This document shows, one piece after another, positions 1 through 32,891 of a DNA stretch of 32,891 bases (positions are counted from its first letter, which is position 1; every line of letters begins with the position of its first letter). Under the pieces are notes generated by a model. The model saw only the letters and a list, made by a program, of their open reading frames with translations, did no database searches and was not told the origin of the DNA. The DNA comes from Pseudomonadota bacterium (GTDB lineage: Bacteria > Pseudomonadota > Gammaproteobacteria > Acidiferrobacterales > UBA6901). The stretch is from positions 1 to 32,891 of the forward strand of contig DAHXOO010000027.1 of NCBI GenBank assembly GCA_027364845.1. Reading direction: 5' to 3'. Made by a program: the position numbers and the translations under genes.

Positions 1-4
1 AGGG

Positions 5-41
5 CGAGCGTTTGGTGCGCGCCGGAAGCGCGCACCGCTCG
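5..41. repeat. GC-rich hairpin at the window edge
   Basis: Positions 14-21 (GGTGCGCG) pair perfectly with 29-36 (CGCGCACC) around a 7-base loop. The stem is extended by CGAGC at 5-9 with GCTCG at 37-41, leaving a 4-base bulge. No T-run follows, so it is not an intrinsic terminator. It lies in non-coding-looking DNA that precedes the truncated permease tail and may be a repetitive palindromic element or part of whatever truncated that gene. No second copy was found in the window. Confidence 0.45.
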
Positions 42-156
42 ACCGCAGGGCGGCCGCGGCGTGCCGCAGCGGATGCGAAGGCACAAAGAGTGCGCCGAGA
101 CCGAGGGCGCAAGGGCGACTTGGAGTCCCGTTGCGCATACCGAGGGCCGGCGCACA

Positions 157-306
157 TACGCCTATCTGGTGGATGCGCTACGGACCCTGATGGTCGGGAA
201 GGTGCCGGGCGCGTTCAGCCTGGGCGTCGACTTCGGGGTGCTAGCGCTGCTCACGACCGCGATGGTGATCGTAGCAGCCAAGCTTTATCCGCAGGTGGTT
301 CGTTGA
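157..306 (+). pseudogene. C-terminal remnant of an ABC-2 type transporter permease
   Basis: The last 49 residues of this frame read like the end of a daunorubicin/DrrB-type ABC-2 permease. There is a YLVDALRTLMVG block, then one hydrophobic segment (about VLALLTTAMVIVAAKL), ending in the typical short basic tail YPQVVR. The frame stays open upstream to position 1, but residues encoded before 157 are Arg/Ala-rich, hydrophilic and unlike a membrane protein. The five preceding transmembrane helices are therefore missing. I read this as a 5'-truncated gene joined to unrelated DNA, not a functional permease. No ATPase partner is visible. An alternative is a frameshift near 150 with the rest of the gene left of the window. 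Confidence 0.6.
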
Positions 307-434
307 GGCCATCGGCGATGATCTGCGGGAGTCGGCCAGTCATGCGATCCATGTCTGTCCCTGGACCTTTTGGCTTCCGGGAGGAGAGGGATACGCCGCC
401 ATGAAATGCGACCGGGCAAACTCAGGAGGGAACG

Positions 435-1013
435 ATGAGTGATGAATTGCACTGGGTACCTAAACAAACGGCATTGATCGTGATCGATCTGCAGAAGGGT
501 GTTGTCGGAATGCCCATGGCGCCGGTTTCCAGTGCCGAAGTGGTCCGCAATGCGGCCCGCCTGGCCGGAGTCTGCCGCAGCGCTGGTGCCTTGGTGGTGT
601 TGGTGCGGGTGACACCTTCTGCCGATGGCGCAGATGCACTGCGCCCTCCGGCAGATCAGTCGCTATCGGTAGGACGGCCGGAAGGCTGGGCGGACCTGGT
701 TCCGGAGATGGGTCCGCATTCGGGTGACCTGGTGATTACGAAGCGTCAATGGGGCGCCTTCTATGGCACCGAGCTGGATCTGCAGTTGCGCCGCCGCGGG
801 ATCAAGACTCTGATCCTATGCGGCATTGCGACAAATATTGGCGTGGAAAGCACGGCTCGCGATGCCTACGAGCGCAATTATTATCAGTTCTTCGCGCTCG
901 ATGCCATGACAGCGCGGTCCGCAGAGGAGCACGAAATGAGCATCGCGCGGATTTTCCCGCGCATCGGGCTGGTGCGTACGACCGACCAGATCATCTCGGG
1001 TCAGGTGCAATAA
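435..1013 (+). CDS. isochorismatase-family cysteine hydrolase
   Basis: This 192-residue protein has the full isochorismatase-like fold signature. Asp18 lies in the first beta strand (ALIVIDLQKG), Lys103 in VITKRQWGAFYGTELD, and the nucleophile Cys129 in LILCGIATNIGVESTARDA, which also holds the usual cis-peptide turn before T133-N134. The triad Asp-Lys-Cys is complete, so the enzyme should be active. Family members cleave amide or vinyl-ether bonds (isochorismate, nicotinamide, N-carbamoyl compounds, ureidoacrylate), and the substrate cannot be told from sequence. It lacks the carrier-protein domain of siderophore isochorismatases. A strong ribosome site AGGAGG sits five bases before ATG 435. 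It stands alone between the permease relic and the convergent rpoH, so context gives no pathway. Confidence 0.9.
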   Translation: MSDELHWVPKQTALIVIDLQKGVVGMPMAPVSSAEVVRNAARLAGVCRSAGALVVLVRVTPSADGADALRPPADQSLSVGRPEGWADLVPEMGPHSGDLVITKRQWGAFYGTELDLQLRRRGIKTLILCGIATNIGVESTARDAYERNYYQFFALDAMTARSAEEHEMSIARIFPRIGLVRTTDQIISGQVQ

Positions 1014-1089
1014 ATTGGCCGCCGCCGTATCTGCGGCTGTCCGCCGCAGACAGGCGATGAGGTGAAGTTGTTTCCGGGTAGGGCCGCAG

Positions 1090-1965
1090 CTAGCCCGCCG
1101 TAATTCCGAAGTCGAGTGCTTCTTTCATGTGGGTCAAGGCCTTCTTCTCGATCTGGCGAATGCGCTCAGCCGAGACTCCATACTCATGCGCCAGTTCATG
1201 CAGAGTCGGCTTTTTCTCATCCAGCCAGCGTCGTTTGACGATGGCGCGGCTGCGCGGGTCTAGGTCAGCGAGTGCGGTCGACAGCTGCTTGCCGCGCTCC
1301 GTTTCCCCAGTCGATTGAGCGTACAGGCTCTCCGGGTTATAGCGCATGTCTTTGAGGTAGCCAGCAGGGGACGCATGGAACTCGTCATCCTCGGTATCGT
1401 CGTGCGCGTCGAACGGAATGTCCACATTCGTCATGCGCGACTCCATTTCCTTCACCGTCGCCGTCGGCACGTCCAGATCGGCCGCCAGATTGTCTACCTC
1501 GCCTTGGTTCATCCAGCCGATGCGGCTGCGCGACTTGCGCAGGTTGAAGAACAGCTTGCGCTGGGCCTTGGTGGTGGCCACCTTCACAATGCGCCAATTG
1601 CGCAATACGAAGTCGTAGATTTCGGCCCGGATCCAATGGATCGCAAACGACAGCAACCTTACCCCGTGCGCCGGGTCGAAGTGCCTGACAGCCTTCATTA
1701 GGCCAATGTTGCCCTCTTGGATGAGGTCTGCTTGCGGCAGGCCGTAGCCGCTGAAGCCGCGCGCCACCCGGACCACATAGCGCAGGTGCGAGACCACCAG
1801 CTGCCGCGCCGCATCGAGGTCGCCCTCCTGGTGCAGGCGCTTGGCCAGCTGGCGTTCTTCCTCAATGCTGAGCACTGGTGTAGCGTTGACCGCACGGACA
1901 TAGGCCGAAAGCCCGCCTTCGGCGCCAAGATTCATCCCAATTGGAAGCGAAAGTGTCTGCGTCAT
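1090..1965 (-). CDS. rpoH: RNA polymerase heat-shock sigma factor sigma-32
   Basis: A 291-residue sigma-70 family factor, close to the usual 284-290 for RpoH. Region 2 is clear (LIQEGNIGLMKAV at about 81-93, then SFAIHWIRAEI). The diagnostic RpoH box QRKLFFNLR lies at 135-143, which separates it from RpoD, RpoS and FliA. Region 4.2 near 250-285 carries the helix-turn-helix TLHELAHEYGVSAERIRQIE that reads -35 elements of heat-shock promoters. The product directs RNA polymerase to chaperone and protease genes and is normally unstable through FtsH and DnaK/DnaJ. It is downstream of divergently oriented DNA and follows the ftsYEX order typical of gammaproteobacteria, transcribed in the same direction. 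A CIRCE-type operator overlaps the probable promoter (see separate entry), suggesting extra control by HrcA. Confidence 0.98.
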   Translation of the reverse strand: MTQTLSLPIGMNLGAEGGLSAYVRAVNATPVLSIEEERQLAKRLHQEGDLDAARQLVVSHLRYVVRVARGFSGYGLPQADLIQEGNIGLMKAVRHFDPAHGVRLLSFAIHWIRAEIYDFVLRNWRIVKVATTKAQRKLFFNLRKSRSRIGWMNQGEVDNLAADLDVPTATVKEMESRMTNVDIPFDAHDDTEDDEFHASPAGYLKDMRYNPESLYAQSTGETERGKQLSTALADLDPRSRAIVKRRWLDEKKPTLHELAHEYGVSAERIRQIEKKALTHMKEALDFGITAG

Positions 1966-2016
1966 AATCAGCCCCCTAACTCGTAAACGGTTCGCATGCC
2001 CATCAGCTGGGCTAGT

Positions 2017-2043
2017 TTAGCACTCGAGACATGAGAGTGCCAA
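2017..2043 (-). promoter_or_regulatory. CIRCE (HrcA operator) overlapping the rpoH promoter
   Basis: On the plus strand the site reads TTAGCACTC, nine bases, GAGTGCCAA. The HrcA consensus is TTAGCACTC-N9-GAGTGCTAA, so 17 of 18 operator bases match and the spacer is exactly nine. It lies 52-78 bases before the rpoH start codon. On the minus strand its outer half supplies a -35-like TTGGCA (2038-2043); 18 bases later a TAAACT (2014-2019) matches four of six bases of a -10 element. HrcA bound here would sit directly on the sigma-70 promoter. The match is direct observation; repression by HrcA is inferred from the known role of CIRCE at groESL and dnaK operons. Confidence 0.85.
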
Positions 2044-2142
2044 TTCCGCCGGAAGTTCACAAAATCCTAGGTCAGGCAGCCGGAATCGGCATTAACGCAG
2101 GTCAAAAATGGGCAAAAACGGCGGTCTTTCTCTCCGGTTCAC

Positions 2143-3057
2143 CTATCCAGGCTCGATGGCGCGCAGATGTCGTCCCACCGCGAGACGCGAGCCCAACCAT
2201 CCCAGCGTAGCGCCGCCCAGAAGGAGGATTGTCCCGGCCTGTAGCCCCAAACTGGCCAGTTCAAAGCGGCTACCGTAAAGGCCTGCAAGGTTCCGCACCG
2301 GTCCGGCAAGCAGGGCCAGGCTGCCGGCCACCAGTATCCACGCAAGCAGACCCCCGAACAGGCCCTGGAACAGGCCCGCATATAGAAAAGGTCTACGGAT
2401 GAAGGCATCGGTACCGCCAATCAGCTTGATCACTTCGATCTCGGAGCGGCGGCTGAGGATGGCCAGTCGGATGGTATTGCCCACGACTAGGAGGACCGCG
2501 ATGCCGAGCAGTAATGCCAGGATCAGTACCCCCCTTTGCGCCAGCCGGAGTATGGCATCGAGTCTTCGAACCCACTCGAGATCGAACTGTGCCAGCGCCA
2601 CACCAGGGAGTTTCCCGAGGGTTTGTGCCAGCCTTTGTGCCGCACTGGCACCGGCAGCATGTTTTGCCGGTCGCACAAGCAGCACCGCCGGCAAGGGATT
2701 CGAATCGAGCAGATTGAGGGTGTCGCCGAAGCCGGAAAGGCGCTTGAACTCCTTCAGGGCGGAGGTGGGCGATATATAACGCACGCTCGCCACGCCAGGC
2801 ATGGCACGTATCTGGCCGGCGAGAGCCCGGGCCGTGGTCTCCGGAGTGTTAAGTTTGAGAAACAGCGATATCTGCGCACCCTCATCCCAGCCTCCGCCAA
2901 CGCGCTGCAGGTTGCCGAGCAGTGCGTACAACGCCGCCGGCAAAGCCAACGTGATTCCAATCACCGCGATAGTCATAAAGGCGGTGAGCGGCGCACGTGC
3001 CAGTTCTCCGAGGCTGTAGAAGAGCACCTGCAAGTGTCGCAACAGATGGTTTTTCAT
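2143..3057 (-). CDS. ftsX: cell division ABC transporter permease FtsX
   Basis: A 304-residue FtsX. One transmembrane helix near residues 21-48 (TAFMTIAVIGITLALPAALY) is followed by a periplasmic domain of roughly 120 residues, then three helices in the C-terminal half: VLILALLLGIAVLLVVGNTI, the segment starting PFLYAGLFQGLFGG, and LGLQAGTILLLGGATLGWLG. This is the standard FtsX topology. With FtsE it forms the divisome complex that activates murein hydrolases through EnvC-type adaptors by mechanotransmission, rather than moving a substrate. Its start overlaps the ftsE stop by four bases, indicating translational coupling. It ends 177 bases before rpoH, the last gene of the block. Confidence 0.97.
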   Translation of the reverse strand: MKNHLLRHLQVLFYSLGELARAPLTAFMTIAVIGITLALPAALYALLGNLQRVGGGWDEGAQISLFLKLNTPETTARALAGQIRAMPGVASVRYISPTSALKEFKRLSGFGDTLNLLDSNPLPAVLLVRPAKHAAGASAAQRLAQTLGKLPGVALAQFDLEWVRRLDAILRLAQRGVLILALLLGIAVLLVVGNTIRLAILSRRSEIEVIKLIGGTDAFIRRPFLYAGLFQGLFGGLLAWILVAGSLALLAGPVRNLAGLYGSRFELASLGLQAGTILLLGGATLGWLGSRLAVGRHLRAIEPG

Positions 3058-3728
3058 GCGGCCTGACTCCCGCTGTCCACCGCCAACTCGCCATCCTTCA
3101 ACCCGATTACGCGCTTGCGCATGCGCTGGATTTGCCGCAGATCGTGGGTCGCGATGAGCACGCAGACGCCATGGCGGTTGAAATCGTGGAATAGATCTAT
3201 GATCTGGTCGGCCATCTCGGCATCCAGGTTTCCGGTGGGCTCGTCGGCGAGCAGCAGGGCAGGTTTGTTCACGACCGCGCGCGCGATGCCTACACGCTGC
3301 TGTTCGCCTCCCGACAAGGTGATGGGGTACATTTTTTCTTTTCCCAACAAGCCGACCTTGTCCAACGCGGCACGCGTGCGCCGACCTGTTTCCTGGGGCG
3401 ACATGCCCGCCACCACCAGCGGCAGGGCAACATTGTCGAATACGGTGCGGTCATGCAGGAGTTTGTTGTCCTGGAAAACAACCCCGATTTCACGGCGAAA
3501 GTACGGGATGCGGCGGCGCGGTAGCCGCGCGAGATTTCTGTTGTTCACCACCACCTGGCCGCGAGAGGCGTGTTCAATCAGCGTCAGGATCTTGAGCAGC
3601 GTGCTCTTGCCTGCGCCGGAATGGCCCGTGATAAAAACCATCTCCTCGTCCCCGACTTCGAAGGTGATGTTGCGCAGTGCGTCGAACCCTCCGGGGTAGC
3701 GTTTGGAGACGTTGTTCAGCCGGATCAT
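3054..3728 (-). CDS. ftsE: cell division ATP-binding protein FtsE
   Basis: A 224-residue ABC ATPase, the normal FtsE length. Walker A is GHSGAGKST at 35-43, the Q-loop is VVFQDNKLL near 84-91, the signature is LSGGEQQ at 138-144, and Walker B is LLLADEP at 158-164 with Glu163 catalytic. The sequence VFQDNKLLHDRTVFDNVALPL is characteristic of FtsE. It powers FtsX at the division septum and links to FtsZ in the cytoplasm. It starts with ATG 91 bases downstream of ftsY and overlaps ftsX by four bases, so ftsY-ftsE-ftsX probably form one transcript. All catalytic residues are present. Confidence 0.97.
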   Translation of the reverse strand: MIRLNNVSKRYPGGFDALRNITFEVGDEEMVFITGHSGAGKSTLLKILTLIEHASRGQVVVNNRNLARLPRRRIPYFRREIGVVFQDNKLLHDRTVFDNVALPLVVAGMSPQETGRRTRAALDKVGLLGKEKMYPITLSGGEQQRVGIARAVVNKPALLLADEPTGNLDAEMADQIIDLFHDFNRHGVCVLIATHDLRQIQRMRKRVIGLKDGELAVDSGSQAA

Positions 3729-3819
3729 TGCAGGTCAGCGGTCGACGCTGGCGACGATGTCGCCAGACTCAATGGACAGGCAGTGGTGAACGACAGGTTC
3801 GTATTTCAAGAGAATCCGG

Positions 3820-4770
3820 CTACTCCGCCTGAGGCAGGATGGCATCTACGAACTGCCCGGCCTCGAACACGCGCAAATCACCGATATCCTCACCGACGCC
3901 GATGAAGCGGATGGGGATCGCCGTCTTTTTGGCCATTGCGAACAGTATGCCGCCTTTTGCGGTTCCATCCAGCTTCGTAAGACACAGGCCGGTTACGCCC
4001 ACCGCGTCGTGGAAATGCGCAAGTTGCGCGAGCGCGTTCTGACCGATGCCAGCGTCGAGAACCAGCAGAACCTCATGCGGGGCATGGGCATCGAAGCGCC
4101 CGATGACGCGCTTGATCTTCCTCAGTTCATCCATCAGGCCGGTCTGAGTATGCAGTCTGCCGGCAGTGTCGATGATTAGTACGTCGACAGCGCGTGCGGC
4201 CGCCGCCTGCATGGCGTCATGGGCCACCGCCGCCGCATCGGCGCCGCCGGCCTGGGCGATGACTGGAACTCCGTTGCGTTCTCCCCAAGTCTGCAACTGC
4301 TCGATCGCGGCGGCGCGGAAAGTGTCGCCCGCCGCGAGCATCAGGCTGCGACCCTCGGATTGCAGGCGGTGAGCCAATTTGCCGATGGTGGTTGTTTTCC
4401 CGGCACCGTTTACGCCTACGACCAGGATTACGTACGGCCGCACATCGTGCGGGATTACAAGGGGTTGCGCGCACGGCGCGACGATGGCAAGCATGGCAGC
4501 CCGCAGCTCGGCATAGAGTGCGGCGTGCGTGCGTGCGTGGGCCGCGGTGATTTGCGCAATGATGTCGCGCGTGGCCTCAACTCCGACATCAGCGCTCAGC
4601 AGTGACGCCTCGATGTCTTCGGCCAGCCCGGCGTCCACCGAGGAGTGGCCCTGGATCAGCGAGGCCAGACGCTGACCTAAGCCCCGGCGGGTGGCTGCTA
4701 GGCGGTCGCCGATGCGTGTCAGGATGCCGTCGTGTTTCTCAGCGTGCGTGATTTTATTGAACAGACCCAT
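3820..4770 (-). CDS. ftsY: signal recognition particle receptor FtsY
   Basis: A 316-residue SRP GTPase. The helical N domain spans roughly residues 15-95; the G domain has G1 GVNGAGKTT at 119-127, DTAGR at 201-205, TKLDG at 265-269 and the closing GVGEDIGDLRVFEAGQFVDAI segment. FtsY docks ribosome-SRP complexes at the membrane to deliver nascent inner-membrane proteins to SecYEG. The acidic A domain (near 200 residues in E. coli) is absent, leaving only a short amphipathic start (MGLFNKITHAEKHD), as in many other bacteria. In the motif usually read as LDATTGQNA, this protein has LDAGIGQNA, a mild departure beside the nucleotide site. It leads the ftsYEX block. Confidence 0.97.
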   Translation of the reverse strand: MGLFNKITHAEKHDGILTRIGDRLAATRRGLGQRLASLIQGHSSVDAGLAEDIEASLLSADVGVEATRDIIAQITAAHARTHAALYAELRAAMLAIVAPCAQPLVIPHDVRPYVILVVGVNGAGKTTTIGKLAHRLQSEGRSLMLAAGDTFRAAAIEQLQTWGERNGVPVIAQAGGADAAAVAHDAMQAAAARAVDVLIIDTAGRLHTQTGLMDELRKIKRVIGRFDAHAPHEVLLVLDAGIGQNALAQLAHFHDAVGVTGLCLTKLDGTAKGGILFAMAKKTAIPIRFIGVGEDIGDLRVFEAGQFVDAILPQAE

Positions 4771-4948
4771 CGGGCTTACAAAGCGTCAAAGCGATGGGTT
4801 ATCCTATCATTCGGATACCTCTCGGATAAAGGAAACATGATGCAATTCAAATCTACGGCAGCGGCGGTGTGGCGAGCGACCCGCTGGCGCCGGCGAGGGC
4901 GGCTCGGCCGGATGCGGCTCGAACGGGTGTCTTTCGGTCAGAAAAGGC

Positions 4949-4975
4949 TGGCGCCGCCCACAAGCCGGCGCCTAC
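4949..4975 (-). repeat. REP-like palindrome with GTAG head
   Basis: On the minus strand a GTAG tetranucleotide (complement of 4972-4975) leads into CGGCGCC/GGCGCCG arms at 4966-4972 and 4950-4956 with a nine-base loop holding GCTTGTGGG. The layout GTAGG-GC-rich arm-GCTTG-GC-rich arm is that of the GTAG/GTGG class of repetitive extragenic palindromes, well known from Pseudomonas. It sits in the 231-base gap between divergent ftsY and rsmD. Such elements are mobilised by RAYT transposases; none is in this window, and only one clear copy is seen here. Confidence 0.55.
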
Positions 4976-5001
4976 CGGGCTGCGAGCGGGAGTGATCGCC
5001 G

Positions 5002-5603
5002 GTGGCGACGGCAAACAGGCGTTCGCCGGGGCTCGGGAGGCTTCGCATCATCGGTGGCAATTGGCGCAGTCGCCGGCTGCGTGTGGCTGAGAGTGAAGAC
5101 CTGCGCCCAACACCGGACCGTGTTCGCGAAACCCTGTTCAACTGGCTTCAGCCCTGGATCAACGGCGCCGATTGCCTGGATCTTTTTGCGGGCAGTGGCG
5201 CGCTCGGGTTGGAGGCGCTGTCGCGCGGCGCCGCACGCGCGGTGCTGGTTGAACGTGATCCGGCGGTGATTGCCGTCCTCAAACTCAATGTGGCCGAACT
5301 GGACGCAAGTGGCACCGAGGTCGTCGCCGCGGACTGTATGGGGTACCTGCAGGGAATGGCGCGGGCATTCGATATCGTGTTTCTTGATCCGCCATACCGT
5401 AGCGGGTTGCTTCCAGCCTGTTGTGAGCTACTGGCGCACAGAGGCTGGGTCCGGCCGGGTGGGTTGATCTATCTGGAAGCGCCAGGCGCACAGGAACCCG
5501 CGTTGCCGGATGGGTGGACGCTCGTGCGCAGCAGGCGGGCTGGGCAAGTGGGCTACCATTTGGCTCGAAGTGGGCCGCAACAGGTTGGGCCGCCATCTTC
5601 GTT

Positions 5604-5607
<4 letters not shown>
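5002..5607 (+). CDS. rsmD: 16S rRNA (guanine966-N2)-methyltransferase RsmD
   Basis: A 201-residue Rossmann methyltransferase. It opens with the RsmD hallmark LRIIGGNWRSRRL (about 14-26) and RPTPDRVRETLFNWL (35-49). SAM-binding motif I is LDLFAGSGALGLEA at 59-72, and the catalytic N-methyltransferase motif DPPY is at 129-132. It methylates N2 of G966 in 16S rRNA within assembled 30S particles. The start used is GTG 5002; no better ATG exists before the conserved region. It is divergent from ftsY, the conserved gammaproteobacterial arrangement. The last dozen residues (after YHLARS) look non-conserved and run into the TnpB remnant that overlaps the stop codon. Confidence 0.96.
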
Positions 5608-6496
<889 letters not shown>

Positions 6497-6528
6497 AATT
6501 TATAAGATTTTATCCCCGGATTGCATAG

Positions 6529-6804
<276 letters not shown>

Positions 6805-7343
6805 GCCGCCCGCGGTACACGCGTATTTCATTCTCACCTCTCCGGCCCTTTCCTCGGGGCGTCAGGTAACGCAGGCCCCGGAAATGGGTCAGGACACCTG
6901 GCTTCCTCGATTTTGACGGGTCTGTTGTGCCCCCGCCCGCCGGTTTCGTGGCAATCCCCCGCTCGTGTTCCGACGCCGATTCTTTCCGTTATCCGGAGGC
7001 TACGCATACGCCGCCTCGAGCTTGCTGGTCCGCGGGATAGCTCCGAATCTGCGGCCGGCGCCGCCAATTCTGCCAAATGCCTGCTCACGGTCCCACGGCC
7101 GTGGATGGTTTTGTTGCGGCGAAGCTCGCGGATCGTAACGGGCGCCCATTGATCCGGTGATTCGCAGCGTTCGGCGAATTCCCCCTGTTCACGGGCGCTT
7201 ACAGTGATAGCGTAGGTCGTGGGAAGGATGCTCGTTGGACTAATGACAGCCACGAGGAAGGCGGGAACGGGGGTCAGCTAGGGGTTGCTGCAGTGCGCAG
7301 CGACGATCCACTGGCAATACCAGATTTCCAAGGAGGTGCCGTA
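6805..7343. other. gene-poor intergenic region with one hairpin
   Basis: No convincing gene was found in these 539 bases. A hairpin forms between TTTC/CGGGGC at 6849-6860 and GCCCCGGAAA at 6875-6884 (two-base bulge, 14-base loop). With no T-run after it, it could be a weak transcript end for the ferredoxin operon. A 139-codon frame on the minus strand (6834-7253) has odd, Arg-rich composition and no recognisable domain and was not accepted. Confidence 0.5.
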
Positions 7344-7493
7344 ATGTGGTGGATGATACTAGGGTGGTTCATGGCTGCGTTTGTCGTTGCAGTCATTTTT
7401 GGGCACTCGGCGCGCCAGGACGAAGGGGCAGAAGAGCATGAAGCGGCAACCGATGATGCCGTCGAAGCGCATCAACACCCGGTGCTGCATTGA
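7344..7493 (+). CDS. 49-residue single-pass membrane miniprotein
   Basis: ATG 7344 follows an excellent ribosome site (AGGAGGTGCC at 7331-7340). The product begins MWWMILGWFMAAFVVAVIFG, a Trp-rich hydrophobic segment long enough for one membrane span (about residues 2-20). It ends in a hydrophilic acidic and His-containing tail (EEHEAATDDAVEAHQH). Tiny membrane proteins like this often modulate a larger membrane complex, but nothing in the surroundings names a partner: it is alone between the ferredoxin and the convergent dynamin gene. No family is recognised. The strong ribosome site and the sharply bipartite composition are the case for it being real. Confidence 0.6.
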   Translation: MWWMILGWFMAAFVVAVIFGHSARQDEGAEEHEAATDDAVEAHQHPVLH

Positions 7494-7569
7494 TCCCCAT
7501 TTCCGGTTGAGCGATTCTTAATCCTGACGCCGGTCACCGCGTCGAGCCCGACCGTGTTTGGACCGCGGG

Positions 7570-7591
7570 TGGATCACCAACTAGTGATCCA
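7570..7591. repeat. perfect 8-bp inverted repeat
   Basis: TGGATCAC at 7570-7577 is complementary to GTGATCCA at 7584-7591 with six bases (CAACTA) between. It lies between the miniprotein and the convergent dynamin gene. It has no T-run on either strand, so an operator or a weak bidirectional transcript end are both possible. Confidence 0.4.
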
Positions 7592-7756
7592 TGTGCTTCA
7601 CTGCCGATGATGCGGCGGTCGTGCCGATGTCATGAATTGGATGATGCTGTGGGCAAGCCAGGAGCCTGTAGAAGCGGCCCAATCTCCAGGTTTCCCGATA
7701 TAGTGCGGGATTCCCGTTCCGGAAGCGGAGAGGGCGTTGCAGCTGGGCTCGCAGAC

Positions 7757-9739
7757 TCAGGCAGACAGGTCGATATCGAGCACTGGCGCTGCATCGGCGA
7801 CCGGTTCCACGGGTGCATTTAGAATCAGTGTGATTGTGTCAGCCTGTGCAGCAAGTGCATTGTTTTGGCCACGAATGCTGTCACGTGCGTGCTTTATCTC
7901 GTTCAGGCGGTCCTCCAGGGTATCGCTTGCCTTGTGGATGCGCTTGATGCTTTCGAGACGCCGGCGCAGCTGTATCTGGTGTTCGCGTACCTGCGACTCC
8001 ATGGGCGACATAATGGTTCTGAGCCAGTTGTCAGCATCGCGGTTGGCAGTAGCGAAAATTGCGCGGATGCGGGCGACTGCCGACTCGTAGAATTTCCGGG
8101 TCACTGATTTCTGCTCGGTCATCAGCAGTGACATCCCCCCAAAAAACTGCATGTGCTTGTCCTCGACGCGCTTGATCTCGCGCAGGTATTTCATCACCGA
8201 GAAACCGTGTGGTTTGATATTGGACAGGCCATGTTCCTCCTGGAACTTCCTGTATACGCCCTCCATGAGCTCCTTGATTTCCTGCGCCTGCTTGGCAACG
8301 TCTTCCATGGTGGCATGCATCTGCTTGAAGAAGGTCTGCATGCGGGTCTTGAGCCCGGATGTCGTCAGACTGATCTCCATATCGCGCTTGGTCTCGGCAA
8401 TCATCTTGTCGATGGTCTTGAGATTTAGATGCGAGTAAAGCAGGTTGGTCTGCTGCGAGAAGATGCTGCGCGTTGCCTGGAAGCGCTGCAGGCTCTTCTC
8501 GAAATGCTCCTTATCGACCCTCACCTTCTCCATCATGTGGTCGATGACGTCCAGGTTCTTGCCGCTCAGGCCTTCGAGCTCCTCCATGTGCTCTTGTACT
8601 CCCTTGAGTCGTTGCGTGAGGATGAGGCGCATGGCCTTGATGACGTCTATCATTTCGCCGCCGATGTTTTCACGCACGATGTCGCGTTTGGCGGGGAGCA
8701 TTTCCTTCCCTAGGGCGTTTTCGAGGGCGCCTATGCGGCTGCGTTCCAGGATTGCCTTGTCACCTCTTATCTTGCCAAGCAGCGCCTTCTGCGCTGATAC
8801 CGGGTAGATATTGTGCTCGCTGATCCCCAAGTGTCTGGCCGTTTCCTGAATCTGACGGTCTATTTCACGTTGCACCTCCTCCGAGTCGCGCAGTTCGTCC
8901 CACAGGCCGTCGATCTTGTTCAGCACCACCAGACGACCCTTGGCCGGGCCACCCTTGGGGTTGCTGATGAAGTCGTGCCAGACCTGGATATCGGATTTGG
9001 TCACGCCGGCGTCGGCCGCAAGGATGAACAGCACAGCATGGGCGCTCGGCAGCAGGCTTAGCGTCAGCTCCGGTTCGGTACCGAGCGCATTGAGGCCTGG
9101 CGTGTCGAGGATTACCAGGCCCTGCTCCAGCAGCGGGTGCGGGAAATTGATGATGGCGTGCCGCCACCTGGGGATTTCCACCAGCCCTTCCTCGGTGACG
9201 TGCATGCCATTTTGGGTTTCCTCCTCGGCGATGTGCAGACCCATGGATTGTGCGACTTCCTTGGACACCGTCTTAATCTGGGCGATATGCTGCAATGCTT
9301 GGGCGACCTTATCCGGAGACTGTATGTCCAGAGGTATCGTGGTCCATTCGTCCGGGAAACCCTTGAGTTCCGAGACGGTGGTGCCGCTGGTACGGGTCTC
9401 AATCGGTAGCAGTCGGATGAACGGAGCGTTCTTATTCTCACAGATGAGCTCGGTGGGGCACATGGTGGTGCGCCCAGCGCTCGATGGCAGCACACGCTGC
9501 CCGAATTCAGCAAAGAAGATGGCGTTGATCAGTTCTGATTTTCCACGGGAGAATTCAGCAACGAAGGCCACATACAGTTTGTCGTCGCGCAGCGTCGAAA
9601 GCACCTGTTCCAGGCGTTGATCGATCTGGGCGTCGGAGATTTCCTGGGTGCGCAGCCAGCCGCGGAATTCGCTGATTGCGTTGAACAGCCCCGTGCGCCA
9701 GCCGCTGTAGGCCTCGAATTGCCGCTCTATGTTGTTCAT
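7757..9739 (-). CDS. dynamin-family GTPase
   Basis: A 660-residue bacterial dynamin-like protein. The GTPase domain fills roughly residues 50-340: P-loop AEFSRGKS at 61-68 (first Gly replaced by Ala, common in this family), switch-I threonines in GRTTMCPTEL at 89-98, DTPG at 212-215 and NKID at 274-277. After it come about 300 residues of charged, largely helical sequence with coiled-coil character. No transmembrane span is evident, but the short hydrophobic MQFFGGMSLLM stretch, about two-thirds of the way along, may be a membrane-contact paddle. Such proteins remodel membranes by GTP-driven assembly; the exact role is unknown. It has its own -10 element and a structured leader, and lies downstream of mutM on the same strand. 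Confidence 0.9.
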   Translation of the reverse strand: MNNIERQFEAYSGWRTGLFNAISEFRGWLRTQEISDAQIDQRLEQVLSTLRDDKLYVAFVAEFSRGKSELINAIFFAEFGQRVLPSSAGRTTMCPTELICENKNAPFIRLLPIETRTSGTTVSELKGFPDEWTTIPLDIQSPDKVAQALQHIAQIKTVSKEVAQSMGLHIAEEETQNGMHVTEEGLVEIPRWRHAIINFPHPLLEQGLVILDTPGLNALGTEPELTLSLLPSAHAVLFILAADAGVTKSDIQVWHDFISNPKGGPAKGRLVVLNKIDGLWDELRDSEEVQREIDRQIQETARHLGISEHNIYPVSAQKALLGKIRGDKAILERSRIGALENALGKEMLPAKRDIVRENIGGEMIDVIKAMRLILTQRLKGVQEHMEELEGLSGKNLDVIDHMMEKVRVDKEHFEKSLQRFQATRSIFSQQTNLLYSHLNLKTIDKMIAETKRDMEISLTTSGLKTRMQTFFKQMHATMEDVAKQAQEIKELMEGVYRKFQEEHGLSNIKPHGFSVMKYLREIKRVEDKHMQFFGGMSLLMTEQKSVTRKFYESAVARIRAIFATANRDADNWLRTIMSPMESQVREHQIQLRRRLESIKRIHKASDTLEDRLNEIKHARDSIRGQNNALAAQADTITLILNAPVEPVADAAPVLDIDLSA

Positions 9740-9787
9740 CAGGCTGTCCTAGAGGTTAAGCCCAACCACATATATCAAAGAATGTTA

Positions 9788-9844
9788 GCCGCCGGCTCTG
9801 GCAGCCGACTGACCGGCGGCCGCAGCTTCCAGACCGCCAGTCGG
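9788..9844 (-). promoter_or_regulatory. leader with two overlapping hairpins before the dynamin gene
   Basis: GCCGCCGG at 9788-9795 can pair with CCGGCGGC at 9813-9820. The loop of that hairpin holds CCGACTG (9805-9811), which can pair perfectly with CAGTCGG at 9838-9844. The two stems interlock: either they form a pseudoknot or they exclude each other. They fall inside the expected 5' leader of the dynamin transcript (start near 9850, start codon at 9739). The function, whether RNA switch, stability element or mutM transcript end, is inferred only. Confidence 0.45.
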
Positions 9845-9857
9845 TTCCGGCGTCCCC

Positions 9858-9863
9858 ATTATA
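9858..9863 (-). promoter_or_regulatory. -10 element (TATAAT) for the dynamin gene
   Basis: A perfect TATAAT on the minus strand lies in the 203-base gap between mutM and the dynamin gene. The -35 region is poor (TTTTGG at a 17-base spacing), so an activator may be needed or the promoter is weak. It would start RNA near 9850, giving a leader of about 110 bases. Confidence 0.5.
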
Positions 9864-9942
9864 GATGGAAAGCATCCTAACCAAAAAACCAGCGAAATCA
9901 AAATACTTGGGTAAGCAAGTAACGTGCCACTTTAAGTTGTTT

Positions 9943-10758
9943 TTAGCTCTGGCAGTGGGGACAGAAGAATGTGCGTCGCTGACCGAGGCGCAGTGCCCGG
10001 ATTGGTGTGGCGCAGCACTGGCAGGGTTTCCCCGTACGTCCATAGACGGCCAGGGCCTGCTGGAAATAGCCAGGTTGCCCGTCGGCGTTCTGGAAATCGC
10101 GCAGAGTCGTGCCACCCGCCTGGATTGCCTTGGTGAGCGTCGAACGAATAGCCTGGACCAGGCGGTCACATTCAGCGCGGCTCAGTCGGCCGGCGCGGCG
10201 GCCTGGACGGATTTGAGCCTGGAATAGCGCCTCATTGGCATAGATGTTGCCAATGCCGGCAACGATGTGGGTGTTGAGCAGCAAGTCCCGTATCGCGGCT
10301 GTGCGTCGGCGTGTGCGGGCATGCAGATAGGTGCCGCTGAACTCGGATGCGAGGGGTTCCGGACCAATATTCCTGAGCAGAGCGTGGTGCGCCGGATCCG
10401 CGCGCGTCCACAGTACCGCACCAAAACGTCGCGGGTCGCGCAAGCGCAGGCATTTGCCGCCGGCAAGCACGAATTCCACATGGTCGTACTGTTCCGCCGG
10501 CGAGGCGCAGGCCACGATGCGCAGGCTGCCACTCATGCCGAGGTGGACGATGACGGTGCCGCTATCGGCGCGCAGCAGCAGGTATTTGGCGCGCCGTTCC
10601 ACTGCATGCAGAGTTTGCCCCGGCAGTTCCCTGGCCAACGCGGCCGGTACCTTCCAGCGCAGGTTGGGGTTGCGTATGACGACGGACTGGACGCATCGGC
10701 CCAGCAGGTGGGGGATGATGCCGCGGCGCGTGGTCTCGACTTCCGGAAGCTCCGGCAT
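9943..10758 (-). CDS. mutM: formamidopyrimidine-DNA glycosylase
   Basis: A 271-residue Fpg/MutM. The mature N-terminus PELPEVETTRRG supplies the catalytic Pro2 and Glu3. Lys58 lies in the ERRAKYLLL segment, and the C-terminal zinc finger is Cys246-x2-Cys249 to Cys266-x2-Cys269 with the conserved Arg261 in QRRTFFC. It excises 8-oxoguanine and formamidopyrimidines and cuts the strand by beta,delta-elimination. The choice of MutM over endonuclease VIII rests on the helix-two-turn-helix and the PELPEVE start. It begins 20 bases after the DUF4340 gene and so is probably the last gene of the Gld-like operon. That is an unusual partner for a repair enzyme. Confidence 0.97.
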   Translation of the reverse strand: MPELPEVETTRRGIIPHLLGRCVQSVVIRNPNLRWKVPAALARELPGQTLHAVERRAKYLLLRADSGTVIVHLGMSGSLRIVACASPAEQYDHVEFVLAGGKCLRLRDPRRFGAVLWTRADPAHHALLRNIGPEPLASEFSGTYLHARTRRRTAAIRDLLLNTHIVAGIGNIYANEALFQAQIRPGRRAGRLSRAECDRLVQAIRSTLTKAIQAGGTTLRDFQNADGQPGYFQQALAVYGRTGKPCQCCATPIRALRLGQRRTFFCPHCQS

Positions 10759-10778
10759 GGACGGTGGGGCCGGGAGGC

Positions 10779-11681
10779 TCAGTGAGGTTTCAGTTCAAGG
10801 AGCTGTGCGGCCATATCAGCAGGAAAATGATATTCGAGGTCCTCGTCTTTGCGGTAAAGAATCAGCTCTGATTTACGTTCCAGGATGCCGAGATTCAGCT
10901 CCGCGTTCTGGTCCCGGCTCGGTGGTTTGCCGATGGCAACCGTCTGATGGCCGGCTCCGGTGGCGGGTGGCGCAAAGGCAATGCGTATGTGGCCGATCAC
11001 CGGTTTGCCGGAATAGGGCCTGACCGACAGAGCTTCTGCGTAGCGCCAGTCATCGACGAACTTATTCACGCGATCGGTCGACAGCTTCTTGTTCGGAGGT
11101 ATTACCTGCCAGCTGCCATCGGGTTTGCGGGTGAGGGTCAGCCCCGGCAGCCGCAAAGAAATGAGTCTGCTGCGGATATTGATCAACCGGGTACTGAAGA
11201 AGCCCGAAAGCGGCGCTGTGGCGGCATTGTTGTAATGGTCCGGGACCAGGTAGACCTGTCCCCGGTAAAGGGCATAGTAATCGGGATCTAAAGGGTGCGG
11301 TTCGCCGAAGCTGATCTGTTCATCATTCAGCCAGACCTCGGCACGTGGCTTGTCGAGGCCGTACCTGCCCAGATCGGCTGCTGGCGCGGCGAAGTGCGTG
11401 GCGATCTTCGCCACGGCCAGGTGCAGCAGCTCATTGATGCGGAAACTGTTGGCGCGAGCCTTGCGCGGAGCCGTCATCACCCAACGACTACTGGACCTTT
11501 CAAAGTCGATTTCAGGCTGGCCCGGACGTTGCAGGCGGATGTGATCGATCCGGTTGATGCTCAGGTCAGTGAGAGGCGGGATTGCCGGCGTTTTGTGTGT
11601 GCCAGGCTTGAACACCACGACCAGCGCTAGTACGGCGATCAAAGCGGCCAGCCCGAGGTTGAGCAACCAGCGACGGATCAT
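10779..11681 (-). CDS. DUF4340 membrane-anchored protein of a Gld-like ABC operon
   Basis: About 300 residues: a single N-terminal membrane anchor (LLNLGLAALIAVLALVVVF) and then a long extracytoplasmic part containing repeated DUF4340-type blocks such as TDLSINRIDHIRLQRPGQPE, SSRWVMTAP and DKPRAEVWLND. DUF4340 proteins regularly accompany GldG-like auxiliary subunits of ABC-2 transporters and are thought to act on the outer face of the membrane; no activity is established. I prefer ATG 11681, which has GGGAG five bases upstream, over a TTG four codons earlier. The gene follows the GldG-like gene by 16 bases and precedes mutM. Confidence 0.85.
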   Translation of the reverse strand: MIRRWLLNLGLAALIAVLALVVVFKPGTHKTPAIPPLTDLSINRIDHIRLQRPGQPEIDFERSSSRWVMTAPRKARANSFRINELLHLAVAKIATHFAAPAADLGRYGLDKPRAEVWLNDEQISFGEPHPLDPDYYALYRGQVYLVPDHYNNAATAPLSGFFSTRLINIRSRLISLRLPGLTLTRKPDGSWQVIPPNKKLSTDRVNKFVDDWRYAEALSVRPYSGKPVIGHIRIAFAPPATGAGHQTVAIGKPPSRDQNAELNLGILERKSELILYRKDEDLEYHFPADMAAQLLELKPH

Positions 11682-11697
11682 GCGCGCTCCCAACGGT

Positions 11698-13044
11698 TCA
11701 ACGCTTGCGCCGGCGTAGCCATATCCCGACTCCGCTTGCGAGCAGCACCAGAGGAAGTATTACCAGGAACCCGATGCCGATGACGGCTTCGGCAGTGCGC
11801 GACAGGTCCAGACGCAGATCGGGGGCGATGCGCGTGGGCACGTTGATGTAGGCGTCGTCATTACTTAGCCAGTTGATCAGGTTCGTGCCCAGGTCCAGAT
11901 TTCCGCCGTTGCCGATGAAGGTGTTCGACAGAAAATTCCCATTCCCGATTACGGCTACCCGCTGCTGGTTCTTGGCGCGCTCGCGGGTCAACGCCACGCC
12001 GATATTGAGCGGGCCGCGGATGTCTCTGCCTTTCCTGAAGCTGGTAACCTTACCGAGTGGCCCAGTCGCCGACCAGGAGGTCGGAGCTGTATCAATGATC
12101 ACCTGCGTCTGCCAGTTCTTCAGTGGCTTGAACGTAATGCCGCAGGCTTCCGGGAACAGGGTCATGAGATTGAAGCCGCGCACCGCTGGCTGCTCGCCGT
12201 ATCTGGTAATGACTACGTCGGAGGCGGACTGGCCCCCCGTCAGGAGCTGAGAGACCGGGTCGACGATAACGCCCGGCTGGAATTCGACGCCGAGCATTTC
12301 CGCAAGCGGTGTCAACCCTGCGCGCGGACCGGGATCGCTGAGCCACAGCAAGTTGCCGCCGTGGCGCACGTAGTCCTCGACCTGCTTCACCTCTCCCGGG
12401 AGAAATTTGACGGTCGGGCTGGCAATGACCAGTACCGAGGTATTCTTCGGGATCTGACCCGTTTCGCCAAGCGTCAGACTGCGCGTCCTGAGGCCGCGCT
12501 TGGCCATCTGCGCGGCCCAGGTCGAAAGGTCGAAGTTGGCCTCGCCATCCGGGCTGCGCTCGCCCTGTCCGCTTAGAAATACCACCCAACGTTGCCCGCC
12601 ACGGCCAGCGCGCGCAAGCGCATTGGTCAGCGACTGTTCGTTGATCTGTTTGACCGTCTGTGTCTGGCCGCCGTATTGGACCAGGAGTTCTCCGTCAAGG
12701 CGGATGCCCGCTGCGCGTGCACGCCCGGGGTCCTTGTCAGGATTGACGAAACGCAGCGTAATGTTGCTGTCGTGGCGCTGATAACGTGCAACGAGTTCGG
12801 TTATGCTTCTGCGCAGGTTGCGCTTGTCGGTGACATACGCCGTGATCGTGATCGGTTTGGGCAGGCGTTTCAGAAGCGTCACGCTTGCCTGGGAAAGGCT
12901 GTTGCGGCCGGATTCGGTCCAGTCGAACTGCCTGTGGTACTGGCGACTCAATGCCAGCAGCAGCCCTACCACGACCAGGAACAGCACCACGAAGCTGCTG
13001 CTGGCAAGGCGCATCTGGACGCGCGATTGGCGGGGTGTGCGCAT
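11698..13044 (-). CDS. GldG-like auxiliary protein of an ABC-2 transporter
   Basis: A 448-residue protein with membrane helices at both ends (SSSFVVLFLVVVGLLLAL near 15-32 and EAVIGIGFLVILPLVLLASG near the C-terminus) and a large periplasmic domain between. That domain holds the ABC-type uncharacterised transport/GldG signatures: YVTDKRNLRRSITELVARY, VVFLSGQGERSP, and a ThuA/GATase-like GGNLLWLSDPGPRAGLTPL. In Flavobacterium, GldA-GldF-GldG support gliding motility. In proteobacteria the same set occurs without gliding, and its cargo is unknown. It starts five bases after the permease stop codon, pointing to tight co-expression. Confidence 0.88.
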   Translation of the reverse strand: MRTPRQSRVQMRLASSSFVVLFLVVVGLLLALSRQYHRQFDWTESGRNSLSQASVTLLKRLPKPITITAYVTDKRNLRRSITELVARYQRHDSNITLRFVNPDKDPGRARAAGIRLDGELLVQYGGQTQTVKQINEQSLTNALARAGRGGQRWVVFLSGQGERSPDGEANFDLSTWAAQMAKRGLRTRSLTLGETGQIPKNTSVLVIASPTVKFLPGEVKQVEDYVRHGGNLLWLSDPGPRAGLTPLAEMLGVEFQPGVIVDPVSQLLTGGQSASDVVITRYGEQPAVRGFNLMTLFPEACGITFKPLKNWQTQVIIDTAPTSWSATGPLGKVTSFRKGRDIRGPLNIGVALTRERAKNQQRVAVIGNGNFLSNTFIGNGGNLDLGTNLINWLSNDDAYINVPTRIAPDLRLDLSRTAEAVIGIGFLVILPLVLLASGVGIWLRRRKR

Positions 13045-13049
13045 CGTTT

Positions 13050-13799
13050 TCAGCCTCCCAGCCGGTCCATATCGAGTCGCCGTATGCTCAGCGTCACGAA
13101 TGTCAGAATGAACAGCACCAAATACGCAGCATCGCTCGTGTCAAAAATACCCTGGAGGAACGGTTCATAGTGATTCAGGATCGACATATAGCCGAGGATC
13201 CCGGAAGCCCCTGAACCCTGTCCGGCCCAGTCCAGGATCCAGAACAGCAGCAATACGCCAAAGGTGCTTACGGCGGCTACGGTTTGGTGCTGGGTGAGCG
13301 TGGACATGAAAAGCCCGACCGCGGCGAATCCTGCGATCAGCAGCGCGAGGCCGAACAGTCCGGCGCCGAACATGCCGAAGTCGAGCGTGCCACCCGCCAG
13401 CAGCGACAGCGGCATCAGCGCAACCAGCGCCAATATCAGCCATAGGAACGCCACCAGGCTGAGGTACTTGCCGAGGACGATTTCGGTCATCGAAACTGGC
13501 GCACTGAACAGCAGGCTCAGTGTCTTGTTGCGGCGCTCATCGGCCACCAGCCGCATGCTCACCAGCGGAACAACCAGCAGTAGCACGACTGCCGTGTTCC
13601 CAAGCAGCGGCGCGACCACGACTGCAGTAAGCCCCTGATTGCTGCCCATGCTCAGCAGGCGCGACTGTACCATCACGAAGTACTGCAGGTTGCTGAGAAA
13701 CATGAACGCCAGGATAAACAGCACGACTGCCAGAATGGTCCAGGCCAGCGGCGAAAGGAACATGCGGCGCAGTTCGTTGCGGGCGATCGTGAAGATCAT
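13050..13799 (-). CDS. ABC-2 type permease, GldF-like
   Basis: A 249-residue permease with six predicted membrane spans: LAWTILAVVLFILAFMF, TAVVLLLVVPLVSM, FLWLILALVALMPLSLL, a long segment from FGMFGAGLFGLALLIAG, AVSTFGVLLLFWILDW, and AAYLVLFILTFVTLSI. The cytoplasmic motif ADERRNKTLSLLFSAPVSMTE between spans is typical of the ABC-2 (NosY/GldF) class and probably contacts the ATPase. It overlaps the ATPase stop codon by four bases. The substrate is not known. As with other members of the Gld-like set, export or extraction of an envelope component is plausible but unproven. Confidence 0.9.
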   Translation of the reverse strand: MIFTIARNELRRMFLSPLAWTILAVVLFILAFMFLSNLQYFVMVQSRLLSMGSNQGLTAVVVAPLLGNTAVVLLLVVPLVSMRLVADERRNKTLSLLFSAPVSMTEIVLGKYLSLVAFLWLILALVALMPLSLLAGGTLDFGMFGAGLFGLALLIAGFAAVGLFMSTLTQHQTVAAVSTFGVLLLFWILDWAGQGSGASGILGYMSILNHYEPFLQGIFDTSDAAYLVLFILTFVTLSIRRLDMDRLGG

Positions 13800-14749
13800 G
13801 CCGCTGCCCCCTTCAATGACTCGTGTTCCTCGGTGGTGATGTGCACGAAAATGTCTTCGAGCGAGGCGCGTTGCGGTTGCAACTCGTAGAGACCCCAGTG
13901 CTTCTGTACCGCAAGTTCCACCAGCGCCTCGGTCGGGTCGGTGCTGGGGTCGTAGAAAACGTGCAGCCGGCCGTCACCCTGATCCTGTACCGACTTGACG
14001 CCCTTGATGCCCTGTATCAGGCCGAGATCAGGGGCATTGCGCAGCCCCACGGACAGCGTCGAGGACTGCATGTGCCGTGAAAGGCCCTCGATGCTGTCAT
14101 TGAGGACCAGTTCGCCCTTGTTGATGATCTGTACCTGATCGCAAGTCGCTTGCACCTCCGGCAGGATGTGTGTGGACAGGATCACCCCGTGCTCCTTGCC
14201 CAGTTCGCGGATCAGATGCCGGATCTCGCGGATCTGGATCGGATCAAGGCCAACCGTGGGCTCGTCCAGAATGATGACCGGTGGCAGGTGGATGATCGCC
14301 TGGGCCAGGCCGACACGCTGCTGATAGCCCTTTGACAAATTGCCAATGAGCCGCCTGCCGACATCGCTCAGGCCGCATTTCTTCTTGGCTGCTTCCCGCG
14401 CTGCGCGCCGCCGCCCGCGTGCGATGCGATTCAGTCCGGCGCAATAATCGAGGTATTCGTCGACGGTAAGCTCACGGTAGACCGGAGGCTGCTCAGGCAA
14501 ATAGCCGATTGCCTGTTTCGCCTTGCGCGGGTCTTCCAGCAGGTCGTGCCCGGCGATACGTACCCGCCCGGTGCTGGGCGCGAGGTTGCCACTGAGGATC
14601 TGCATGGTGGTGGTCTTGCCGGCGCCGTTCGGGCCTAGAAATCCAAGCACTTGCCCGCGGCGGATGCTGAAGCTGATATGCCTGACCGCCAAGATTGCAC
14701 CGTAGGAGCGCGACAGATCTTCCACTTCCACCAACACTTCATCACTCAT
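13796..14749 (-). CDS. ABC transporter ATPase, GldA-like
   Basis: A 317-residue ABC ATPase using ATG 14749, chosen because GGAAG lies eight bases upstream. A longer frame to 14827 would begin inside the -35 element of the promoter. Walker A is GPNGAGKTT at 39-47, the signature LSKGYQQ at 138-144 and Walker B VIILDEP at 158-164. The motif IGYLPEQPPVYRELTVDEYL is typical of GldA/CcmA-type ATPases. The last 80 or so residues form the C-terminal extension seen in this class. It is the first gene of a five-gene run (ATPase, permease, GldG-like, DUF4340, mutM). Confidence 0.92.
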   Translation of the reverse strand: MSDEVLVEVEDLSRSYGAILAVRHISFSIRRGQVLGFLGPNGAGKTTTMQILSGNLAPSTGRVRIAGHDLLEDPRKAKQAIGYLPEQPPVYRELTVDEYLDYCAGLNRIARGRRRAAREAAKKKCGLSDVGRRLIGNLSKGYQQRVGLAQAIIHLPPVIILDEPTVGLDPIQIREIRHLIRELGKEHGVILSTHILPEVQATCDQVQIINKGELVLNDSIEGLSRHMQSSTLSVGLRNAPDLGLIQGIKGVKSVQDQGDGRLHVFYDPSTDPTEALVELAVQKHWGLYELQPQRASLEDIFVHITTEEHESLKGAAA

Positions 14750-14798
14750 GTCAGGCATCTTCCAATGCTGTGGAACCCGCGGTTCGGCATGGGGCGCA

Positions 14799-14827
14799 AT
14801 TAAATGTATGTGCGCATGGGTTGTCAA
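14799..14827 (-). promoter_or_regulatory. strong sigma-70 promoter of the Gld-like operon
   Basis: On the minus strand a perfect -35 TTGACA (14822-14827) is separated by exactly 17 bases from TTTAAT (14799-14804), five of six bases of the -10 consensus. Transcription should begin near 14792, about 43 bases before ATG 14749. It is the best sigma-70 promoter seen in the window. Confidence 0.8.
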
Positions 14828-15646
14828 TGGAATGCGATCGGCTGGTCATCCGGCAGTGCCGCTTCATTGTTTTTGTACGTTCAGTCACCTGGACTGTCGT
14901 GTTCGTGACGCATTGTTTGATGCGGCTGACGGAATTTGGTTCCGGGTCGCCGGTCGGTCCGTGCCATCGGCCCCATATCCTCCGGACGCCAGGCTTTGGG
15001 GGTCCGCAATGCCGGCGGAACCGCCGCTATTCGGGTAAGTGGCCGGCAGTATATGATAAATTCCCTTTGTGCAGCCATGCTGCGGGGCAAATTTGTACTT
15101 TTCCGACCGGGGAGCGGCGGGACCTGCTACGGTCGCGGGAGTCCTGATGTTGGCATCATCAGTGATAACCTGGTCCGCCGGGCAGAGCAAGTGCTTCGGC
15201 AGCAATCTGATCTTGGACAACGGGTTTCGGCTATCTGTCGGTGGGTGCCGCAAGCGTCCTGGTTCTGTTGTGCCAACACCCATCATTCTGTAGATTCATC
15301 CAGTTATGTGACACCTCCAAGTCCTCAGGTGCGAACTCATGTCGGACAGTGAGCAACACAGTATGTGCCGTCTTGTCAGGTCCGCCATGTCCAGGTCGGC
15401 GGCGGGCAATACCGTGGTCGGCGCGATCAATGTACTAACGGCCGGACACGCCAGATTAGGCTGTGAAGTGAATGCTGTGGTAATGCCGTCGGTAGCTGAA
15501 GTTCATCGAAGCGGCTCAATCCGGCTTGATGCCTGGTCGGGCACTGCAGGAATCGCTGACCTTTTAGGGCGGCAAGGATGTCAAAGAGCCGCGTTTTTGG
15601 AGAAAATACGGGACGCTGCATCCATTGACCAGGCGACTGGACCGGT
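14828..15646. other. intergenic region without a recognised gene
   Basis: Some 819 bases separate the divergent Gld-like operon and the flavin reductase gene. Reading frames on both strands are short, lack good ribosome sites and have scrambled composition. The longest on the plus strand (15339-15650) ends on top of the reductase start and shows only a vague resemblance to the N-terminal domain of an electron-transfer flavoprotein alpha subunit (VVGAINVLTAGHARLGCEV). This may be a decayed gene. No tRNA, CRISPR or insertion-sequence end was seen. Confidence 0.5.
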
Positions 15647-16699
15647 ATGACTTTCAAAGTTCGCATAGAGCCGAGTGGCCACGAGTTCGCCGCCGAGGCC
15701 AATGAAACCATTTTAGAGGCTGCTTTGCGCAATGGTTTCAATCTCCCCTACAGTTGCCGCAACGGTGCCTGTGCTACCTGCAAGGGCAAGGTAATCACGG
15801 GTTCCGTCGACTATGGCGTGTATGAAGCCAAAGCGCTGACCGACGCGGAGAAGCTTGCCGGTATGGCGCTGTTCTGTCGCGCACGACCGCTTGCCGATGT
15901 GGTCATCGAAGTGCGTGAGGTCGGCGCGGCCCGGGGCATAACCATAAAGACGCTCCCATGCCGCGTGATCCGTATGGAGAAACTCGCGCACGACGTGATG
16001 GCGCTGTATCTGAAATTGCCTCAGAACGAGCGGTTGCAGTTTCTGGCAGGCCAGTATGTAGATGTCCTGCTACGCGACGGACGCCGTCGCAGCTTTTCGC
16101 TTGCCAACGCGCCGCATGACGACGAGGCGTTGCAGCTTCACATACGGTATTTATCGGGCGGGCATTTTTCCGAGCACGTTTTCACGCGAATGAAGGAAAA
16201 GGACCTGCTGCGCTTCCAGGGCCCACTGGGAACATTTTTCCTGCGCGAGGAAAGTGCGGACGGCGGGACGGATTCTCCTGCGATCGGCTGCCCTGTCGTG
16301 CTGATGGCCGGTGGCACCGGCTTTGCGCCCATCAAAGGTATCCTGGAACATGCATTCTACGTGGGCGTGCAGCGGCCGCTGCACCTGTACTGGGGCGCGC
16401 GTGCCAGGCGCGATCTTTATATGCATGCACTCGTCCAGTCCTGGGTCGAGGCCCACCCCAATTTCCGCTATACGCCAGTGCTTTCCGAACCGGGGCCGGA
16501 TGACTGCTGGAACGGCCGCTGCGGTTGGGTGCATGAGGCCGTGGCGCAGGACTACCCGGACCTGCGCGGCCATGAGATCTATGCCGGTGGCCCTCCGGCG
16601 ATGATAGAGGCAGGCAAACAGGCATTTGCGGCGTGTGGCCTGCCCGCTGAATGCCTGTTCTATGACTCCTTTGAGCGTGCGCACGACAATGTCATTTAG
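15647..16699 (+). CDS. ferredoxin-type flavin reductase (CDP-6-deoxyglucoseen reductase-like)
   Basis: A 350-residue electron-transfer protein with three modules. Residues 1-90 form a plant-type [2Fe-2S] ferredoxin with Cys37-x4-Cys42-x2-Cys45 and Cys77. Next comes a FAD-binding barrel with the RxFS motif RSFSLANAP at 148-156 (Ser-Phe in place of the usual Tyr). Last is an NAD(P)H-binding domain with AGGTGFAPIK at 221-230. This is the architecture of phenol hydroxylase and xylene oxygenase reductases and of the AscD-like proteins often labelled CDP-6-deoxy-delta-3,4-glucoseen reductase. No oxygenase or sugar gene is nearby, so the electron acceptor is unknown. The small lipoprotein gene follows by 26 bases. 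Confidence 0.92.
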   Translation: MTFKVRIEPSGHEFAAEANETILEAALRNGFNLPYSCRNGACATCKGKVITGSVDYGVYEAKALTDAEKLAGMALFCRARPLADVVIEVREVGAARGITIKTLPCRVIRMEKLAHDVMALYLKLPQNERLQFLAGQYVDVLLRDGRRRSFSLANAPHDDEALQLHIRYLSGGHFSEHVFTRMKEKDLLRFQGPLGTFFLREESADGGTDSPAIGCPVVLMAGGTGFAPIKGILEHAFYVGVQRPLHLYWGARARRDLYMHALVQSWVEAHPNFRYTPVLSEPGPDDCWNGRCGWVHEAVAQDYPDLRGHEIYAGGPPAMIEAGKQAFAACGLPAECLFYDSFERAHDNVI

Positions 16700-16725
16700 T
16701 GATTAGTGAAGGGGAGGACGGAGGC

Positions 16726-16974
16726 ATGCAGCGAAGCCGGTTCCGGAACGGAAGTATGCCAATGCTGCTGGCAGTGCTGGCGCTTGTGGGTGCGTGCGGA
16801 ACACACAGCACCCACACTCAGCACCCAGTCTTTCAGGGCGACATCAATGCCTTGACCAAGGCCCGGTCCATCGGGCCAATGCTGCAGCAGGAGGCTGCGC
16901 GCGAGCGGCACGAGATAAATCGTGAGACGGGCACCAAGCCGTCTCCCGGACAGGCGGCCCCATCCAGCCCGTGA
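16726..16974 (+). CDS. small lipoprotein
   Basis: An 82-residue protein starting at ATG 16726 after a very strong ribosome site (GGGGAGGACGGAGGC). The N-terminus has basic residues, a hydrophobic core (MPMLLAVLALVGAC) and a lipobox LVGAC, so the mature protein should start at that cysteine with an acyl anchor. The mature part is short, hydrophilic and rich in His, Gln, Glu and Arg, with no recognised domain. The region THSTHTQH may bind metal, which would fit the zinc-type exporter gene just downstream, but this is only suggestive. It is probably co-transcribed with its neighbours on the plus strand. Confidence 0.75.
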   Translation: MQRSRFRNGSMPMLLAVLALVGACGTHSTHTQHPVFQGDINALTKARSIGPMLQQEAARERHEINRETGTKPSPGQAAPSSP

Positions 16975-17025
16975 ACGCGCGGCCGGCAAGTGCGAACATC
17001 GCCTGGGGCGGAAGCGGAGCGAGTC

Positions 17026-17985
17026 ATGGCGCACCATCACGACGATAATCATGATCACCGAGGTGGCCATGACCATGCCGGGTTGGGTGGTCATCGCCAG
17101 CTGTGGTGGGTGCTACTGCTCACGCTCGGGTTCGCCGTGGTGGAGGTGCTCGGCGGTTTGTGGGCGCACTCACTCACCCTGCTGGGCGATGCCGGGCACA
17201 TGTTTTCCGACGCGGTTGCGCTGGGCATGGCGGCCACGGCTTCCTGGTTTGGCAGGCGCCCTCCATCGGCCCGGCACTCATACGGCCTGGCGCGGGCGGA
17301 GGTAGTCGCCGCTCTGCTGAACGGTCTTTTGATGCTGGTGGTGGTCGTCGCTATCGTGGTCGAGGCAATTCGCCGCTTCCGCGGGCCGCAGCCGGTTGCC
17401 GGTGCGCCGGTGATGGTGATCGCAGGTGCCGGCCTGCTGTTTAATGTGGCAGCGGCGATCATACTAAGCCGGGGTGAGCGAAGCCTCAACATGCGCGGCG
17501 CCCTGGTGCACGTGACTGGCGACCTGCTTGGATCGGTGGGTGCGCTGCTGTCGGGCGCGGTCATCTATTTTACCGGCTGGATGCCAATCGACCCTCTGCT
17601 TTCTATCCTGATCTGCGCACTGATTCTTTACTCCACCGTGCATCTGCTGCGGGAGGCATTGCATGTCCTGATGGAAGGCGTGCCGCCGGAGCTCGATCTC
17701 AACCGGGTCGGGCAGGCGCTTGCGCATGTGCCGGCCGTTGTTTCAGTGCACGATCTGCATATCTGGACGCTGGCATCCGGAGTACCGGCGCTTTCAGCGC
17801 ATGTGGTGATGAACGACCTGACTGTCTGGCCGAAGGTGCTGGCCGACATGCGCCAGCTGCTCGGCAAACGTTACCGTATCGAGCACGTCACGTTGCAGCC
17901 GGAGATCGCGCCCGCCTTCAGGGAAGTCCCGCTGCCTCCCGGTGCGAAGGTCTATCCGGTCAAGCCCGCAAACACCCGGCGTTGA
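17026..17985 (+). CDS. cation diffusion facilitator, zinc/cadmium type (CzcD/ZitB-like)
   Basis: A 319-residue CDF exporter. It opens with a His/Asp-rich cytoplasmic stretch (HHHDDNHDHRGGHDH). The transport site is the zinc-type pair: His58-x3-Asp62 in span 2 (DAGHMFSD) and His162-x3-Asp166 in span 5 (VHVTGD). Six membrane spans are followed by a cytoplasmic dimerisation domain from about residue 210 (HVLMEGVPPELD, then SVHDLHIWTLASG). It exchanges Zn2+ or Cd2+ for protons to protect the cytoplasm. I chose ATG 17026, with GGAG nine bases upstream, over a start twelve codons earlier. It converges with hemY, leaving only six bases between them. Confidence 0.94.
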   Translation: MAHHHDDNHDHRGGHDHAGLGGHRQLWWVLLLTLGFAVVEVLGGLWAHSLTLLGDAGHMFSDAVALGMAATASWFGRRPPSARHSYGLARAEVVAALLNGLLMLVVVVAIVVEAIRRFRGPQPVAGAPVMVIAGAGLLFNVAAAIILSRGERSLNMRGALVHVTGDLLGSVGALLSGAVIYFTGWMPIDPLLSILICALILYSTVHLLREALHVLMEGVPPELDLNRVGQALAHVPAVVSVHDLHIWTLASGVPALSAHVVMNDLTVWPKVLADMRQLLGKRYRIEHVTLQPEIAPAFREVPLPPGAKVYPVKPANTRR

Positions 17986-17991
17986 ACTCGC

Positions 17992-19260
17992 TCAGCCGCC
18001 GTTGTGGCTGAGGCTGCCTGGGTTTCCACGTCGTGAGCTGTATGGGTTCTCGGCGACTCTGCGGGCAACGGATCGGTCGCCGCCGCCGTACAGTTCCAGG
18101 GCGTGGCGGTAATATTCCAGCGCCTTCTCGTGTTCGCCGCGCTGCTCCAGCAGTCCGGCCAGTTCTTGATAGGCCTCCGCTGGACCTCGCAGCAATATGG
18201 ATTTTTCCAGGTATTCGCGCGCCTGATCGAGCAGTTTGCTGCGGGCTGCCAGGCGCCCGAGTGTCAGCAGCAGCACCGGGCTGTCGCTCTGGGTCGCAAG
18301 CCAGCCTTCGGCGGTTTCGAGCTGCGCCGCCGGATTGGTGCCCTGCGTCTGCCCGTACAGTCGTACGAGATCCTCGTTCCATCCATTGTTGATGGCAATT
18401 GCGAGAAGTCCTTCGGCCTCGTCCATCGCGCCCTGGGCTATGAGATGCCGGGCGTATATGGCGACCAGGTCGGGGTTGCGGCGCAGATGGTGGGGTATCG
18501 CATTCCACGCCTGCTTGAGCACGCTGGCTGCTCCGCTGGGTAGCGCAAGCATGAGCAGCTCGCGCCGTGCCTCGAGTTCCAGGGCGTCGATGTCAGGTGC
18601 CGTAAGGGCTTTATATTTGCGCAGCTCCGGGATGACATTGGCCAGGCTCTCCCAGTCGTGCAGTTCGCGGTAGGTCTGCGCCAGCAGTCCGAGTACCCGG
18701 GGGTGTTTGGGCTCCATCGTTCGCAGCTGCGAGAGCGTCGCGACCGCGCGCTCGTTTTGGTGAGCCAGAATCTGCAGCTGCGCTTGCGCCATGCCGGTCG
18801 CCAGGGCATGCTCCGGCGCGCTGCGGTGCGCAAGCGCGAGGTACTCGTCACGTTTTTCGGTGCTGCCCTGCGCCTGAGCTACGAATGCAGCGGCGAGGTA
18901 GTTGATGGATGACGTCTTGCTGTGACCAATATCGGCAAGCAGCTGCTTCTCCGCTTTTTCCCAGCTTCCCTCGCTCAGACTGATGAGGCCGTGTACCAGC
19001 GCCTCGCGCGCGCGCCCTGTCCGTTGCCGCTGGCGCCACTGGGTCACGTCGCGGGGGGTGTTCCAAAGCCTGATGGAGGCACGCACCACGAAATAAACTG
19101 CGCCAAAGCCCAATATCAGCGAGACGGCGAAGACCGTGAGTGGCATCTCCATACTCCATGGCGCACGCGCGATCAGCACATAGCCCGGATCATGCATGAC
19201 CGCCAATGCCAGTGTCACGGACGCGAACAGCACCACCAGCATGAAGATCAGGAATTTCAT
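17992..19260 (-). CDS. hemY: HemY, TPR-containing inner-membrane protein
   Basis: A 422-residue HemY of the proteobacterial type, not the protoporphyrinogen oxidase also called HemY in Bacillus. Two N-terminal membrane spans (FLIFMLVVLFASVTLALAVM and PLTVFAVSLILGFGAVYFVV) are followed by the HemY_N region (SIRLWNTPRDVTQWRQRQ) and tetratricopeptide repeats that recur to the C-terminus (for example AEAYQELAGLLEQRGEHEKA). It is thought to organise late haem-synthesis enzymes at the membrane; its exact biochemical role is unsettled. Its start overlaps the hemX stop by four bases, so it is the last gene of hemC-hemD-hemX-hemY. Confidence 0.93.
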   Translation of the reverse strand: MKFLIFMLVVLFASVTLALAVMHDPGYVLIARAPWSMEMPLTVFAVSLILGFGAVYFVVRASIRLWNTPRDVTQWRQRQRTGRAREALVHGLISLSEGSWEKAEKQLLADIGHSKTSSINYLAAAFVAQAQGSTEKRDEYLALAHRSAPEHALATGMAQAQLQILAHQNERAVATLSQLRTMEPKHPRVLGLLAQTYRELHDWESLANVIPELRKYKALTAPDIDALELEARRELLMLALPSGAASVLKQAWNAIPHHLRRNPDLVAIYARHLIAQGAMDEAEGLLAIAINNGWNEDLVRLYGQTQGTNPAAQLETAEGWLATQSDSPVLLLTLGRLAARSKLLDQAREYLEKSILLRGPAEAYQELAGLLEQRGEHEKALEYYRHALELYGGGDRSVARRVAENPYSSRRGNPGSLSHNGG

Positions 19261-20282
19261 GGATTTCCCCCGGTCCGTCGGATTCGCCGCAGCAGCTCGA
19301 GTGACCCGGATATATCCGGCAGTTTGCTGCGGAATGGGGAGTTGAGCATTTGACCAAGATCAGTTTCCGCGGCTTGCACCGATGTCGCCGAGCTGTCGAA
19401 GTAATCCTTGATCCAGCGGCGCGCCGCAGTCACATCCTGATCGAAAACCGCGGCATTGCCCTGAAGCAACGCCGTCTGCGCGCCGTAGAGCATGAGGCGC
19501 AGATTCTGGCGCAGAAAGTACTTCTCATCCGGCGGCAGCAGTGGCATGCGCAGATTGCTGGTGCGCCTGATGCGCACCAAGCTGATGAGGTCGTGCCACA
19601 TGGTCTGGACCTGGGAGCGCTGCGTGGCCGGTGTCGGCGTGGGTCGGGCAATGGAGTGTGAGTTGGCGGCTAGCGGGAGACCGTCGAGATGTTGGGCTAG
19701 GTCTCCAAGACGAAGCGCCATGCCGGAGACATCGACGCGGCCAAGAGATTCGAGTCTTCCGATTTCGCCCGCCAGAGCGCGCCGCACTGGGAAATAACGC
19801 GGGTCGGCAAGCTGATTCAGATCCTGGTCTGCGGCGCGCAACGCAGCGAGTGCCAGCTCGACATTGTGTGACAGCTGCAGCCGGTGGTTGGCGATCACCA
19901 GCAGCTGCTCGGTTTCCGCGAGCAGCCATTTCCGACGGCCTTTGCCGAACTCGTTGGTAACCTTCTCCAGCGCAGCTTGCAGGGTGTCCTGGTTTTGCTT
20001 GAGTGCGATCAATTGCTGGGTCATGGCCGCGATTGCGCCCTGCGATTTTGCACTCTGTTCAGCGAGGTGTTCCAGGCCGCTCGATACGCTGGCACTGTAA
20101 AGGCCGCGCCGGGTGATCAATGTATAACCGAGATAAGCGCTAACGAGCAGCGCCACGATCGCGAGAATCAGGGCAAGGCCGCCCGATACCGACCTGGCGC
20201 GGCTGCGTTGGGCGGTATGTGTCTTCGGCGATTCAGTGGTGCTTGCGCCTGGTGTCCGAGTGTCGGGGTCCTTGTTTGTCAT
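19257..20282 (-). CDS. hemX: HemX, membrane protein of the hem operon
   Basis: A 341-residue protein with a Pro/Ser/Thr-rich cytoplasmic start, one membrane helix (GLALILAIVALLVSAYLGYTL) and a long coiled-coil-like periplasmic part (EQSAKSQGAIAAMTQQLIALKQNQ region) followed by a helical domain. Databases often label HemX uroporphyrinogen-III C-methyltransferase, but it lacks the SAM-binding motifs of that enzyme, and the label should not be copied. The precise function is unknown; it always travels with hemD and hemY. It starts 82 bases after hemD, the gap holding a strong palindrome that could adjust hemX-hemY expression relative to hemCD. Confidence 0.92.
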   Translation of the reverse strand: MTNKDPDTRTPGASTTESPKTHTAQRSRARSVSGGLALILAIVALLVSAYLGYTLITRRGLYSASVSSGLEHLAEQSAKSQGAIAAMTQQLIALKQNQDTLQAALEKVTNEFGKGRRKWLLAETEQLLVIANHRLQLSHNVELALAALRAADQDLNQLADPRYFPVRRALAGEIGRLESLGRVDVSGMALRLGDLAQHLDGLPLAANSHSIARPTPTPATQRSQVQTMWHDLISLVRIRRTSNLRMPLLPPDEKYFLRQNLRLMLYGAQTALLQGNAAVFDQDVTAARRWIKDYFDSSATSVQAAETDLGQMLNSPFRSKLPDISGSLELLRRIRRTGGNP

Positions 20283-20330
20283 TGTTCACCGGCAGTGCTG
20301 TTCTTCATCGGCCTGATGCTCCCGGATATT

Positions 20331-20350
20331 CCAGGTACCCAGGTACCTGG
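20331..20350. repeat. perfect palindrome between hemD and hemX
   Basis: CCAGGTACC and GGTACCTGG lie either side of two bases. As RNA it folds into an eight-pair stem with a four-base loop. It lies 15 bases after the hemD stop and 48 before the hemX start on the minus strand. No T-run follows, so attenuation, processing or a protein operator are all possible. Confidence 0.5.
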
Positions 20351-20364
20351 CGGCTGAATCGGGA

Positions 20365-21162
20365 TTATAGGGGTTTTTGCGCCGCCCGCCATGCTTTGAT
20401 CGTTTCGACTATGGCTTCGTCGCTTGCCTGTGCCGCGACGAGGGGCTCAGTCTTGAATCCAAGCTCGCGACAGGCGGCGGCTGTGCGTTCACTCACCACG
20501 ACGACCGGTGTCTTCACCAACCACTGCTGGCCTAGTTTGCCGACCAAGTCGTAGAGATTGCGCAGCGCCTGGGTGCTGGTGACGATTACGATATCAATGC
20601 CGCCGCGCGCCCAGCGACGCATGAGCGGGGCCGTGTCCACGCGCGGCATTCCACGCCGGTAGCACTCCGCATATTCGACGTGCGCCCCCCGCCGGTGCAG
20701 AGTTTCCCCGAGCACCTCGCGCCCGCCGTCGCCGCGGAAGATGACGATATGCCAGCCAGCGACCTGTGCCAGCGCGGGCATCCCGAGCAGTGCTTCGCTG
20801 TCAAATTTGCCGGCCGGAGCAATCACGTTCTCGCAGCCGAAGTGCCCGAGCTCGCGCGCCGAGCCGCGCCCGACACAGGCCAGCTTCAGACGCGCGGGCA
20901 GCGGGCGGTGCGAACGGATGACGTTCATGGCCTTGTTCACGGCGTTCGGGCTGATGAAAACCGCCAGGTCGAAATCCTCCAGCCGGTCTACGATCCGCAG
21001 CAGCGCATCGCTATCTTCCGGGTCCAATATCTCCAGCACCGGGAAGCGCACTGCTTCCCCGCCACAGCGTTCTATGATTGCTGCCAGCGCGTCGGCCTGC
21101 GGTGCCGGGCGCGTGACTAGCACCGTCGTTTGGTCGAGAGGTCCTTTTTCAGGCGCGTCCAT
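20365..21162 (-). CDS. hemD: uroporphyrinogen-III synthase
   Basis: A 265-residue HemD with the typical weakly conserved two-domain pattern: [18 protein letters not shown] at the start, [15 protein letters not shown] in the first domain, and [19 protein letters not shown] in the second. It closes hydroxymethylbilane with inversion of ring D to give uroporphyrinogen III, the branch point to haem, sirohaem and cobalamin. I chose ATG 21162 because the conserved sequence begins there and it overlaps the hemC stop by only 14 bases; an in-frame start at 21264 would extend far into hemC. It is translationally coupled to hemC. Confidence 0.94.
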
Positions 21163-22093
21163 AGGCGTAATCGAGAAGTGCTCGGGCACCGCGCGCGAGC
21201 AGGTCGTCCGCGAGCGCAATTCCCAGCGCTTCGGCGTCACCGGCGGGACCGCGTATCTCGCCACGAATGATGTGGCTTCCGTCCGGTGCGCCCACTAATC
21301 CGCGCAGATGCAGGGTGCCATTGGCGAGTTCGGCATATCCCCCAATGGGGACCTGGCAGCCGCCCTCGAGACGAGCGTTCATCGCACGTTCGGCGCGTAC
21401 CCGCAGTGCCGTGGCGGGATGGTTCAGCGCAGCGATCAGCTCATTGAGCCCAGTATCGTCGGCGCGGCATTCGATGCAGATCGCGCCCTGACCGACCGCA
21501 GGCAGGCTGTCTCCTGGCTCCATACAGGCACGTATGCGTGTGGCGAGGTCGAGCCGCCTGAGCCCGGCGGCGGCCAGGATGATCGCGTCGTAATCGTCGC
21601 CGTCGAGCCTAGCAAGGCGCGAGTTGACGTTTCCACGCAGATCCAACACCTGAAGTCGTGGATGCGCTGCCCGCAACTGGCATTGGCGGCGCAGGCTGGA
21701 CGTTCCCACGCGCCCCCCCTCTGGTAGCGCAGCGATATTGGGGTAACGGTTGGAGACAAAGGCGTCGCGCGGGTCTTCACGCTCGCAGATTACCGGAATG
21801 TGCAGGCCCGCCGGCAGGGTTGCCGTCACGTCTTTTAGGGAATGAACTGCCAGGTCGATGCGTCTATCCATCAGACCCAGCTCCAGTTCCTTAACGAAAA
21901 GACCCTTTCCACCCACTTTGGCAAGAGGGCTGTCGAGCACCTTGTCTCCTTGGGTGGTCATTTTGACCAGCTCGATTTTCAGGCTGGGGCAGTACGCGAG
22001 CAGTTGCGCGCGGACATGTTCGGCCTGCCACAGAGCAAGTTGGCTCTTGCGGGTGCCGATGCGTATGGTTTTCAAAGCGGGGACAGGATGCAT
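21149..22093 (-). CDS. hemC: hydroxymethylbilane synthase (porphobilinogen deaminase)
   Basis: A 314-residue HemC. The start [18 protein letters not shown], the catalytic Asp88 in VHSLKDV, the Arg-rich loop [11 protein letters not shown] (130-140) and Cys246 in [14 protein letters not shown], which carries the dipyrromethane cofactor, are all present. It joins four porphobilinogen units into hydroxymethylbilane. It is first of hemC-D-X-Y. In Pseudomonas the same cluster lies right after algR; here the thioredoxin-like gene, on the opposite strand, is inserted between hemC and algR. The intergenic space of 109 bases to that divergent gene must hold both promoters. Confidence 0.97.
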
Positions 22094-22202
22094 GAAAACG
22101 GTGAAACCGGAAGTCGAGCGGGATGCTAATCCTAAATCAAATCAGGCTGGGAATCATCCTGACGACCTCTATGGCGCCGCGGCTACTCGTCGGAGGCGTT
22201 CC

Positions 22203-22706
22203 ATGAGAAGGCACGTGTGCGCGTCGATTCTGTTCCTGTCGCTTGTCGTGCCTCTCGCTGCCGCTGGTCTGCCGACGGCAAGGAATCTGCAGGCTGATGC
22301 CCGGCAGGCCGCGCGCGAGCGGTTACCGGTGCTCATGTTTTTCTATGCCAACTCGTGCGCTTATTGCAAGGAAGTGGAAAATCTTTATTTGGAGCCCATG
22401 TATGCGGATGCGGTCTACCGCAAAAAGGTCATCATCCGCGAGGTCAATATCGGAAGTAAGCGTGCGCTGCGCGATTTTTCCGGCAGGATGACCAGCGATG
22501 TGGCGTTTGCCCGGCGTTATGGGGTGTCCCTGACACCGACGATCAAACTGCTCGATGCACATGGCCGCGAACTCGTCCCGCCCCTGGTAGGTGTAGGCAA
22601 TCCCGATTTTTATGGCAGTTACTTGGATGCCGCCATTGCCGCAGCAGGGAACAAACTGCACGAAGGCGCAACTCTGCGCCCAGCCGCCTTCGTGCGTGTG
22701 CCCTGA
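22203..22706 (+). CDS. periplasmic thioredoxin-fold protein
   Basis: A 167-residue secreted protein starting at ATG 22203, preceded by GGAGG six bases upstream. Residues 1-21 form a signal peptide (RRHVCASILFLSLVVPLAAA). The mature part is a thioredoxin fold with the redox motif Cys52-Ala-Tyr-Cys55 after PVLMFFYANS and the cis-proline at Pro112 in LTPTIKLLD. The set FYANSCAYCKEVE and the length resemble SoxW/thioredoxin-related thiol reductases that deliver electrons in the periplasm, for example to cytochrome c maturation or sulfur-metabolising proteins. No partner gene adjoins it. It is inserted between hemC and algR, facing away from hemC and converging on algR. Confidence 0.85.
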   Translation: MRRHVCASILFLSLVVPLAAAGLPTARNLQADARQAARERLPVLMFFYANSCAYCKEVENLYLEPMYADAVYRKKVIIREVNIGSKRALRDFSGRMTSDVAFARRYGVSLTPTIKLLDAHGRELVPPLVGVGNPDFYGSYLDAAIAAAGNKLHEGATLRPAAFVRVP

Positions 22707-22732
22707 CCTTTGCGGTGATCGTAAGGCAGCGA

Positions 22733-23467
22733 TTAATTGCGTGCCCAGCGCCGAACCGACGCGGCATGGCGCCGGCTGACATCTAGCTTCCGGTCCAGAC
22801 CGTTCAGGCTGACCTGCCAGGTGCCTGTAGGGCTCTTTTCAATCCCTTTAATGTAGCCGGTGGCGACCAACGCATTGCGGTGAATCCGCAGGAACGCCCG
22901 GTCGCCAAACTCCTTCTCCAGGTTGACCAGCGAGTCCTCGATCAGGTGCTCCTCGGAGGGGGTGCGTACTGTTACATACTTGCTGTCTGCCATGAAATAG
23001 AGGATATCCTGAACCGGTACCAACCGGATGTTGCCGCGCAGGTGCACGCTGATGTGGGTGCGTGCGCTCGGCTGCTCCTGTGCCTGGTTAATCTGTTGCA
23101 GCTGCTTGAGCGTAAGCTTGTGCGCCTTCTCAAGCGCCGCGGCAAGCCGATCCTTGCGGATCGGTTTGAGTAGGTAGTCCACGGCATTCACCTCGAACGC
23201 ATGCAGCGCGTGCTGGTCGTAGGCGGTCGTGAAAATGACGCTCGGCGGATTTTCCAGCCCCATCAGGTGCATCGCTGCTTCGAGCCCATCCATGCCGGGC
23301 ATGCGGATATCCATCAGCAGTACATCCGGTTTCAGCTCAGCGGCCCTTTCCACGGCCTCGTTGCCATTCATCGCCTCGCCGACGACAGTATGGCCTCCGA
23401 TCTCAATCAGCAGTTCGCGCAAACGGTCGCGCGCCAGCTTCTCGTCGTCAACAATCAACACCCTCAT
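22733..23467 (-). CDS. algR: LytTR response regulator, AlgR-like
   Basis: A 244-residue regulator. The receiver domain has acidic pair Asp7/Asp8, phospho-acceptor Asp53 (LLMDIRMPGMDG) and the switch residues around FTTAYDQHALHAFEVNAVDYLLKPI. The DNA-binding LytTR domain spans about 138-244 (ISVHLRGNIRLVPVQDILYF, then LRIHRNALVA). AlgR in Pseudomonas controls alginate, type IV pili and virulence with the kinase FimS/AlgZ. Position beside algZ, hemC and argH supports the same family, though the targets here are unknown and likely include twitching motility. A consensus GGAGGT precedes ATG 23467. Unlike the usual overlap, 288 bases separate it from algZ. Confidence 0.92.
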   Translation of the reverse strand: MRVLIVDDEKLARDRLRELLIEIGGHTVVGEAMNGNEAVERAAELKPDVLLMDIRMPGMDGLEAAMHLMGLENPPSVIFTTAYDQHALHAFEVNAVDYLLKPIRKDRLAAALEKAHKLTLKQLQQINQAQEQPSARTHISVHLRGNIRLVPVQDILYFMADSKYVTVRTPSEEHLIEDSLVNLEKEFGDRAFLRIHRNALVATGYIKGIEKSPTGTWQVSLNGLDRKLDVSRRHAASVRRWARN

Positions 23468-23755
23468 AGATTACCTCCGCGTGTCGGCAGGGCGAGGCCA
23501 CGGCACGCCGGGCTTCAACCCCTGATCAACTTCCGCTTTGATGACCTTGCCATAGTGGCTTCAAGTCACCGGTGATCGCTGATTGCCGCGCAACCCGGCT
23601 GTGATCCAGACACGGTCGGCTCAGAGCGGGATCAGCGAGATGTACAGGGAGACGACGTTTTCAGTCGCGCTTTCCGGCTCCAGCCAGTCCCTTGTATGGA
23701 CTGCACGATGCACGGACCGAGCCACCCATGACATCGTAGCGGATCCGGCGTCGCC

Positions 23756-24808
23756 TCAACCTCTGACGATCGGCATCTTCAATTTTACATGGTATTGTTT
23801 GCCTTCCTCGAACGCCTGCATGGTGGCAGCGCTGCCGAAGTGAGTGGTTAGTCGCTGGCGAATGTTGTCCTGGGCGATCTTGTTGCCCTTGGTAGACCGG
23901 TGGTTCTCAGCTTCTGGCAGCGGATTGCTGATCAGTACACTGAGGTAGTCGCCCTCCGCCCACAGTTCGATCTTCAGAGTTCCGCCGTTGAACCGCGGTT
24001 CGATCCCGTGGTAGATCGCATTTTCTAGCAACGGCTGAAGAGTCAGCGCCGGGATGAGCGCGCTGCGTGGCACATTGCTTACATTCCAGGATACCTTCAG
24101 ACGGTCTCCAAGACGCAGCTTTTCAATCTCCAAGTACTGTCGCGATATCTCGCGCTCGGCTGAAATCGGCACAAGATTGCGGGCATCGGCGAGCAGGACG
24201 CGGAACAGGTCCGCGAGATCCTGCAGCGCCATCTCGGCGCGCACTGGGTCGCTGCGCATGAGGCTTGCGATGCTGTTCATGCTGTTGAACAGAAAGTGCG
24301 GGCGTATGCGTGATTGCAGTGCCTGCAGACGCGATTCTTGTTCGGACTTGGCATCCGCTTCCGCGCGGTGCGACACGATCAGGTAGCGCAGTCCTAATGC
24401 GCTGATGATCGCACCAATGAGCAGACTACGGGCGAGTAGTGCTATGTGCCAGGATGGCCAGCGCACGTTGATGAGACCGAGATCGTATAAAGCAAAAATA
24501 ACCAGTTCGGTACCGAGTGCGATTGCTCCAAGGAGCAGCAGAAAGACCACAATGGAGCCGTTTGTCAGTGACATTCTGCGTATGACGGGTTGCGCCAGTT
24601 TGAGCACGATGATGCTGACGAAAGAGATCATCAAGGCGAAAGCCGTGAGCAGGTTGAGATCCTGCCACGCGCCTTCATCGAACGTTGAGTTGCGCCCGAT
24701 CGTGATGATTACCGCGATGATCAGCGCGAGAAAAATAATCCGCAGCGCGTTGCTCAAGGACGCGAAATCGGGCAGAAAGTCCTGGGCGGGAGACTTGGGC
24801 TTGTTCAT
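23756..24808 (-). CDS. algZ: AlgZ/FimS-type membrane sensor histidine kinase
   Basis: A 350-residue kinase from ATG 24808; the frame extends upstream but without conserved sequence. Four or more membrane helices (from LRIIFLALIIAVIITIG to ARSLLIGAIISALGLRYLIV) occupy residues 20-145. Next is the His_kinase domain with His171 in IRPHFLFNSMNSI, and an ATPase-like domain with LQPLLENAIYHGI. The usual DNGxG loop is replaced by ISNPLPEAENHRSTKGNKIA, the atypical form known from AlgZ, whose kinase activity was long disputed. It is expected to phosphorylate AlgR. It is divergent from argH, with a small-RNA candidate in the intergenic space. Confidence 0.9.
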   Translation of the reverse strand: MNKPKSPAQDFLPDFASLSNALRIIFLALIIAVIITIGRNSTFDEGAWQDLNLLTAFALMISFVSIIVLKLAQPVIRRMSLTNGSIVVFLLLLGAIALGTELVIFALYDLGLINVRWPSWHIALLARSLLIGAIISALGLRYLIVSHRAEADAKSEQESRLQALQSRIRPHFLFNSMNSIASLMRSDPVRAEMALQDLADLFRVLLADARNLVPISAEREISRQYLEIEKLRLGDRLKVSWNVSNVPRSALIPALTLQPLLENAIYHGIEPRFNGGTLKIELWAEGDYLSVLISNPLPEAENHRSTKGNKIAQDNIRQRLTTHFGSAATMQAFEEGKQYHVKLKMPIVRG

Positions 24809-25247
24809 GGCGGAGCTACCGTGGACGATGAATTGTGCTGTCTCGTAATTCAATGGACGGTCCACAGGTGGCCGCTGCGATAGTCTGGCAGTGCCTCCGA
24901 TGTCCCAGACCTCGCACGATGGTACGCCCGGCGGTTCTGTGGTGAGCAATCATACCGCAGACCCGCACAGCTCTCGGTCAGCCGCTGTGGGAAGTTGGCC
25001 TTGATGCCCGAGGCATTCATGCCTGACATGCCGGCGCATCCGTGGCCGTGTTTTCCGTCGACGAATCTTTTCCGTCAGTACTGCCGCGTCGCCGTCGAAA
25101 CAGGTCGGATTTAACCGCAACGCTCGCATGCAACGCAAGAATAGTACCTCAAGTTGTTCTGTTTTTGTGCACGAAAAATAAGTATATTCGCGTTAGGGTC
25201 GAGGGTGGATCCCGGAGTGGCCGAGCTGCATGTCGGATCAGGTGCCG
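24809..25247. other. algZ leader and intergenic region
   Basis: No gene is evident in these 439 bases. The stretch lies between the algZ start and the terminator of the small-RNA candidate, so algZ must be transcribed from a promoter inside it; I could not assign one with confidence. A TATATT-containing AT-rich patch near 25171-25190 is the lowest-GC part. Confidence 0.4.
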
Positions 25248-25275
25248 AAAAAAAGCCCCCGTCTGGGACGGGGGC
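25248..25275 (-). terminator. strong intrinsic terminator
   Basis: On the minus strand GCCCCCGTC pairs with GACGGGGGC around a three-base loop and is followed by seven T. There is no T-run on the plus strand, so it works only in the minus direction. No protein-coding gene precedes it on that strand, which is why a non-coding transcript is inferred. Confidence 0.9.
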
Positions 25276-25353
25276 GAGAAAACCTGGTTCGGCATTCGGG
25301 GTGGGGGTGCACAAAGGAGAGTCCGAACCAGGGAAAGCACCGACTAATTTGTG
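25248..25353 (-). ncRNA. candidate small RNA with a C-rich, anti-Shine-Dalgarno loop
   Basis: Reading the minus strand from about 25353, a perfect ten-pair stem forms between CCTGGTTCGG (25323-25332) and CCGAACCAGG (25283-25292). Its 30-base loop contains CTCTCCTTTGTG, complementary to Shine-Dalgarno sequences, and CACCCCCACCCCG. A second, terminating hairpin follows: nine GC-rich pairs (25267-25275 with 25255-25263), a three-base loop, and seven T. A possible -10 TATTTT sits at 25360-25365 with a weak -35 (TAGTGT). The layout of target-binding loop plus rho-independent terminator, with no coding frame, is that of an Hfq-type trans-acting sRNA. No known family was recognised. Confidence 0.72.
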
Positions 25354-25542
25354 ACTCGTAAAATACGCCTAACGATGGATTAACACTAGCCCAGAACCGG
25401 CGGTAGCCACAATACCCTACCGACGGTCGGACCTGCGATACGGACAAGCGGGAAGGCCACTGCCCGCACACGCGAAGTCGCGCGAGCAATCCTCGGGTTG
25501 TGTATTCTGCTGTGGCAATTCAGACATGGTGATGGCGCAGAT

Positions 25543-26937
25543 ATGAGCAATGATAAACCCTGGGACGGTCGGTTCACCGAGCCGACCGACGCGTTTGTGG
25601 AGGCCTTCACGGCCTCCGTGTTGTTCGATCGACGGCTGTACCGGCAGGACATCGCCGGCTCCATCGCCCATGCCAAGATGCTTGCGCATGTGGGTGTGCT
25701 TGCCGAGGCGGAGTGCGACGCTATCGTCAAGGGTCTGCTCGAGATCAAGGCCGAAATCGACGCTGGCACGTTCACCTGGAGTGTAGCGCTCGAGGACGTG
25801 CACATGAACATCGAATCGCGCCTTATCGCGCACATCGGTGAGGCCGGCAAGAAGCTGCATACCGGCCGCTCGCGCAACGATCAGGTAGCGACGGACCTGC
25901 GACTGTATCTGCGCGACGGCGTCGATACGGTCATTGCGGCAATTCTGCGGCTGCAGGAGGCGCTGCTTTTGGTCGCGGAGCGCGAAGCTGATTCGATCAT
26001 GCCGGGATTCACCCATCTACAGGTGGCCCAGCCCGTCACCTTCGGTCATCACATGCTGGCATGGTTCGAAATGCTTCAGCGCGATCGCGGGCGGTTCGCG
26101 GATGGCCGCAGACGTATCAACGTCATGCCGCTCGGTGCCGCCGCCCTGGCCGGAACGAGTTATCCGATCGATCGCGCATTCACCGCGCGCGCCCTGGGGT
26201 TCGACGCGGTGGCGGAGAACTCTCTGGACGCAGTGTCGGACCGCGATTTCGCTGTGGAGTTTACGGCCGCCGCCGCGTTGCTGATGGTCCATTTGTCACG
26301 CTTCTCGGAGGAACTGATACTGTGGTCATCGAGCCAGTTCGACTTTGTCGAGTTGCCCGATGCATTCTGTACGGGCTCTTCGATTATGCCGCAGAAGAAG
26401 AACCCGGATGTACCGGAACTGGTTCGGGGCAAGAGCGGTCGCGTTAGCGGAGATCTGGTGGCCCTGCTCACCATGATCAAGGGCCAGCCACTTGCATATA
26501 ATAAGGACAATCAAGAGGATAAGGAGCCGCTGTTCGATGCCCTGGACACTGTACTTGGCAGTCTCAGGGCCTACGGTGACTTGGTACCGAACTTCAGGGT
26601 CAAACGTGACAACATGCTGCGCGCTGCGCAGCATGGTTTTTCGACGGCCACTGACCTGGCGGATTATCTGGTGCGCAAGGGTGTCGCGTTCCGCGATGCG
26701 CACGAAGTCGTTGGTCGTGCGGTCCGTTATGGAATCGATAGCGGTAAAGATCTGGCCGGCATGACCCTGGAGGAACTGCAGGGATTCTCCGCGGTCATCG
26801 GGGCGGATGTTTTTGACATATTGACGGTGACCGGATCGGTGGCCGCCAGAAATCATTTTGGTGCGACGGCTCCGGCACAGGTGCGCCAGGCGATTGCCCG
26901 CGCCCGCGAGCGACTTGAGTCTGCGGCCAGGAAATAG
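25543..26937 (+). CDS. argH: argininosuccinate lyase
   Basis: A 464-residue enzyme of the fumarase/aspartase superfamily. It opens [30 protein letters not shown] near residues 106-115 and the mobile catalytic loop [13 protein letters not shown] near 280-292 are intact. It splits argininosuccinate into arginine and fumarate, the last step of arginine synthesis. I use ATG 25543, matching the family start ([11 protein letters not shown]); a start 15 codons upstream lacks support. It is divergent from algZ as in Pseudomonas, and begins a plus-strand run with a diguanylate cyclase, a MazG-like enzyme and rlmJ. Confidence 0.97.
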
Positions 26938-26989
26938 ATTTGCCGGTGTCGTGCTCGCCGAGCACGCATGCTGATAGGAGACGGAAGGG

Positions 26990-28090
26990 ATGACGCAGGG
27001 CCGACGTAAATCCGACAGACGCCTGGGGCGGGAGCGGCGTCGCGAGAGCGACCGTGCGCATACCGCGTCCTGGGGAGATCAGCGCGTCCAGTACCTGATC
27101 CGTTACGTGTTCTGGGTTTTGTACCTGCTCTACTTCAAGCTGGGCGTGCCTGTCACGCACGCGTGGCGGGGAAGGGCCCTGATGGAGGTGGTAGGCGGTG
27201 TGTATTTTGTCCTGACCGGTGCGTACCTGCTGCACGCGCGCCGCCATGTCCATTCGATTGTGCGCTGGCGTCTGGCAATGTGGACCGACCTGCTAATGGT
27301 ATCGTTCGCGCTCATGATGGATCCTCATTCCGCGTCGCCTGTGTACCTCGCATACATCATGGTGATACTGGGTAACGGCATGCGCTACGGCATGAGGCTG
27401 TTTGCGGAAACGATCGTCGGCACGTTTTCACTGGTGGCAATCGTCACTGCCTTGCGCTTTTCCTCCTATCTGCACGCGTTTTCGACAGTAACCGTGTTCT
27501 TTCTGGCGTTTTTTGTCATCATCATCTTGTACGCCTATTCGCTTACGGCCAGATTGGAAAAGACCCGTCTGCTGCTTAAGTCCGAAGGCAGCCTGGACCT
27601 GCTTACCGGCCTGCTCAACCGGCGCGGCCTGCAAGAGCGGGCCGACACCCTGTTCCAGTCGCTCAGCAACAGTGGCAGTCAGGTAGCGGTTTTGTTTGCG
27701 GATATGGACCGGTTCAAATCGATCAACGATGCCCTGGGCCACCATACGGGCGACCGCGTCCTGAAGGAAATTGGTGCGATTATTGGTGCGGCTGTGCGCG
27801 ATTCTGATGTCGCCGCGCGCTTCGGCGGTGATGAGTTCGTGATCCTGATGCCTGACACCGATGTTGAAAGGGCGGAACTTGTCGCGCGGCGCCTGCAGGA
27901 AGCTGTGGCGCGATGGTCGCACGAGGACAATATCTCCCTTAGCATGTCTGTCGGCATCGGAGTCGCGCCAGCGGATGGACTTGATCTCGAAAGCGTGTTG
28001 CAGCGTGTGGATTTTGCCATGTACCAGGGAAAACAGGCGGACGGTCGCGGCGGAATCCGCGGCGCCGGTCAGCTGCCGGATCCGGCATGA
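26990..28090 (+). CDS. membrane diguanylate cyclase with GGDEF domain
   Basis: A 366-residue protein with a basic cytoplasmic start, about six membrane helices between residues 36 and 185 (ending VFFLAFFVIIILYAY) and a C-terminal GGDEF domain. The active-site GGDEF is at 279-283. Arg270-x2-Asp273, five residues before it, is an intact inhibitory I-site, so c-di-GMP should feed back on the enzyme. The substrate Asp-Met-Asp near 238-240 (FADMDRFKSINDALGH) is also present. The membrane part is a private sensor of unknown input. It follows argH by 52 bases, with a good ribosome site (GGAAGG), and overlaps the MazG-like gene by four bases. Confidence 0.93.
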   Translation: MTQGRRKSDRRLGRERRRESDRAHTASWGDQRVQYLIRYVFWVLYLLYFKLGVPVTHAWRGRALMEVVGGVYFVLTGAYLLHARRHVHSIVRWRLAMWTDLLMVSFALMMDPHSASPVYLAYIMVILGNGMRYGMRLFAETIVGTFSLVAIVTALRFSSYLHAFSTVTVFFLAFFVIIILYAYSLTARLEKTRLLLKSEGSLDLLTGLLNRRGLQERADTLFQSLSNSGSQVAVLFADMDRFKSINDALGHHTGDRVLKEIGAIIGAAVRDSDVAARFGGDEFVILMPDTDVERAELVARRLQEAVARWSHEDNISLSMSVGIGVAPADGLDLESVLQRVDFAMYQGKQADGRGGIRGAGQLPDPA

Positions 28091-28467
28091 GCTTGGAGAT
28101 TGGCGATTCCACGGCACCCTCGACCGCCCTCGACCAGCTGGTTCAGCGCCTGCGTGATTTTGCCAGCGTGCGCGACTGGGAGCAGTTTCATTCCCCCAAG
28201 AACCTGTCAATGGCACTGATCGTCGAGGCGGCAGAGCTGGTCGAGCACTTTCAGTGGCTGACCGAACAGCAGAGTCTGAAACTTCCTGTGGACAAACTCG
28301 GGGCGGTGGAGCAGGAGCTCGCCGACATATTCATTTACCTTGTTCGCATATCCGACCGTCTGGGAGTGAATCTGATCGAAGCTGCATGGCGCAAAATCGA
28401 GATCAATGAACGCAAATATCCAGTCGACAAAGTGCGCGGCAAGGCGGGCAAGCCCAATGACTACTGA
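28087..28467 (+). CDS. MazG-like nucleotide pyrophosphohydrolase (dCTPase type)
   Basis: A 126-residue all-alpha NTP pyrophosphatase. The metal-binding ExxE...ExxD motif is complete: Glu47/Glu50 in IVEAAELVEHF and Glu77/Asp80 in EQELADIFIYL. The start LRDFASVRDWEQFHSPKNLSMAL is that of the short RS21-C6/XTP3TPA (dCTPase) group rather than two-domain MazG. It should hydrolyse a non-canonical or excess (d)NTP to the monophosphate and pyrophosphate, cleaning the nucleotide pool. ATGA overlap with the cyclase stop codon couples the two genes; whether this links nucleotide hygiene to c-di-GMP signalling is open. Confidence 0.9.
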   Translation: MSLEIGDSTAPSTALDQLVQRLRDFASVRDWEQFHSPKNLSMALIVEAAELVEHFQWLTEQQSLKLPVDKLGAVEQELADIFIYLVRISDRLGVNLIEAAWRKIEINERKYPVDKVRGKAGKPNDY

Positions 28468-28548
28468 CAGGACCGTTTACCCGTTTTTCTCTGGTGCCGG
28501 CCGGTGGGGGCGTGGTCGGGTGCTCCGCCCCGACGCCGTGGCGCATCC

Positions 28549-29373
28549 TTGAACTACAGCCACACTTACCACGCCGGTAACATTGCCGATGTGTTCAAGC
28601 ATTATGTGCTCACGCTGGTGCTGGAGGCGTTGCACCGCAAAGATGCACCATTCTGCGTGGTCGACAGCCACGCCGGCGCCGGGATCTACGAGCTTGGGCG
28701 CGGAGGAGAGCACGAGCAGGGGATCGGGCAGTTGTGGCCGGAGCGTGGGGCCTGGCCGGCACTGGCCCGTTACCTTGAGATCGTTGCGCGCGTAAACCCC
28801 AGTGGCAGACTCAGATACTATCCGGGCTCACCGATGGTCATACGTGAGTTTCTGCGGGCCGGGGATAGGGCGGTCCTGCTGGAGCTGCACCCGCAGGAGT
28901 ATGCAACTCTCAGGGAAACGATGCGCGATGCCAGCGGCATTGGCGTACACCACATCAACGCATGGAACGGAATCAAGGCGTTCGTACCGCCGAAGGAAAA
29001 TCGCGGCCTGGTGTTGATTGACCCTCCCTACGAAAAGGCAGGCGAATCTACGGCTGTTGTCGCCGCGCTACGGCACGGCATGCGCCATTGGCGTAACGGC
29101 GTGTACCTGGCATGGTATCCGATCAAGGCGCGCCGGCCGGTAGAGTCTTTTTACCGTGCGGTGGCCACCATGAAGGCGCCCGCGCACGCGGTGGAGTTCA
29201 TCACGTTGCCGCTCGACATGGAACGCCGCCTTAATGGCAGCGGACTACTGGTGATCAACCCACCCTGGCGGCTCCTGGATACATTGCGCGCCAGCCTGCC
29301 GCCGCTTGCCGCGCGTCTTGCCGGTGCCAGCGGCTCGCCGCAGGTGCGGATTGTCGATCTGGCTGCGAACTGA
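28549..29373 (+). CDS. rlmJ: 23S rRNA (adenine2030-N6)-methyltransferase RlmJ
   Basis: A 274-residue methyltransferase. I start it at TTG 28549, since LNYSHTYHAGNIADVFKH matches the usual MLSYRHSFHAGNHADVLKH; the 15 codons upstream are not conserved. SAM motif I is VVDSHAGAGIYEL (38-49), and the catalytic Asn/Asp-Pro-Pro-Tyr motif is IDPPYEK with DPPY at 158-161. RlmJ methylates A2030 in 23S rRNA before the subunit is assembled. It lies 81 bases after the MazG-like gene, probably as the last gene of the argH run, and is followed by an FNR-type promoter rather than a clear terminator. Confidence 0.95.
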   Translation: MNYSHTYHAGNIADVFKHYVLTLVLEALHRKDAPFCVVDSHAGAGIYELGRGGEHEQGIGQLWPERGAWPALARYLEIVARVNPSGRLRYYPGSPMVIREFLRAGDRAVLLELHPQEYATLRETMRDASGIGVHHINAWNGIKAFVPPKENRGLVLIDPPYEKAGESTAVVAALRHGMRHWRNGVYLAWYPIKARRPVESFYRAVATMKAPAHAVEFITLPLDMERRLNGSGLLVINPPWRLLDTLRASLPPLAARLAGASGSPQVRIVDLAAN

Positions 29374-29422
29374 TGCCGCATTGCCTGTATCCCCAGACAT
29401 CCCGGCGTAACCGCTCGCAGGT

Positions 29423-29463
29423 TTGATCTCCGTCAATGTCGTGATGTCAGAAAGGTGTAATGT
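29423..29463 (+). promoter_or_regulatory. class II FNR/Anr-type promoter
   Basis: TTGAT-CTCC-GTCAA at 29423-29436 matches the FNR consensus TTGAT-N4-ATCAA at nine of ten positions. The -10-like TAATGT at 29458-29463 lies with its centre 31 bases downstream of the box centre. That equals the spacing of class II FNR promoters, where the box is centred at -41.5. Transcription would begin near 29471. The box lies 50 bases after the rlmJ stop codon, and no annotated gene follows on this strand. Confidence 0.6.
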
Positions 29464-29470
29464 TAATTAC

Positions 29471-29648
29471 TCGTCAGCAGCTGGCGAGATGGCCGGCAGA
29501 TGGTTCCCACGGGGCAGGCTGGGGTGGATGCCACAGGCAACCCAAGCGCTGGGCTCGCAACAGATCCCTATCCGGGATGTCAAGTAACGAGCTTCTAGTC
29601 CCGTGGATCTGCCGGCTTATCCTTATGGTCCGCGGTGCCGGGGTTTTT
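29471..29648 (+). ncRNA. candidate multibranched structured RNA
   Basis: The segment closes on itself with a long stem: GCCGGCAGAT (29492-29501) pairs with ATCTGCCGGC (29607-29616), and CCACGGG (29507-29513) with CCCGTGG (29600-29606), leaving one five-base bulge. Inside it are a hairpin at 29522-29543 (GGGT, three-base bulge, TGCC, loop ACA, GGCA, ACCC) and one at 29564-29578 (ATCCC-TATCC-GGGAT). A weak terminator-like GCCGGGG followed by TTTTT ends at 29648. Expected as an anaerobically induced RNA because of the FNR-type promoter. Its 3' end overlaps ykgJ on the other strand. A transposon-like element with terminal inverted repeats is an alternative. No family is recognised. Confidence 0.5.
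29492..29616. repeat. 125-bp segment bounded by near-perfect inverted repeats
   Basis: The arms at 29492-29513 and 29600-29616 are complementary over 17 bases. No target-site duplication is obvious at either edge, which argues against a recent miniature transposon, and the interior can form two hairpins. It is best explained as structured RNA (see that entry). Confidence 0.7.
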
Positions 29649-30078
29649 CCTTGGGCAACGGACCGGTTAGCAAGGCCAGATCATGCCTGATCGTGGTGAG
29701 TGTAACCACCGGTCCTCGGCCAATCCCTTCGCAGCGTCGTGCCTCCGCCTTCCATGCGGCCGGTCGTACAAGTTCCGGCCACCACGGATAGGTTCGGCAC
29801 TGCAGTGGGCGTACCGCATACACGCGGCATCCGCGGTTGTCCAGGAGGAATGGACAGCGGCCGTTGACGCCGAGGCGAATTCCCTCGGTCTGATCATCCA
29901 CCGGTACGACGTAACGGCGCCGGAACCAGCGCTTCGAAACACCGAGATAAGCCCTTATCGCTTCCTGTTCCTCACGTCCGATCTCGACGTAGTGGTCAGC
30001 GCCGCCAATGCAGCAGGCGCCGCAACCGGTGCACTGAAACCGCAAACCGGCAATCTTTCCTTTCAGGTTTGTGAACAT
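29623..30078 (-). CDS. YkgJ-family cysteine-cluster protein
   Basis: A 151-residue protein of the CxxCxxCC family (UPF0153/YkgJ). The cluster motif is Cys16-x2-Cys19-x2-Cys22-Cys23 (FQCTGCGACC), with further conserved cysteines at 75, 84 and 94 (GRCPFL, GCRVYAVRPLQCRTYPWWP). The spacing suggests binding of zinc or an iron-sulfur cluster; flagellin methylase FliB contains the same domain, but there is no methylase here. The function of stand-alone members is not established. I use ATG 30078, since the frame upstream is not conserved. It is 79 bases downstream of the unknown 178-residue gene on the same strand, so the two may be one transcript. Confidence 0.85.
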   Translation of the reverse strand: MFTNLKGKIAGLRFQCTGCGACCIGGADHYVEIGREEQEAIRAYLGVSKRWFRRRYVVPVDDQTEGIRLGVNGRCPFLLDNRGCRVYAVRPLQCRTYPWWPELVRPAAWKAEARRCEGIGRGPVVTLTTIRHDLALLTGPLPKEKPRHRGP

Positions 30079-30157
30079 TTCGCGCGAAAACCCCCCGTGA
30101 TATTCTTCGTGGGCGCGCCCATATCGCTGGCTTGTTATGGCGATGCAGCCACGAGAG

Positions 30158-30694
30158 CTACTTGATGCGCCACAGCGCCGCCAGCGGCGAAACCGGGCCG
30201 CTGGTTGCCGGAACTGGGAGCTGAACGCGCCGGATATGGTCGAGCGCACCGGACACACGGTCGAACGCACCGTACAGGAAGCGGAACAGGCGCATGCGCG
30301 CTGGATCCGATTCGAAGTGGGCACAGTGCCAGAAAGCGCCGCGGCCTTGCTCGAGATAATAACTGAGCTGACCGCGCGCGGCCAGGCGCTCGCGGAACAG
30401 TCCGCTCATGAACAGCGAATACTCGCCAATGTGACGCACTATCAGCGCCTCGCGCGGCCGGTTAACCGGCGCATTGTCCCATCCTTGGGTGCGCCGCCAC
30501 TCGGTGAGCATGCCAGTGATGCTGGTTACCGGCTCGCCGTTGGCATTCTGGATGATATCGAGCGCGCGGATTTGGGCAAAACGGGTCAACACATCGCTTA
30601 CATAGTCGACGGCAGCCGGTTCCCCGACACCGTGAACCCCGAAACCGTGTTGGACCTGGCGGTGGAAAAACTGATAAAGACCCGGGACTAGCAT
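30158..30694 (-). CDS. hypothetical protein, 178 residues
   Basis: No family is recognised. The protein begins MLVPGLYQFFHRQVQHGFG and contains an alternating hydrophobic pattern in VDYVSDVLTRFAQIRALDII. An aromatic-rich middle (REALIVRHIGEYSLFMSGLF, YYLEQGRGAFWHCA) and a helical segment (RMRLFRFLYGAFDRVSGALDHI) follow. It has no signal peptide or membrane span and is probably cytoplasmic. ATG 30694 has AGGGGG seven bases upstream; a TTG two codons earlier is less likely. A TATAAT (30754-30759) lies upstream. Evidence that it is coding: sensible amino-acid composition, a good ribosome site and a promoter element, all on one strand. It may be co-transcribed with ykgJ. Confidence 0.75.
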   Translation of the reverse strand: MLVPGLYQFFHRQVQHGFGVHGVGEPAAVDYVSDVLTRFAQIRALDIIQNANGEPVTSITGMLTEWRRTQGWDNAPVNRPREALIVRHIGEYSLFMSGLFRERLAARGQLSYYLEQGRGAFWHCAHFESDPARMRLFRFLYGAFDRVSGALDHIRRVQLPVPATSGPVSPLAALWRIK

Positions 30695-30753
30695 CGACAA
30701 ACCCCCTGCCCGTTAACGCGGGCGCTGTCTGTCAGTAATGACTCTTCAAAGAA

Positions 30754-30759
30754 ATTATA
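30754..30759 (-). promoter_or_regulatory. -10 element for the 178-residue gene
   Basis: A perfect TATAAT on the minus strand, about 60 bases before ATG 30694. The -35 region is poor (CAACCG at 17 bases), so a transcription activator may be needed. RNA would start near 30747. Confidence 0.5.
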
Positions 30760-31624
30760 GAACAACGCGGGGAAACCGGTTGTTGCGCGCGGGAAGGAAA
30801 TGCCGGCTTCTCCGGCCGCCCGCGGGGTTATTGTATGTCCTCTGCCCATGACGCCCTAGGTTCCTGCTTCCGCGGTTGTTTCCGGCTCTGCCGCTACCGC
30901 CATATGACGACCTGTGCCGGGCGGCCCTTTGCCGGATCGGCGACCCGGTCTCGGTATTCCATGCCAGGGGAAAGCTGCAACCCCCCGAACAGGCAGCGTG
31001 CATTCGTTGCGTCGCCGTCGGCAGTTGCGGCCTCAGCTACCGGAACCGGCCGCGCTGCGCACGCAGTGCACCTGGAGTATTCGATGCAAGAATCATGCGC
31101 ATGTCCGAGACTGGGTCGGGGAAAGGCCCCGCACTGGAACGGCAAAATCCGTCAATCCGTGCCGGATGTCCTTTATTGCCTGCGGCAACGCAACTTTGCA
31201 TTGCTGCCGGCAACGGCGCCGGGTCTGGTTGCCGGCTGGGCAACGCTTTGAGATAGAGCGCACAGACCGGTATGATGCTGGGGGAGCGTCCGGCAGCATT
31301 GTCAGCGCCGCGGTGACAGGCGAAGATGCAGGTGGTTGCTGTACTGCCACGGTTGCCGGGGCCGGAGGGCGCCTGTTCCGCTGGCGCTGCGGGCATCCCG
31401 GGTTGGTCCTGCAGGGAGATGCATCTCTTCCCCGCCCACACGAAAACTGACAGGCAGACTTCTAGGACGCGGATGATAATAGGCAATGCGCGGTTCGGCG
31501 CTACGCGCTCTGGGCAACGCGCGTCGCTAGGTCAGCCCGGCGAGACGACCGTTGTCTGGTGTGGGCATTATCAGGGAGCGCGTTTTGAGCGCGACACATC
31601 AATCATCGAATTCAGGATAAATGC
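30760..31624. other. intergenic region without a recognised gene
   Basis: About 865 bases between the minus-strand pair and purT. Several overlapping frames up to 178 codons exist, all Cys-, Arg- and Pro-rich, without good ribosome sites and without a recognisable domain, so none is accepted. A short GCCGG/CCGGC hairpin lies at 30802-30816. The AGGATAAATGC before purT is its ribosome site. The size of the empty stretch suggests a decayed gene or an unrecognised RNA. Confidence 0.45.
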
Positions 31625-32827
31625 ATGGTTGTCATCGGAACGCCACTCTCTCGCAGTGCTACCCGCATCCTGCTGCTCGGCAGCGGCGAGCTCGGCAAGG
31701 AAATCACCATCGCCGCCCAGCGTCTGGGTGTTGAAGTCGTCGCAGTAGATCGCTATCCCAACGCACCGGCTCACCAGGTCGCGCATCGGGCACATGTGAT
31801 AGACATGACTGACGGTTCTGCCCTGCGCAGGTTAGTGGAGCAGGAGCGGCCGCAGCTTATTGTGCCCGAAATCGAGGCCATCGCGACCGGGGCGCTGCTA
31901 GAGATCGAGGCGGCCGGGCTCGCGGAGGTGATACCTACGGCGCGCGCCGCGCACCTGACCATGAATCGCGAGGGCATACGCCAATTGGCCAGTGAGGAAT
32001 TGGGGCTGCCGACCTCCCGCTATGCATTTGCCTCAAGCCTGGAAGAACTGACGGTTGAGATCGGCCAGGGCATCGGCTACCCGTGCGTGGTCAAACCGGT
32101 GATGTCGTCGTCCGGCAAAGGGCAGTCGCGCGTTGATGGTCCTGAACAGGTTGTGGCGGCGTGGGACTATGCCGGCAGCGGTGCGCGCGTCCGCAACACC
32201 CGCGTTATCGTTGAATCGTTGGTTGAGTTCGAATACGAGATTACCCTCCTGACGGTGCGTGCCCTGAATGGTGACGGCTCGATCGAGACGCATTTCTGCG
32301 ATCCCATCGGGCACCTGCAGGTGCACGGAGATTATGTCGAGAGCTGGCAGCCGCATCCGATGAGTGAGCGCGCCCTGGCCAAGTCCAAGGATATTGCCGA
32401 GCGTGTTACCGCCGCGCTCGGCGGGCGTGGCATATTCGGAGTTGAGCTGTTCGTCAAGGGCGACGAAGTGTGGTTCTCCGAGGTAAGTCCACGTCCGCAT
32501 GATACGGGCATGGTGACGATGATCACCCAGGCGCAGAACGAGTTCGCCTTGCATGTGCGTGCGATTCTCGGGCTTCCAGTGGGAACACGCATGCGACGTG
32601 CTGGCGCGAGCGCTGTGATCTACGGTGGAGTCTCAGGCGAGGGTGTGGTGTTCGAAGGAGTCGACGAAGCGCTGCGCATCCCAGAATCCAATCTGCGTCT
32701 GTTCGGTAAACCGCTTTCCTACGAGCGTCGTCGCATGGGGGTAGCCCTGGCTGCTGCCGACAATGTTGACGTTGCGCGCCGACGTGCCAAAGAATGCGCG
32801 GCCAAGGTCCGGCCGCGTGCGCTGTGA
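31625..32827 (+). CDS. purT: phosphoribosylglycinamide formyltransferase 2 (formate-dependent)
   Basis: A 400-residue ATP-grasp enzyme, near the 392 of E. coli PurT. The pre-ATP-grasp domain starts [20 protein letters not shown], followed by [21 protein letters not shown]. The ATP-grasp core holds [18 protein letters not shown] and the metal-binding [28 protein letters not shown] segment. It formylates GAR with formate and ATP in purine synthesis, replacing folate-dependent PurN. It has its own upstream region and no purine neighbours. ATG 31625 has AGGA seven bases upstream. It is convergent with the gene at the window end. Confidence 0.97.
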
Positions 32828-32836
32828 GATCCGACC

Positions 32837-32891
32837 TCAGTTGAAGTAGCCGATACCGACACCGAACTGGACGGTTGGCGCGGTACGTACG
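32837..32891 (-). CDS. partial: C-terminus of a probable outer-membrane beta-barrel protein
   Basis: The minus-strand frame entering from the right edge ends VQFGVGIGYFN and stop, only nine bases past the purT stop codon. Alternating small and aromatic residues finishing in Gly-Tyr-Phe-x are typical of the last strand of outer-membrane barrels (OmpW-like, MipA-like and related). Only 17 residues are inside the window, so the family cannot be named. Confidence 0.4.
   Translation of the reverse strand, partial: VRTAPTVQFGVGIGYFN

Follow-up and report, generated by a model that had tools for sequence, protein, structure and literature searches.

A CIRCE-like palindrome lying just before rpoH, the gene for the heat-shock sigma factor sigma-32, raises the question of whether the synthesis of this sigma factor might itself be placed under the heat-shock repressor HrcA and, if so, through which promoter or promoters such control would be exerted. 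We addressed this question in a contig of 32,891 nucleotides from a gammaproteobacterium of the order Acidiferrobacterales (the window, meaning the whole stretch of DNA analysed), in the genome to which it belongs, and in the rpoH loci of near and distant relatives.

A near-perfect CIRCE operator precedes rpoH

The rpoH gene of the window occupies positions 1090-1965 of the minus strand and encodes a 291-residue protein that contains the Pfam sigma-70 regions, scores 382.8 bits against the RpoH equivalog model TIGR02392 (cut-off 323.1), and is closest to gammaproteobacterial RpoH sequences in the collection of named genomes compared. A Shine-Dalgarno-like AGGGGG (1972-1977, minus strand) precedes its ATG, and the 177-nt intergenic region upstream is bounded by the 3' end of a co-directional gene (2143-3057, minus strand), read as ftsX from its translation and from adjoining ftsE-like and ftsY-like open reading frames. 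Elsewhere in the window, a minus-strand open reading frame of 660 amino acids (7757-9739) has, judged by eye alone, the look of a dynamin-type GTPase, its P-loop being placed close to the N-terminus.

Within the intergenic region, positions 2017-2043 match the HrcA operator at 17 of 18 bases, as TTAGCACTC-N9-GAGTGCCAA. The plus-strand letters of this 27-bp element are TTAGCACTCGAGACATGAGAGTGCCAA, with one mismatch to the consensus TTAGCACTC-N9-GAGTGCTAA; in the direction of rpoH (minus strand) the operator corresponds to TTGGCACTC-N9-GAGTGCTAA, its arms fall at 2035-2043 and 2017-2025, and 51 nt separate it from the rpoH ATG. It is the sole match at three or fewer mismatches in the window, and 100 shuffles of the window produced none, with 0 expected by chance. 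The original prediction of a near-perfect CIRCE on the rpoH promoter is borne out; the operator itself covers 2017-2043, and the start of 2014 given there adds the last three bases of the -10-like hexamer TAAACT.

A compact predicted HrcA regulon with rpoH among its three targets

A search of the window's genome (G000, 3.15 Mb, 96% complete) returned a single hrcA at 220 bits. Its product carries both the C-terminal HrcA domain (PF01628, 218.6 bits) and the winged-helix DNA-binding domain (PF03444, 26.9 bits, cut-off 21), and the gene is followed in order by grpE, dnaK and dnaJ, forming an hrcA-grpE-dnaK-dnaJ operon. Exactly three CIRCE sites at three or fewer mismatches occur genome-wide, before groESL (0 mismatches), rpoH (1) and hrcA (2), which would add rpoH, as a third member, to a compact HrcA regulon. 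The known regulon, comprising groESL and hrcA-grpE-dnaK-dnaJ, uses the identical 9-9-9 operator, and this genome has hrcA as well as both customary targets; the difference is that in this genome a third target, rpoH, lies outside those two.

The operator is conserved and co-occurs with hrcA

Whole-genome searches recovered CIRCE in 58 of 60 relatives, mostly at three sites per genome, as against none or one in a backward-read control. Among 56 rpoH upstream regions, taken from the window's genome and from relatives across the order and including distant members of the class, a CIRCE with at most three mismatches lies directly before rpoH in 53, representing 23 of 26 genera, so that the half-sites named in the original prediction are indeed kept in relatives. 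The arms are near-invariant across these loci while the spacer and flanks vary. The three loci that do not carry the site are G058, G059 and G010; hrcA was not detected in the genomes of the first two, and G010 possesses hrcA beside a decayed rpoH CIRCE.

A wider survey covered 80 named rpoH loci from gammaproteobacteria, betaproteobacteria and other groups, with each genome searched for hrcA and CIRCE sought within 400 nt before rpoH. Both hrcA and the rpoH CIRCE are present in 38 cases and neither in 30, leaving 12 discordant loci (nine with hrcA only, three with CIRCE only); the corresponding Fisher p of about 1e-10 overstates the case, because relatives are non-independent samples and the negatives, being mostly enterics and vibrios, are themselves related. 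As all three CIRCE-only loci come from metagenome-assembled genomes (MAGs), of which two are small at 1.7-1.8 Mb, hrcA was likely missed there. The rpoH CIRCE is present at nearly all betaproteobacterial loci surveyed. The proposal that HrcA acts on rpoH draws support from the presence of hrcA and from half-sites retained across the order and broadly in hrcA-bearing beta- and gammaproteobacteria. Of the two outcomes named in the original prediction as refuting it, a genome devoid of hrcA and half-sites that close relatives do not share, neither was observed.

Some palindromes in the wide survey depart from the standard arms. One Xanthomonadales locus (L074:2948-2974) has a changed arm before rpoH, TTAGCAGTC-N9-GACTGCTAA, with a matched change in both arms; a CIRCE-like rpoH palindrome in a second (L043:2928-2954) partly shows the same arm change, and a Nevskiaceae locus (L091:2919-2945) has it in one arm only. 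These altered arms may reflect a changed HrcA specificity. In Pseudoalteromonas luteoviolacea (L064:2929-2955), a perfect CIRCE precedes rpoH, and the sole HrcA match in the genome, an open frame of 316 amino acids, shows strong divergence (E = 1.2e-11).

The element in the window combines three features expected of a CIRCE: an inverted repeat agreeing at 17 of 18 bases, an hrcA in the same genome whose product has the DNA-binding and C-terminal domains, and a position, conserved in relatives, within the promoter region of rpoH, a heat-shock gene. A chance palindrome is ruled out by the absence of matches in shuffled sequence together with conservation and co-occurrence with hrcA. The broader notion of a chance or relic sequence with no regulatory role can appeal to the imperfect consensus match and to G010, which illustrates that the site can decay, but the constancy of the arms amid variable surroundings, the lack of expected chance matches and the association with hrcA all speak against it, and we regard it as extremely improbable.

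The operator spans conserved sigma-70-like promoter elements

On the minus strand, the left arm of the operator contains a candidate sigma-70 -35 hexamer, TTGGCA (2038-2043), and the right arm is overlapped by a candidate extended -10, TGC-TAAACT (2014-2022). The two hexamers, TTGGCA at 2043-2038 and TAAACT at 2019-2014, are 18 nt apart and are spanned by CIRCE as had been proposed from the window. Across the 53 rpoH sites of the order, the -35 position reads TTGGCA in 34 and TTAGCA in 19, and every one has an extended -10-like TGCTANNNT that runs into the right arm: the arm always supplies TGC-TA(A/G), and an invariant T two bases on completes TGC-TAAAAT or a similar sequence (53/53). This final T of the hexamer occurs at none of 25 groES sites and at 40 of 41 rpoH CIRCE loci of the wide survey. 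The groES operators of the order (L013, L015, L182-L194) have a layout quite unlike that of rpoH: they sit just downstream of a TTGACA-type -35 (22/25), and a -10 resembling TATNA falls at their left arm.

A predicted sigma-E promoter is interlocked with the operator

The sigma-70-like elements that the original prediction described are conserved, but a second conserved promoter, of sigma-E type and located at 2058-2032 of the minus strand, had been overlooked. Its predicted -35, an exact GAACTT (2053-2058), lies 9 nt upstream of CIRCE at an offset that is conserved at rpoH CIRCE sites, and its predicted -10, TCTCA (2032-2036), takes two bases from the end of the left arm and three from the start of the spacer. 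The complete element, GAACTT-N16-TCTCA (GAACTTCCGGCGGAATTGGCACTCTCA, 2058-2032), is an exact instance of GAACTT-N16/17-TCNNA, the sigma-E consensus of E. coli, and agrees with the form expected of a sigma-E-dependent rpoH promoter, in which 15-17 nt separate GAACTT from TCNNA. The predicted sigma-E and sigma-70-like promoters overlap one another, and the operator overlaps the -10 elements of both.

Alignment of CIRCE sites in gene direction (rpoH, n=53; groES, n=25; hrcA, n=21) revealed that GAACTT 9 or 10 nt upstream of CIRCE, together with A as the third spacer base (51/53), is a feature of rpoH sites only. The full interlocked motif GAACTT-N16/17-TCNNA is found at 49 of the 53 rpoH sites, in 20 of the 23 genera that carry an rpoH CIRCE, as against 0/25 groES sites, 0/21 hrcA sites and about 0 after shuffling of flanks and spacer. 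That GAACTT might be an extended part of CIRCE itself is ruled out by its absence at the groES and hrcA operators.

In the wide survey, 22 of 41 rpoH CIRCE loci carry the interlocked element, and at 16 no sigma-E-type element was seen in the vicinity of CIRCE. Many Burkholderiales keep CIRCE and lack the interlocked element, so this layout cannot be called universal; in part of this group, CIRCE and the -10 are kept and the interlocked element is missing. Trinickia (L094) and G057 have a sigma-E-like promoter immediately upstream of the rpoH CIRCE and not interlocked with it. At L094 and L179, the corresponding motif is GAACTT-N15/16-TCNNA, again just upstream of the operator.

The genome encodes an RpoE equivalog that scores 332 bits against a cut-off of 236, and the gene for its anti-sigma factor, RseA, adjoins it. 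Exact matches to GAACTT-N16/17-TCTNA, a strict form of the consensus, number five genome-wide as against nine in a reversed control. Neither this count nor a search for an autoregulatory promoter before rpoE lends independent support to the sigma-E assignment: the exact matches are few, none at this strict consensus precedes rpoE, and the four besides that at rpoH do not lie at obvious envelope genes.

These observations bear on an alternative in which HrcA represses rpoH but only the sigma-70 promoter, TTGGCA-N18-TAAACT with its extended -10, is used, GAACTT not being a sigma-E promoter in this organism. The paucity of exact sigma-E-type motifs in the rest of the genome would agree with such a scheme. 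So would the behaviour of TGC-TANNNT, which varies least of all the flanking sequence (53/53 sites of the order, with the final T at 40/41 loci of the wide survey) and is retained by Burkholderiales that have no GAACTT. Set against this are the fixed offset of GAACTT and the third-spacer A, unique to rpoH CIRCE sites, the persistence of the GAACTT element where CIRCE has been lost, and the use of sigma-E to drive rpoH in enterics and vibrios, its action at the rpoH promoter being established in Salmonella and Vibrio (PMC4577112, PMC4890791). We consider use of the sigma-70 promoter alone unlikely.

HrcA might instead act mainly as a modulator of, or roadblock to, one promoter, the level of rpoH then depending, as in enterics, mostly on translation and on proteolysis of sigma-32. 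The non-interlocked arrangements in G057 and Trinickia would suit this possibility, but in the window both predicted -10 elements are overlapped by the operator, and the rpoH 5' leader has no Rfam match and a fold that is not unusually stable (z = +0.97), values with which an RNA thermometer is still compatible. We judge a mainly modulatory role for HrcA to be improbable, more so than exclusive use of the sigma-70 promoter.

A model for control of rpoH by HrcA and sigma-E

Our preferred reading, to which we assign a probability of roughly 0.8 on sequence grounds, is that HrcA represses rpoH directly by way of this element, a working CIRCE interlocked with overlapping sigma-E and sigma-70-like promoters. 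From the arrangement of the site we infer that, once on the 27-bp palindrome, HrcA would mask the -10 of each promoter and hold sigma-32 low, the sigma-E-type -10 sharing bases with the left arm and spacer and the sigma-70-like hexamers lying in the two arms. In other bacteria, HrcA is inactivated by a shortage of free GroEL/ES or by heat directly. By analogy with HrcA elsewhere, repression would be relieved through GroEL titration, and loss of HrcA activity would release rpoH, groESL and hrcA-grpE-dnaK-dnaJ together. Strong transcription of rpoH by sigma-E, itself supplied by envelope stress, would be possible only at an unoccupied operator.

Loci that lack the operator bear on how this arrangement may have arisen. 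G058, which has no detected hrcA, keeps GAACTT-N16-TCTCA with CIRCE absent; G010 keeps GAACTT-N16-TCAGA beside its decayed CIRCE; and in enterics devoid of hrcA, rpoH loci such as L065 (GAACTTGTGGATAAAATCACGGTCTGA) retain GAACTT-N16-TCTGA but no CIRCE. The window shares these GAACTT-N16-TCTGA-type elements with the sigma-E-dependent rpoH promoter (P3) of E. coli and its relatives, which the enteric loci surveyed also show; enterics have neither hrcA nor CIRCE, whereas in the window the left CIRCE arm is embedded in the sigma-E spacer and -10. Such losses would fit an older sigma-E promoter with which CIRCE became interlocked in hrcA-bearing lineages, to be lost along with hrcA.

A survey by Permina and Gelfand in 2003 reportedly covers the heat-shock regulons (HrcA/CIRCE and sigma-32) of beta-, gamma- and epsilonproteobacteria, and may already list rpoH sites. 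Placement of rpoH under CIRCE is not unprecedented in any case, a site upstream of rpoH having been predicted in Geobacter sulfurreducens in 2004 (Genome Biol, PMC545781, Table 8, position -51). That site, likewise a computational prediction, is a perfect CIRCE at a nearly equal distance from the rpoH start (-51); Geobacter sulfurreducens differs in being a deltaproteobacterium, and the portion of the source considered here describes no sigma-E element interlocked with its site (PMC545781). CIRCE at rpoH is accordingly known already, and what appears to be undescribed is the interlocked sigma-E/CIRCE architecture, of which we could find no earlier account in the literature searched, weak evidence of novelty given that subscription papers fell mostly outside it.

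If the preferred reading is correct, a heat-shock sigma factor would stand under a heat-shock repressor, and the two textbook bacterial heat-shock systems would form one hierarchy, to which the envelope-stress sigma factor would be joined at a single 45-bp element. The look of the sigma-E promoter of E. coli rpoH would then be that of a remnant left after the loss of HrcA. In this layout, bases that serve CIRCE and the sigma-E -10 alike can be separated from bases that they do not share. More tentatively, at somewhat less than even odds, the rpoH promoter of many hrcA-bearing gammaproteobacteria and some betaproteobacteria may constitute a built-in coincidence gate, in which the sigma-E spacer and -10 double as a CIRCE half-site and full sigma-32 synthesis would require both the release of sigma-E by envelope stress and the inactivation of HrcA by a shortage of chaperones. 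On this view, enterics would represent a derived state in which HrcA was lost and a bare sigma-E promoter kept.

Follow-up and report, generated by a model that had tools for sequence, protein, structure and literature searches.

The stretch of DNA analysed here (32,891 nt, referred to below as the window) quite probably encodes a structured small RNA, about 155 nt long, which would be switched by FNR at low oxygen and act in trans, in a role like that of FnrS. On the best reading of the sequence, the RNA represents a new family, with no match in Rfam and a fold built as a closed three-way junction. The evidence is sequence-based and consists of promoter geometry, conservation, covariation, strand bias, the Fnr proteins encoded in the genome and the genome-wide set of FNR-type boxes; from these we infer transcription of the RNA, its activation by Fnr and its action in trans.

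A predicted FNR-type promoter

An FNR-type box, TTGATCTCCGTCAA, is found at 29423-29436 on the + strand. It is the single match to the pattern TTGAYNNNNRTCAA in the window, where dinucleotide shuffles lead to an expectation of 0.05, and it has one mismatch to the symmetric consensus TTGAT-N4-ATCAA. A -10 element, TAATGT, lies at 29458-29463 (+), 31 nt from the box centre to centre, which is the class II distance; this geometry had been pointed out in an earlier note on the same DNA and holds as described. With the box centred at -41.5, transcription would start at 29471, where a 5' hairpin has its base. Most of the sites at which FNR activates in E. coli have their centre at -41.5, and the fnrS site has its centre at -42.5 (PMC3688515). 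With the start inferred from this geometry, TANNGT occupies -13 to -8 in five of the six species that carry the element. The -10 is a poor one and in G001 reads CGATGC. A simple sigma-70 scan detected neither promoter nor terminator at the locus, as expected if the promoter is activator-dependent.

All six carrier species, of which five belong to one genus and the sixth to a sister genus, retain the box and its spacing. In the sister genus the box is a perfect TTGATCTGCATCAA, that is, the exact symmetric TTGATNNNNATCAA, with zero mismatches to the consensus. Among the five genus members, the half-sites TTTGA and GTCAA are invariant at all 10 columns and the sequence around them drifts; there, invariance holds at 2 of the 29 columns upstream of the box and at 4 of the 21 between the box and the -10. 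The earlier note had named absence of the box from relatives as one result that would speak against its reading of a class II FNR promoter driving a structured RNA; the box, its spacing and the structure are instead conserved in the six species, and a class II promoter of the FNR type that would feed a structured non-coding RNA is thus supported.

Fnr proteins and other boxes in the genome

Boxes of the FNR form number 39 across the genome, against 5 for a reversed-pattern control. The genes 3' of the boxes examined include cydA, dsrA, coxB, catalase and the pyruvate dehydrogenase E1 alpha subunit, each box being paired with its gene by position. In L083, a box at 1501 is found about 140 nt upstream of dsrA (134-1366, - strand), which encodes dissimilatory sulfite reductase alpha, and this suggests possible oxygen control of sulfur metabolism. 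In L089, a box at 1503 precedes a gene for catalase HPII by about 90 nt.

Two Fnr proteins (L112 and L116) score above the NCBIfam Fnr cut-off. Both carry the cluster cysteines, C-X2-C-X5-C plus an internal Cys (24, 27, 33 and 126 in one; 27, 30, 36 and 129 in the other), together with an ETVSR recognition helix (E-x-x-S-R). A third Crp/Fnr paralogue, L115, has the ETVSR helix and is without the N-terminal cluster cysteines. Dnr/NnrR-like NO-sensing proteins of the Crp/Fnr group read near-identical boxes, and the cysteine-poor L115 could read the same box while responding to another signal, for example NO. It is unlikely, however, that the same structured RNA is switched by such an NO sensor or by another Crp/Fnr paralogue, given that two canonical cluster-bearing Fnr proteins are encoded, that the sister-genus box is exactly symmetric and that boxes are numerous beside respiratory genes. 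Fnr itself is the regulator assumed in what follows.

Fold, covariation and strand

The predicted non-coding RNA spans 29471-29628 on the + strand, with its start set by the class II geometry and its end approximate. Its folding energy is -77.7 kcal/mol, compared with a shuffle mean of -59.2 (z -4.15), and none of 300 shuffles reaches it. In the fold plan, a long closing stem is continued by an inner stem, which opens into a three-way junction bearing two hairpins. At the 5' end stands hairpin 1, of 7 bp (29470-29488, +), in which compensatory changes are present. The closing stem is formed by a 5' arm at 29488-29501 (+), with 5 of 14 pairs changed on both sides, and a predicted 3' arm at 29607-29621 (+). 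The inner stem (5' arm 29507-29515, 3' arm 29598-29606, both +) appears in the predicted fold and in the covariation alignment, and leads to hairpin A (29516-29550, +) and hairpin B (29551-29594, +), the latter having a basal helix with 5 of 9 pairs changed on both sides. The closure comprises 17 pairs, in which GCCGGCAGAT and CCACGGG pair with CCCGTGG and ATCTGCCGGC, and a 5-nt one-sided loop separates the two parts. A 17-pair closure with two hairpins inside it had been described beforehand, and both are real; that account was right about the folded segment but overlooked the 7-bp hairpin at the predicted 5' end.

Hairpin A is invariant within the genus at 32 of 36 columns, above its flanks, and carries the motif GGCAGG-nn-GGGG-nn-GATGCCA common to both genera. 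The GATGCCA part, although shared by the two genera, is largely paired within the genus. Unpaired stretches of the predicted RNA are mostly 3-6 nt long. The 3' arm of the closing stem probably doubles as a weak terminator stem. It is followed by CATCCTTTTC in G002 and G003, ACTTATTTTATATT in G005 and TTATCCTTATGG in the window genome; the tail is U-rich in G005, has four T in G002 and G003, and is weak in G001 and in the window genome, where no T run follows the closing stem on the + strand.

Covariance modelling over the rlmJ-ykgJ regions, suggested in the earlier note, led to a sister-genus copy. Compensatory changes are present on both sides of 19 of 58 base pairs. This count comes from a six-row alignment that had been adjusted to the fold, a bias in its favour; the shuffle mean is 4.6, and none of 500 shuffles reaches the observed number. 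A control with slid partners gave at most 3 pairs with compensatory change, and the genus rows alone give six. Across the six rows, 95.6% of alignment cells pair. G-U cells outnumber A-C cells by 29 to 7, and the + strand therefore appears to be the selected one.

This strand bias bears on whether the element instead belongs to ykgJ or rlmJ as a 3'-UTR or terminator structure, transcribed from the neighbouring gene. Such an origin would suit an element that is flanked by convergent genes and separated from the ykgJ stop by 6 nt, and the minus strand folds well too (z -3.81). Yet the ratio of G-U to A-C cells favours the + strand, the minus strand has no T-run after the stem, and the core is conserved above its flanks. 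A conserved FNR box at a fixed distance would also be left unexplained, and we regard this origin as improbable.

Neighbouring genes

The upstream neighbour is rlmJ (28504-29373, +; Pfam RsmJ, E 1.3e-65). The convergent neighbour encodes a ykgJ-like CxxCxxCC protein (29623-30324, -; Pfam E 3.8e-12), the true start of which is probably further in than 30324. An antisense role at the end of ykgJ had been suggested for the RNA but is not supported, as the folded part stops short of the ykgJ stop, by 6 nt in the window genome and by 21 nt in the sister genus. The overlap between predicted RNA and ykgJ is a few nucleotides at most, and from these distances any antisense effect on the ykgJ coding region would be marginal at most. 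Between ykgJ and purT there is also a 180-aa ORF (30161-30700, -), which has no Pfam match and is 78-87% identical in four other species of the genus.

Conservation and identity of the element

A DNA search of 60 relatives found the element in four other species of the genus, always at the rlmJ-ykgJ junction. A covariance model built from the five genus copies only was then applied to 57 genomes of the order. It yielded a single additional match, in a sister genus (28.7 bits, E 0.0019 in a whole-genome search). This match again lies at rlmJ-ykgJ and is the sole one in its genome, and it brings the carriers to six species of one family. The sister-genus copy is 53-57% identical to the genus copies and, folded on its own, forms the closing stem, the junction and both hairpins again (z -4.03). 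In the window genome the model matches 29467-29626. Counted from the predicted start, the core is reached at +40 to +43 and the end of the closing stem at +143 to +146 in the six species. The records bearing the element are metagenome-assembled genomes, and an acid mine drainage origin of the carriers is read from isolate names.

In a third genus of the family, rlmJ is followed by different sequence, and the genome (about 80% complete) contains no match elsewhere. A model that includes the sister copy found no additional member among 40 relatives, nor did a class-wide model search of 369 genomes, in which strict filters were applied and eight candidates were scored per genome, so that distant relatives may have been missed. 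Exact-pattern scans, made with the sequence pattern only, matched 24 viral contigs; a further match in L019 was rejected as chance, as it lies inside a coding gene.

Compared with Rfam, first under the gathering score and then with E values up to 10, the window and the sister copy gave chance-level matches only, and FnrS was not one of those at the looser limit. A second 6S RNA was rejected as an identity because the RF00013 model is unmatched here and the 6S RNA of the genome is located elsewhere. A CsrA sponge is unlikely, there being one exposed GGA in hairpin A of the genus and none there in the sister genus. No literature relevant to small RNAs in these acidophiles was found.

The earlier note had remarked that no gene follows the promoter, and the + strand indeed holds no Pfam-matching ORF after it. 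Two ORFs do span the stretch, one of 54 aa with a TTG start and one of 76 aa with ATG, and could be taken for a short coding gene controlled by FNR. Stops interrupt their frames, as do a 1-nt deletion in G001 and indels in G005, neither ORF has a Pfam match, no reading frame is conserved across the carriers and conservation follows base pairs, not codons, all of which makes a coding gene very improbable. A mobile element or repeat in which the FNR-like box is fortuitous, which the strong terminal inverted repeat and the narrow distribution might suggest and a target-site duplication and multiple copies would have betrayed according to the earlier note, can be dismissed with near certainty, as the element is single-copy in the genome, occupies the identical junction in six species and has no match in plasmids or phages.

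Possible mode of action

For the FNR-switched small RNA, the following course of events can be proposed. Reduced Fnr would bind the box at -41.5 and recruit RNA polymerase, by class II activation, to the poor -10. The RNA would begin with the short hairpin and continue through the GC-rich closing stem into the three-way junction and its two hairpins; the closing stem, after which comes a variable, often U-rich tail, would probably end transcription. The RNA may then act in trans and extend the Fnr regulon to the post-transcriptional level. Since the six carriers have all retained the promoter, the position and the fold, the RNA probably helps these bacteria to adjust to oxygen depletion.

Hfq is encoded in five of five genomes checked, and a search of five genomes gave no match to ProQ. 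Of the features expected in an Hfq-dependent sRNA, Hfq is thus encoded and a strong terminator with a long U run is lacking. With its weak U tail and no long unpaired stretch, the RNA fits the textbook Hfq type poorly. Within the genus, the hairpin sequences are nearly fixed, beyond what pairing needs, which suggests that the folded core itself may be recognised rather than a linear seed; the scarcity of long single-stranded stretches leans the same way. We put forward only tentatively the fuller proposal that Fnr controls an oxygen-switched RNA that binds protein or has some other structural role, and in which, unlike in the FnrS-type RNAs, the core and not a linear seed is recognised.

Comparison with known systems

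The predicted RNA resembles FnrS of E. coli and other enterobacteria in its predicted FNR activation from one class II site, an intergenic position and a likely role as a trans-acting low-oxygen regulator (PMC3688515). It differs from FnrS in showing no Rfam-detectable similarity, in its closed three-way-junction fold without a long unstructured region, in its weak U tail and in its neighbour genes. Gonococcal (Neisseria) FnrS likewise has an FNR class II box and a -10 before a non-coding transcript (PMC3032703). The FNR-induced gonococcal RNA is described as having a 5' stem-loop, an unstructured region and a terminator (PMC3032703), whereas the present RNA has almost no unstructured region and no Rfam sequence match. 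With 6S RNA (RF00013) it shares a long closing stem, a conserved fold and a similar size, but 6S RNA is a single rod with a central bubble, and the present RNA a three-way junction.

The same bacteria have FNR-type boxes before genes for dissimilatory sulfite reductase, cytochrome bd and catalase, and the covariance model together with six natural variants makes structure probing and target searches practical. To our knowledge, few FNR-controlled small RNAs are known, and the present RNA would add a second architecture to them, in uncultured acid-mine bacteria.
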